The position numbers and the translations under genes were made by a program. From Aldrovandia affinis (lineage: Eukaryota; Chordata; Actinopteri; Notacanthiformes; Halosauridae), in NCBI GenBank assembly GCA_029706075.1, contig JAINUG010000192.1, positions 1,282,001 through 1,346,000 on the forward strand: a DNA stretch of 64,000 nt, given 5' to 3'. The notes under the pieces were generated by a model. The model did not search any database and had not been told where the DNA came from. It saw only the letters and a program-made list of their open reading frames with translations. This document shows positions 1-64,000 of this stretch, piece by piece; within the stretch, counting starts at the first letter, position 1, and the number at the start of each line of letters is the position of its first letter.

Positions 1-506
1 AGATATTTTTTAGGCCTTGCAGGCCCTGATGGCCCACCACTGATGTAATGTAATGTAACATTAGTGGTGTTAAGGCAGCCTAGTTTACTTAACACAGTAG
101 TTAAGCTAGTTAGCTAGCTAGCCAAATTGATGAAACATATCTTGAATCCTCCCTCACTTCTGGAAAGCCTGTCTCGGTCTCTTCATCATTGGTCTCCCAT
201 CTTCCCCTCAACTTGGTTAAAAAAACAGATGGTACTGCTGCGGGTTTTAAGACCTGGGAGATTCTCATTTCCATCTTGAACATGCTCATCAGGGTATTCT
301 TCAAAATGATCTGCAGCGAAATGCTCACTACAAATATAGCTAGGTGTGTTATCTCTCACTGACCACGGTACACCCATTTTCCCCATGTTTTCTTCATCTT
401 TTCATTATTTATGGGGAACCTGTGGACATTTATCCCCTTTTCCTGATTTGCCAAATTATAGCAGCTAGCCACCAGACAATTTTAATAGTATTAACACTTT
501 GTTGTA

Positions 507-557
507 CGTCGCTCTGGATAAGAGCGTCTGCCAAATGCCTGTAATGTAATGTAATGT
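507..557 (+). mobile_element. L2/SINE 3' tail with (TGTAA)n
   Basis: GTCGCTCTGGATAAGAGCGT followed by CTGCCAAATGCC and TGTAATGTAATGTAATG. This is the 3' end shared by UnaL2-type LINEs and their SINEs. No body is recognisable upstream. Confidence 0.75.
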
Positions 558-1794
558 ATTTTGCACAACTCCTCTCTCTATCCTTGTATTGGCTCCAGTT
601 AGTTTTATCCACAGCAAATGGTTGACTGTATGTCATGGAATGTTGGCAAAAATAGAACATAATTTTAAATAAAAAATCGTTTTTATGTTTTTTGTGTGTA
701 GATTTGTCACATGTCACAATCTTTATGGACACTTGTTTGTTTTATTTCTGCAAAGTTGTTACGAAAGTGTCAGGTGCCCTATAAGTGCTGAGTAACAATG
801 AAAACCAACAGACCAGGTGGCTCTCCAGGACCACTGTTCAAGAGGTAATTATCAGTTTATATCGTTTTTTATCGTATTAACATATGACATTTGTATGTTG
901 ACGAGATGCCATGGGCGGAAAAACAAACTGCAGCCTGCTGAACTTATGCAGGCACCAGTGGTCCCTTTATATATTCCTGTGTATATCATGAATAGCAGGA
1001 GAATAGACGGATGGAAAGGAAATAATAAATAGCTAGCCATGCTTTGACATTTTTAACACCTATGCCCACCCCCACAAAGTAGGTAGTCTCACCCCAAGTG
1101 AAAAATCGTGGTCACAACGCAGAAGCCCACACCAGTGCTCATGTGACTGGTCACTGGCTCAAATCTACAACAGCCCCTGCAACAGACAGCATCAACTCCC
1201 TACATACAATGTCATTTTATGGCCTCAAGACTATTTCGCTTTTTTTTTTTGTTGAAAGAGGTAAACTGCACTTCAGGACATTTGTACTGCTTGTCTCGTT
1301 CATCGTGCATATATACATGATTATACTCTGTTGCATAAGCCAATACAAATCTATTTTCATTGGAGTGGAACACTTGTGCACTGTCATTCCACTCCACCTG
1401 AACAGGTCTGTTCCATCACTGCCTGGCTCAGGGGAATGTCATTCAATTCTGAAGGCTTGGCATGCTCATATATTCTAAGCAAAACATTTCTTAGTGTATC
1501 CAATATAATCATCATATATTTTCCCTTTTGGGTTTGCTTAGAATTAATTAACACAGGAATGACAAAATTACATCTTGTTTTTGCTTGAAAAAAAAACGTT
1601 ACAGAATCTGTCTTAAGAGATCTGGTTTTCTGTCCACTAAGCTGAAGATATTTGTTTTAACGAGAATGTTCCTCTCGCCAGTCACAATACCCCAAGGACT
1701 GTCTTCCTCAATAACACAGAACATGTAATTATTTATTTTATTGTCTTTTTCCCCACTAAGTGCTTTCAATGTTCACAAAAAAATCATTACAGTC

Positions 1795-2090
1795 AGAGAC
1801 GGACTGGCTATTGGGAGGTCTGAGAGATTTCCGGTGAGCCGGACTGACTTGGGCCAGCCGGTTTTGTAAAAAAAACAAAAAACACAGAAGAAGAACAAAG
1901 TACTACAGACCACTGCCCATGATTAATGCTGTGATGGGTCTATTGAAAATATATTTGCATGGAATACAGGGCTGTCTCTCCCTCCCTACAAACACAGCAC
2001 CAGCACACTAGTTTGGATTATACTGGGCCAGCTCAATATTTCAGGGGGGGGTGAGGATCGACTGCTCCCAAATTGGACTGGCCTTTTTTT
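1795..2090. mobile_element. possible interspersed repeat with GGACTGGC ends
   Basis: AGACGGACTGGCTATTGGGA followed by GTGAGCCGGACTGACTTGGG resembles a high-copy fish repeat with GGACGGACTGGCC... and GTGGGCC blocks. TTGGACTGGCC recurs at about 2072. Family uncertain. Confidence 0.35.
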
Positions 2091-3849
2091 TCTCTTCTTA
2101 TAAGTGATTGGTCAGTGGCCACGCATCCTAAGAGCTCTCATGATCCTCATCTTGTGTTTTAGGCTGCGCCCCCAAGTGGAATGCTGTGCCAACCCCCGAC
2201 CCCCAAATACATGCCTGGTGAATTGCATGTCATTTTGATAATGTACATAAATGGATGTTATATAAATGGATACAAAAAATTGTTTTTTAAATAAAAAATG
2301 ATTGTATTGTTAAAAATACAATATGGGGTTTCCCCTTTCAAATATATATTTTTAAAGCTGCTGTTTTATACATATTGATTCTGAAGGAAATTATAACAAT
2401 ACTGCTGTATGAATTTGGACAAGAAACATAAAAAAGAACATATTGAGATTTATTGAAATGCAGATAAAGGCTCGGAATCTTCTTCAATCGGAATCTTATT
2501 CTAACCATGGAGAAGGACAAGAGTGGGAGCTCAGCTATTGCTGAGACTGATCAGAATACAATCAATAAATTAATTTAAATGTTATTGCCATGATCAACCA
2601 CATTTACTGTTAGTATTTCAGGGTATTCATAATCCATAACAGTTTTGGGATCAGAGCTGCTATGAAAGCAAACGCTAATGTGTCATTCACTGTAAAATGT
2701 CTTGATGTAATCCATTCCACAACCCATAAAGAATACTTATTGCACCGTAACTTTAAAATGTTAAATAAAAAAATTATGTTCAAAGGCTTTACAAATGCTA
2801 TACAACCGTGGGTTTCTACATACTCTTGCCATTAAATTGGTCTGAGGTGGGCTTGGAAATCTACAGATGGTTATTGAGAGAAAGTATAATTAGTTTAATA
2901 AGTGCAGATTGCTGTTCCGCATTAGTAAATATGCAATATGGCTGCTTGTCAACCTAATTGTGTGCTGCCTTAATGTTATTTTGTTTTATTTATTTTCATA
3001 TGCACTCCACTTTCTCACAGAGTTTCAGTGGCCATGTTGTTTTCCAATGATCTATTTTCAGAGGTCATCAAAAATAATCAGATCAATCTAATGAAGGACA
3101 TGCGAACAATCCCCTGTGTGAATTAGAGAATGAAATACAGGTAAGGTTGACAGAGATATCTGTCTAATTCCCCCAAACCTGAGTTTACTTTACACATCCA
3201 TTAATACATAGGTATAACAGTGGGCATAGGAATGATATTTTAAATTAGTTTAAAATGGGAGCATGAATTGGACACAGCCTCAGGGCATTCATAACCTCCA
3301 GTGTTATCAGCATGCCAAATAGAAGATTATAATTCGAATACTTCTAATAAGGCTCATTCTAATTTACCGCAAGTAGAACAGCTACGGTCAGCACATGCCG
3401 TGCTTAATTCTGCAGTGGTCTCTGGCACAAGTGAGAGCTGGATTTAAAAACCAAACATATTCCACTTGTCATTTTGCCTGTCCGTTGACTGAGATCGGAG
3501 CGGGTGGGATGGTGCCAGTGTTTGACCCAGGCCAGAGAGGTGGTGGGCAGAACTACAAATTTTCCTTGGTGAAAAGTAATGTCTTCCATTGGCATTTCTT
3601 CCAATGCAATTTCACAGCGTCTTGTCAGGCAATCGGGTTGCATTAGAGGGCCTGCCGCTTTGAGGGCAAAAGTGTGACTTTGAAAGATGTGGTTGGCTCA
3701 CCCTGAACTCCATCTAGGAGCCCCTTGTCACGACATCAAGGGACAGCAGGTTCACTGTAGACTGATAAGAGGTGACATCAGCTGTCATGGATGAGCAATC
3801 AAGGACGTGCTTGTGTGTGCGTGTGTCTGTGTTTGTGTGTGTCTGTCTG

Positions 3850-3852
<3 letters not shown>

Positions 3853-3904
<52 letters not shown>
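3853..3904. repeat. (GT)26 microsatellite
   Basis: Uninterrupted GT run within a wider GT-rich tract (about 3805-3960). Confidence 0.98.
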
Positions 3905-3907
<3 letters not shown>

Positions 3908-4315
3908 GGTATGTGTCTGTGTGAGTATGTTTGTGTGGTTGTGTGTGGGAGAATGAGTGTCGTTCAGCTGAACCTCAGGAACTCTGTAATTCAACTATGA
4001 GTCTCTCTTGGTTTGGCTTTTGCATGAACTCTCTCTGGAATTTGCAGACACGGTGGAACCGAGCAGTCAGAGCCCGACATAAAAAGTATGTTCACGGATC
4101 CATTGTTCTATTTGGTACTGTGCTACAAGGATTGCCGCACAGTCTTATAAATCAAAATGAGCTTACCTCTTCCCCAATATACAGTTAATAAAGTTTAACA
4201 CAAACTAGACAACGTAGCCTTGCATAATCTTGTGATCCCATTCGAAACTCGACCGATTAAAGTCTTTTTTCATTTCTCAAATCTAAAACTACTGTGAATC
4301 AATAGTATTGATTTA

Positions 4316-5218
4316 CAGGGGGTAGACAAAATAATGGAAACAGCAAATGAAAAATTTAAAAATGATGACATATGCCAAACAAGGAACAACTGTCGATGCT
4401 CACCAACAGGGATAGATAAACACTTCACAGGACAGTGCTAAAAACCATAAAGCAACAGCCTCAAAAATAACCACAGAACTGAATCTACACCTCCATGACC
4501 CAGTCTCAACAAAACTGTATGTTGTCAGCTTCATAAAGGTGATATTTATGGCCAGAGTGTCATTCAAAAACTGCTTGTAACCAAGGCCAATGCGCAATAA
4601 CACATAATGAACACAAAATCCAGACTTCTGAGCAGTGGAAGAAAGTAATATGATCTGATGAGTCTTCTTTTATTATTTTTCCTACATCTGGACGGGTTTG
4701 TGTTTGGAGAAAGCCAAAGGAAGCCTTCAACCCACATTGCCTGTTCCCAACTGTTAAACTCTGTTATGGTATGGGCAGCTATCTCGTGGGAGCCATTTAT
4801 TACTCTGCATGGTACAATTATGGCTAAGGAATACAAAGCCATTTGTGTTTCATATAGCTACCAAGTGAATCCTATTGTGCAAACACCTCAAGATGTTCCC
4901 ATATTCCAAGACAATAATGCCCCCATACATGCTGCTAAATGGATTCAAGAGTAGTTTCTTGACTTAAGGGTGAAGTCGAACACCCTCCATAGCCTCCCGA
5001 ATAACCAGATCTAAACATCATTTAACCTTTATGAATTTCTGGAACGTAGAGTCGAGTAGATTTCCACCACCTTCATCTCTCTGGAGGCTTTGCTTATTGA
5101 AGAATGGTTCAATATCCCACTTCAAGAAGGAAATATCCTATGAAACAATTAAAAATAGTACGTTAGTTAATCAATCTTAATATATTTTAAGGTGTTTCTG
5201 TTATTCTGTCTACCCATG
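4316..5218 (+). mobile_element. Tc1/mariner-type transposon with both ends
   Basis: The inverted ends are GGGTAGACAAAATAATGGAA on the left and GGGTAGACAGAATAACAGAA (reverse complement) on the right, flanked by TA. The internal frame at 4658-4954 encodes SVMVWAAISW, a HG.I..EY block and PIFQDNNAPIHAAKWIQE, typical of Tc1 transposase catalytic sequence. Length is about 900 bp. The transposase is interrupted by stops and its N-terminus is not readable, so it is inactive. Confidence 0.87.
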
Positions 5219-6420
5219 TATATATTAGGATAGGGAAAATTCTCAGCTTTAAGTATGTGTAACTGTTGTAAACCATTGAGTTGGGCATTTTTTGCTACTA
5301 GGCTACTAGTTTACCACGTGACCTATAAGAAAAGAATGACAGACTAGCTAGCTAGCATTGGCTGCAGCCTCCATTGTTGGATCAAACACCAGACTAATCA
5401 AAACATTCCAAAGCCCGTCACAAAGTGCCACTGTTCTTAATTGAAACAACAGCTTGACTTGAAAATAGCACAGTAAATACTCAACAAAATTGTTAAAAAA
5501 ATGTATTTTTGGGTTTAGTTTGTATCATTAGTCTAGATGTTCCCTCTGATAACGTTATCATTGTCTGAGTAACATTGACTTACGTCATCTCAAAACGACT
5601 GATTTCAGACATTGTTTTGAACTTTAAAAATGTACCATCCTCCCTACCTGAAGATGAAGAGGAAGAAGAAAAATATGAAGAACTGCAGGTGAGGAATATT
5701 TCCTGTACAAATAAACCAATCAGATCCTTGAAATGCACAACAAATTTCCAGACAGTCATGTCCCAGGTAAATACTTCTATAGTAAACTCATTAAAATTAT
5801 ATTCATTATCAATATATATAACTTATTTTTTATAGCTGTTCAGCTAACATCAGACATCATCAACTTCAGAAACAACAAACAGAACATATACTGTGTAGTG
5901 TATGGTTGTATTTTTAGTTATGTCTCCCTTCACGTATTTGTGTTTATGTAATACCTCACAGAGTTTGATTGCGTGTTATAATGGACATGTGTGGAAAATA
6001 GCCCAGAGGTCTGTGTGGGCCTGCTTGCGTGTTTCATCTGACAAGCAAGAAAACAAACTGCCTCTGTAGTTCTTTTTCATTGATGTTTTTATCGAATGAA
6101 AGGGAATGTTTTAAAGACTGAAGCACGGCTTGTTTTGATAAGGCCCCCAAGGCTTTGCTTAGCACTCTGGACGGCCAGGCTAGTGAGATGCGGGATCCTA
6201 TCTCCATACAGCGCCTGCACAGGGGGCTTGTTCTCCTGCGTATGAACTGCTCCCCCTTCTCCAACACGCTGTGATTAATGCTCTGTTTATATTTGTCATA
6301 AAATCTGAATCTCCCTTTTTTAAACCATAATAAATGGTTTTAATAAAATAGATTTCTGCTGTAATGGATGTTTGAAAGCATGTGGTAAGTCAAAGACGTA
6401 TGCAGTACTGCACGTCATGA

Positions 6421-6830
6421 TGTTGGCTGAGGATGATTCAGTCTTTGCTGTGCATGGAGGACTACTTGTGTGTTGGCTGAGGATGATTCAGTCTGTGCTG
6501 TGCTTGGAGGACTACTTGTATGTTGGCTGAGGATGATTCAGTCTGTGCTGTGCTTGGAGGACTACTTGTGTGTTGGCTAAGGATGATTAGGTCTGTGCTG
6601 TGCTTGGAGGACTACTTATGCGTTGGCTGAGGATGATTCAGTCTGTGCTGTGGTTGGAGGACTACTTGTGTGTTGGCTGAGGATGATTCAGTCTGTGCTG
6701 GATTGATTGGCAGGTCTGTGCTGTGCTTGGAGGACTACTTATGCGTTGGCTGAGGATGATTCAGTCTGTGTGTGCTGTGGTTGGAGGACTACTTGTGTGT
6801 TGGCTAAGGATGATTCATTCTGTGCTGTGT
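6421..6830. repeat. 50-bp minisatellite, about 8 copies
   Basis: The unit begins GTTGGCTGAGGATGATTCAG and continues TCTGTGCTGTGCTTGGAGGACTACTTGT-like (written here in two pieces: TCTGTGCTGTGCTTGGAGG, ACTACTTGT). One unit near 6700 is irregular. Intergenic. Confidence 0.93.
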
Positions 6831-7237
6831 GGACAGGTCTCTGTCCCTGCATGGGAATGTTCATCTAAGGGAAAAGGGCATGCTAGTTCCCTGGGGGCTG
6901 AGGTGAGGTTATGAAGAGTATTGAATTTTGTTTGAAAAAAGGCCTTCATTAATCATTTACAGTGCCTTCATTAACATGTAATAGCATCGATATAAATCAT
7001 TCTTGAGTAAGTGCAATGCTTTATGGAGAATGACTCAGCACATTCTGTGTAAAATGCTTTGCTCTAACGTGACATGAGGTCACTTATCTGACTTTGAAGT
7101 GTACGAATGATTTACAAAGACGTTGTTTTAATAAAGGCATTATAGATTCTTCATGAAGGCTTTAGGAATACACACTTTGTGGAACATGTGAGCCAAAAAT
7201 ATTTTGGACAAGCATTAGGACCGTTTACAAATTTCAA

Positions 7238-7290
7238 CACATTACATTCTTTCAGCAGACACTCTTATCTACAGTAACCTACAACGCAGG
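7238..7290 (-). mobile_element. degraded L2/SINE 3' tail
   Basis: ACATTACATTCTTTCAGCAG followed by ACACTCTTATCTACAG resembles the reversed hairpin tail, more diverged than the other copies. Confidence 0.5.
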
Positions 7291-7299
7291 AGAATATAA

Positions 7300-7612
7300 T
7301 AGCATCTACATGAGTTATATAAAAACGGTTGGAGGTAGGACATTCTATTTTAGAGCTCCTTTTCTATGGAATAGCCTCCCCATCTCTATTAGGGAGGCTG
7401 ATTCCACTAATCCAGACTCAAAACATACTTATTCACTAAATTGTATGGCTGAGTTTGGCGTACATATGTGCACGCACACACATACATACACATACACAGT
7501 TTTTTCAATTATATTAATTTGAATAAATTTTAGTTTCAGCTTTTCTTTTCTTTTGCTTTTCTGTTAAGCACTTTGAGACCGCTCTGCGATGAAAAGTGCT
7601 ATATAAATGAGG

Positions 7613-7654
<42 letters not shown>
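7300..7654 (+). mobile_element. L2/Rex-type LINE 3' end with (ATT)n
   Basis: The short frame GGRTFYFRAPFLWNSLPISI matches the C-terminal end of fish LINE ORF2 proteins (APxLWNSLPxSIR). The 3' end CTTTGAGACCGCTCTGCGAT plus GAAAAGTGCTATATAAATGA runs into a (TTA)n tail (7614-7652). Confidence 0.75.
7614..7652. repeat. (ATT)13 microsatellite
   Basis: Perfect TTA/ATT run forming the tail of the LINE 3' end at 7300-7654. Confidence 0.97.
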
Positions 7655-7655
<1 letters not shown>

Positions 7656-7859
7656 GAGCAACGGTGACATAGATCTGGCTAACAACACTCCCAGATCAGT
7701 GAGAGTATATATATATATGCCATTAAGGCACAGAGCTAACTATGCCTATCCTATAGCCATGTCTCAAATCGTAAACACATGCAGACACTTCCAATACCAC
7801 AAAATATAATGCGTAGAGCAGCCAAATAGATCAATCACCTGGATTCGTAAAGTGCTCAG

Positions 7860-8265
7860 GGGTGGTGGGTTGGAGTGGAGCAAAGATGCAGTCTGAAGAG
7901 GTAGGTCTTTAGTCTTCATTTTTATCAGTCTTTATCAGATGGGAAGTGATTCTGCTGCCTTGACCACCGTGGGAATTTCCACCACTGAGGGGCCAGAACA
8001 GATAGGCGATGTGGCTGGGAAGAGTGACCACAGAGGGAAGAGAGAGCCAGTCGCCCTCTGGCCAGCGTGTGTGAGTTGAAAATTAATTGGAGGTATGGTG
8101 GAGCTGGTCCACCCTTTTTCACTTACCAGTATATGTGGTCCCAGTTTGGCTGCCAAGCACAAAGAACCAGTTTGTTTTGACCTTTATGTGCATTGGAACA
8201 GGTAGCCAATGAAGTGAGGCAAGGATGGGTGTGGCATGGGAATACTTGGCAAGGTTGTGCAAATT
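7860..8265 (-). mobile_element. L2-clade LINE fragment
   Basis: The minus strand encodes HATPILASLHWLPVPMHIK, the conserved PVLASLHWLPV block of L2-clade ORF2. Adjacent 3' sequence is consistent with the same family. Stops and frameshifts are present. Confidence 0.6.
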
Positions 8266-10817
8266 ATATTGACCTGATTGAACTTCACTTCTCACACTTG
8301 AACAAGGTTGTTTTAAACCGGATGGAAAAAAAACATAGACCATTGAGTTTCCTCTGAGGAAAGACTTTTAAGCTCCAAAAGTGCTTAAAAATCTAAGTAA
8401 CCCAGTATTATAGAACATGAGCATAATGCCACTCCTTAACTGTCAAAAGGCTTTCTAAAGAACAAGAATAATGTGGAAAGCATAGTTTTGATATTTTTTC
8501 AAAACTGGAAGAAAAAAATAAATGCTTTCTACACACAGTGACAACATTATCAGCTTAGAATTGTATGCATGTTGCATGTATGACTGATATTGCATTACCA
8601 CAGTGGGGGACATTAGCATGCGTTTGGAGTCCTGACAAGTTGGTGACAGTGGAGTTCAGTGGCAGCTCATAGCTCTCCAGAGACAGAAGCAGAAATCAAT
8701 AACCACTTTTGTATTCCTGGCCAAATAAAGTGCTACCTCTTTCTGATGTTGTATCACCATTTCAAACTAAATCTATTGCCATGGCTTCTGGGCATGTACT
8801 ACAGAAAGTGTAAATCTGTTTTTACTTTGGTCTGAACTCATGCTTTAGCAAGTGTAGAAATACACTCTGTCAAGACTATTACAGAAAAATATTTCGTGAA
8901 ATGCAGGAAACATCCCCTGTGCATCATGGGTGAGATGTTATATCACATATTCCATAACTGGAAGACTATATAAAATAGTAAATTTACTTGGTAATTTTCC
9001 AGGTAATATTTCTAGTCGTTGTGGTGGGACAGGATTGGCCCCATGCTTTTCATGAACTCATATGATTCTCATATTTTGTTGACCAGAAATTGACAGGATC
9101 CAAGTAATTTAATTTTCCACATCTAATAAGGCATTGGCAAACATGGCATGTATATAACATTAATTCCTTTTGGTTTAATGCCTTGGACTCAAAAGCAAAC
9201 AAATTTACGAGGAATATAATCAATATTTAATAAAAAAATGCAATCTTCAAATAAAAACTAATTTCATGGCTGAAAATGTCATGGCTTATAAAAGTGTATG
9301 AATTTAATCCATCTTCCTGGCTTGCTACTTCAAGATAATATGCAGATAAATATGTGTGTAGCTTATGAAAATGTATTTCAAATACATATACCCTGGCAAG
9401 CATATGTTTAAAGATACTGTATGTATGTTTTTCCAGAATATTTTTTTAGTGGAAATATTGTATTTATTAAGGTTTTTTCTGCTGTCTTGATATTGCAAGG
9501 CTATTTCCTACTTTACAAGGTGTTTAAAAAATGAATTCATTTCTGCTCAATATGGTTTAAGAATAAAATCTACTTCGCATTCCGTTATTCTCCAAAAGGT
9601 GAAGTTACCTGTCAGTGGCTGAGGAAGGGGTGGAAGGAAAAGGCTGCAGTGATGAGACGGCCCTACTAATACAATTGGGCATACCAGGTTGGCAGAAAAG
9701 AAAAGAGTGGGTAAAAATTGGCAAGAGAAAAAATATATATGTGCATAAAAAAATGTATATAAATGTTTCCATCAAGCCATGAAGGTATTGCACGCTGGAT
9801 CATTTTACAAATTCAGTGGAGCGTCGATGCACGGTATTCTACATCTGAAGCCAGTGTTATGAGAAAGTTTTAGTGCCACTGACCTGAAAGTACCTAAGGC
9901 TGAGCTTCAAATTGAGATTATGGAAAATGACCTACAGAAGCAGAAAGTAAGCAGCTGGTTTCAGAAAGAGGCGTAAAAGCGCATTCTCCTCTGGTTCTTA
10001 CATTAAACAAGTCCTTTGAGGAGAAATGCTGTCTTTCAAAATTTTCCTCAAAGCCCTACTGCTGTTTTCTCCTGCTCACGGTACTCCTGGGGTACTCTGG
10101 GATCTTTTGAGGTAACATTCGGTTTATTTCAATGCCTTTTCACGAAGTTTGATGCTATCCATGACCTTAACTTATTTTCTTTTTTTTTAATACATGCTTG
10201 CTATTGAAACAGCAAAAGGGAGTCGTTGATGTAACATTTCTTTAAGGAAATTAAATGAAATCTACACTGAGTTTCCATTTACGGTGGAAATGAGCCTGTT
10301 CCCTGGGAGCTGGCTTGCATCAGCAGTGTGAACTGGGAGGCTGTGGGTTCAGATATTATAATTCCAGAGACATTGCCAGGACAAAATTCACCAAGGACAA
10401 AAAAGTTATTTTTATAGGTTTAGGTTTTACCGGCCAGAACCTGTCTCCTTCTCCTGACCCCTCTCAGAAACCCTTTGTGCCGTTTTTGTCTGGATAGTTG
10501 CAATGGCACTTTGGAGGTTTTATGGATTGATACGGCAGGCTTTTCTGTCAGTTCCTCTGTATTTTCTCCTCTCTATCTTATTCTTCCAGGCTACTTGATC
10601 TCTAATTGCACCGGTACCATTTCCTCACCCTATTTTTAGAGTTTAGTGCATTATGACAGGAAAAGCACTTTGTATCAATCAAAGAGATTTCCCTGACAGA
10701 GGTGGCTGTGTCCGTCCCACACAGTAAATGTGTTTTATGTAAGAGCGATGTCACAGCCTCTGTCAAGAATACAGAAACAGGAAAAAGGTTCTACTTCTTC
10801 TCAACTTACAACTCCCA

Positions 10818-10999
10818 GTAGAAGTAACGGTAGTAACAGTAGTAGGAGCCGAGGTAATAGTAGCAGTAGTAGTCATAGTATTAGTAGCAGTAATTTTTAG
10901 TTGTAATAGTAATAGTAGTAGCAGTAGTAGTAGTGGTAGTATTAATATAAATAATTTAAGTAGTGGTCGTAATAGTATCAGTAGCAGTAGTAGTAGTGG
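10818..10999. repeat. imperfect (AGT)n trinucleotide repeat
   Basis: AGTAGTAGT-rich with AGC, AAT and GGT variants. It abuts the probable solo LTR at 11002. Confidence 0.9.
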
Positions 11000-11001
11000 T
11001 A

Positions 11002-11449
11002 TCTGAGGGGTGGAGAGAGGAGTAGAGAGGGCTGGTCCCTCTCTTTAGTTTTGGCCAGTTCTGTTCACTACCACAGTCTGGGGAGTACTACAGGATCTTA
11101 GACAGGAGGGCCTCACATACCGGCATGCTCACCTGAGGCTGATTAGTATTCCGCACAGGTGTTGGCCATTAGCTTGGTTAGGCCCTTTATAAAAGCACAG
11201 ACTGCTATGCCAGGAGCAGGAGATTATTTGGACGTGGAAAAAGCGGGGCTGTGAAACTGTACGTTTGAATTCAATTTCCCTCCTATCATCTTCTGTTTAA
11301 TTTTTTTTTGTTACATTTTTTTGTTTTTTTTGTTATTGACGACCCTAGGAAGGGAGAATAAAATGGCCATTGGCCTCTTCGAACAGTTTTTAATGGTCTT
11401 CTTCCATCCACTCACCACCTGGTATGGTGATCACACCCACTGTGATACA
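11002..11449 (+). mobile_element. probable solo LTR (fossil)
   Basis: A 448-bp block with a TATA-like CCTTTATAAAAGCAC, a GAATAAAATGG polyadenylation signal and an end GTGATACA, flanked by perfect 5-bp direct repeats TGGTA (10997-11001 and 11450-11454). No internal retroelement region. The family is uncertain, probably gypsy-type. Confidence 0.6.
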
Positions 11450-11859
11450 TGGTAGTATTAGCAGCAATAATTGTATTAGTAGTTGTAATATTTATATAAA
11501 ATTGATCTTACCTCATTTTTAAAATGATGTTTTTGGTCTCTACTGATGACCAAAACTCTAGAATGCATTGCCAAGGTGGGCATTTTGAAAGGCAGTTTGG
11601 CATAGGGCTGTATCAAAATTGCCGTTCTATTTGTCTTGTATAAATACTCAAACTTTTTGACATGATATGTGAGAATGTAATTTTAAGTCCGGCATGAGAG
11701 TGATGTCATCCTGAGTCCCGAGCTGCAGCAGGTAGCGTGAGATGTGCATGTGTTCTGTCACAGCAGCCGTGGATGAGCCTGAAAATGCTCTGCCCACAAA
11801 GCATCTTTATGCGTTTCTTTTAATGCCTCCAGTGAGGCACCAATCACCTCGCCAGCCTT

Positions 11860-12740
11860 GCACAAACTCACAGAATGAAACTGTTGAATAGAATTTGCTG
11901 GCATCAAGGAGCCAAGTACCAGTTCCATGTGCCAGGAATTTCCCTATCTCAACTAAATTATGCTTATTTATTTGGATTAAAAGCCCAGAGGTGTCTGTAA
12001 AGATGTATCCTTTGGTGCATTTCCATCTTCTGCCACTTCTGATAGAATATTCAGAATCGCATCTTCACTGTCAACAATGCCCCTAGTCACATCAAAGTGA
12101 CTAGTCCATCGAATCTCAAACACATTTTTCAGTGTAGGAGCATTGTGCTGTTGTGAATGTAAGTGCCTATGGAAGAAGGCATGCAGTGAATTAGACAGCT
12201 CAACATTCTAGCACATGGCTCTCCCTGGATAGCATGAATTACCGCTAAGTGCAACTGCTGGTTGTGGCAATGTAAATATGAAATCTCCCTGCCAAGCTTC
12301 TTTTGCAACAGAGCTTGCACCCCACCTTTTATTCCACCCATGACAGCACTGGCGGATCACAGCACTGGCTGATAATGTTCTCAGAAGGTGTACCCACAAT
12401 CACACAGATGTTTAAGCATTTGTGTTGTCAGGTGTTCAGCATCTGAACTGTTGCAAATCAAGTGGACCAATAAAGTGCAGGTATAGAATTGCAGATGAAT
12501 CTAATCATAACAGATAGGTTCTCCACATTGCACCTATCTCTTGTTCCGTCACATTTAATGCAGAATCCAGCTTAATCTGTAGTTCAGTGTCCTTAGCTAG
12601 AGTGTACTCAAATAGCTGAAGGAAAAGTCAGGTGGATACATCGTCTACGGTCTGCTGACTGCCATCGCCCTGGCCACAAACAGTAAGCTCATTCACGGAT
12701 AAAAACTGCACAACTTCACCAATGGTTTTCACATTTTCAC
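11860..12740 (-). pseudogene. hAT-superfamily transposase remnant
   Basis: Minus-strand pieces read GGVQALLQKKLGREISYLHC followed by HNQQLHLAVIHAI, HNAPTLKNVFEIRWTSHFDV and EDAILNILSEVAED. This is the order of the catalytic/dimerisation region in hAT-like transposases of the ZMYM/THAP12-related type common in fish. Frames change several times and stops are frequent, so this is a dead DNA transposon. A hAT-like end, CAGGTGTCAAACTCATTCC at 13006-13024, may belong to it or to a separate short element. Confidence 0.72.
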
Positions 12741-13003
12741 CTATTTTTTCCACCTATTTTTTCTTTTCTCAAGTAAACATGCAATAGGCGCCCAGGTGAC
12801 TATCTTTTAAATACCGAATTTCAGTTCTTCATTTTTTCCTTGAACTTACATTATGTCCTTGGTGATTTGTTACTGGGAAGACTGTGTTTTAACTCCAAGC
12901 AAAAATTTCATCACAATCAACTCAACCCCATATACTTATACCCCACGCCTTTTGGGCCCACTTTACAATACATGTAAACCCATTCACACTTATACCTTAG
13001 TAC

Positions 13004-13095
13004 ACAGGTGTCAAACTCATTCCATCGAGGGTCGAGTGTATGCAGGGTTTTGTTGCAACCAATGCACTACACCAGGTGATTTCACTAATTAGCTC
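13004..13095. mobile_element. hAT-type terminal fragment
   Basis: ACAGGTGTCAAACTCATTCC and the following GGGTTTTGTTGCAACCAATG are the recognisable end of a widespread non-autonomous hAT family in fish. The opposite end was not found. Confidence 0.5.
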
Positions 13096-16000
13096 ACTTC
13101 TTCACTAAGGAGGGAACCTTGAAATCACCATTGGTTAGAAACCTATCTACAATAATATAGCCAATGTAAGTGCAGTAGAACCTATGAGATATGAATGCAT
13201 CAGGAATGGAGGTATTTCTGAAATGTTCGTAACTTTGAAAGTGATGTCAGAACACATCAATTTATCTTTATGGAGAGTAGGCTAGATTCTAAAAAACTAA
13301 TAATGGTAATGGCTTTTTTTTTTAGAACGCAGTTCAAAAGAATGTTCGATTCAGTAATAGATTTGACATACTATTAGCCATGTTTGTTTGATTCTGAAAG
13401 CACAATAGCCAATTTATTTATATTTTTTCTGTCAGAGAGATTAATTTACATTGTGACATTCCAAGGGACAGCATGGGGAAATGGCTGCCTGCCCCTTTAA
13501 GTTGTGACAAGACAAGAGTTGTGGTTGACAAGAGAGGAACTACAGCTACCAGCAGCCTGCAGTCCCACACCTGGCCACCAGCTAAAGCAAATTAAGCAAC
13601 TGGGATTGCTGGCAGCTGAATCCAATATTGAACTCAATAAAATGACTGATTATGCTACATTAAGGGCACAGTGGGAAGAGCGGTTGGAGGGTAGCAAGAT
13701 GTGATGCAGGCTGCATGCAGGCTGCATGCACTGTGACGTTTGAGTTTGGTTGCTTTATGAAAAGATTCTTTAAGTTTTAACATTAGTGATGAAGACTTTA
13801 TTTTGTGTTTAGTAGAATCACTGTGCTGTATGTCTTGAAAAGGCTCATCTAGCTCACCAACCCACACTGAATAAGATCCTGAATAAAGATTAGAATGTTT
13901 TATTGATTGGCTACAATATCTAGCAGGCTGGCTAAAATGACCAATGCCAGCAATGCTGTTTAGGCAGCTCTTCAGTTCAGTATCTTTGTAGTTGTTTAAT
14001 TTATTTGGCAGTCTTTTAGACATTCGTTTGCCGTCCTGTCTCGTAAAACAATGCTATAAAAGGAAGAAGATTAGTAGCATTGCTTTCATGATACTGTTCA
14101 TGATTTATGTGTATGCCTACACAAAATGTATTTTTCTGTGTCAAGTGTTAGCTATTTTTATGGAGAGAGGGTTCTCAAATGATTGCATTCAAAAGGCATA
14201 GGCTAGAGTAGCCTCCACTAATCGGTCTGATCTCATGTGAAGCCCAAACGCTTAGTCAATAGAAGCACTATGCCCCTGCCCCCGCCCCCGCCCCCTCACA
14301 TTCACCTCCACGAACGGTGCTCTTAAAATAAAACATGAGATTTTTTGAGCAAGTGGAATATAATTGCAGGTGACGAGGAAGCTACCCCCCCTTTCCAGAA
14401 TGACAAAGTCTTTTTCAGATGTAACATAAGAGACAAGGTTGTGTATAGCATGCATTTGCCAGCTGAGAAGACTCCGCTACTTTCCTGCCCTCTCCCCCTG
14501 CGGGCTTTTATAGGTGTGGTAGATGCACGCACTGTAATAATACACAGCACAAAAACCTGTAGCCTCTCCCACCTGCATACTGGAGAATGCTTCCGTACTA
14601 AGTCTTTTATGAAATGTAATTCTGCTTAGGTAGTGTATTGCTTAATTTGAGCATATAGTGGCACAATATGAGGAAAATACCTTAATTATCCAGAGGCTTC
14701 CCATTTTGTAGCTTACAATCAGCCAGTCTCCTCCCTTCAGTTGTTTGCGATTGAACGGGTATCCCTATCTAAAAGAGGTGGGGATCTAGACAAAAACTGG
14801 TTATTAGGACAAATTAAGATCTCCATCTAATATCACCTGATTTGGCTTGTCAATGCTTGATTTGATCAATGGATGAGTAGCTAATATTAGACTAGCAAGG
14901 CATAATAACATCCATGAGACATTACAGCTGTTGTATTTATGTTAAAGCCCAAACAAGGTGCACTGATGGCAAGTAGCCTGTTGCTGGGGGTGATGTTAAC
15001 ATGCAGCTGTATTTAGCAGCGCAATAGGCACACAAACAAAATTAAAGAGCTGATAAAAACATCAGTCTGTTGTTAAGGACAAATCTACCAATGTTAAATA
15101 GTAATGCTTTCTGCACATTTTATTTGTTTTGCAAGAATTGAGTATGGATGAATTGAAAGTCAATCTGGCAAATAGACATCTGTGTATTTATGCTCAGTGA
15201 ATTATTACAGAGAACCTTGTGAAATGTTTCAATGCATGTGAGGTGGATTTTAAAAAACGTGGCTGGATTTATCTCAGATAATGTGAGCTACAGAGTCAAG
15301 GCATATCATTATAATATCATTATATTCTGCTGTGTTTATGTACAAATGCAGTATAACTGGCTTGTAATGCCCACATTGTTGTGGCCCTCATGAGCAAAAT
15401 ATGGCAAAATCATTTCCCAGAGGTTGACCAGTTTGGTTAACCATAACTGTTATAATACAATATAATAAAAATGAAATGGTTGTGAATCAGGAAATGTATA
15501 CATTTTCCATGAAAATACTATAGATATTAGCTATGGAAGCAGAGGAAATCCCAACTGATCTGAACAACACAAGCAGTATTTTTTCCTTAAAACATAAAAT
15601 TCTAGAAATTTGGGAGCATTCCCCTTTAATAAAAGGGGATTTCTGTTGCTTTATTTAGCCTGACATGTGGATTAATGAAGTTAGCTTGTGTAGTGAGCAA
15701 GTGTCACATGCACGTTAGGTTAAATGACCACCTCTGCAGCATTCACACACGAGAGATCATTTTGGTGACAGCTCCACCTCTGCTATGAGTGAGAAACAGT
15801 AGCCGGTGGTGATGATTGACACAACTGTCATTTCCAAAAAAGAAGAGAGGGACTCCTCTTGCTAATACGTCAGTTTTCAATGAAGTGATGCACTCCATGG
15901 TCTGGTATTGAATCCTGACCATGCCTTTGCCGACTGTAGCCAGCAGGCCCACAGTGCTGTGTGTAACTGTCCACAGTGTCACACAGGGATGGTGGTGGTG

Positions 16001-18239
16001 GGGGGGTCAGTTGGCTGGGTTGTACCTGTCTTTTACCGTGCAAAGGTGACTCCTCGGGTCAACTCGGTGCCTACTGTCTGCCTCTGCCAACTGTGCATGA
16101 AGTGTACTCCCGTGCAATGACTAAGCAGCTCACTCGGTGGACTGCAAGGTGGAAAGAGACACAGGTCCTTTGGAAGAGTACATGTGCTTGCTTTATTTAA
16201 AGGGTGAAAAGCACTCTTATCCAGAATCATTCGCCTACTTCTTTCTTTCTTTCTTTTTCCATATATTTCATTTTTGTAAAGCTGGATATTTACTGAAACA
16301 TTTAGCTACCTGGTATTTTCAAACCCAGTTCTTAGCCACTACTCTGAAATGCACCACACATAAGTACTTGGGATTTATCTCCTCTTGGTATTGTTCTCAT
16401 GCTCGGGGGGCGGCGATTGTCTGTCTGCCCCAGGGGGAGGGGGAGGGAAGCCGGCACAAGCTCGCCACAGGTACAGAAAGCTTCCCTGCGTGTATCAGAT
16501 TCACGGTCAACGGCTTGGCGGGGTTTATCTGGAAGGAGGCGGCTCGCCCGCCCTCTTCACTGCTGGTCCCCGGGTAGCAGCTGGTCCCGTACATATAAGC
16601 GGCAGGCTCGTGGGGAGGGTAATTAAATCAAGAAAAAGGTTAAAAAATCTGAAACTTTTTTTTTTTTAAGAATCCTTTAGGGTCAGAGCTGCCCAATAAA
16701 GCTTACAGATTTGAGGATTTGGGCCTTAAATGCAACTGGCGTAATTGCCAATAAAAAACCAGCGATAGCGTGTGTTTGTATATGCCAAGTGTTTCTGATT
16801 CGGCCTCATCAGTGGTGCTGGTTTGGTGTGCGCTCAATGCATGTGACGTTAAGATAAGGTCCTGGGTGAGTGATGTACATCATGGCTGTCATGCTGAGGC
16901 ATGTCACTACTCTTTCTAAGCATGGACACTAACCCTATCAATCCTGCTGTGTAATTCCAGGTCCAGACTGGTCTGCAGTCTGAACAGCCCGAGGCAGCCA
17001 AGTGCATTTACAGTGCATTTTGTCGACCCCACTCCACATCCATACCATATACTCCTCCGCCTTAACATACATACGACCCCTCAAAACAACCCCCTCATGG
17101 CATTTATACTACCCCACAATCCAGCTGGATTTAAAACCATTTAAACCAAAGGAGCTACTTAGTTCTGGTTTTGAGTCAATGGCCCTCAGTTACAAAGTGA
17201 TCATAGAAATGAATGTATATTCGAGCGTGAAAAGTGATTGTAAACAAATCTCCCGTGAGATTCAGCCAAACTCGCCTGACATCACTAATCTGTGTGTAAA
17301 TTAGTTTATAAATCTCCTGATCATAACAAGCTTGTTCACCTGGTTCTAAATTAACATAGTGTTGTGTAATTAAACATGAGCCTAATTAGACACCTGTCTT
17401 TCCGAGAATTTCACCATGATACAATGGAGATACGCAACAAACAAATGAAAAATAAAACCTTTCAGCAGCAGATATTGCAGAAATCCTGCTTTCTGAAGTG
17501 AATAAGGCAAATAAGGGCATCGTAATTGAAAGTAAAGGGAAATCTACAGCGCAGCAAACAACACTGACTGAAGTGACAGTGGATAGGGGGAATCTACACC
17601 AGAAGCGAACGCAACGCAGCACGAGTGTGTTGCTGGAGGCAGCACAGTGTTGTCCTTTGACATCTGTTCTATATTTGCTGCTTGCTGCGCAGCAAAATGA
17701 AGTGTTTACAGATGTAAATTGACTGTAAAATGCTGGCTATACATGATCAGATTTATGTTGTATCATTATATTACTGTGTGGAAGTCACTAGTTCCTTCCT
17801 GCGCTAAAAATACAGCAGCTAAAAAATATATATAATAATTTATTGCCATGGCAGGAAATAAACATAAAGCTCAAACCTGGAAAAAAGGTAAAGTGCTTTC
17901 GCCATCTGATTTTGTGGAGGGGGTGGGGTGATTTTGAAAATAGACAACAGACCCTGGGCAAATGACGTAGAAATGAATGCACAGATCCAATTACAAAGTT
18001 GGAAGACACATCCAGACCTCGATTTGACAGTTGACAGCTTATTAAAATCAAAGCCTCCTGATAATACATAACAAAATACATGATTTAAAAAGTGCGTTTA
18101 GACTGTCCTTGCCCTCACAGGACCATACCTTTCCCTTCAAGCGAATGTTGCTCCTTTCATTAAATATACACGCAGAATTATTTTTGTAGCACCTTGGAAC
18201 AAATTGCATACAATGCCACGTTTAACCACAAGGAACTCA
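13096..18239. other. intergenic, no gene seen
   Basis: Frames of 60-146 codons are present but none shows a recognisable family, splice structure or repeat. The GC-rich patch 16390-16610 gives overlapping open frames on both strands, a composition effect. The A- and T-runs at about 16650 could be a retroposon tail. Confidence 0.55.
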
Positions 18240-18565
18240 GTTTGAGTAAATTGAAACAATTTGACACACCTTAAGTGTACACAGGTGGACTCCAATCAAA
18301 TAATTATATGACATCTGGGCAGTTGATTGCACCAGAGTTTATTTAGGAGCAAAAGGGGTGAATACTTATGTAATTAATTATTGTCTGTTTTTTATTTGTA
18401 ATTAATTAAGAAAAAGCTTTATAGTTGTTTTTGTTTTTGACATTATAGAGTATTCTGTGTTGATCAGTGGTATCGCAATTAAATCAATTTTGATTCACTG
18501 AAGTAAGAAAATTAAACGTGAAAAATGAAAAAAATGGGGGTGAATACTTTTTATACTCACTGCAC
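18240..18565. mobile_element. Tc1-like transposon end fragment
   Basis: It shares the sequence order of 42945-43318 and ends GGGGGTGAATACTTTTTATA followed by CTCACTGC. That is the inverse of the CAGTGGGTATAAAAAGTATTCA end seen at 55440, so it is one terminus of the same broad Tc1-like group. No transposase remains. Confidence 0.65.
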
Positions 18566-18711
18566 CTATTCTACGGGCCAATACGTGGACATGTCAGTCT
18601 GTCTGAATTTTTTAAGGGACTTTTCAATATCCCTGGTGTGTTTATATCATAACATATTTAGATAGTTGCTGTACTGAGTAAAACAGTCACCCAGTGCAAT
18701 TCTAATTCCTA

Positions 18712-18880
18712 ATTACATTACATTACAGGCATTTGGCAGACGCTCTTATCCAGAGCCGTAGTCAAGAACAGTTTAGCTGAAAGCCACCCTAGTGGGAAGT
18801 ACAGTTCCTGGGTGCTAGGAGCAACCACATAGTTAAACTAGGACCCTGTAGGTAAATCTGTAGCCACAATTCAAAGGTAA
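18712..18880 (-). mobile_element. L2/SINE 3' end, reverse strand
   Basis: CATTACATTACAGGCATTTG followed by GCAGACGCTCTTATCCAGAGC is the reverse complement of the GGATA-hairpin tail with (TGTAA)n. About 120 bp of probable 3'-UTR sequence follows. Confidence 0.7.
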
Positions 18881-20344
18881 TCCCTCATTAATATTCCATT
18901 TACATCTATGAAGCAAACAAAGCCTGATCCAATCTCATTGGTCGCAGTGCAATTGTGTGTCTGATTGTGTCATTTAGCAGAAATACAGTTCCTGCTTTTT
19001 CTTCATTGCTCTCTGTGATTGGCATTGACGTGCACCTCAGTTGTGATTTCCGTGAATCACAGTAATAATGGCAGTAAGTCCCTACCACATCATCTGCCTG
19101 TTCCTTGTTCCTTGTTCTGAAATGGCATTGTGTTGGCTTTTATTTAATCACTGTGTGATGGTCCCCTAGCAACAAGCAAGAATGTTCCATAAGCAACAGG
19201 TGCAAGAATTACAAACTCCAGCCATTGGTATATGGCTCTGCTCTGACATTGGTATATGTCCCTATAAATCTGCTTTGTCAGCTTTCTTGCAATCAGAGTC
19301 AAGTTGTGATCTGACAGACCATTTGGCAGGTTATAAGACTTGGATATTCTTTCTGGTTTGTTTGAGAATATCAGATCTAACTGTGTACTTGTGCATTTTG
19401 TTATCCTTGTTGAACCTTTTATTCACTGTTCATATCATATTTGTCTGTAATTGCTTTCAGTTTCTTTCTTCTTGACTTGTCATCCCAGTTTAGGTTCAGC
19501 TCACCCATTACAATCAATTATTTATGATGGCCACACTAAAGACGTCAGTAAGATGTTTAAAAAATGTATCACTCGAAGATAGGGTCTATATAAACCAAGG
19601 TGGTAAATAGCATTTGTGGAGCCAGTGTTATGCTTATACCAATACATTCCTGAGTGTTTTCATTCTTAAAAGCCGTTTTCTCACACTTCATGCAATTTTT
19701 CACGTAAATCAGAACCACCTCCCCCCCACCTCCCCTTACCTGGATTCTGTCCTGTCTGAAAGTTTTGTAAACAGGCACCGTAAAAACACTTGTAGGAGTG
19801 GAATTTGTACCCAAGTTTCAGAGATGCATAGGAAATCAAGATTATGATTCATTGTTTTAATTGTTCACTCTTTGACACAACACTTGCTGTTCAAGTGTTC
19901 ACCGAAGAGTCAGTGGTTTTCAGTTTCGGGTCCCACGTGACCTTTGCATGACTGACAGTTTGAAATGTTTTTATAACTCTCTGCTTCCTTACTTCAGGAT
20001 CCTGACCCATTGATTGAACTGTCCACATTCATTCCAATTGATAGGATATTAAATCATTTGTCAGTGCCACGCACGAGTGTTGTTTGCAGAATCAAGTCGT
20101 GTAGAGGTGTTTGCAATGTTCATTGGGAATACCTCTCTTCCGTGAAGGAAATTAGATGAGAAGATCTAGGTTGCTCACTGGGGAATTCGCCTCCATTTCA
20201 TCTGTGCCATTGAGAGTGCCATTTCATCTAAGATTTTGTCATTTTTTCCACACAACATGTTGCAATGAGGTGGGAAATGATCTGGTCAAAACGCAGTGTA
20301 CACTATTTAATAAGGGCACCAAAGTAAATTAAGTACTGAATCTA
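18881..20344. other. intergenic, no gene seen
   Basis: No coding homology or clear repeat structure recognised. Confidence 0.55.
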
Positions 20345-22350
20345 TATGGAGTGAATAACGATTCCTTGAGAGGATGCCAGGCTACCGAGTCATTATGGGT
20401 AAATCAAACAGATGGTGGCCACAGTACAAAAGAGTAATAATAGTATTTAAAATCAGGGAAAGCCGAGCCCCCTTTAGATTTTTCTCGCTGTAGAGTAGAG
20501 AGCTCAATACATGGGCGTTTGTTATTATCATCGTGCTAAAGAAATGTAAACAATGGGAAGGTTCATTTTCACTGCTGAGACGCAAGCTTGAAGAGAAGTG
20601 AAGAGAAATGCAACTGGTTGTTTAGATCTGCTTCTATTTGCTTTAAGATCTTGCTAAGATTATCAGTCACAATATTATACAGAGAGGGATAAATGTCAAT
20701 GCCAAGTTACTTAAAGTGTTTGGCTACCAATGTTATTGGTGACAACATTACTTTATTGGGTGAAAAGTTCTGAGGGAGAAGAGGTGATTTACTCTAATTA
20801 ATTTAACCGGAGATTAAACTAAAGTCGTCAAATAAATGTAAAATATGTTGAACAGTATTTAGATTCTCAATATACAGTATAACAATATGTCATCCGCATA
20901 AAGTGAGAAGTGGTGCCGGATCCCCTTGACAGAAATAGCTGTGAATATACTAGATTGGTGATTGTGCTGCGCTAGTGTTTCAAGCAAACTACAGTGGGGA
21001 AAGCAGGCAGCCTTGACATGTATCTCTGGCAATAAGAAGTGAGTGGAGCAGGTATGGCCAGTAATAACTACTGCAGAGGGGTTAGAATATAAAACTTGAA
21101 CCATGTCAATGAGCCCTATGCCCAGGCCCAAATGTTCTAACACCGAACACAGATGCTCACACTCCAAGCGATCAAAAGCCTTTTCGGCATCTAAGGACAG
21201 GACTGAGCATGGAGAAGGGATATCTGCAGCCGCATGAACCATACATAAAAAGCGCCTGCCATTATCAGATAGGGATCGCGATTTAATAAAAACCACACTG
21301 GTCACAGTGTACCAGTTTCGAGACGTCTGCAAAAAATTTAGAATCAGAGCCAATGAGAGATAAAGACTGATCATTTGTACAAGATATTGGGTCTTTGTCT
21401 TTTTTTAATAGCAGACATATAAAAGCATATCTGCAGAAAACATGTATAACTGTCTGTATCACATTTAATTTTGGAACTGTATAATCTTGCATAAAAAGAG
21501 AGAAGAGTTTGTTTGGGTCCTTCAATAGCAGCGAAACACTGCTGTCTGCGAAGTCTCAGTATCAGAAGGTGTGTGGGTCTTCTGCCATGAAAATAATAAT
21601 TCTGTCTTGTCCTATATATGAGGAATTCATCACGGTATCTGAGTACAGAGTTTAATTCTCTCCTAACTAAATCCAATTCAAGTGCAGTGGAATGAGAAAA
21701 TAACAGTTGTTGCAAACTTTTCTAAGGATGCCAATTTGGTATATAATTCTACAATTTTACGGAGATAGCATTTAATAAGTTAGGATGCAGATCCAATAGA
21801 ATTATTTCTGATGAAACCCTCAACGTTGTCTCAGAGAATAAGGAGATCCGCTACTGAGCTCTGGTTAAATTCTAGAAAATGTTCAAATTTTGCTTGAAAC
21901 TGCACAAAACTCTGAATTGTGTAATAGTGTACAATTGAAATGCTAACAGTGGGCACATTTAGGCTAATTAGTTAGTTAGCATGACGATTCGACAATGACA
22001 TGGGTTCTATCCCTGATTCTGGAATTGTGGTTGTTGAGGTTTTGCATTTTCAGATGAAATAAAGTATTTTCTCTTTTGGGGGAATTAAACAGCATATGTC
22101 CTTAATGTGCCATATATCAATTAATCCATAGGGAACTTAGTTCTGGGAGTGACAACATAGGGAAATCATGTTTTGTTTTCCCCAGAAAATTATGCTGCCA
22201 CAAAATAAAATCTGTTTTTCAATCTAGAAGTATCACCCCTTTTTAAGTGTGTTTCCTGAATGAGGGCCATATCTATCTTTTTCCTGCATAGTAAATCCAA
22301 AATGCTAGTGCATTTACATGGACCATTCAAACCATTCACATTCCAGCTCA
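20345..22350 (-). mobile_element. L1-clade LINE ORF2 fragment, broken
   Basis: From high to low coordinates on the minus strand: the endonuclease start SWNVNGLNGPCKCTSILDLL and KKIDMALIQETHL (about 22235-22345). Then the linker LVRRELNSVLRYRDEFLIYR (21371-21715), reverse transcriptase LSLDAEKAFDRLECEHL and HHFSLYADDILLY (20859-21230, with the FADD-type box), and the downstream EKNLKGGSAFPDFKYYY-like region (about 20400-20480). Much of the endonuclease is missing and frames are interrupted, so it is dead. The low-coordinate end is approximate. Confidence 0.85.
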
Positions 22351-24689
22351 GACAGAGACATTAGCCATGGAAATTGAAAATGAACTTTACCCTCAAAAGT
22401 AGCTCTGCAGAAGTGAAGTCCTCAATAGAACCCATACAGATGAATACATCAAAAGTAAAACCAAGTATGAAGCATAAGACAGAAAAAGAGAAACAGAAAT
22501 ATCAGGGTACTACCACCGTCCCATCCACACAGCCCAAAAAACTACTTAAGAGAAACAACAATACCTCCCACAAAACATCCCTCCCACTAGCAGAAGGAAA
22601 ATGCCTCTGTCCATATCCTTTCCCCATTACAAATCTGTGACATCAACACTGGCTGAGTGCAGAGTCAGCACGCCAACACCCACCTCTTCTCTCACTGCAA
22701 TGTTAACGAAGCACAAACCCACTATAACGTTAGATTTTAGCAGCTAGCTAGCTACCCATGATTACAAAACAGCAACAGTGGCAGAGTACATATACACCAA
22801 CAATGAACAATCAGAATTATGGTTTCAAACCAGCCACCTACTAAGCTCAAAGGGAAACAGTTTATTGCTGCATGTTGTCAGGCAGATAGGAAAGTCCTGA
22901 TGTCACCAGGAAACTCTGTACCTCTGGCAATCGAAGCAAACAAAATCCACCTTCATAAGCGACCTTCAAGACAGGGGTAGAGGAGAAAATTCTTACACAT
23001 TACTACATTTTTGTCTTGGTGGCATCATAAAGGTGGGAATAGCAAACGTGCTCACATGGATGTTACTCTAAGCCTTTAGTGTGTTTGATTTTCCTTATTC
23101 AACCATCCCCAGGCGATTGAGGGCATTCTGTGATGTCTCAGTGCATGCTACGATGCGCTCTATGAAGATTAACTGGGTCTTTCTCTACAAACAGCTTCTT
23201 TATTACCTCTGGGAGAGAAATGAAGTCCTTATCTATTTATTTATTTCTCTTTGTAGAAGCGCAACAGTTTATTTTGTGTCCTTTAAAGCAAGAAAAACTG
23301 CTGGAGCCTGAGGGAATTTCCGATGTTAGCTAGCATAATAAGGCTTTAAGTACTGACCTGAAGCTAACGGGGAGCTGTCTTTGACCAGTTTGTTTAAATA
23401 CAGATTGAAATTCCAGACGCCCACAGGCTACCAGGTGTTGTCAGGGAGAGATGTGAGTCTCAACTGAGCTAGAGCCAGGTGACATCAGCATTGCTGGGAG
23501 ATCTTTTGTCATCAAACAAGACTATTATTTCAGCAAATATTAAATCGGTGGTGAGTTCCACCAACAGGGACAAAGCCGTTGATGGTTTTAGCCCCCCCGC
23601 CCCCTGGTTATGCTGTATCAGTGCAATTCACTCAGACCTTTACTCCTTAATTTGTGTGCTTTGCAAATTCTGCTGAGGCACACCTACCATAGATTGCGAG
23701 TGTCTTTTCTTTGTATCAAACAACTGAGCCTCCTACAAAAGGCCTCATTAACCTGCGCTTAGATCCTGACTCTGTACATGCGGATCGGAAGGAAGCAAAA
23801 GCACAACTTATGCGACATACAGTCGTAAGAATGAGGAGATACCTGTGCATTGTTCCACACCTTTCTTTATAAAATTTTTAGCATTGGTTTATTCATAGGA
23901 TTTGACTATTTAAGGCCCTTGAGAAGACTGCATTGAATCGTACAGCTCTGTATGACATTTTTAAAGCATGGTTTCCCTGTGGTGGGGTTAAGGTAAACAT
24001 TTCTCCTACCACACACCTACAGGTGAGGAAATGCCAGTTGATCGTGGATGGATGTGGTGTGAGGCTGTTTCAACCCACTTCAACATGTAGAATCTTGCCT
24101 GGCTGTCAGCAAAGACCCTTTAACTGCTGAGGGTACAGACATTTACACACTCATGATATTTCCATTAGAATGTCACAGAAAATGTGTGTGCAATGTTCAA
24201 CCACCAAGACAGGTTCTCTCTAAGGACTGTGGTCAGCAATTACTTGTCAGGTCATTTTTTTTGTAAATACTGCCAGGGTTTGGAGCAAGTTTTGTGCGAA
24301 TTGCAACAATTTGTCTTAATGTACAGTCAGACCAATTCTGTTGCATTTTCCTGAAATGTTGATTTAGTTAAAATGCTAAGATCTAAAGCTGAGTAACTGT
24401 AATCTTTATGCATATAATGCTAATTTCCATTAGACAAATTAGTCTTGCATTAGTCTTACCAGGGAGGGAGAGAGCAGTGGTACGGTGTTTGCAATGAAAT
24501 CTATTATCTCTAACTCATTACTGTGTGTTCGATTGCTGCAGGATGGCATATTTATTTACTGTAAATCAAATTCCTTCATAATTGGGTAATATGTTCCCCG
24601 TTTGTCATACACTCACTGGCAGTGTTTTGTATCTCTGCATTTCGGTAGAATAACTTGCACTTATATCTGCTGGCACTCTGAAAGTCGCG
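22351..24689. other. intergenic, possible L1 5' flank
   Basis: Directly upstream of the L1 ORF2 fragment. The minus strand at about 23080-23300 contains VNLHRAHRSMH-like sequence, weakly like the ERAHR motif of L1 ORF1, so part of this may be the same L1. Otherwise nothing is recognised. Confidence 0.35.
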
Positions 24690-26419
24690 CCAGTAAAATG
24701 AGATTTATTCCAAGAAATCATAAAAATGACAACATAAATGAAACGCATCATGTAATTGTCTTGTTTCACTTTATTTTGTCACATAAAAGAGGATAATAAT
24801 GCAGTTGAGCGAAGAATGTAAGACAAGGAGATTCAGCTAGCCCACTAACAAGGTCTGTAACAACATTACTAAACCCACTTTAAATGAAAAAAATATTCTG
24901 AAATAACAATAAAAAGAGTCCTAGATTCAGTTTTTGTCCTGAACTTTTCAGTAAGGCTTTTAAGCAAATGCTACACACAACTATGATTGTGGTGGTTGCT
25001 AAGTTTAACAGCAAAAAAAGTAAAGGAAACAAGAATAAAGAAAGCATTTGCTTAAGTTTGTTACTAAAAAATAAGGACAGAGATGTATCGTGGCCTTTTT
25101 CAATCATTGGATTTTGATATAAATGAGTTCAAATTTCAAAAAGAGGTCTTAAATCAAAGCTGTACTGGGGCAAGATCGAAAAGGAAAACACTTTGTGATC
25201 AATCTCCGGGTTCTGTTCCTCTCTGAACCGAGAGACTGCATGGGCAAGAGATGGGACAAACCAGAGAGGAAAAGATATTAAAGTAAGGCCACGTAGATAG
25301 ATTGTACACTGTAGAATCAACACCAACAAATTTACTCTCTCAGAAAATGAGGCGTTCTTCTCTCCTCAGAGTTTTTTTTTTTTTCCTTCGAATGCAGAAC
25401 AGTAGAACTTCATATAGTTTGAAGTCTTTCTTCTCAACGAAAGATTACACACAAGAACAGCCTCAAACAAAGGTGATTGGCACCGTCGCCCCCATCCCTA
25501 TACATCCCTGCCATTCATTTAATTGTATTTGTTTGTGCATACATGATCAAATCTGTATATTTGAAAGGGAAATACTTTCCACTTACACTCACAGACAGGA
25601 TTACACAGTTACTCACAGCAGGGGATCTGCCTACCTTTCTCACCTCATGGAAGGGGAACACCTTCCCAATGTGAACTTCGTTCGTTCGTTTATACTTTCT
25701 CGGATTTCTTTCTCCTTTATCCATTTTTCTTTCTTTTCATATATAAAAAAATTGTAGACAAAATCCCAGGATAAGGGAGGCAGGGTGGAGTCACGCAATG
25801 CACACATAAAATAATTTATAATGTACACAGTGCCAGCGGAATAAATGTTTGCTCCTAAAATATCCGAAAATTAAAGTAATTGTATTTGCTGAATTGTTTG
25901 TTTACCTTAGTAAACAAATAGATACATCTGTTAAATTTGGGGGGTCAAAGGAATAGCTTTCTACAAGAGCTGAGGTGCTTTGCGTGTCTTTTCCTGTGTC
26001 TTGTTTCATTTCCTGTGCCCGTGTCATTTCCTGTTTCCTACACATCCTTAAGGAGAGAGAGAAGTTCTTCCTCACCCTGAGGTAGGATTGACAGGTGGCC
26101 GAACAGCCAGGAAGGGCCCTTAGTTTACATCTCCACTTCAGTGGAGTCAGTTCTGGAACCCCAAACCCCTCTCTCTCCCTCTCTCCCTTTTTATCTCTCT
26201 CTCCCTCTCACTCTCGGTTATCTTGATATGTTCCTTGTGTGTCGTCTCTGTTGTTGTCATTGTGGTGGTGGCTGTTGCTGTCCTTATCAGTGCTGAAGAC
26301 AGGAAGCTGAAGAGCGAAGAGCAACATTTCGGCTTCAGGAGTCCGTCGTGCAGGGAGTTTTACTAATTTAAATAAGCCTTTTCTCCGCCTGTTCATACAT
26401 CAGTGGAACGTGGAGGGTT
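24690..26419 (-). other. gfra2: probable gfra2 3' UTR
   Basis: No coding sequence or recognised transposon is seen here. On the minus strand AATAAA hexamers occur at 24770-24775 and at about 24702-24707, which could end the transcript. A pyrimidine-rich block on the plus strand (about 26160-26217) would be a GA-rich tract in the message. The extent is inferred only from the stop codon and these hexamers. Confidence 0.35.
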
Positions 26420-26572
26420 TCACAGAGCCAGCCCGAGCCACAGGCAGGACAGGCACACCATGGCTGCTCGGACGTGGAGGTGAGTGCTGGATGATCGTTC
26501 CGCCCCCTCCTCTTCCATCTTGCGGGAGCCCCGGGACCCTGAGGAGCTCTCCATTTGGGGTTGCTGGGGGCT
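26420..26572 (-). CDS. gfra2: gfra2 last coding exon, GPI-anchor signal
   Basis: It encodes 50 residues and a TGA stop: SPQQPQMESSSGSRGSRK, then MEEEGAERSSSTHLHVR, then the hydrophobic tail AAMVCLSCLWLGLAL. A hydrophilic Ser/Gly-rich spacer followed by about 15 hydrophobic residues and no cytoplasmic tail is the layout of a GPI-attachment signal; human GFRA2 ends AALTVLSVLMLKLAL. The acceptor TTTCTCTTTCTCCCCGAAG has a strong pyrimidine tract and falls in phase 0. An alternative acceptor further upstream (around 26637) is possible but would add Gly-rich sequence without homology. Confidence 0.8.
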   Translation of the reverse strand, partial: SPQQPQMESSSGSRGSRKMEEEGAERSSSTHLHVRAAMVCLSCLWLGLAL

Positions 26573-26670
26573 CTTCGGGGAGAAAGAGAAATGCCCATTA
26601 GCAAGCCCCATTCCCCCCTGTCGGCCAGTGGCAGCTGCGGCAACAAAAATATTTTCCCTATACTCACAGG

Positions 26671-26790
26671 TACGTGTGTGTGCGTGCATGTGTGTTTTAT
26701 GTGCGCATGCGTTTGCACATGTGCATGTGTGTACAAATGTGTGCGTGCATGGGGCATGCATGTGTATTAATATTTTTGTTTTGTGTGTGA
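26671..26790. repeat. GT/GC-rich alternating purine-pyrimidine tract
   Basis: Degenerate TGTGTGCGTGCATGTG-type sequence upstream of the last gfra2 exon. It gives spurious His/Thr/Cys-rich frames. Confidence 0.85.
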
Positions 26791-27089
26791 GTAACAAAAC
26801 GATACATAATTACTGACGTACAAATGTGCTGATGCCCTTCAAGGGAAGGCAGAGTACGCATTGCTGCCTATGCATTACAACAAAGGGAGATGTGTTGACA
26901 GGCCTGCTGAAATCTGATCTTTGCATCGACACATGCAGACGAATGAATGAACACTATGATGAACTTTAACGACGGACAAAACCGAAACCGAATCACGAGG
27001 GAATTTCACAGTGCCATTGAAATCATTCCCATGCATTAAGGCAGTACTCTCCACTGACAATCACTCGTTCGCACTTAGTATGGGGGGTG

Positions 27090-27440
27090 GTCGGGTAAGA
27101 GCGCGTATTCAGCGCGGTGAAGACCCCACCTTATCGTCGCACGCGTGCCCGTCGGAATGATTGCACTTTTGGCCACTCTCCTGCATAAAGCACAAAGACA
27201 AAGGCCCATTAGCGGTCTGCCCATTTTCCCATTCAGCAGTCACAATGGCTCCGGGGCCCGATCCAAGGGCGGCGGAGCCGCGGGCGCAAGAGACACCGGA
27301 GGAGACGCTCTCTCCGAGCCGCGCGACTGCTCCGAGAGATAATGCGGGAGCCCTGACCCGCGACCACATTGAAATGCACTGCGGCGCCGGCTGTCTCTCG
27401 CTGTTCATCTCCGCGTACGATCGCCGCACGCCACACACTG
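27090..27440. promoter_or_regulatory. CpG-dense island inside gfra2
   Basis: By eye about 35-40 CpG in about 350 bp (for example GGGCGGCGGAGCCGCGGGCG and TCCGCGTACGATCGCCGCAC), far above the surrounding DNA. It overlaps the small 51-nt exon and the intron upstream of it. No TATA box is evident. Function is inferred only from composition. Confidence 0.5.
27130..27180 (-). CDS. gfra2: gfra2 small exon, distal stalk (51 nt)
   Basis: Too short to stand out as an ORF. It encodes ESGQKCNHSDGHACDDK, which aligns with the human stalk segment EQGLKANNSKELSMC at E-x-G-x-K-x-N-x-S with a later Cys. It is flanked by a good acceptor (CTTTGTCTTTGTGCTTTATGCAG, shown here in part: TTTGTGCTTTATGCAG) and a donor AAG|GTGGGG. 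Both junctions are phase 0, fitting the exons on either side. NHS is a possible N-glycosylation site, in the same place as the human NNS. The exon lies in a CpG-dense stretch. Homology is short, so the call rests on splice sites, phase and position together. Confidence 0.75.
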
Positions 27441-27909
27441 GAAAGGATGAAGTCCATTTGAACATGTGTGACGCCTGTACGGGTGGCCAAGTCCAGGAGG
27501 TTTGGCAATGAGAGAGTACTCTCTGAATAGGAAATCATATTTACTTCATTATTTTACTTCTAGGAATGTCAAGGGGGTTGCTGGTAAAAATGTCCTCTTC
27601 GATAAAGCCTGCCCCAGGTCATGCTACGAGAAAATGAAACCCAGGGAAACTGTTTGTTAGATTCGAATTAAACACACACACATGCATGCACACACACATG
27701 CTCATCTATGTCATGAAAAAATATAAATAAATGGAATTCTTAACAACAGTGAAATGCTGCTTATTTTTTCAGTTTGCTAAATTTGTGCTAATGAATAGCA
27801 AACCTAATTTGTTGCTTAGGCAATTGCAATATAGAGATCTGAATGAGAATTTTCACTTTGTGCAACAAAAAAACAACAACAAAAAACCAAGTAAAATGGA
27901 CAGGTGTAC

Positions 27910-28085
27910 CTTCAGGTTGGAACATGTAGAGAAGAGGCAAGGGTCCAGTCTGACACTGTTGGGGTTGGTGGGGGGTTTGGCGGTGCTTGCAGGAGCGAGG
28001 CCTATGCTCGCTGTTGGCGTCACCGGGAGAGCCAAGGTTGTGGGAAGGGCATCAGGTCCATATCCAAAGGCCTGGATGGCATTTC
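27910..28085 (-). CDS. gfra2: gfra2 exon, end of D3 and stalk (176 nt)
   Basis: It begins with NAIQAFGYGPD, matching the conserved CLRNAIQAFGNGTD of GFRA1/2 (the Arg codon spans the junction). It continues with a Pro/Thr/Ala-rich stalk, including ALPVTPTASIGLAPASTA, which is poorly conserved as expected for the juxtamembrane region. It ends DPCLFSTCSNLK, corresponding to the human TTCTSVQ / PCANLQ segment. The acceptor is CCCCCACAG and the donor AAG|GTACAC falls between codons (phase 0). Confidence 0.92.
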
Positions 28086-28160
28086 CTGTGGGGGACAGAG
28101 GGATTAATAGGTACCCACTCTCCAAAGGAGTCTTAGAACCCCTGCCATAAGACCACTTAC

Positions 28161-28437
28161 CAGTAGGGGTCAGTAGTGTTTAGTGAATGGCCTCTTCAGT
28201 AGAGGTCAGTAATGTATAATGAATGGCGCTTGCCAGTAGGAGTCAGTAGTGTGTAGTGAATGACACTGGCCAGTAGGGGTCAGTAGTGTTTAATGAATGG
28301 TGCTGGTCAGTAGGGGTCAGTAATATGCTGTGAATGACACTGGCCAGTAGGAATCAGTAGTGTTTAGCAAATGTTGCTATTCAGTAGGGGTTAATAGTGT
28401 GTGGTGATTGGTGCTGGCAAGTAGGAGTCTCCATACT
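28161..28437. repeat. 37-bp minisatellite filling a gfra2 intron
   Basis: Seven to eight diverged units of CAGTAGGGGTCAGTAGTGTT followed by TAATGAATGGTGCTGGT occupy nearly all of the 355-bp intron between the exons at 28441 and 28085. On the gene strand the array begins within a few bases of the GTAAGT donor. Its far edge (28155-28160) carries another perfect GTAAGT. Confidence 0.9.
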
Positions 28438-28440
28438 TAC

Positions 28441-28581
28441 TCAGGCAGGTATTATCTCTAAAATCCCTGAGGAAGGCCTCACACTCTTCCTCATAGTTCC
28501 CACTCCCCTTGCAGGTGCACCACAGCGAGATTGTTATGTTGGTGTAGCTGGCGTCCACATAGTTTGGGGTTATGTCTGATC
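28441..28581 (-). CDS. gfra2: gfra2 exon, domain D3 core (141 nt)
   Basis: It encodes [20 protein letters not shown], then [20 protein letters not shown], then RDNTCL. The human counterpart reads FDMTPNYVDSS...[36 protein letters not shown] and the WC-C-GSGN-EEC-FL pattern are hallmarks of GFR-alpha D3. NITI is a candidate N-glycosylation site. The acceptor is AATGCGCAG and the donor A|GTAAGT is near-perfect. A 37-bp minisatellite starts within a few bases of that donor and fills most of the following 355-bp intron. Confidence 0.94.
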
Positions 28582-29721
28582 CTGCGCATTGGAGGGGATG
28601 GAATATCAGTGAGGCACGCTCCTACCCCGGACCACAGATTCTCTTCACTAACCAGATGGCAAGCTCCAAGCTCTTAACATTGAAACTTCTGTTACTTTAT
28701 CACTGAAAAGTTCCAATTTCATGCATCTTATGAATATTCATGAAGGGCCATGGCCGGTGACAATGGATGTTCTGTCCTTGGACACACCTCCTTTTCTGAA
28801 ACTGTACGGGCCTGAAAATAATACCCGACCTAAACCCGATCCGACCACCTCCTAGGGGAATCCCAATCCGAATTGAATTTCTTCCTATTATCAACCTGAC
28901 CAGACCTGAGGCACAATCACAAACTGCACTTTTAAAAGTATCCGTTGTCCTTTCAATCAATCTCTACTCAACACCAAAGGCATTGTAGTCTACATTTGCC
29001 TACAATTACAAAAAGAAAATGTTGGGCCAGTAAAAATTAATAGGCAATCCAAAGGCGAGTATCTATAGTGGCCATTGTTGACAAATTTGTTTCCTTGGTC
29101 CAGCACAGTGCAGTGCATTAACGACCAGAACATGAACTGTGTTCCACCATCTGGGTACCTGTGCCTGTTTAAAGAGCTTCCTCTTCCTCTCTGATTTAAT
29201 GAGTGCTGAGACATCTGTGCCATCAAACATCAACTTGATAAAGAGAATAATTTACAGGTTCAAGTTCAAATTTCAAGCTTTTTATCTCGTGCGCATTGTA
29301 GTTCCTCTGAGTTACGATCAAAACACTAAAACAGATAATACACAAACAATTGAAATATAAAAAACAGCAATGTGAGGCATCTGTTAAGACAGCAATAAAA
29401 TTGTTTTAAAGGAGTTCAAAATCATATTGAGCATTGATGTAACTCAGGATGTTATCGTTTAGCAGTCGTAGGAGGGCAGAACAGTGTTGTCTTTGTCTTG
29501 ACTGGTCCCAGTTTGTGTGAGTCCCTACTAATTCTGCCAGGTGTTGAGCCATTGCTCTCAGGTCGCAGGTGTTCAGTTCAGAAAGAAAGGAGACACTGAG
29601 TGCAAATCTAAACATTGATGTGCAGTCCAGCACACTCATCAGAATAAAGGCCACCGTGTTAGGTAAGAGAAGAAATACAAATAAAATGTTCCAAACTGCG
29701 TTGGGGGAAGTGATCACATAC

Positions 29722-29831
29722 CGATGAGCCCGACGTAGGACATCAGGCAGGCCTGGAAGTTCTCGTTCAGACAGCCGGTGATGGAGTCGGAGGTGGACTG
29801 GCAGTTCATGTGGAAATCCGCAAGTCTGGAC
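29722..29831 (-). CDS. gfra2: gfra2 exon, start of domain D3 (110 nt)
   Basis: It encodes SRLADFHMNCQSTSDSITGC followed by LNENFQACLMSYVGLI, matching human GFRA2 SRLADFHANCRASYQTVTSC...NYQACLGSYAGMIG. The first base completes CRSRLADF across the junction, and the last base G joins GA of the next exon to make Gly. The donor is G|GTATGT. The acceptor is unusual: there is no ordinary polypyrimidine tract, and in the transcript a (UG)12 repeat runs straight into CAG|G. A SINE sits 70 bp further upstream in the intron. The length of 110 nt means that skipping this exon would shift the frame. Confidence 0.94.
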
Positions 29832-29834
29832 CTG

Positions 29835-29858
29835 CACACACACACACACACACACACA
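29835..29858. repeat. (CA)12 microsatellite, (UG)12 at a gfra2 3' splice site
   Basis: The dinucleotide repeat lies immediately before the CAG acceptor of the exon at 29722-29831 and replaces the polypyrimidine tract on the gene strand. Confidence 0.97.
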
Positions 29859-29901
29859 AATAATGTAATGAGACAATATTATTCTTAAAAATGTAACACA
29901 G

Positions 29902-30213
29902 GGCCTCCCGTGTGGTCCAGTGGTTACAACGTTCAACGCTGGCCACAGCGACCGGGGTTCGATTCCCTGTCGCGCCAGAGTCTGCTCTGGCCGGGAGTGC
30001 CACCGGGGGCGGCAGTTGGCTAGGGTGCTGGAGTTATGGTCGACAGCTTGGCTAGTGCCGTCTCGAAAGAGACGATGCTTCGCCTTCGACACCGCCGGTC
30101 ACAGGGCTATGGCAGCAAACTCATAGTAAGAGGGGGGGATTGACACGAAAATAATGGGTGTAACTGGATACCAAACTGGGAGAAAATGGGAGAAAAATCT
30201 GAAACAAAATTTC
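29902..30213 (+). mobile_element. tRNA-derived SINE with 18-bp target site duplication
   Basis: The head GGCCTCCCGTGTGGTCCAGT and box B GGGGTTCGATTCCC are tRNA-like. The tail ends GGGAGAAAATGGGAGAAAAA. It is flanked by perfect direct repeats CTTAAAAATGTAACACAG at 29884-29901 and 30214-30231. The perfect duplication points to a fairly recent insertion. It lies in a gfra2 intron, 70 bp upstream of an exon and in the opposite orientation to the gene. A diverged relative is at 45351-45697. Confidence 0.9.
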
Positions 30214-30526
30214 CTTAAAAATGTAACACAGATATCTGTGAGCCCAGCTTTACTTAAAGAAAGAATCACATGCATGGCTAGGAGGATTTCCACCAGCACT
30301 CTTCTGGTTATAACCATGTTTCCCAACCACAACCCGTAACACAAACCAAGTTATGCAGCAGTTATCTGAGTGGGATTATTTTAGACTGCAGTCTGACCTG
30401 GTCTACAGTACCTGCAGTCTGACATATCCTAGTTGCAGACTGACAGCTCTGATTATACTCTCACAATGGAGAGATGGAGAATGGAGTTTTGTGCCTGCAC
30501 GCACATGTGTGCGTCATTGTGTGTAC

Positions 30527-30551
30527 GTGTGTGTGTGTGTGTGTGTGTGTG
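30527..30551. repeat. (GT)n microsatellite
   Basis: Short perfect GT run within a GT/GC-rich tract that extends to about 30610. Confidence 0.95.
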
Positions 30552-32024
30552 CGGGCACGTGAATGCGTGTATATGCGTGCGCCAGTGTGTGTGTTTGTAT
30601 TTGTGTATCTACTACATGGAGAACACAGTAAATATGTTATCTGTCAATCATCCTCTACCCACAATGCAGCCGCTGAAAACATGGTATTCTCCATCGAGAT
30701 TATTTTTGCTCTCTAAATTTGGAATGACTGATCATGACTGTAGGCCCATCCCATTGCTGAAACATCCTCCGTCGATTCAGTAGAGGCCCAGAAATCACAC
30801 TGGTCCACTGGGTCTGAGCGGCTCAGAGGCAGGCCACCTGAGGACGGTCAAAGCCCGGCTGAGAACTGGAACAACAGCACCAGCGGCCCGGACTCGCCTG
30901 ACACCAGTCTGATCCAAGCGTCTCCAAGCACGTCTCGTGCCCAAATCAAAGAGAGACCCCGTCAGACGGAGACTCAAAATGAAGGAGGCAGAAGTCACAG
31001 GGGGCACGTAAGTCCTCGCTGCCACAGCATTGTTCAACAACAGAGACGGCTCTTAACAGCGCACACGCTGTCTGCAGTCATTCACCTTAAACAAGAGCGA
31101 GAACCCATGGACAGCCAGTGTGTCCACTGAAGGACAGTCCTAAACAGGATACTGCCACTAAGGACACATATAGATGCATATAAACGGCATATAAACGGCA
31201 TATAAACCTGACATAAGCTTCATATAAAGCTTGTATATCCAACTATGTAGGCAGAACGGTTCTCTATGCTGGACTGCACTGTGCTGTAAAACTTCTGCTG
31301 GGGGAAGCCAGCATGAGCAGGGCTCTGTCAGACTGGCCACGGGCCTTCATTCTCCAGTGCTGCGCGCCGGCGATTAAACGTTCTGGGAGGAGAGCTCGTT
31401 TCTGGCTGTGAGCCCACTGCGTGAACAGGCTCCGTCGCGCATGCGCGCTTCGCTCTGCCCGCTGCGTAAACACACTGTAAACACAGACGGGTTTCCCGAG
31501 GGCAGGTCAGTCCCTCACTGACCTTCAGTCGTGCTGTGCTGAACGCCGCTGACCCCCTTCTGCTCGCTCGCCTCCGGATCGATAATTGATGAAGCAGCGT
31601 GGCGTTCGCACGGACATGCGCGGACAGCATTCAAATTGAAAATTGGTACCAAATGGTGTAAGGTGAATGTGTGCATGGATGCCAGCTCACTGTAAGGTAG
31701 GTAAAGTAACTAGTAACCCCTGCGCTTTCGTAATGTGCCATTGGATCTTGTATGACCATTGTGGTAATTCTTTATTTGGCCCAGGGGAAGATTGCCCCAT
31801 ACTGGCACACCAACAACACTTCCAGCAGCAACTTTGCTTTCCCAGGAGGTCTCCCATCCAAATAAAGCCCTGTCCTTAGCTTCAGCAGTTTGTCATGGGA
31901 AGGGTGCAGGGTGGCATGGCTGCTCGATCGATTGAGTGAGTGAGTGCACCCAGGCCTGCAGTACCATTCCAAATGGAATCAATCTCAAAAGCCCAACCCC
32001 TGGTTCCACCATATATATAGACAC

Positions 32025-32028
<4 letters not shown>

Positions 32029-32094
<66 letters not shown>
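32029..32094. repeat. (GT)33 microsatellite
   Basis: Uninterrupted run, preceded by ATATATATAGACACACAT, in a gfra2 intron. Confidence 0.98.
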
Positions 32095-32097
<3 letters not shown>

Positions 32098-32904
32098 AGC
32101 AATCAATACAATTCTGAGTGAGGTGTTTCTGAACTGTTTCTAATTATGTGTTTTGCTCTGACATCTACAATCATACTTTAAGATTACTCACACCGACAGA
32201 AAAGTATTTTTCAGTACCTTCATGAAAAAACCCATCAGGAACGAATGCCAAGTCATTTCCCACTTGCAAGTACTGAAGGTCCTGCCAGTGGTGATACAAA
32301 CTGGTGCTACAACACAACAATGCAAACAACTACAAACAGGTCCTTAACTGTGCTTATCCCTCTTTGTCCTCTGGGGGGGAAGAGGCCAGTCACTGAGAGA
32401 CGGGTGCCAATCCTCATTACATGAACGGAAACACAGCACAACACTTCTCAGGTATCGTCCTGTTTGAACTGCCATCCCAATTACTTAGCCTGTCACTGCA
32501 CTAACTGTGTGGTTCCTTTCTGAGTCCGCAGTCATTTCCAGGCCTGAGTCATCATTTCCCGAGTTAAGTAGGTGCTGATGGCAAGCTGAAGCTGCAGTCT
32601 GGGTGTGGTGTGGTGTTGCCATGTAATGCATTAGTGTACCACCACAGCGTGTCCCTCTCTCGGCTACAATAGAGAATCCTGTGATCTTGGCTGTGCTAAG
32701 CAAATAATATATTACACTTTCAAATTAGACTGTTAATAATGTATCTGCTAGGCTTTGACCCTTTAGACGGGTTACCTGTTTAGTTTGCTCTGTTCATAGC
32801 TGGCACAGTTCTTACCTTGCACTGCTGTTAGATTGTGTGCACTGTTGTTAGTGTACATTGTGCTGAGTAAACTGTGATTAGGTTAGGTTAACTGCTGTGT
32901 ACTT

Positions 32905-33785
32905 TCCTCAGTGTACCCTGTGTTTAGTGTGCACTCTCCTTAGTGTGCTCTGTGTTTAGTGTGCACTCTCCTTAGTGTGCCCTGTGTTTAGTGTGCACTC
33001 TCCTCAGTGTGCACTCTCCTTAGTGTGCCCTGTGTTTAGTGTACACTCTCCTTAGTGTGCACTCTCCTTAGTGTGCTCTGTGTTTAGTGTGCACTCTCCT
33101 TAGTGTGTCCTGTGTTTAGTGTGCACTCTCCTTAGTGTGCCCTGTGTTTAGTGTGCACTCTCCTTAGTGTGCCCTGTGTTTAGTGTGCACTCTCCTTAGT
33201 GTGCTCTGTGTTAATGTACCCTCTCCTTAGTGTGCCCTGTGTTTAGTGTGCACTCTCCTTAGTGTGCCCTGTGTTTAGTGCACTCTCCTTAGTGTGCTCT
33301 GTGTTAATGTACCCTCAGCTTAGTGTGCCCTGTGTTTAGTGTGCACTCTCCTTAGTGTGCCCTGTGTTTAGTGCACTCTCCTTAGTGTGCTCTGTGTTAA
33401 TGTACCCTCTCCTTAGTGTGCCCTGTGTTTAGTGCACTCTCCTTAGTGTGCCCTGTGTTTAGTGTGCACTCTCCTCAGTGTGCTCTGTGTTTAGTGTGCA
33501 CTCTCCTCAGTGTGCCTTGTGTTTAGTGTGCACTCTCCTTAGTGTGCCCTGTGTTTAGTGTGCACTCTCCTTAGTGTGCCCTGTGTTTAGTGTGCACTCT
33601 CCTTAGTGTACTCTGTGTTTAGTGTGCACTCTCCTTAGTGTGCCCTGTGTTTAGTGTGCACTCTCCTTAGTGTGCCCTGTGTTTAGTGTGCACTCTCCTT
33701 AGTGTGCACTCTGTTTAGTGTGCCCTGTGTTTAGTGCACTCTCCTCAGTGTACTTTGTGTTTAGTGTGCACTCTCCTCAGTGTAC
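32905..33785. repeat. 32-bp minisatellite next to a gfra2 donor site
   Basis: About 27 units of TAGTGTGCCCTGTGTTTAGT followed by GTGCACTCTCCT, with variants that lack TG or carry TTAATGTACC. On the gene strand the array starts about 12 nt after the donor of the 33797-34145 exon. No protein coding is supported. Confidence 0.95.
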
Positions 33786-33796
33786 GCCGGGTGTAC

Positions 33797-34145
33797 CTGC
33801 AGAGCGGGTCAGAGCGGCAGGACCTCCGGAGCTCCAGGCAGTTGGGCCGCGCCTTTTCCTCGAAGGAGCAGGAGGGAACGATGGTCTGGCGGCGCCGCTC
33901 GGCGCAGGCCTGGTGCCGGCACGAGCAGAACAGCAGTCGGTAGCTGAACTCGGTCGGCACGCGCTCAAAGAACTGCCGCAGGGCCTTGTGGCAGCGCTTG
34001 CGGCTGCAGGCCTCCGTGGGCGGGGACTGCATGGGCGTGTCCCGGTAGCAGATGGCGATGTAGGAAGAGCGCTGCCTCTTGCAGGTGTCGTTCAGGTTGC
34101 AGGCCTTGGCGGCATCCAGGCACGGATTGCAGAGCCTTCCCGTGT
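33797..34145 (-). CDS. gfra2: gfra2 exon, domain D2 (349 nt)
   Basis: This is the largest exon and encodes the ligand-binding second cysteine-rich domain: DTGRLCNPCLDAAKACNLND, then CKRQRSSYIAICYR, then KRCHKALRQFFERVPTEF, then LFCSCRHQACAERRRQTIVP, and finally CSFEEKARPNCLELRRSC and CRSDPLC. Cysteine spacing and the RxxCHKALRQFF and CAERRRQTI blocks are diagnostic of GFR-alpha D2, the surface that contacts GDNF-family ligands. LNDTC carries a possible N-glycosylation sequon. The acceptor is CACTGCTCAG at 34146 and upward. The donor is AG|GTACAC, weaker than consensus, and a 32-bp minisatellite begins about 12 nt into the intron. The exon enters and leaves in phases that fit both neighbours. 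Confidence 0.95.
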
Positions 34146-35005
34146 CTGAGCAGTGACCCCCCCCCTTCCCCGGGTCCATACCTGGCAGGGGGGTGAAATG
34201 GGAAATGTATGAACTGCAGTTGACTGTTACTGTTCAAAACATCACAGCGCTGCGCACACAAAGGCCATGAGATTTCAAGATTATACGAGGACATAAAAGA
34301 AAGCATTTGAAAGAGAATCCATATTCCCGTGGTCAAGGGCCTGCTTTCAAAAACCAGCAATGTTTGCGATTGATTGACACAGCATTATAAGCGCCGGCTC
34401 CAGCTTAACACAGCTTCTTGCCAAATGACTGGTTCTATGTGACCACATCTCCAAAGTGCTTGAGAGTGGCTTGCCTTTTGCTGGGCTGGGTGTGTTTCAG
34501 TGACTATAGTGGAAAACTCCAAACTACAGAAGCCCAGAGGGTTCAAAAAAAGCAGAGGCCTCCCATCCAGCCCACGGCAGACAGAAGCCTTGTTAGAACA
34601 CAGGGTTTTAGTTTAATTTTAAAACACTGTCCTCGTAATATCCTATTTTCACTGCTACCAACTTAGCAGTGTGTTATTACATCAACCTGCAGGCCTGCAG
34701 CACATACCTTCCCAAATGCAGAACCTTGGTAGTAAACTGGTAGCGAACGCTCACTCGTGAGCAATGCCTTGGAGAACACTAGAGGGTATGAAGCTGGAAC
34801 AAAGAGGATGGAAACGGAATATAATGGCACTTTCGATAGTGTTGTATTTTATTTTTCTAAAGTGGTAGAGATTAAACAAGGACATAGATATTTTCTCTTA
34901 AAAGTTGGACAATAAAAAAAATAACTGCAATTTGAAGCGTTTTTGCATTTTGCACACCTAGGTGAAAAACAGCGTTGATGTGCACTGTCAAAGGCGATGC
35001 ATGGA

Positions 35006-35724
35006 TGTTACGAACCCGACGGCTTTTAGGGGTACGGGGGAGACCGTAACATATTAGTGTAATTTGAATCGGGTCTTGAGCGAATTATGAGGGTAACTAA
35101 TAAAGACAAGGCAAGAGGGGCGGTGTTTATGTACATATATTTACAGACAATAGTGAGGCTATTTACAAAGGGGAAATACAAACACAAAGACACAAGGCCA
35201 AGGGACACGGGTGTTGCCAAAGAAATGAACTTAGTAAAACAGAACAGGCTAGCTACAAACAAAAACGAAGATAGGCTGACTATCTAAACCTTTATACGAA
35301 ATAAAAGTCTACCTATCTAATCTACACTAGCTACCCGTAAACAAAGGTACACAGATGGCAACCACCCCTTTCCTAATGTCTCTATACACAGGATTGACCT
35401 ATCGATGAAGATGTATGGAGGCCTCCCTCTTACCTATCCCAAGGCCTAAGTGGGAACAAACAAACTTAACCATACACTTTCACTAACAAACTTTCAAAGG
35501 TCACACACTCTGTCTCTCACGTTCAGCAAACAAACAGCAAAAGGGCAAAAGGGATCTTGCAGGAGCAGTCATGGGGTTTTTATAGAAGGGCAGGTGATTG
35601 GTGGAGGCGGGACCAGGACACAGAAATGATTGACAGTAGGGAAGGCGAATGGAATGGCGGATGGTACTCCTACGGAACACGGAAACAGAGAAGACAAAAG
35701 CACACAGACACGTGGAACGTAACA
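35006..35724 (-). repeat. gypsy element end LTR (low-coordinate side)
   Basis: About 719 bp, nearly identical over most of its length to 38464-39130. It begins TGTTACGAACCCGACGGC and ends ACACGTGGAACGTAACA on the plus strand. Confidence 0.93.
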
Positions 35725-35899
35725 CTTCCACCAATAAGAACGAACTTACTACTTATAGTAAGTCAGTTCTCTATACACAAAGTAGCAATCTACATATACA
35801 ACATTTTACAATGGCGAGTACATAGTACTTTCACAAAATTGCTAAATTACGAAAAACAAAGTTGCCGTATACAGAAGGTGCAAAATTATAAACCTACGG

Positions 35900-36730
35900 C
35901 TACAATGCATCATAATATACACGAGACAATGCGTTTGCCAACACATTGTCGGTACCCTTCTTGTGTTTCTTTTTCCTAACTTGTGGCAAAAACAATGCTG
36001 GAACACTCCTACGTTTTCTTGTTACCCCTAGGTAATCAGTGTTCTGAGTTACAATAAGCTGTTCGCGCGTGACTGGCAGCTTAATCGAGGGCATATCTTT
36101 CACCTGCTCGCCCCATTTCCGTGAATGGAATTCAGCTCCACCTGCTCGGCTAAGCCTACAGGCGGGGAACACATCAGGGCGAGGTTGCCGGATGTCGGGC
36201 GTAGCGCACGTTTTCAGTTGTTTCAAAACCTTCAGTACTGGTAGCACTTTACCACCTGCTATATCGTTCCCCATGATAAAGGCTACACCTGGGACTGGTA
36301 AAACGGAACGCACGGCTACTTCAAAATACCCAGAGACTAAATCGGTCTTAATATGCACTTTATGCAATGGAACAGTTACAAAGCCCATTTCGATTCCCTG
36401 TACCATTACATTCGCACCACCGGAAGTCGCATCTGATAAGGGCAAGACACCAGCCAAGAGGAAGGATTGCGACGCACCAGTGTCTCTCAAAATCCGAATT
36501 GCCTTCTGATCCTTCGCTACACCAGATAGCGACACAAAACCCTTAAACATGAAGGCGTCGTAGCCAACAACACCTCTGTCGCGGCTACTGGAGGACTGAG
36601 TAGTTTCTGAGACTACTTTAACGAAACCGGTAGGTCTTGGTGGGCTTGAGTTTTTCCTCTTTAATTGAAAACAGTCAGCAATAACATGACCCACTTTATG
36701 GCAATAGAAACACTCTCGCTCTTCCTTGGA
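35900..36730 (-). pseudogene. gypsy nucleocapsid/protease-type fossil region
   Basis: The minus strand shows a CCHC zinc knuckle (CFYCHKVGHVIADC) followed by a retropepsin-like LRDTGASQSFLL and other pol-like sequence. It belongs to the gypsy element but faces the other way from the gag-type region. Broken; most of the polymerase is absent. Confidence 0.83.
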
Positions 36731-37103
36731 CATTAGGAAAGGGGTGGTTGCCATCTGTGTACCTTTGTTTACGGGTAGCTAGTGTAGATTAGATAGGTAG
36801 ACTTTTATTTCGTATAAAGGTTTAGATAGTCAGCCTATCTTCGTTTTTGTTTGTAGCTAGCCTGTTCTGTTTTACTAAGTTCATTTCTTTGGCAACACCC
36901 GTGTCCCTTGGCCTTGTGTCTTTGTGTTTGTATTTCCCCTTTGTAAATAGCCTCACTATTGTCTGTAAATATATGTACATAAACACCGCCCCTCTTGCCT
37001 TGTCTTTATTAGTTACCCTCATAATTCGCTCAAGACCCGATTCAAATTACACTAATATGTTACGGTCTCCCCCGTACCCCTAAAAGCCGTCGGGTTCGTA
37101 ACA
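36730..37103 (+). repeat. internal partial LTR copy, opposite orientation
   Basis: It matches the end LTRs in reverse and ends GGGTTCGTAACA. TAAATGGGGGCTCGTCCGG follows directly, which looks like the primer-binding site region of this family, and the gag-type region starts downstream on the same strand. Confidence 0.88.
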
Positions 37104-37304
37104 TAAATGGGGGCTCGTCCGGAGATTGAGCGATTGTGTGTGTGAATAATATTGTAAAGGTTAGTATTGGTAGTGTGTGTAATAGTAGGCTAGTTCGCGT
37201 AAGGTGTGCTTGCGCTTGTTAATTGTGGTTGCTATTGTTCGTGTTACTGTGAATATTGTTGTGTAGTGTTGTATAGTACAACTAGCTATATAACAATTAA
37301 GACA

Positions 37305-38464
37305 ATGGCTTCGTCACATTTTGATTTGGAGTTGTTTATTAATGAACCGTCCATCGTTATTTTTGAACAGTGTCGTAAGGCGGATTTATTCATTATCGCG
37401 GAGCATTTTGGCGTCTCTGTTAGCCGGTCTCTTCTTAAAAAGGAGATTCGGTCGGTCGTGTGGGATCAGCTCGTGGAGCTGGGTCTCTTTATCCGGCCTG
37501 TTTTGTCCCTGGTGCCGGACGCTGAACCGATGTTGGGTGCTACGGCTTCCTCTGGATCGGAGGAAAAGGAGGAGACGCCGCCGGTTACCCTGCCGAGGTT
37601 TGAGGCGTTCTCTTCGCGAACCTCTTCTGGGTCAATGGTTGGGGCGAGGTTGGAGATCCGTTTGGCCCGCCTGCAGCTAGAAGCACAGGAGAGAGTCCAG
37701 GAGAGAGAGGTACAGGAGAGAGCCAAGGACAGGAAACTGGCATTGCGGAAAATGGAGATTGAGGCAGAGACTACCCTCAAGCTGCGGCAATTGGAGTTGC
37801 AGTACGCCGCTGCACAGTCGGTTGTGTCCACAGCCGCCTCAGGTATGTCCACGCCATTCACTGGACTCTATGATGTGAGGAGACATGTGACTCTTCCTCC
37901 CTTTAATGAGACAGAGGTGGATACCTATTTTAGCACTTTTGAGCGCCTCGCTACCGCACTTCAATGGCCGAAAGACATTTGGACAACATTGTTACAGTGC
38001 AAATTTTCCGGTAAAGCGCAGGATGCTACTGCTACTTTGTCTCTTGAGGACAGTTTGAATTACGAAATTGTGAAGGCTGCTGTGCTGCGTGCTTATGAGT
38101 TAGTGCCGGAGGCATATAGACAGAAATTCCGAAACCAACGAAAAGTCCCGACTCAGTCCTTTGTTGAGTTTGCAGAGAGAAGGGAATGCTGTTTGATAAG
38201 TGGTGTGCTGCTAGCAAGGCTACGGATTTAAATTCTCTTCGAGATTTAGTCTTGTTGGAGGAATTTAAAAAGTGTACACCAGAGCGTTGTGTGGTATACC
38301 TTAATGAGCAAAAGGTTACGTCCTTAAATGAGGCGGCCATCTTTGCTGACGAGTTTACTCTCACGCATAAAACGGTGTTTGTGTCATCCCGTGAGAAGGC
38401 TTCTGATGATGACTTACCTGTTAGCTCACAGCTGAAACGCCCGAACTCTCCACCGATAATTTAT
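37305..38464 (+). pseudogene. gypsy gag-type fossil region
   Basis: The translation begins MASSHFDLELFINEPS and has a charged coiled-coil-like middle. It then has a block including LPPFNETEVDTYFSTFERLA and YELVPEAYRQKFRNQRKVP, typical of the capsid/SCAN-like region of fish gypsy gag. The region is broken and is read only as a family marker. Confidence 0.85.
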
Positions 38465-39130
38465 GTTACGAACCCGACGGCTTTTAGGGGTACGGGGGAG
38501 ACCGTAACATATTAGTGTAATTTGAATCGGGTCTTGAGCGAATTATGAGGGTAACTAATAAAGACAAGGCAAGAGGGGCGGTGTTTATGTACATATATTT
38601 ACAGACAATAGTGAGGCTATTTACAAAGGGGAAATACAAACACAAAGACACAAGGCCAAGGGACACGGGTGTTGCCAAAGAAATGAACTTAGTAAAACAG
38701 AACAGGCTAGCTACAAACAAAAACGAAGATAGGCTGACTATCTAAACCTTTATACGAAATAAAAGTCTACCTATCTAATCTACACTAGCTACCCGTAAAC
38801 AAAGGTACACAGATGGCAACCACCCCTTTCCTAATGTCTCTATACACAGGATTGACCTATCGATGAAGATGTATGGAGGCCACTTTCACTAACAAACTTT
38901 CAAAGGTCACACACTCTGTCTCTCACGTTCAGCAAACAAACAGCAAAAGGGCAAAAGGGATCTTGCAGGAGCAGTCATGGGGTTTTTATAGAAGGGCAGG
39001 TGATTGGTGGAGGCGGGACCAGGACACAGAAATGATTGACAGTAGGGAAGGCGAATGGAATGGCGGATGGTACTCCTACGGAACACGGAAACAGAGAAGA
39101 CAAAAGCACACAGACACGTGGAACGTAACA
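38464..39130 (-). repeat. gypsy element end LTR (high-coordinate side)
   Basis: About 667 bp, same orientation as the LTR at 35006 and followed by the second ATGGA of the target site duplication. Confidence 0.93.
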
Positions 39131-40379
39131 ATGGACGTGGTGTTCTTTATACGGTGTGGCTATGGTTACGAACCGGGAATCAAGTCTATAGGGCTAACAA
39201 AAATCTCCCAGCATTCATTTAAGGCTGAAGCAGCTGAAGACAGATGACTGAGCTCAGCTGTATAGACAGACATTTATCCCTTAACCAGGGGGATAATTTG
39301 GCCTTATATGGGGGGGCGGTGGGATACAAAACAAAACAACCTCCTTTAAACTGATTTAATTTGACCTCATCTTTCTTAACCTGCCCCCATCCCCTGCCCA
39401 CTCAGCAGCACATGCCACTACTAATATTCAATATATCGATTCCACATAGAAAGACACAGGCCTGGATTCAATGACAATTCATTCTTAACTTTGACTTAAA
39501 TGGTCACAAATGTAGTTTGGTTTGCCGAGTTCAGCAATCACAAATTCACACCTTCACAAATTAACTTGCCAAACTCTGTTTGTGAAGAAAAAAAGTCAAC
39601 AACAATATTGATTGAATGCTGGTCCAGGCCCTAATCTTGTTTACACTGCTGGATTTGATGCAAACCAGTTTTAGGTTTGAATCTCAACTGTTACATTCTT
39701 GACCCAAAGTGCTTAAATTAATCCAGCTTGAACAAATGGATAATACCTCAAGCATCAGAGCATCAGATAAAGACCGCTGCTGATCAAATAAATACATTGA
39801 AATAAAACACACATTTAAATACGTTTGAATACAAACCATTGCACTGCTGAGCTCCCAAAAGCTGGACTTCTGTTGCTTCTGTATTACAGTCATAACACAT
39901 TTCATCTTAATGCTTGCACTTTGAGAATGAAAGGCAAAAACAAGTTTATGAACTAAGCTTGTCTTTTGGTAACGGCGTCAAAATGAGTCAATGTTATGCA
40001 TATCGCCTAGAAACAGGGTGTCTGCAATCTGTTATGTTGGCAGCAAAACTTCTTTCTGTAAGGTGTCCATCATCCTTAAAGGTTGAAGGGCTTAAAAGCT
40101 ATAAATGCGAGATCACATGAATATGTACTCGCTCCCAGACAAAGAGCACTGCAGCACACTGCTCACCTATCATCGGGTGACTTATTTTCCACACTACAGG
40201 CCGAACAAGGCAGCAGGATATAGCTAGCACCGATTGGAGGGAAGGCGCACAACTCACTGGTGACAACTGGTATCCTGGGGGCTCCTGGCCCATTGTTGAC
40301 AAGAGCTAATGCCCAAGGAGCCCTGACCAAGTCAAACACACCCTACTCCTGGTGGAAGGAGAACAACTGTGTCCCGCTG

Positions 40380-40558
40380 CTGTGAGCTCCCAGACCCACA
40401 ATTTTCCAGGAGTGGCCTTTTTGGCTCAGGGAATAATTTTCCAGTCTCCCACATTGGTTCCAAGCCTGTCTGGAAAATGTCCAGGCTGTGACAACCTGTT
40501 TGTAAATGGCGCTATACAGCTATACAAAAATAAAGATTGATTGATTGATTGAAAGATC
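40380..40558 (+). mobile_element. LINE/SINE 3' end with (GATT)n tail
   Basis: The end GTAAATGGCGCTATACAGCT followed by ATACAAAAATAAAGATTGATTGATTGATT has the form of a retroposon 3' end with a simple-repeat tail. No coding part is visible. Confidence 0.5.
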
Positions 40559-40577
40559 GATACATGTGGTTGGCTCA

Positions 40578-40672
40578 CAGTTGATGCTTGAGCCTGTTGT
40601 GTCCAGGCTGTAGGGTCCAGCCTATGCAGCCCACAGCCAAGCGCCTTTACCGACTGAGCCACTCCAGAGCCT
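40578..40672 (-). mobile_element. tRNA-like SINE head remnant
   Basis: The minus strand reads GGAGTGGCTCAGTCGGTAAA followed by GGCGCTTGGCTGTGGG, a box-A-like start of a tRNA-derived SINE. No clear box B. Confidence 0.35.
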
Positions 40673-42944
40673 AAAATCAGGGTCATAAACGATCCCTGGC
40701 TCCAGAAAGCACAGTAAACACAAAAACAAGCCTCCGTGCGCCAGCACATGGACACAGACCGAGGCCTTGCAACATTTTCTGCCCTCTAGATGTTTTGTTG
40801 TTGTTGATCTATTATCAGCGTGGGAGGGAATCTCGATCGCCTAATTCTTACACACTGCGAGGATCTCGCGGGTTCAGACCAGGTCAATTAGTCAGCGTCG
40901 GGAGCGGGGAGCGTGTGTGGCCGAGTTCTGATTTAATCCGGCCCGTGCAAGCTTGTTAAAGGAGTCTTTGCTCTGCACCCCTGCGGCAGACTGCTAAGCC
41001 TTTCCATTCCTCTGTGTCCCATCCCATTACTTTATGCAAAACAAACACACGAGGATGTGGCCGTTCAGGGGAAAACATCCACAGCCCTGGGTTTCATTCT
41101 GCACGCCAGAACGGATTCATATTCCTGTCGGCGTGTCTACACACTAGCCAATTAGCACCACGTCAGCACCGACTCCTCATCTCCCGGACATAGTTTGCAA
41201 AGACTCAAAGTCCTTCCCCCGTCTCGCTCTGTTCTCCCGTTTTGTTTGAGCTGAGGGAATCAGACAGGCGTGGCTCAGCCATTCCGAGGCCCGCGTTATC
41301 GGAGCAGACGGTGTGTTGTGAAATAGTGATGTGTGCCACGTTAACACTCATGGCTGGCCAGCACCCAGGGCCTGGTATTAGCATGCTGGGATGTTGGGAC
41401 ACAAGGGATACTGGGGGACTGGGGTATTGGGGTGCTCAGTCTGGTGATATAATGCCCCCTCAGTCACACATCTGCTTGAGCCCATGGCCATCTTAACTGG
41501 ATTGGTCTTGTCTCTTTCCTTACGGGGAAAAACTGGTCATATGTAGGGCTGCGAAGGAAAATTGAAGTGAAGTACAGGTTTGGATTTGGAGATTCATGAT
41601 TTCTTTCCTTCTTTCTCTCTTTCTTTGTTCAAGTGCTGTGTTTCTTTTGCGAGGCTCTGTATGAATACAGTGTGTTTGTAATATGGAAGTGCTTAAAGAC
41701 TTTTCTCCTCCTTCACAATTTTGATTGCCACCTTTCCTCCCATGACCCAGCAGCATATACATTATAATTATTCATTTATTCTTTCAACCAATTTTCATCC
41801 AGGATTCAAGGTGTTGTAGGATTCAACACCAGATCACAGGGCATGTCCCTGCCCCCCATCACAAGCAAAAATAAGCTCTATTTTAACCAGAACTGTTTCC
41901 GTCTCGATCCCCCGATTCAGTTTATAGGCGTCAACAGTAGCCTCGGCTGAACGCTTCTGGAACGGCGTCTATCCTAGGCGTCGTCGTCACAGGCGCTGTT
42001 CGGTCTGGTCTTCGGCGATCGATCGTGAAACGCTCTCCGGCCTACCTTCAGGGCTTTACGCCGCAAACCTCCTTTAATGTTCCGTTCTCTCTTCTCTTCC
42101 ACCCAGTCACGTCTCCAGACTAAAGGAACGCTGCGCTCTAAGCTCTCACACAGAGCCTTAAGAACTACCGCAGGAGCAATTAACACGAGTGAATGCTTCA
42201 GTCCTCTGTGTGCGCCGCTCTATCAAAGCGCCGGCGGAGCCAAGGACACACAATTGATATCAACACAAAAGAAGCGCGGCGCAAAGACTGCACGCGCACG
42301 ACACAACCACAAGGCTAGCCTTGCATCGTGAGGAAAGATTCCTCCCAGACATCGCTGGCTGGGAGCCGAGAGTCACGTTCGCGGCGCCGGTATTATCGAT
42401 CTCGTTTATCAGCAGGGAGTAGCACGGGGGCTCGGATGATTGATTGGTGTGTAATGCTGTGGGCAACAACACTTTGAGGGCAACCAGGATTGTTCTCTGA
42501 AGTACTTGTCAGTAGGTAAGCTGTTCAGTTAACATAGGTATTAGAATGAATTTAAATCTGTTTAGGAAAAGTACATGGATTTCTGATGTCTGTAGAGTGT
42601 CTTGTCCTTGTCCGGACCATGCCAGTGCCGACTCTAAAAGGCATCGGACAGGGTGGTGCATGGTCCGTAGCGTTGCCCAGGTAGGGTATCGCTGTCTCAT
42701 TGCGAGTCCTCTGGCCAGATGGGTGCCTGCAGTCCGTCAGGACGTTGCAATGATGAGGCAGCAAGCATCCAGTGGCCAGGGAGTCACTCTTGTGTGAATA
42801 GGCAGGGACAACCCCGCCAACCGATATTCAATAGGGCTGAAATCCGACACCAGACTGTGGGACGCATCCACACACTGCAACACTGTGCTTTAGGAAAATC
42901 CACCCAACAGCTATTTCCTTAAACTTTCCCAAACCCTTTTGCTA

Positions 42945-43318
42945 AGGCACACCTAAATAAACTCAATTGTCTTCAGAGGTCACATAATTATTTAATTGGA
43001 GTCCAACTATGTACAATTAAGGTGTTTCAAATGATTTCAAATGAAATACACCTGTCTGTGAAAGGTCCCACAGTTGGTTGGAAGAATGGGCGAAAATTGC
43101 AGTGTCCAGATGTGCAAAGCTGGTAGAGGGGGTGAATAGTTATGGCATCAATTATTGTCAGTTTTTTATTTTATTTATTTTATAGATTAATAAAAAAGCT
43201 TTAGAGTTGTCTTTTTTGTTTTATTTGACATTATAGAGTATTTTGTGCTGATCAGTGGCAAGGAATCCCAATGAAATCCATTTTGATTCCATGAAGTAAG
43301 AAAATAAAATGTGAAATT
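42945..43318. mobile_element. Tc1-like transposon end fragment
   Basis: The stretch with TTGGAGTCCAACTATGTACA, AAATACACCTGTCTGTGAAA and GACATTATAGAGTATTTTGT resembles the terminal part of a common fish Tc1-like element. A diverged relative at 18240-18565 shares the GACATTATAGAGTATT...TTGATCAGTGG...AAATC.ATTTTGATTC order. No transposase remains. Confidence 0.6.
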
Positions 43319-43319
43319 T

Positions 43320-45975
43320 CTATTATTATGTATAAAATCACATTTATTTGTATAGCACTTTTTACAAATACATTGTCACAAAATGCTGAACAAAAGGGAA
43401 CCCAGGCCTAAATCCCCCCAAAAGCAAGCCTAAGGCGACAGTGGCAAGGAAAAACTCCTTTGGTCAAAACAATATGGACAATCCTTGGGAGGAACCAGAC
43501 TAAAGGGGGGGAGCTTATCCTCCAAAAAAGATTGTATCATGGTCAGTCCAAAGGTGACGCAGGGCTGGCTGACTTTGCGCCTCCGAGTTAAGTAGTCAGT
43601 AGGGGGGGCTAAATCATGTGGACTGGGGTAAAGGGCGTGGGTTGATGGGGGCAGCTCACCCTATGGATTCCCAGCCTAACAGTGGTGGTGACACGTTGAG
43701 GAGGTTACAGTATGGAAAGTTTCTCACTCCATAAGACACTAGAGCACGGTCTTCTCCATCTCTCCACCTAGACTATGTTTGGCAGTAGGCCAGGCTGAAA
43801 ATATATGTTTTTAATCTAGACTTAAAAATTGAAACTGTCCGAATCCCTAACATGTTTTGGTAAACCGATCCACAACAGAGGAGCTCTATAAGAGAAGGCT
43901 CTACCACCAGCTGTGCTTTTCAAAATTCTAGGGAGTAATAGATGGCTGGATTAACTTTGAACAAAGCAGTCGTGTAGGCTTATAAGGAACAATCATTTCA
44001 GTCAGATATATAGGTGCAAGTCCATGCAATGCTTTAAAAGTTAATAGCAGTACTTTATAATCAGCCCAATATTTAACAGGAAGCCAATGTAGTGATGCTA
44101 ACACAGGAGTAATGTGCTCATATGTCTTAGATCTAGTCAAAATACGTGCCGCTGTGTTCTGTACTAGTTGAAGACTCTGAAGAGAGCTACTAGAGCAGTC
44201 AGATACAGTAGTAAGGCATTACAATAGTCTAGCCTCGATGCGACCAAAGCATGCATCAACATTTCTGCATCCTCTAATGACAGAAAGTTCCTAATTTATC
44301 CAACTTATTCCTTCATTTTTTGGGGCCCAAGACCATCGTCTCTGTTTTATCTGAATTCAAAAGCAGGAAGTTTACTGTCATCCAATTTGCTATATCAGAG
44401 ATACAAGCCTCTAACTGAGTGAGTTGAAGTATTTCACCTGGTTTCATTGATATGTACAGCTGTGTATCATCTGCATAGCAATGGAAATTCACACCATGTT
44501 TGCGAATAACATTACTGAGTGGTAGCAAGTATAATGAGATTAGTAATGGTCCCAGCAATGAGGAATACCATATTTAACCTGAGAGCAGTCAGAGTACTCT
44601 TGATCTAATTGCACAAATTGAAACCTGTCTGATAGGTATGATTTAAACCATGAGAGTGCCTGTCCATGCAAACAAACCAGATTTTCTAGCCTGTAAAGGA
44701 TCATTTGGTGGTGAATAGTGTTAAAAGGAGCACTTATGTCAAGGAGAACAAGAATAAAAACACAACCAGTATCCAATGCTAACAGTAAGTCATTTACAAC
44801 TTTAATAAGTGCCGTCTCGATACTACGGTTTGGTATAAAACCTGATTGTAGTGTTTCATAGAGATCATTTGTTTTTAGGAAAGCAGTTAATTGTTGAGCT
44901 ACAGATTTCTGTAAAATTTGACAAAAAGGGACAATTTGAAATGGGTTATTGAAATTCAGGTTATCAGGATCAAGATTTGGTTTCTTTAGAAGAGGCTTGA
45001 TTACTGCCACTTTGAAAGACTTAGGTACGCAACCCAATAATAGGGATGTATTTATGATATCTAACATGGGCTGGCCTAGCACAGGCAAAAGCTCTTTAAT
45101 AAGCTTTGTTGGCATGGGCTCTAACAGACATGTAGATGATTTGTAGGACATAATCAGTTTACTAAATTTGTCCAGATCCAAGGGAGCGAAAAACTCAAGG
45201 GTCTCTACGCAACCCTGCTCCTGATAGCCCTGTGCCCTGAGTCATTTTCATCATTTGTTCTATGATCGTCTCACTCTTATCAGTAAACGAGTTCATGAAG
45301 TCATTACAATTATAGTTAGGAGGATAACTGCTGTAATCTGAGGACTGATTCAAAAAAAAAAATAAAAAAATAAATTCAGATTTTCTCCCATTTTCTCCCA
45401 ATTTAGTAGTCAATTACACCCTCTATTTTTCATGTAGTGAGTTCGCTGCCGTAGTCCTGTGACCGGTAGTGACAAAGGCAAAGTATTGTCTCCTCCAAGA
45501 CAGCACTCACAGGCTGTTGACTGTAACTCCGGTACTACAGAGCAACTCCTGTGCACAGCGAACTTCCTGTCAGCTTCCTTCCCCCCTCACTGGGGCAGAC
45601 AGCCAATTGCCACCCCTGGTGGCACTCCTGACCAGAGCCAAGTCTCATAGGAACCCCGGTCACAGTGGTCAGCATCAAACTAGATCACCCGGGAGGCGAG
45701 GACAGATTTTTTGTCAATTTAGCTACCGTGTTAAATAGAAATCTTGGGTTGTTTTTATTCTGGTCAATTAATTTTGAGAAATAGAATGACCTAGCTGTAG
45801 TAAGAGCGTCCTTGTATTTTACGAGGCTGTCCTTCCAAGCAGAGCGAAAAACCTCTAAATTGGTCCAGGAAACTTGAGGGCATGGGTATGGTAAGTAAAC
45901 CATTTGCAAGTTTCTTCTAATTTCCTCTTGAGGAAGCACTTGTATATAATTTTTTAAGGAACTGGCTTAATCTAA
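43320..45975 (-). mobile_element. L2-clade LINE, 5'-truncated and degraded
   Basis: Minus-strand pieces match the fish L2/Maui-type reverse transcriptase. They include PMPTKLIKELLPVLGQPMLD, FKVAVIKPLLKKPNLDPDNL, LLDISAPFNTIHHQMIL (motif A region), then [15 protein letters not shown] (YADD catalytic motif), the palm/thumb region [18 protein letters not shown], and the C-terminal HITPVLASLHWLPV. The upstream linker between endonuclease and RT is at 45685-45939; the endonuclease domain is missing. The 3' end (43320-43880) ends in a GTGCTATACAAATAAATGTG-type tail. Frameshifts separate the pieces (about 44313-44558, 44540-45181, 45195-45413), and a SINE interrupts it. It lies in sense orientation in a gfra2 intron. 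Confidence 0.85.
45351..45697 (-). mobile_element. tRNA-derived SINE inserted in a LINE
   Basis: On the minus strand it begins GCCTCCCGGGTGATCTAG and ends GGGAGAAAATGGGAGAAAAT plus an A/T-rich tail, the same family as the SINE at 29902. Near-perfect direct repeats flank it: GAGGACTGATT (45340-45350) and GAGGACAGATT (45698-45708). It splits the L2-type LINE reading frame. Confidence 0.8.
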
Positions 45976-46316
45976 GTGTGGAAATCAACCGTATCTCCCA
46001 TGTCTGTAGCTCAAACCAGCAAGGTGTGAAGTTTCTTTTCACAGGGTTTTAATGAGTCTTGATCCATTGATTTAAATGAGTAATGAATTGTGGGGTAAGG
46101 TTCAAAGCGCTTGCTGGCTGGATCGTCTGGGATTGTCTGGGGCTGTCTGGGCCAGCTGATCAGTCTTACATAGCACCATGGAGTGCCACCTTCTCCCTCA
46201 AATGATGATAAATGGAGAGTTGGTGTGGTAGCAAATGTGAGGGAAATCTCCATTCATGGGGAGGAGGTGGGTAGCCTGTGGGCTGCTGAGTCAGTGCCAC
46301 AGATCCTCCATAGTTC

Positions 46317-46424
46317 GGGTGTCCAATCTTATATGAGTTTAAGCCCATGATTCTTCGATTCTTGGAATCAGTTGTTGTAGAGCCTGCACTCACATCGGCC
46401 CTTCTCTGATAAGATTGGACACCC
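46317..46424. mobile_element. small MITE-like inverted-repeat element
   Basis: Perfect 16-bp inverted ends GGGTGTCCAATCTTAT (46317-46332) and its reverse complement (46409-46424) enclose about 76 bp. The ends resemble those of hAT-type MITEs. No target duplication was confirmed. Confidence 0.6.
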
Positions 46425-47516
46425 CTGCTCAATAGTGCCAGCCAGCTCGTATGTTCCCACTTAACTCTCTACTTCCTTACTCTAAGCAGCGCTAATAAAA
46501 CATGGTTAGGACAGTGTGTGACATATCCATTCATTGGTGCCAGGCCTGAAGTAATTAAACCATTTAAACTACTGGAGCTCCTTAGCTTGACACCATTGCA
46601 TCACAGTCTGTCCTAATCGTGTTTTATCAACCTGACTCTACAGTACATACTGCATATACAGTATGTACTGAGGTTCTGGTTAGCAACAAAAGTTTCTGGT
46701 GACACATTGCCATTTATGAATATCCATAAAGAGGCCTGCCCAGGGACATAGCATCCATTGGGACCAGTACTGTTCTTGGTCATGCCCTGTTCACAAATAT
46801 TCATGCGACGCATCAAATTGGAACATTTCTGGCTTCAGTGGTAGCGGAGACAGGAGACTAAGATCGCGGAGCTGGCCGTCTCTTTAGTGCAGAGAAAGTG
46901 TGTCAGCTCTGAGCACGTTGCGCGCAGTGCTCCAGATGGGCATTGTGTTGTGCGCGATCGCCATGCGCCCAGAGCTCTGTAAGCACAGAGGCGTACCGCG
47001 GAAGCTCCACGCGGGCCAGCGGCGTGTTTCTGAAACACTCCTTGCAGACGCAGAACTCCGCTCATGAGTCACGACAGCAGGCTTTTATACGATTATCTGT
47101 TTCATGTACTTTCCCCCTCGGAGGCAACAGAAAAGAGGCCAAAAATAAATCCTAAAAGTAGTCACATAAAAAAGTGCACCCTGCACACCCAGATATGAAA
47201 CTTCTCTGCTGCATGGAATATCCCACTTTCCCAATCCACAGCTTCTAATATCAGCGGCTCTGTAATCCTTCCCAAAGTCCTTCAAAACAGCTTCACTTGT
47301 TCTCTTTTGTAGTTATTTTTTTCATTCTGCCTGGATGCAGACTTTGGGGATAGACTGACAGCACAAATGCAGGTGCGTATAACTATGACAGTGCTCATAC
47401 ATATTTACCAAAGATGGCCTCCAGCTAAACTGTGGGTGGTGTTAAATCCGGACAGCTAGAAATCTGTTCCAAAATATATTTTTATTTACACTTGATGTGC
47501 TCTGTCACCGCCACCC
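46425..47516. other. gfra2 intron, no element recognised
   Basis: AT-rich sequence with a short CpG-richer part (46860-47060). No coding homology. Confidence 0.5.
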
Positions 47517-48418
47517 CACTCCAGCTCTGACTCTCTGTGACTCTGTGTCCCCTCTCCAGCTCTGACTCTCTGTGACTCTCTGCTCCCTCTCCAGCTCTGA
47601 CTCTCTGTGACTCTGTGCCCCATCCCCAGCTCTGACTCTGTGTGACTCTGTGCCCCATCCCCAGCTCTGACTCTCTGTGACTCTGTGCCCCCTCTCCAGC
47701 TCTGACTCTCTGTGACTCTGTGCCCCCTCTCCAGCTCTGACTCTCTGTGACTCTGTGCCCCCTCTCCAGCTCTGACTCTCTGTGACTCTGTGCCCCCTCT
47801 CCAGCTCTGACTCTCTGTGACTCTGTGCCCCATCCCCAGCTCTGACTCTCTGTGACTCTGTGCCCCCTCTCCAGCTCTGACTCTCTGTGACTCTGTGCCC
47901 CCTCTCCAGCTCTGACTCTCTGTGACTCTCTGCCCCCTCTCCAGCTCTGACTCTCTGTGACTCAGTGCCCCCTCTCCAGCTCTGACTCTCTGTGACTCTG
48001 TGCCCCCTCTCCAGCTCTGACTCTCTGTGACTCTGTGCCCCCTCTCCAGCTCTGACTCTCTGTGACTCTGTGCCCCCTCTCCAGCTCTGACTCTCTGTGA
48101 CTCTGCCCCCTCTGCCCCCTCTCCAGCTCTGACTCTCTGTGACTCTGTGCCCCATCCCCAGCTCTGACTCTCTGTGACTCTGTGCCCCATCCCCAGCTCT
48201 GACTCTCTGTGACTCTGTGCCCCCTCCCCAGCTCTGACTCTCTGTGACTCTGTGCCCCCTCCCCAGCTCTGACTCTCTGTGACTCTGTGCCCCCTCCCCA
48301 GCTCTGATTCTCTGTGACTCTGTCCCCTCTCCAGCTCTGACTCTCTGTGACTCTGTGCCCCCTCTCCAGCTCTGACTCTTGGTGATCTGTGTCCCCTCTC
48401 CAGCTCTGACTGAGACTA
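47517..48418. repeat. 35-bp minisatellite, about 26 copies
   Basis: The plus-strand unit is CTGACTCTCTGTGACTCTGT followed by GCCCCCTCTCCAGCT, with variants CCCATCCCCAG and CCCCTCCCCAG. Because 35 is not a multiple of 3 and the units lack minus-strand stops, all three minus frames stay open. This gives long artificial reading frames with ESQSWRGGTE-like repeats. It lies in the intron downstream of the gfra2 linker exon, about 240 bp from its donor. Confidence 0.95.
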
Positions 48419-48660
48419 TGGCCTGGATTAAACAAACATGTGTCTTTAACTTTGATTTATGAACGCAATAATAAACAGTTGCACGCAAGAGGTTTTGCGA
48501 AGAAAATAATCACCATTTAATTGAGAGTCAAAGTTAAGGGCAAATGTTGATTGACTCAATGCGCTCAATGTTTCCCAGACCCGATTGTGAGCTGAGTCCG
48601 TGTAATCCTGAGAGCAGACTAAATAAACACTGTCCCGTAGCAAACGAACGCAGGTCTTAC

Positions 48661-48744
48661 CTGAGATAATGGAGGCCCGTCGAATCACGTCCGAGTGGCG
48701 ACTGGCGACAGGTTCATACGGGGAGGTTTCATAGAACTCTTCTT
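48661..48744 (-). CDS. gfra2: gfra2 exon, D1-D2 linker (84 nt)
   Basis: The exon encodes EEFYETSPYEPV followed by ASRHSDVIRRASIIS, matching human GFRA2 EEFYEASPYEPVTSRLSDIFRLASIFSG. This acidic linker between domains D1 and D2 is characteristic of GFRA1/GFRA2. The acceptor is a strong polypyrimidine tract ending TTTTTTCCCTGTAG, and the donor is G|GTAAGA. It starts by completing a phase-1 codon and ends in phase 1; at 84 nt its skipping would keep frame. Mammalian GFRA2 is known to make isoforms lacking N-terminal exons, so alternative use is plausible but not shown here. A 35-bp minisatellite lies about 240 bp downstream in the intron. Confidence 0.92.
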
Positions 48745-49109
48745 CTACAGGGAAAAAAGGAGACATCACAGAAAAGCCTAGTCAATAAGGTTTGCCAGCA
48801 ATTCCGGCACATACATTCAAACAAAACAAAATAAATCTGAGCCAATATTTTCAAGAGTCTGCAATATTCTCTTGAATGTTCTGGTCAAAGGTTAAATACA
48901 TGAAGTGATCAGGTCCCTTCCCTTGACCCATATTGGTCTGCACATCACCTTCTGTAGAGGGAGCATGCGGTTCTGGTGCAACGTGCTGTGATTTGCGAAA
49001 GAAACATGCATTGTCCGAGCCACGTGCTTCCTCCCACCATTTATTTTCACTGCAGTCCAGCTGCGACAGTCATTGTGTTGAAGGACTGCATATACGGTAT
49101 GCATGTATG

Positions 49110-49990
49110 TGTGACTGTACAGATAGTGAGAAAAAAACCTAACATGCAGGTGTGTCAATGAATTAAGTAAATAACATTCCAGCATGCATAGGGTCATGTA
49201 TAAAAATGCTGGACAGGCCTGTTGCCTATGATTATGGCTAGCATGGCTGCAAGAGGAAACCTCCATGACTTTGAAAGAGGGGTGATTGTTTGGCAGGAGC
49301 TTCAGTGACCAAGACAGCTGAAATTACTGATGTTTCACAAGCAACAGTGTCTATGGTGATGTCAGCATGGAACTCAGAGGCAAAGGATTGTGATGTCCGT
49401 GCATTCTCAAGTGAAAGGCGAAACAGATGAGCAACAGCAGATCAGCTGACCACAAATTTAAACCTGGTGTGACCGTGCCGTCTCCCTCAACTGCAGTAAT
49501 GGCTGTCGGCCAGCTGGTGGCAGTGTTGCGTGCCGTCTCTCCCTTCCCCTGGATTTTGCCTTAATTGCTGTTTGTGGCTAATTAGCTACCTAGTGGTAGC
49601 ACCTGGGTAAACCCCTTTATAAGTGGCTTCGCCCAGGTGCTCACTGGATTGATATCTCACGAGATTGTTTTCTCACACTGCACTTGGCTCTTGATTGGGC
49701 TGGTGACTGCGGGCATTGGGTTGGTACTTTAAATAGCTTACTTTATCTTGTTGTTATTTTGGATTGTCACACTCCACCTGCAGTCACACTCCAACACCCC
49801 TCTACAGATTCACACTGACACGGATCCACGCATTTCAGTATATTGAAATAAAACTCTATAAAACGATTTACCTTGTCTGGTCTCCATGTTTGTTTTTGAC
49901 TGCTTGAATGTCGGTCATAACACTGGGATGAGGGTATTCAACAATGATGGTGGTCCAACCACAAGTGTGGACTTTAAGTGACTTGTTTAC
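49110..49990 (+). mobile_element. Tc1-like transposon remnant, split by a solo LTR
   Basis: The segment at about 49150-49467 (AGCATGCATAGGGTCATGTA, then AAGAGGGGTGATTGTTTGGC and ACAAGCAACAGTGTCTATGG) matches the N-terminal helix-turn-helix part of a Tc1-type transposase gene. The same family recurs directly downstream at 50028. It has stops in every frame. A solo LTR occupies 49468-49922. The outer limits are approximate. Confidence 0.6.
49468..49922 (+). mobile_element. solo LTR of a gypsy-type element (fossil)
   Basis: 455 bp with TG...CA ends (TGTGACCGTGCCG ... GGTCATAACA). It contains a TATA-like CCTTTATAAGTGGC and a GAAATAAAACTC polyadenylation signal, flanked by CTGG on both sides (49464-49467 and 49923-49926). 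No internal region is present. Confidence 0.72.
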
Positions 49991-50027
49991 ATTTTTGTTC
50001 ATCACCTGTATGTATGTATGTATGTAG

Positions 50028-50828
50028 AGGTAACTGCTAAAATAGAGGAAACACTTCTATACAGGTGTGGTTCCAGAGTTAATTAAGCAATTATCATCCC
50101 ATCATGCTTAGGGTCATGAACAAAAAATGCTGGGCAGGCCCAGTTGCCCATTATGTTTGCTGCCATGCAAATATCATTCTAGGGAGTGAGCAGAAATGAT
50201 AGTTTCAGAACAGTTGACCGAGAACTTCACAGAGAGGGATACTATGGTTGGGTTGCAGTGCATAAACCTCTTATTACACCTAAAAATGCATGTTAAGTGG
50301 TGCACAAGTAAAAGTGGTGCAAAGAACATAATCAGTGCTCTACTGAGCAGTGGAAAAAAGTCATATAGCCAGACGAGGCATCCTTCACCCTGTTCCCAGC
50401 AAGCATTGAGTGCTTGGGGGAACACAGACCCGAGTGCTTGTTTCCCGCGGTGAAGGGTTCTGGCGGCTGTTATTGAGTGGGGTTCCTGGCATGGCTTATA
50501 TCCACTCAGAGGGCAAGATAAATGGCAATAAATACAAAGCCATTCTGAGTGATCACCATCATCCTATGGTGAAGCATTTCTATCCTGATGGTCACTCTGG
50601 ATAAGAGTGTCTGCTAAATGCCTGTAATGATTGGAGTGGTCTCTTCCAGGATAACGATGCCCCCATCCACAGGGCACAAGTGGTCATTGAATGGTTTGAT
50701 GAGCTTGAAAATGATGTAACCCATATGCCAGTCACCAGATCTCGACCCAATTGAACACCTGTGGGATATTCTGGAGCAGCGCCTGTAAAACTGGATGAAC
50801 TTCTGATCAGTTTGCGCCATATATTAAA
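50028..50828 (+). mobile_element. Tc1-like transposon remnant carrying an L2-tail insertion
   Basis: It begins near GAGGTAACTGCTAAAATAGA, a typical inverted-repeat start for this family. It later reads HPMVKHFYPDG, then FQDNDAPIHRAQVVIEWFDE (DDE motif region) and a DLDPIEHLWDILEQRL-like stretch in shifted frames. The transposase is broken. A short LINE tail sits at 50591-50630. The right terminal repeat is not recognisable. Confidence 0.75.
50591..50630 (+). mobile_element. L2/SINE 3' tail fragment (about 40 bp)
   Basis: GTCACTCTGGATAAGAGTGT followed by CTGCTAAATGCCTGTAATG. This is the conserved GGATA-loop hairpin tail and it interrupts the Tc1 transposase remnant between YPDG and the DDE block. 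Confidence 0.75.
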
Positions 50829-51627
50829 TGTAGTGATGTAGCTACCCAGCTATATTCTGAGAAAATTGCTTAACTAGGCTACTTGAAAGCTACATAATTC
50901 TGAAAGTAATTAAGCTATCCACAGGCTACTGGGAAATGTAGTTAAGCTAATAGCTTAGCTACTCCCCAACACTGCTTAAAATCATAGTGCTACGGTGTTC
51001 AACAGTCAGCGTGTTTTGGTGCAGATTGAGAAAACGAAATCCTGCACTCAGAACTCCTCCAGGACCAGGTTTGTAGACCACTGTAAGTGACTGATGTTCT
51101 CATACTGTTGTCATAGCTAACTAGTTAGCTATACTAGTTAGCACTGTTGGCATAGTATAAACTATTACTCACAAATATTATATCTGTGTAACCTTATAAG
51201 TTAGCCACTAATTTGTGAGCATATATAATCTTTGATGTTCAAATATTTTGTTTGTTTTACTCAATTTCATATCCTACCTTTCAACATTCTGTGAAAAATG
51301 TATGCAAATGTATGGATATGTCTGAATGTCTTCTGTTATAGTAAGAGGCACCTAGTGGTCAGTAATAAAAACTACAACTATAGACAATAAAAAAGTTCTC
51401 AATTGGTTGACAGCATTTTGGAAATACTCCAATTCTAGAGCAGAACAACACCACAGTCGCAGTGGGTAGTACTGCCCTCTAAACAAGTTTGTTAACCGGA
51501 TGTGCCACTATCTCAAAACATTTGGTGACTCAAACAAAATTATACCCAGCTAGTATTTGGCACATAAAGGTTATCAGTGCCACATTGACTACAATTTTAT
51601 ACTCTCTAAAAAACGACGGTGTCTGTA

Positions 51628-51630
<3 letters not shown>

Positions 51631-51661
<31 letters not shown>
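51631..51661. repeat. (GT)10(GA)5 compound microsatellite
   Basis: GT run switching directly to GA, in a gfra2 intron. Confidence 0.96.
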
Positions 51662-51662
<1 letters not shown>

Positions 51663-51783
51663 AATAGAGAGCGTGTGCACATGTACGTGCATACATGTGT
51701 GTGCATGCACAAGTTTGTCTGTGCAAAATGTGTTGCAAAGTGTCACATTTTTAAATAATACATAAATACAGTGATTTTGATTT

Positions 51784-52050
51784 GTTATTACATTATCCGG
51801 TGAAGTTATTACATTATTCATCAAAAAAGTTGTTACTCACCGGATAATGTAATAACCAACGGATAATGTAATAAGTTATTACATTATCCGGCAAAAGTGA
51901 CTACGCTATCCGTTTAACATGTTTACTACATTATACGGCAAGTTATTACATTATCTGATTTTATTACATTATAAACTCATTGTAAAGGAAAAGGTTATTA
52001 CATTATGAAAAGTTATTACATTATCCAGTGTTATTACATTATCCGGTGTT
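51784..52050. repeat. clustered direct and inverted TTATTACATTATCCGG motifs
   Basis: About eleven copies of a 15-16 bp motif occur in about 270 bp, most forward and two reversed (51840-51856, 51860-51874). The pair at 51860-51890 is a perfect palindrome with arms CGGATAATGTAATAA and a single central base. No known family recognised. Confidence 0.85.
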
Positions 52051-55000
52051 ACAAACGCCTGAGACAGCGTTTTCCACCTCCATCAACAAAACAACAAATT
52101 ATGATATTTCTTGTGGAAAAATGATTTTGCATCCCTCCAATAGAGTTCCAGACACTTCTAGAATCTATGCCAAGGTGCAGTTAAGCTGTTCAGGGGCCCG
52201 TGGTGACCCAACACCCTATTAAGACACTTTGAGTTGATAGTTACCTGCATGTACATAATGGTCTGTTCTCAACATCAAATACTGATGTTGTTCTTAAGTA
52301 TGCATGTATGTATGTACACACAGTACACACTGCAGAACCCCACCCACTGCCCTGCCCTCCCCAATGCCCCAGTTCCTTAACCACCGCTGCACTAGTCAGA
52401 CAGACAGAAGATACGAACAGACTGTCTGTCTGTCTATCCGTCTGCTGTGTCTGTGTTTCAGCGTTTGCTTTTCCGTGTCTGCCTGTGTCTGTCTCGATCG
52501 CACAGTCGAGTCGTGCAACAACAACAACAACATGACATGATCTCTAAGCCTTCCACAACATAACACTGTTGCTGCTTTCTGTCCGCCCAGATAAGCAGCT
52601 GCTGAAAGGCTTTTTCTGTAAGTAGAAGGCTCAGTACAGCGGGTTATGGTTGTATATTGTGCTCTGCCTCACAGCAAGCCACTTAGTACTGCCATAGACA
52701 CTGACAAAATTAATTTCAGTGAGAAAGTACTTGCCGGTCAACACCAAAGGAACACGTCCTCTGGCTCTTCTTCCTAATCAATCCAAGCTGAAATTAAAAC
52801 AGGCTTTCCACCCACTGGCAAACCAGGGATTCCAAATGAACACATTATTGTACACCTCATTTCAGCTTAATTCTGATCTGAGCAAAAAAAATATAAGAAA
52901 CAAAAGAGACAACCTTGCTCTTAAAGTTTTGGTTTCAATCAATAAGCTAATTCATTTGTTTTTCATCTTATTACGGAAGTATGTACCTTCCCGTAGATGA
53001 CCGTTAGGTATTGCATTACAGTATCTCTTCCTTCACATAAAAGCATAGCATGAACATATTTCATATATCTGTCACTCTGGTGTGAGTTGTTCTCTGTTGT
53101 TCTATAATATTCCTTTGTCTGATTCGGCCGAATGATTCTTGAACTGCTTTCTGACCGAGGCAACACATCCCAACTATAGAGGTTCAAAATGTGATTCAGT
53201 GTGAACACAAGGATGGCAGATCTAAGTCACCGTTCTTTCAGGTTTTTCGGTAGATTGTTAAAATGAAGATGCTTCCCTTCACGGCGCCCTCGGATGTTCC
53301 CCATTCCAATTAAGGCTGTGTGGTGCACCTGGCTGTAAAGAAAATGGCCCACTGTGCCTTTATTGTGTCAACATCACTCGCTGCCTTGTAGTCCTGTAAT
53401 GGGATAAATGGGGCCTTTTAAGCTGTGTGAGGGGGAGAGTCTGCACCTAATGGAACTTCATTTTGTGGATACATTTTGTCTTGCCTTTTGACCTACACCA
53501 ACAGGGTTGTGCTAATGACATGAGTTTAATCAGGGCTAGCAGATACTTCTCCTCCAGGGATGGGATAATTAATTATTTGTATTCCCCCCACTAGTTCAAA
53601 TGTTAAATAACTACAAGGGTACATTTGCCTCAGTTCAGAGGGAAAGGTTCTGAAGATGAGCTTTAAAGCATAGTGTATTTACAACTTTCCTTTATGATCT
53701 TTTTTTCAATTTCCCACTTTGGTTTATTAGTAATGAGGTTCCTTGCTATCACGTAGAAGTAAAGTAAAGTTGCTGCATTCGTCATAAAGTGATTTGAGGA
53801 CATCTCATATTCACAGCGGTTCATAATCACAAAGGTCTGCAAAGCTTTCAATCTTCAACCCTTTGTATGCTTTAGCAACATGGTATCACTTTACATTACA
53901 GTTGCACCTATACCTGTGTAGTTATATTATAACTACTTTGGTAACAAGCAGTTATTAATATGTAACAGCATATAAGAAATAATTACACATGTGAAACAAG
54001 GCCAGCCCTGTTACATTTTAGTTATAATGATGTAAATGATAACTAACTATATTATTATTACCTGTCTAATCATACTATGCATATACATTTATAATATAAT
54101 TTATAATCATAACTAACATGTCACGTCAAGGGAAATAATGATTCACAGTCAGTTTTCTCTTGTCCACTCACACCAGCACAATGGATACACCTGCCACAAT
54201 GCCACACACCCTGTCTGGGATCTAAACCTCACACAACACACTGACCCATCCCCCAGTTTCAGTCGAACATTCTGCTGAGTCCGTATATGGAAAAGTTAAA
54301 GGGAAGGTATTAAAAACAGGAAAAGTTATTTGTAAATCAGGATGTGATTGGCCAAGTCAGGAAACCTAGGTGTTCTGGCGAGGCAGATGGGAAGGGGTTT
54401 AACCCTGACCTGACTGCTGTCTGGCCATGCTCCCACTGCCTATTACAGGTGAGCTCTGTGTTTTTCCCATTTGCCATTAAATTGGATTCCATGTTGATGT
54501 TGTTGTTTTGCTTGTAACGAGGTAATTAGGGAAAGCAAAACAACTGTTTGATGCATTGTCACAGCGGAACAAATTTAGGCATTGGAGATGAGCAACACGA
54601 TTCATTAGATTTGAAAATGCTAAAAACAATTGTATCGGTGGGAACCCTACTGAGCACTGTTTTTTTCATGAAGTAGCACAGAGTAAACAATGTCAGCTCT
54701 GGTGGGCTGTGACTCCTCTCCTGCCTCGTGGCTCGTGTCATAATGGGACAACAAGCCTGTTGTTTCGCTGACTGGGTTCAAACATGTGATCGCAGGCAGC
54801 GAGCAACAGCCCTGCCGTAAGGGCAGTCTTTGACCAAAAGAGAAAATTCTACTGATGTTTGCGAAAACAGGCCTACTACAAGACAGAAAAAGTGAGGTTT
54901 TAGAAGAAGCTTCTTATTGCCTCAGAATCCCTGTATGTGCCAGCTTTTACTCCAGCCTCTGTTCTTGATTAGATCATTAGTTCCATTATTGGAACGGTTC

Positions 55001-55436
55001 ACAAAGGTACATGCATATGGCTGAATGCGTAGTTGATGTTCAATACAACTAGAAAAATTCACAAAGGTATTGGTTGTGATGAAAATCATACATACACGGC
55101 CCTCCATGGCACCGAGTTGGAGACCACTGTTTTAAAGCGATATCAATCAAATGAGAAATCACGACCCCCCTGTCTTGTTCCTGCTCACAGCATAATGGAA
55201 TGCAGAAATGAGTAAAGAGTAAAGAGAGTACAGCGTTAATCAATCTTTGTGCTCAGCACATTCTGTAGTTCATTTACTTCAACTGATCTGTAATAATGCA
55301 GTCGCACAAAGCAAGGAGCGGGATTATTTTATCAATTTTTTGCAAGCTCGGTGTAATCAGTTTTTGCGGAGTCAGTGATTTGCCTCAAAGCGCAGCCTGA
55401 AATCTGACTCACTATCTCTCTCTCTTTATATATACA
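52051..55436. other. gfra2 intron, mostly unique sequence
   Basis: No gene or complete repeat seen. The CTGTCTGTCTGTC-rich stretch at 52395-52500 is low-complexity. AACTTTACATTACAGTT-like sequence at 53888 hints at an old repeat. Confidence 0.5.
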
Positions 55437-55600
55437 CACAGTGGGTATAAAAAGTATTCATCCCCTTTGCCATTTTTCTAATTTTATTTTCTTACTTGAT
55501 TTGGGACCATCACAATCCACCATCAGAAGGGTAGTGGCAAAAAACTGTGACACCCCTTGTAACACCTGGCATAGTTGTATATGTATTATGTAGTAGTTAT
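55437..55600. mobile_element. Tc1-like terminal sequence
   Basis: CAGTGGGTATAAAAAGTATT followed by CATCCCCTTTGCC matches the end of a common fish Tc1-like family, mirrored by the end at 18540-18565. It is probably the left end of the element whose transposase pieces lie at 56280-56665 and 58275-58500. Confidence 0.6.
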
Positions 55601-55602
55601 AC

Positions 55603-55930
55603 ACTCAGTGTCAACTTTATTAAGTACACCTGCTCGTTAATGCAATTATCTAATCAGCCAATCATGTGGCAGCAACTCAATGCATAAAAGCATGCAGACA
55701 TGGTCAAGAGGTTCAGTTGTTGTTCAGACCAAAAATCAGAATGGGGAACAAATGTGATCTAAGTGGCTAATTGACCGTGGAACGATTGTTGGTGCCAGGT
55801 AGGGTGGTGTGAGTATCTCAGAAACTGCTGATCTCATGGGATTTTCACACACAACAGTCTCTAGAGTTTACAGAGAATGGTGCAAAAAACAAAAAACATC
55901 CAGTGAGCGGCATCTGCAAGGCAACAAGGC
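55603..55930 (+). mobile_element. Tc1-like transposon N-terminal fragment (second family)
   Basis: It begins ACACTCAGTGTCAACTTTAT followed by TAAGTACACCTG, then ATCAGAATGGGGAACAAATG. The frame has VSISETADLMGFSHTTVSRV followed by YREWCKKQKTSSERH, the paired-like helix-turn-helix of a well-known fish Tc1 family. It breaks off before the catalytic domain. Confidence 0.78.
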
Positions 55931-56669
55931 AGCTTTTATAATGAGGGTCTGTTTAACTTTATTGGAAACTTGTATTGACCATCAAAGAATACAGAATTTC
56001 CCAAAACAGATTGGTTCTTCCTCTTTGCAATTTCAGCAAAGAGGAAGAGGATTGATTACCTCATCTTAATCTTTTCATTTGCATTATTGTCACAAAAACA
56101 CACTTAAGAGTTACTCTTGTGAATATTTAAAGACTTACCTATGAGAAAGTGTGAGCTGCTTGATAACTACATTTTACCGACCACTTTAAGCAAAGAATGA
56201 TTTCACTCCAAAGTAAGCTATTAGAAGGTGAGTTAAGTGTAATTTTTAAGATATTTGATACATACGGACCCTGAACTACAATTGGAACTATCTTGTGGTC
56301 AGATGAAACAGAAATCTAGCTTTTTGGACATGCAAATTAGTGATATGTTTGGAATCCAAAGAATGCAAGTAATGTTGAAAAGCACCTCATGCCTATGGTG
56401 AAACATGGTGGTGGATCTTTAATGCTTTGGGGTTGTTTTGCATCCACAGGCCCTGGGGCCCTTATTAAAATAGATGGAACCATGAGCTCCAGCATATACA
56501 TTTTGTCCAAAAACCTTGTTCCCTCTGCCAGGAAGCTACACCTTAGCCACAGATGGACCTTCCAACAAGACAACGATCCAAACATATGTCCAAAGAAACT
56601 AAGATCAATGGGACTCATGCAAGAACATTTTAATATTTTTATCATATATTTCTCGTATTTTTTTTTGTG

Positions 56670-58298
56670 AGGTGACTTCTACGAGTGTTCCACGTCAGAT
56701 TCAACAAACGTAAATGACAACGTGAAACTGAATGCTATGTCTTCTTAAATGAGTGCACGTTCATGTGATTTGTGAATTAGCATAATTAACGCCCCAATAA
56801 TGCTATATAAGGTTAGGCGTCCCACCCCATTTTCACCAAACAAAACCAAGAAGGAAGACTTTACGAGCTCGGAGATTGAAGTACTACTATTTGAAATAAG
56901 TAACCAAAAGCACATACTATTTAAGAGCTTCAACAGTGGGATTAAGGGGCCTGTTAAAACCAAGGAGTGGGGAAAAAATACTTGTGCAGTTAACGCAGTA
57001 TCATCTGTTGCCCGTAGCATCACAGAAATAAAAATAAATGGTGTGATATGAAATTGGAGTCTCGCGAAAACAAGGCGATGCATGACTGCAACAGGAGGGG
57101 GTCAGGAGGAAGTCTCCGTTACACACACCGACGAGCGAATACAGTACCAGTCAAAAGTTTGAGTACACCTGCTGGAAACTAGGTTTATCTCATAATTGAC
57201 AATGCTTTACACCGTATACGTTTCTGTAAATACTTTAAAATGACAAAAAGCACATGTAACAATGAACAAAATTAACATCAAAGAAATGTTCAAGAAAATT
57301 ATATTGAAAATTGAATCTTGGATTCCTCAAAATAGTCACCCTTTGCCGTGATAATAGCCTCACAAACACGGGCCATTCGGTTAATAGGTTTCAACAGGAA
57401 ATCACCCGATATGTCTTCCCAGCTCTCCTGCAGCAATTCCCAGAGAAACCTGTGGGTTGCTTTGCTTTGACTCTTCTGTCCAGTTCGTCCCATATAATTT
57501 CTATGGGATTGAGATCTGGACACTGGGCAGGCCAGGTCATCAGTTTGAGTTGTCCTTCACGTTCCTCCTTCACCAGGTAGTTCTTGCACAACTTCAAGGT
57601 GTGTTTCGGGTCGTTATCTTGCTGAAGAATGAAGGAGTGCCCGATTAGCCGTAGTCCAGATGGAAGGTGTACTCAAACTTTTGACTGGTACTGTACGTGC
57701 CATAATTGGCGAGGTTGCCTTGTCCGGTGTTGCAACGGATATCCCCCTGGACAACAACTGACTGCGAAGCACAGCCCGTGGTAACCGAAAACGCGACACT
57801 AGCCATTCGTCTGTCTCTGCAAATATATCAGCGCACTCTTCCAAGATATTGTAGTATTATACCATAGCCTCAATAGCCACAATTGAAACGAATGATAATG
57901 ATATAATGATATAAATTAATTATGAATGATATTATCCTACAATTTGAAAAGAAAACAGTCAAATATAGGCCTACAATTGTCAAACAGGATACTCTCAAAA
58001 TGATTATACATTATGAATTCTATCATTTATCATGTAATTTATATATTCAAACTCAACAGTTCTTCTAAGCAACGAAATAGACTCCATTAGTCAAAAACAA
58101 AGTTGTTTTGCTTTGGAGAACGGCAGGCAAATTGTACGTATGACTCGTACGACAGCTCTAGACCACTTGTAAATCTTTTCGTACCTAAGAGAAAATTCTA
58201 AATACGAGAAAATTGGTGAATGCGGCAAATTCTCGTAAATCACTCGCAGAGTGACTTACGAAAGAATTTGTGTGTAAAAGTGGTTCTTGCATCTGGCC
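56670..58298 (+). mobile_element. PIF/Harbinger-like element fragment
   Basis: The frame at 56860-57050 encodes KKEDFTSSEIEVLLFEISNQ and, further on, VNAVSSVARSITEIK. This resembles the Myb/SANT-like DNA-binding protein of Harbinger transposons. The high-coordinate end, reverse-complemented, starts GGGCCAGATGCAAGAACCAC, like fish Harbinger termini. The left terminus is not recognised. A 0.55-kb Tc1-type element lies inside it. Confidence 0.55.
57142..57693 (-). mobile_element. internally deleted Tc1-type element with perfect ends
   Basis: Perfect 27-bp terminal inverted repeats begin CAGTACCAGTCAAAAGTTTG and are flanked by TA on both sides (57140-57141 and 57694-57695). The interior keeps only the C-terminal transposase piece on the minus strand: LMTWPAQCPDLNPIEIIWDE followed by LDRRVKAKQP. 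The perfect ends suggest fairly recent movement with an enzyme supplied by another copy. Confidence 0.88.
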
Positions 58299-59344
58299 CA
58301 ATGTCCTGACGTGGCCATCTTAGTCTCCAGACCTGAATCCAATTGAACATTTGTGGTTTGAACTCAAAAAAGCAGTCCACAAACATCAACCCAAGAATCT
58401 GAAGTAACTAGAACAATTCTGCATGGAGGAATGGTTGAGGATCCCCCCCAAGAAGTTCCATAACCTCGTATAATGCTACAGAAGGCATCTACTTGCTGTT
58501 ATAATGGCCAAGGGAGGAACCACAAAGTACTGATAACATGGGTGTGAATATATGTGATTCTAGATTTTTCTGGGAAAACCGTTCGAAAACCGTATTATTT
58601 GTGAATCGTTCGATTGTGGTTCGTGCCAATGCATTATTATGAATAATATAATTTTCTGATTTTTTTCAGCATAAAATATGCCTCATTACTCATTATATGA
58701 TCTATTTTGTTATTTTTAGTCTACTGTATATATATATACGTATATGTATATATACATACGTACGTATGTGTATATGGAGACTAACTGAAGAGTGGACCAA
58801 CTTGTTTTTGGTCTACGAAACAAATTTGTATTATAAACCATATGTACGCAAGAATTGAGTAAACCACCCACTGATCTATATACGTATATATATATATATA
58901 TTTACTCCCAACTAACACGTAGCCTAACTGTGATCATTTCTCTGCATGAGGATAATGTCTCAGTGAAACAAATTACATTTTCTCTCATGGAGAATAGCGG
59001 CAATTTCAGTTGCTTTTTTATTACATTTTAAATTGCACCCATTCATATTACCTGACAGCGCATAATATGTTTTTGTGAAACCTGCACATCCATCGCACCT
59101 GCCACACTCAATCCTGCCTGGATGGTTGCTTCTCGTATGATTATTCCTTTAACGCAATAATAAATTGCGCTCGGTGATTTGAGACCTTCGGCGATGGTTT
59201 TGTAGAACGGTGTTCCCCGTTCCTTTCTAGCCCTGTCTTCCGGGGAAATGAGAAGTCAACCATGCATCGCGAAGCAAATGAGAACACCCCTGTCTTCGGC
59301 ACAAGTGGGGCCAGCGGGTTCACCGTGACAACACGGAACAGGTG

Positions 59345-59485
59345 CCCGTTTGTGCAGAACCAGTGTGCAGCTTGTGAGCCGAGGGCCGTGGGTTTGATTC
59401 CCAAGCGACATACAACCAATGCACTCTCAAGCGAGGTACGCCTGCTTACCCTGAACTGCTTGAGACGATATCCAGTGAATCATTG
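59345..59485 (+). mobile_element. tRNA-derived SINE fragment
   Basis: A box-B-like GTGGGTTTGATTCCCAAG is followed by CTCTCAAGCGAGGTACG and CCTGAACTGCTTGAG plus ATATCCAGTGAAT. This matches the body of a common teleost SINE (CTTGAGCAAGGTAC...CCTGAATTGCTTCAG...ATATCCAGCTG). The head is poorly preserved. Confidence 0.6.
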
Positions 59486-60826
59486 AGGTATCATGTCAAC
59501 ACAAATACAATAAACATGAGGTGAGGTGAGATTGGTGAGGTCATTTTCCACATATTGTAAAGGTTATATTAAGGGGATCATTTCTGTATCTGCTTTGTTT
59601 CTCCTGCTAATCACCAGATTCCTTATTATATCTTAATTGCTGTGTTCAATTTTATTTTAAGTCTCTCCATTTAGTTTCTCTCATCCGGGTTGATTGGGTT
59701 TTAGTCGACCACGACCATGCGAAGTCCTGTTTACATTAACGAGTCCAGAGGCTGGGCACAGGCCTCACTTGGATGTGCGTCAAACCCAAAATGCTGTCCT
59801 CTTCTTTCAGTTAATATTTTTGATCACATATTGCCAATCATTGGTCCACCCCACTCATTACACCCCATGGTTCAGGGTTCAGGCTTCATTTGAGCCATTA
59901 GATACAGACACGTCACCATATTCCCTGACAGGGGGGCGCTGAGTATGAGCAGTGATCCTGGTGCCTCGTGTGGCTACAAACGGTGCACGGGCATGAGAAT
60001 CACATCATTAGCATGCAGGGCCTCGAGGGTTGAGTGGAAGCTTCCCTTGGAGTTCATTGAGGTGGAAATCACACAGTAAACCGTTTTGTTCAAGAGGCAG
60101 GATTCATCCCCTCCTCCGTCACGTAGCCCGCCATGTGTGCGCTCGAGGAAAAGCCCAATTGTGAGCCGAGGCGAGGGCCCGATTTCTGTTTGACAATGTT
60201 CCAGATATTAACATTAATTTAATTCTGAATGATTCCATATGCCTCTCCTGGGTGTTTTTTTTTTTTTTTTTTGAGAATTTGCCTGAGGGGGGCAGGGGGG
60301 AACCTTTATTCCCCGTAACTAAGACATCCCTGCAACTTCAGTGGCCTTGGTGCAGAAGACTGCTGTCCTCCTGTGTTTTAATGAGGATTTCAGAATAAGT
60401 GGCTGGAACATAATGGATGTGAAGATGTCAAGCAACAGCCTATTCCTTCCGCGGGGGAATAATAGCGCACGGATGGAAGGCGATGCCAAATCCAGGCTAC
60501 ATTACTATTCAGTTACCAGCTCAGTCAAACCCAGTTAATTAAAATTCTCCTTCTGGAAGGTAAGACGGCGCTCACGGTGCTGGGAGACACAGGTCAGTGG
60601 AGGCCTGGTTACACGCAGGCGAGGAATCCTCAGCTCATCATTGCTGATTCGCCGCAGGAGAAACAGTAGAATGATCTCCATGCTGAGATTGTGACCAGAG
60701 GAAAAGGCTTTCATTAATTTTGCTTTGCTTTAAGGGGACCTGGATAAACTGCAGGAAAGGGCATCATCTATTTTCCCATGGATGACATGAGTGGATGAGC
60801 ATCTGTGGCAATGGAATAGCGTGTAT

Positions 60827-60828
<2 letters not shown>

Positions 60829-60858
<30 letters not shown>
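60829..60858. repeat. (GT)15 microsatellite
   Basis: Perfect run in a gfra2 intron. Confidence 0.96.
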
Positions 60859-60863
<5 letters not shown>

Positions 60864-61225
60864 CGTAACATCACTCCAACACGGACTTTGCGAGGCAGTG
60901 TCCGTCCAAGCGTAGCTGATGGAAGTTGAAGTCCGGAGCGGTCTGTACACGGTGACCCCATGCGATCGACCGCGCTGAAAGTCCCACTCATGCTAATGTG
61001 TCCTGAAGCCGAGGGAAATCTGGCCTAATGGACACTGGGAGTCTGGCTGAGGTGTTCGCCGGGCCACAACACCCCGAGCTCCAGGCTTCACATCCTGCTC
61101 TAGCAGCGCATTCATGCCGGTTGGCCATTCTTCTCTGTTGTGATTGTAATGTGATCGCTGGCAGTGATTCAAAGCACAAATGGCTTTTTTTTTTATACCG
61201 GGAATCCAGAGTGTTGAATAATGCC

Positions 61226-61377
61226 TGTCTAGGGGGACTATTAGGATGGTAATGTCTGTCGAGAGGGACTATTAGGATGGTAATGTCTGTCTAGGGGGAC
61301 TAGTCGGATTGGCAACGTCTGTCTGTCTAGAGGGACTATTAGGATGGCAACGTCTGTCTACGGGGACTATTAGGATT
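61226..61377. repeat. about 31-bp minisatellite, 5 copies
   Basis: The unit is AGGGGGACTATTAGGATGGT followed by AATGTCTGTCT, with one 35-bp unit carrying an extra GTCT. It lies in a gfra2 intron. Confidence 0.88.
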
Positions 61378-62684
61378 ATATCGACCATCACAAAGGCTTG
61401 TGCGTTGAGATGTATATTCTTTCTTTGGCTGTGGTAAATATGCATGTATTGAGACACAAACATGCTGGCAGCACATTCACATTCAGAACATGGCAGGCAA
61501 GTAGACATGTGATTCCCTAGGGGGAAAGTGAGAGGATTTGATTTTGCAGCAAGTGGGAGAATCAGAATTCCCTTCTTCTCTCTGTTGTTTTTACCAGACC
61601 AATTTCAGCTTTAAGCCGCAAATGGAGCCCCTGGCACGGGCATTGGGTAATTGAAAAACACAGTTCCCGGTTAGTTCCCTGGTCTTAATTACAGTCGAGA
61701 ATAGAAGGGAACATGAGGTGACGAGGTAGACAGAGGCACACATCGCACACCGTTACGGCTCAGGCATTGATCACTTTCTGGACTGGCTGCAATTTGTTTC
61801 CCAGCTGTGTGCAAATACACAGCAGTCAGTCGGTCTGTCGGTCTTGCATGTTGAATGCGGCTCATCTTTGAATGTAGACAGAGAGGCTCCACGGAGATGT
61901 GCAGTTTCAGCACCACTCGGCTGGACAGCTCCCTGACTTAGTGCCTGGGTTCAATCAACGTTTGCTCTTAACTTTTAACTGCGACATAAATGCAAGTCGT
62001 ACGTTTTCCTTCACAAGTACAGTTTAGTAAGTTCACCTGTGTGCTGACACTGTACCACCACATAATCACAACTAAAATATGTATTATACAGCACCCGTGT
62101 CCACCCCATTTCCAGGTTTAGAGTATTCATTTAAGAGAACTTTTACAGTGGATATCCCCCCAACCTATTTAATTCTATTCAGGACAGACATGGTAGATTC
62201 AGGGAGACCACATGCACAGCAATTGGCTGCTAAACCCGTGTTTATAAATATACCTTTGTTGGTGTGGCTGAGCTGGGCAAAAGCACTAATAATTGCTCTC
62301 CCCCTTGTGTTGTACAAACGTAACCTGCTTTTTTTCCAAACAGATGGATGAAACCTGGGATTGCTGGCACAACAAACAACCTTAGTGGGGCAGAGAACAA
62401 AGGATCGCCAGCAAAAGATTTTAATGAGGCTGTCGCCAGGGAGCATAAAACGGGACAGCACACCGGATGAGACTGGAGAGCTGGAGGTGTGAGCCGCCGT
62501 GCCCTGGGCTCTGAGCAGCCCTGGAGTACGGTGGGAAGGCCGAGGGGTGGGTGAAATCTGCGAGGGGCCCGCGGTTAGTCCCCGTGTGCACACAGCACCA
62601 GACGGAAGAGAACCTCTACTGGACCTTCGCTACTTGAGTAAGCGTCGGCAGATCGCAACTGAAATCCCGAGCTTAAGAGGTCAT

Positions 62685-62707
62685 TCTCTCTCTCTCTCTC
62701 TCTCTCT
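62685..62707. repeat. (TC)n microsatellite
   Basis: Perfect run followed by TTGCACTATG; on the gene strand it is a GA repeat. Confidence 0.95.
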
Positions 62708-63460
62708 TGCACTATGTGTCTCTTTCCCTCTCTCTGATTGGCTGTATCGCGAGGGCCTTCTGTTGCTGTTCTCAACAAACGCCAAGCTCAATGGTTATGA
62801 ATGAGACTCAATTGTATTTCCATCTACGAGCCAAAATGTGCTGCCAAACAACCTGAGGGGAAGTGATTACGGCTCATTCGGAAGCAGAGACACCGAGATG
62901 GACACGCCCACCAATCACAGAGCAGTGAGAAAGCTTACATTCATCATAACTAGCGGCCGGAGAAAATCTTGGATCGCTATCTACCATGTGTTTCAGTCCT
63001 CTACCACCCAGGGGTCGATGGGGGAGTCGATTTCAAGTTACGTGCCAAACAACCGTTCAATGAATTGCGCCAATCATCTCAGTTAATCATTCAATTACCA
63101 CTTAATAAGGCGCATGAGTAGTACGACCACACAGTGTTTATGTTCGTTGACAAGATAGTGGCAGCTGTGGATGTCAGAGTGGATAAAGCCCAGCGCTCGA
63201 AAATCTGGAGTACAAATGTAATGATTGTCATTTGGTTTACTGTATCTTACTTCATGATGTGTGAAAACCTGTTGATACGATGCACTTCTCTCTGCAACGA
63301 CAGGATGCCACAGAACAACTGACAAGTAGATCAATTAAACCGCGTGGGCTCCCTCTGCTTCTTTCACCGCTGTTTCCCCTTCGCTCATATCAATCACAAA
63401 CTTTCACTTCCCGTGTGTTTGTGTCTTTCTTTAAAGTGATCGTCCACCCAAATGCCACCA

Positions 63461-63636
63461 ACTGTGGCTCAGTTGGTAGAGCACAGCGTTGGCAACGCTT
63501 AGGTTGTGGGTTCAATACACTGGGGCCACATATACTGAAAATGTATGCATTCACTACTATAAGTCGCTTTGGATAAAAGCGTCTGCTAAATGGCGTATAT
63601 ATATATATATATATCTGCTAAATGGCGTATATATAA
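63461..63636 (+). mobile_element. tRNA-Ala-like SINE with L2-type tail
   Basis: The head contains the box-A-like TGGCTCAGTTGGTAGAGCA, an anticodon stem GCGTT-GGC-AACGC, and a box-B-like GGGTTCAATAC. A short body follows, then the tail GTCGCTTTGGATAAAAGCGTCTGC. This is the layout of the common teleost tRNA-derived SINE that borrows an L2-LINE 3' end. An (AT)n tract and a second partial copy of the tail end (CTGCTAAATGGCG) follow. It lies in the gfra2 intron beside the junction minisatellite. Confidence 0.8.
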
Positions 63637-63679
63637 ATACAAAATTAAGGTTGAGCATGCCCCAGCCCGGTCCCGCCCC

Positions 63680-63880
63680 CACCCTTTACCTTCTGCCAGC
63701 CCCGCCCTTACCTTCTGCCAGCCCCGCCCCTTACCTTCTGCCAGCCCCGCCCCTTACCTTCTGCCAGCCCCACCCTTACCTTCTGCCAGCCCCGCCCCTT
63801 ACCTTCTGCCAGCCCCGCCCCTTACCTTCTGCCAGCCCCGCCCCTTACCTTCTGCCAGCCCCACCCCCACCCTGCCCCGC
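63680..63880 (-). repeat. 23-bp minisatellite copying the gfra2 exon-intron junction
   Basis: About eight 22-23 bp units plus one decayed unit. On the gene strand each reads GGGGCTGGCAGAAGGTAAGG, which copies the last bases of the gfra2 exon and its donor (GGGGCTGGCAGAGGGTAAGG). Potential donor cuts would follow positions 63849, 63826, 63803, 63780, 63758, 63735, 63712 and 63690; the authentic one follows 63893. The extra sites have AAG|GTAAGG, a better fit to the MAG|GTRAGT consensus than the authentic AGG|GTAAGG. The array is G-rich on the RNA strand. Confidence 0.9.
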
Positions 63881-63892
63881 CCCGCCCCTTAC

Positions 63893-64000
63893 CCTCTGCC
63901 AGCCCCATGTGGATGCTCCAGTAGTTCTGCAGGCACTGCAGCTCCTTCTTCATGCCGCGCTTGCAGTGGCAGTCGTACAGGGGGCTGTCCTGCAGCACCT
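63893..64000 (-). CDS. gfra2: gfra2 exon, end of domain D1 (partial)
   Basis: The minus strand reads [18 protein letters not shown] and then [17 protein letters not shown], almost the same as human GFRA2 ([24 protein letters not shown]...). This is the end of the first cysteine-rich domain. The exon continues past the window edge. It ends in phase 1, GCA-GAG-G, followed by donor GTAAGG at 63887-63892. The first base of the next exon completes GAA. In the DCRCKRG motif the human Arg is His here. Directly inside the intron the junction sequence is repeated eight times (see the minisatellite at 63680-63880), so the donor annotated here was chosen because it alone keeps the conserved reading frame into the next exon. 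Confidence 0.93.

Follow-up and report, generated by a model that had tools for sequence, protein, structure and literature searches.

An exon of gfra2, the gene for a nerve-growth-factor co-receptor, is followed in Aldrovandia affinis by a minisatellite that repeats a 5′ splice site, and the locus raises the question of where this array came from, which of its nine donor-like junctions would make the working message and what, if anything, the other eight do. The assignment of the exon to gfra2 within the window, which is the whole stretch of 64,000 nucleotides analysed here, is supported by its translation, which finds its best matches among GFRA2 chains (6q2o, E = 2e-16); the 35-residue exon piece scores 17.7 bits with the Pfam GDNF domain, short of the cut-off of 22. 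The downstream exons, placed by tblastn with a human GFRA2 query sequence, lie on the same (minus) strand with splice signals that fit, and the exon bordered by the array, which ends with one base of a split codon, joins them in frame, such that the six exons listed in Table 1 form a single open GFRA2-like frame. A cut after 63893 is alone among the nine in joining the acceptor at 48744 with the frame open over all six exons, and it is mainly from this open frame that we infer 63893 to be the authentic donor. The window also contains a weak 5S rRNA match at 31820–31927 on the minus strand (41.7 bits, gathering score 38).

Table 1. Features of the gfra2 locus in the window and GFR-family donors bearing copies of their own junction
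Feature	Position in window	Strand	Basis or remark
gfra2 exon, part in window (whole exon 64207–63893, 315 nt; start beyond window edge)	63893..64000	-	GFRA2 match
Next gfra2 exon, 84 nt, acceptor CCCTGTAG/AAGAAG	48661..48744	-	tblastn, splice signals, open joined frame
gfra2 exon	34181-33797	-	tblastn, splice signals, open joined frame
gfra2 exon	29831-29722	-	tblastn, splice signals, open joined frame
gfra2 exon	28581-28441	-	tblastn, splice signals, open joined frame
gfra2 exon	28085-27910	-	tblastn, splice signals, open joined frame
Minisatellite	63677-63906	-	TRF period 23, 10.2 copies, 89% matches
Eight tandem 22-23 bp copies (last 14 exon bases + donor)	63684..63862	-	sequence
Last base before alternative cuts	63849, 63826, 63803, 63780, 63758, 63735, 63712, 63690	-	sequence
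Extensions from alternative cuts (44, 67, 90, 113, 135, 158, 181, 203 nt)		-	sequence
G-run-rich first intron bases at authentic donor	63872..63892	-	sequence
In-frame TAA, extension nt 69-71	63822..63824	-	sequence; met by all extensions of at least 90 nt
L023, window gfra2 donor			junction copies present
L014 and L016, gfra1-like second-domain exons			best matches to chains named GDNF family receptor alpha and alpha-1
L029, further GFR-family exon			best match alpha-1

The minisatellite crosses the exon–intron boundary at 63893. When the 20-base junction GGGGCTGGCAGARGGTAAGG is searched for with at most three mismatches, it has nine matches in the window, every one inside the array, compared with a mean of 0.01 and a largest count of 1 in 100 shuffles. 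The authentic junction reads GGGGCTGGCAGAGG/GTAAGG, with 63893 as the last exon base on the minus strand, and is cut as AGG/GTAAGG; a unit of the array combines 14 bases from the exon end with the 9 that open the intron. Seven copies are mutually identical over the 20 junction bases, each matching the authentic junction at 19 of 20 positions with GAG to GAA as the sole difference, which improves position -2, and the eighth, innermost copy matches at 18 of 20, having both GAG to GAA and a G to A change at +5. Eighteen of the 20 columns are invariant over the junction and its eight copies. The claim of the preliminary description that the 22-23 bp minisatellite is a copy of the junction is therefore borne out, and its reading of every unit as AAG/GTAAGG applies to seven of the eight but not to the innermost, which reads AAG/GTAAAG. 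A donorless 21-nt block separates the true-donor unit from the first copy, that unit being 44 nt long and not 22-23, while AGGGTGGGGG flanks the copies on both sides, and AAGGTAAGG and AGGGTAAGG are both absent from the rest of the window. UnaL2 LINE 3′ elements are found on the plus strand at 63546–63599, near the array, and at 491–544.

Judged from this match between the copies and the junction, an origin of the array by duplication of the gfra2 exon–intron junction is clear, as had been proposed in calling it a minisatellite born from a coding splice junction. GGGGC is present at exon positions -14 to -10 and again at intron positions +10 to +14, and the 23-nt spacing between the two blocks equals the unit length, suggesting that slippage between them probably started the array. 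The gfra2-like paralog on contig C2278 has the exon end CCGAAG/GTGAGG, so that the array, with its GAA, may preserve the older state, the true junction having changed to GAG more recently, a weak indication taken from one paralog. Short GC-rich arrays can be mis-sized, and a genome DNA search with the array locus returned it once at 100%, the next best match being the gfra2-like paralog at 87%, with no second allele found; an assembly artefact in the presence of the array or in its repeat number is nevertheless very unlikely, considering that the contig spans 1.8 Mb, that there is no N in the window, that the array units vary in G-run length and single bases, and that comparable junction copies are present at other loci.

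Scored with a human weight matrix, the authentic donor reaches 5.06, seven of the copies 7.26 and the eighth 3.46, which upholds for those seven, and not for the eighth, the earlier statement that the copies are better donors than the authentic one; by the same scores the authentic donor is weaker than seven copies and stronger than the eighth. With both strands of the window counted there are 7671 GT sites; 14 of them score at least 7.26, and 7 of the 14 are copies in the array. Seven inner donors that outscore the true donor would favour leakage into the array, which counts against regarding it as near-neutral, the reading that we prefer. They are also in keeping with the proposal that the array is a poison-donor rheostat, in which the inner donors divert a set share of transcripts into messages subject to nonsense-mediated decay (NMD) and the repeat number sets the level of gfra2, a proposal that we consider unlikely in the light of the paralog and family comparisons described below. 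Intronic G runs can act as splicing enhancers of the hnRNP H/F type. In the 40 nt from position +3 there are six runs of at least three G behind the true donor, four behind each of six copies and five behind each of the other two, so that of the nine donors the true one is followed by the densest G runs. Concealment of the inner donors by RNA structure was considered and rejected (folding z = 0.09; 57 of 100 shuffled sequences fold equally well or better).

The consequences of cutting at each donor follow from joining the extended exon to the real downstream exons. The extension lengths given in the preliminary description proved exact, and its TAA was found where it had been placed. After the +44 and +67 cuts the next exon is read in a shifted frame and a stop is met within it, and the six cuts of +90 or more all reach the TAA in the extension. 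It had been stated that the extensions other than 90 and 135 nt shift the frame, which is the case for +44 and +67, but those of 113, 158, 181 and 203 nt reach the same TAA before a shift matters. Any inner-donor cut thus gives a truncated message, a claim that now extends to all eight copies. Each early stop precedes the last listed exon junction by 660 nt or more and still has four or five of the listed junctions downstream of it, and on this basis NMD-prone messages are expected from all eight cuts and would presumably be removed. These early stops are likewise what a rheostat of gfra2 output would need. The extended frames stay open for up to 22 codons beyond the junction before the TAA, which gives some room to the idea that the alternative donors make a functional short secreted or truncated GFRA2 product; such a product is extremely unlikely, however, since the added residues are low-complexity and repeat-encoded and stops at this distance from the last listed junction make NMD the expected fate.

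What is found at other donors of the same family bears on both the near-neutral and the rheostat readings. A PF02351 search of the 1.22-Gb genome gave 27 matches, of which 24 donors were examined after exclusion of three loci (L028, L032 and L033) that we take to be GAS1-like, and the kinase comparison set started from 70 loci, 31 of which were dropped with no donor called, leaving 39 donors. Copies of the donor's own junction, allowing up to 3 mismatches in 16 bases over the 300 nt downstream, are present at 4 of the 24 GFR-family donors (L023, L014, L016 and L029), with 0.03 expected from shuffled junctions, and at none of the kinase donors (0/25 and 0/14, 0/39 in total), the donors having been called near domain ends by the weight matrix, such that some may be wrong. 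The difference between the families has a Fisher p of 0.018 with the discovery case and 0.047 without it, and it is not significant (p = 0.126) when, in addition, the gfra1-like pair is counted once. The counts of 4/24 and 0/39 are in favour of a rheostat, and the loss of significance tells against it.

In the gfra1-like genes the exon end and donor are repeated in tandem with a period of 49 in L014 (around 1824–1930) and of 47 in L016 (reverse complement, around 1824–2086), and in both the first in-frame codon beyond the exon is a stop. The two share 90% identity along 463 nt, a stretch that extends some 108 nt into the intron, so that the copies are probably older than the divergence of the two genes, and a copied region common to both counts for a rheostat. 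Several of the L016 copies read CAA/GTGAGT or are decayed further; those at extensions 43, 90 and 137 have the CAA/GTGAGT form and score 5.13 vs 8.47 at the L016 true donor, a weakening that would be expected if extra donors are tolerated and decaying, and which supports the near-neutral reading and argues against a rheostat. The inner copies of L014, on the other hand, are undecayed, with scores of 8.47 (extension 49) and 8.34 (extension 98), and this counts against near-neutrality. In L029 (reverse complement, about 1600–1805) the exon end with GTGAGT recurs twice more, at extensions 93 and 169. At L031, the gfra2-like paralog on C2278, the donor has a different repeat, without tandem junction copies, which again argues against a rheostat; there, G-rich repeats begin about 4 nt past the donor, with a unit unlike that of the window. 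It is quite unlikely that in this genome genes of the GFR family have time and again made donor arrays out of their own junctions and that these act as poison-donor rheostats, the number of repeats determining what share of receptor messages goes to NMD. Acceptors with an upstream copy number 1 of 19 called in the GFR loci (L013) and 0 of 34 called in the kinase loci, the scan having taken in 24 GFR loci and 41 of 50 kinase loci. At L035, a third-domain gfra1-like exon on the same contig as L014, the acceptor TGCAG/GTACAGTG is present in three tandem copies at about 1440–1525, a triplication that was found by eye and that the acceptor rule missed.

The genome as a whole is rich in tandem repeats (as at five loci, for example). 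Three AGGTRAG motifs spaced by 8-38 nt give 8765 matches on both genome strands vs 4405 for the reversed pattern, where matches overlap and single large arrays give many, so that 8765 does not give the number of loci. This genome has many tandem repeats that contain donor-like strings, which counts for the near-neutral reading. Within the window, an array edge lies within 20 nt of 3 of 6 gfra2 donors and of 0 of 5 acceptors, vs 0.0106 per random point, an adjacency that was noticed first and tested afterwards. An array spans the donor or starts within 20 nt of it at 6 of the 24 GFR donors (L014, L015, L016, L023, L024 and L031), and the same criterion, applied to 50 kinase loci with 25 donors called, finds 2 of these 25 (L052 and L084) as well as two kinase acceptors (L067 and L086). 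With adjoining arrays at kinase donors and acceptors too, we do not propose that minisatellites as a rule lie close to donors. Three other arrays were observed in the gfra2 introns of the window. A 16/32 bp minisatellite of about 890 bp (32896–33796, minus strand) starts about 11 nt after the exon end at 33797, with GTACAC, as in the donor CAG/GTACAC, present in its first units and missing from later ones; a 37 bp minisatellite (28160–28441, minus strand) starts about 11 nt past the donor at the 28441 exon end, and that donor is absent from its units; and a 35-bp minisatellite of 25.5 copies (47514–48411) is found about 250 nt into the intron after the exon end at 48661.

We favour, as the probable explanation, a near-neutral array born from the gfra2 junction, with at most low leakage and with the outermost donor making the working message. 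Under this explanation, a tandem duplication of the exon–intron junction would have started the minisatellite, which would then have expanded, its units being still nearly uniform and each bearing a competent-looking donor. The outermost donor, whose use is suggested by the reading frame, would remain the source of the working message, with exon definition and the adjoining G-run cluster probably aiding its choice, and any use of an inner donor would yield an early-stop message that is expected to be removed by NMD.

A search of titles and abstracts of open-licence papers gave no report of such an array in gfra2 or in another fish gene. The closest known system is human IFI6/G1P3, for which a minisatellite that supplies donors is described, with two downstream repeat units used and three mRNA species produced (PMC4526556); the original minisatellite paper of 1995 is cited there and appears in the reference list of PMC2572611. 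In both genes a minisatellite follows an exon and its units are able to serve as donors, but in IFI6 the extra donors are reportedly in use and give rise to encoded isoforms, whereas the eight extra, putative donors of the gfra2 array all lead to early stops, and gfra2 is unrelated to IFI6. Intron gain by tandem duplication was reportedly described by Zhuo et al. in 2007. Introns are also reported to be gained by tandem duplication of AGGT-bearing segments (PMC4974935). The gfra2 array resembles such events in being a short duplication that copies an AG/GT junction, and differs from them in that the intron already existed and the AGGT copies do not provide both donor and acceptor of a new intron, the frame-keeping acceptor at 48744 lying 15 kb away, outside the array. 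Tandem repeats, minisatellites included, at or near exon–intron boundaries alter the structure and splice sites of recently duplicated human genes (PMC2812944). Those cases share with gfra2 a repeat at the boundary and altered splice sites, but they concern recent human paralogs compared with transcribed sequences, while the gfra2 array is known from genome sequence alone.

A minisatellite that supplies donors is thus already known from IFI6/G1P3, and the gfra2 array is a further candidate case, with the recurrence among GFR-family genes being the part most worth following. The array shows directly how a coding splice junction can give birth to a minisatellite, and it offers a natural test of spliceosomal choice, since its nine donors are almost alike and a working message comes from the outermost alone. 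Additional examples within this gene family and genome would allow the birth and decay of such arrays to be compared.
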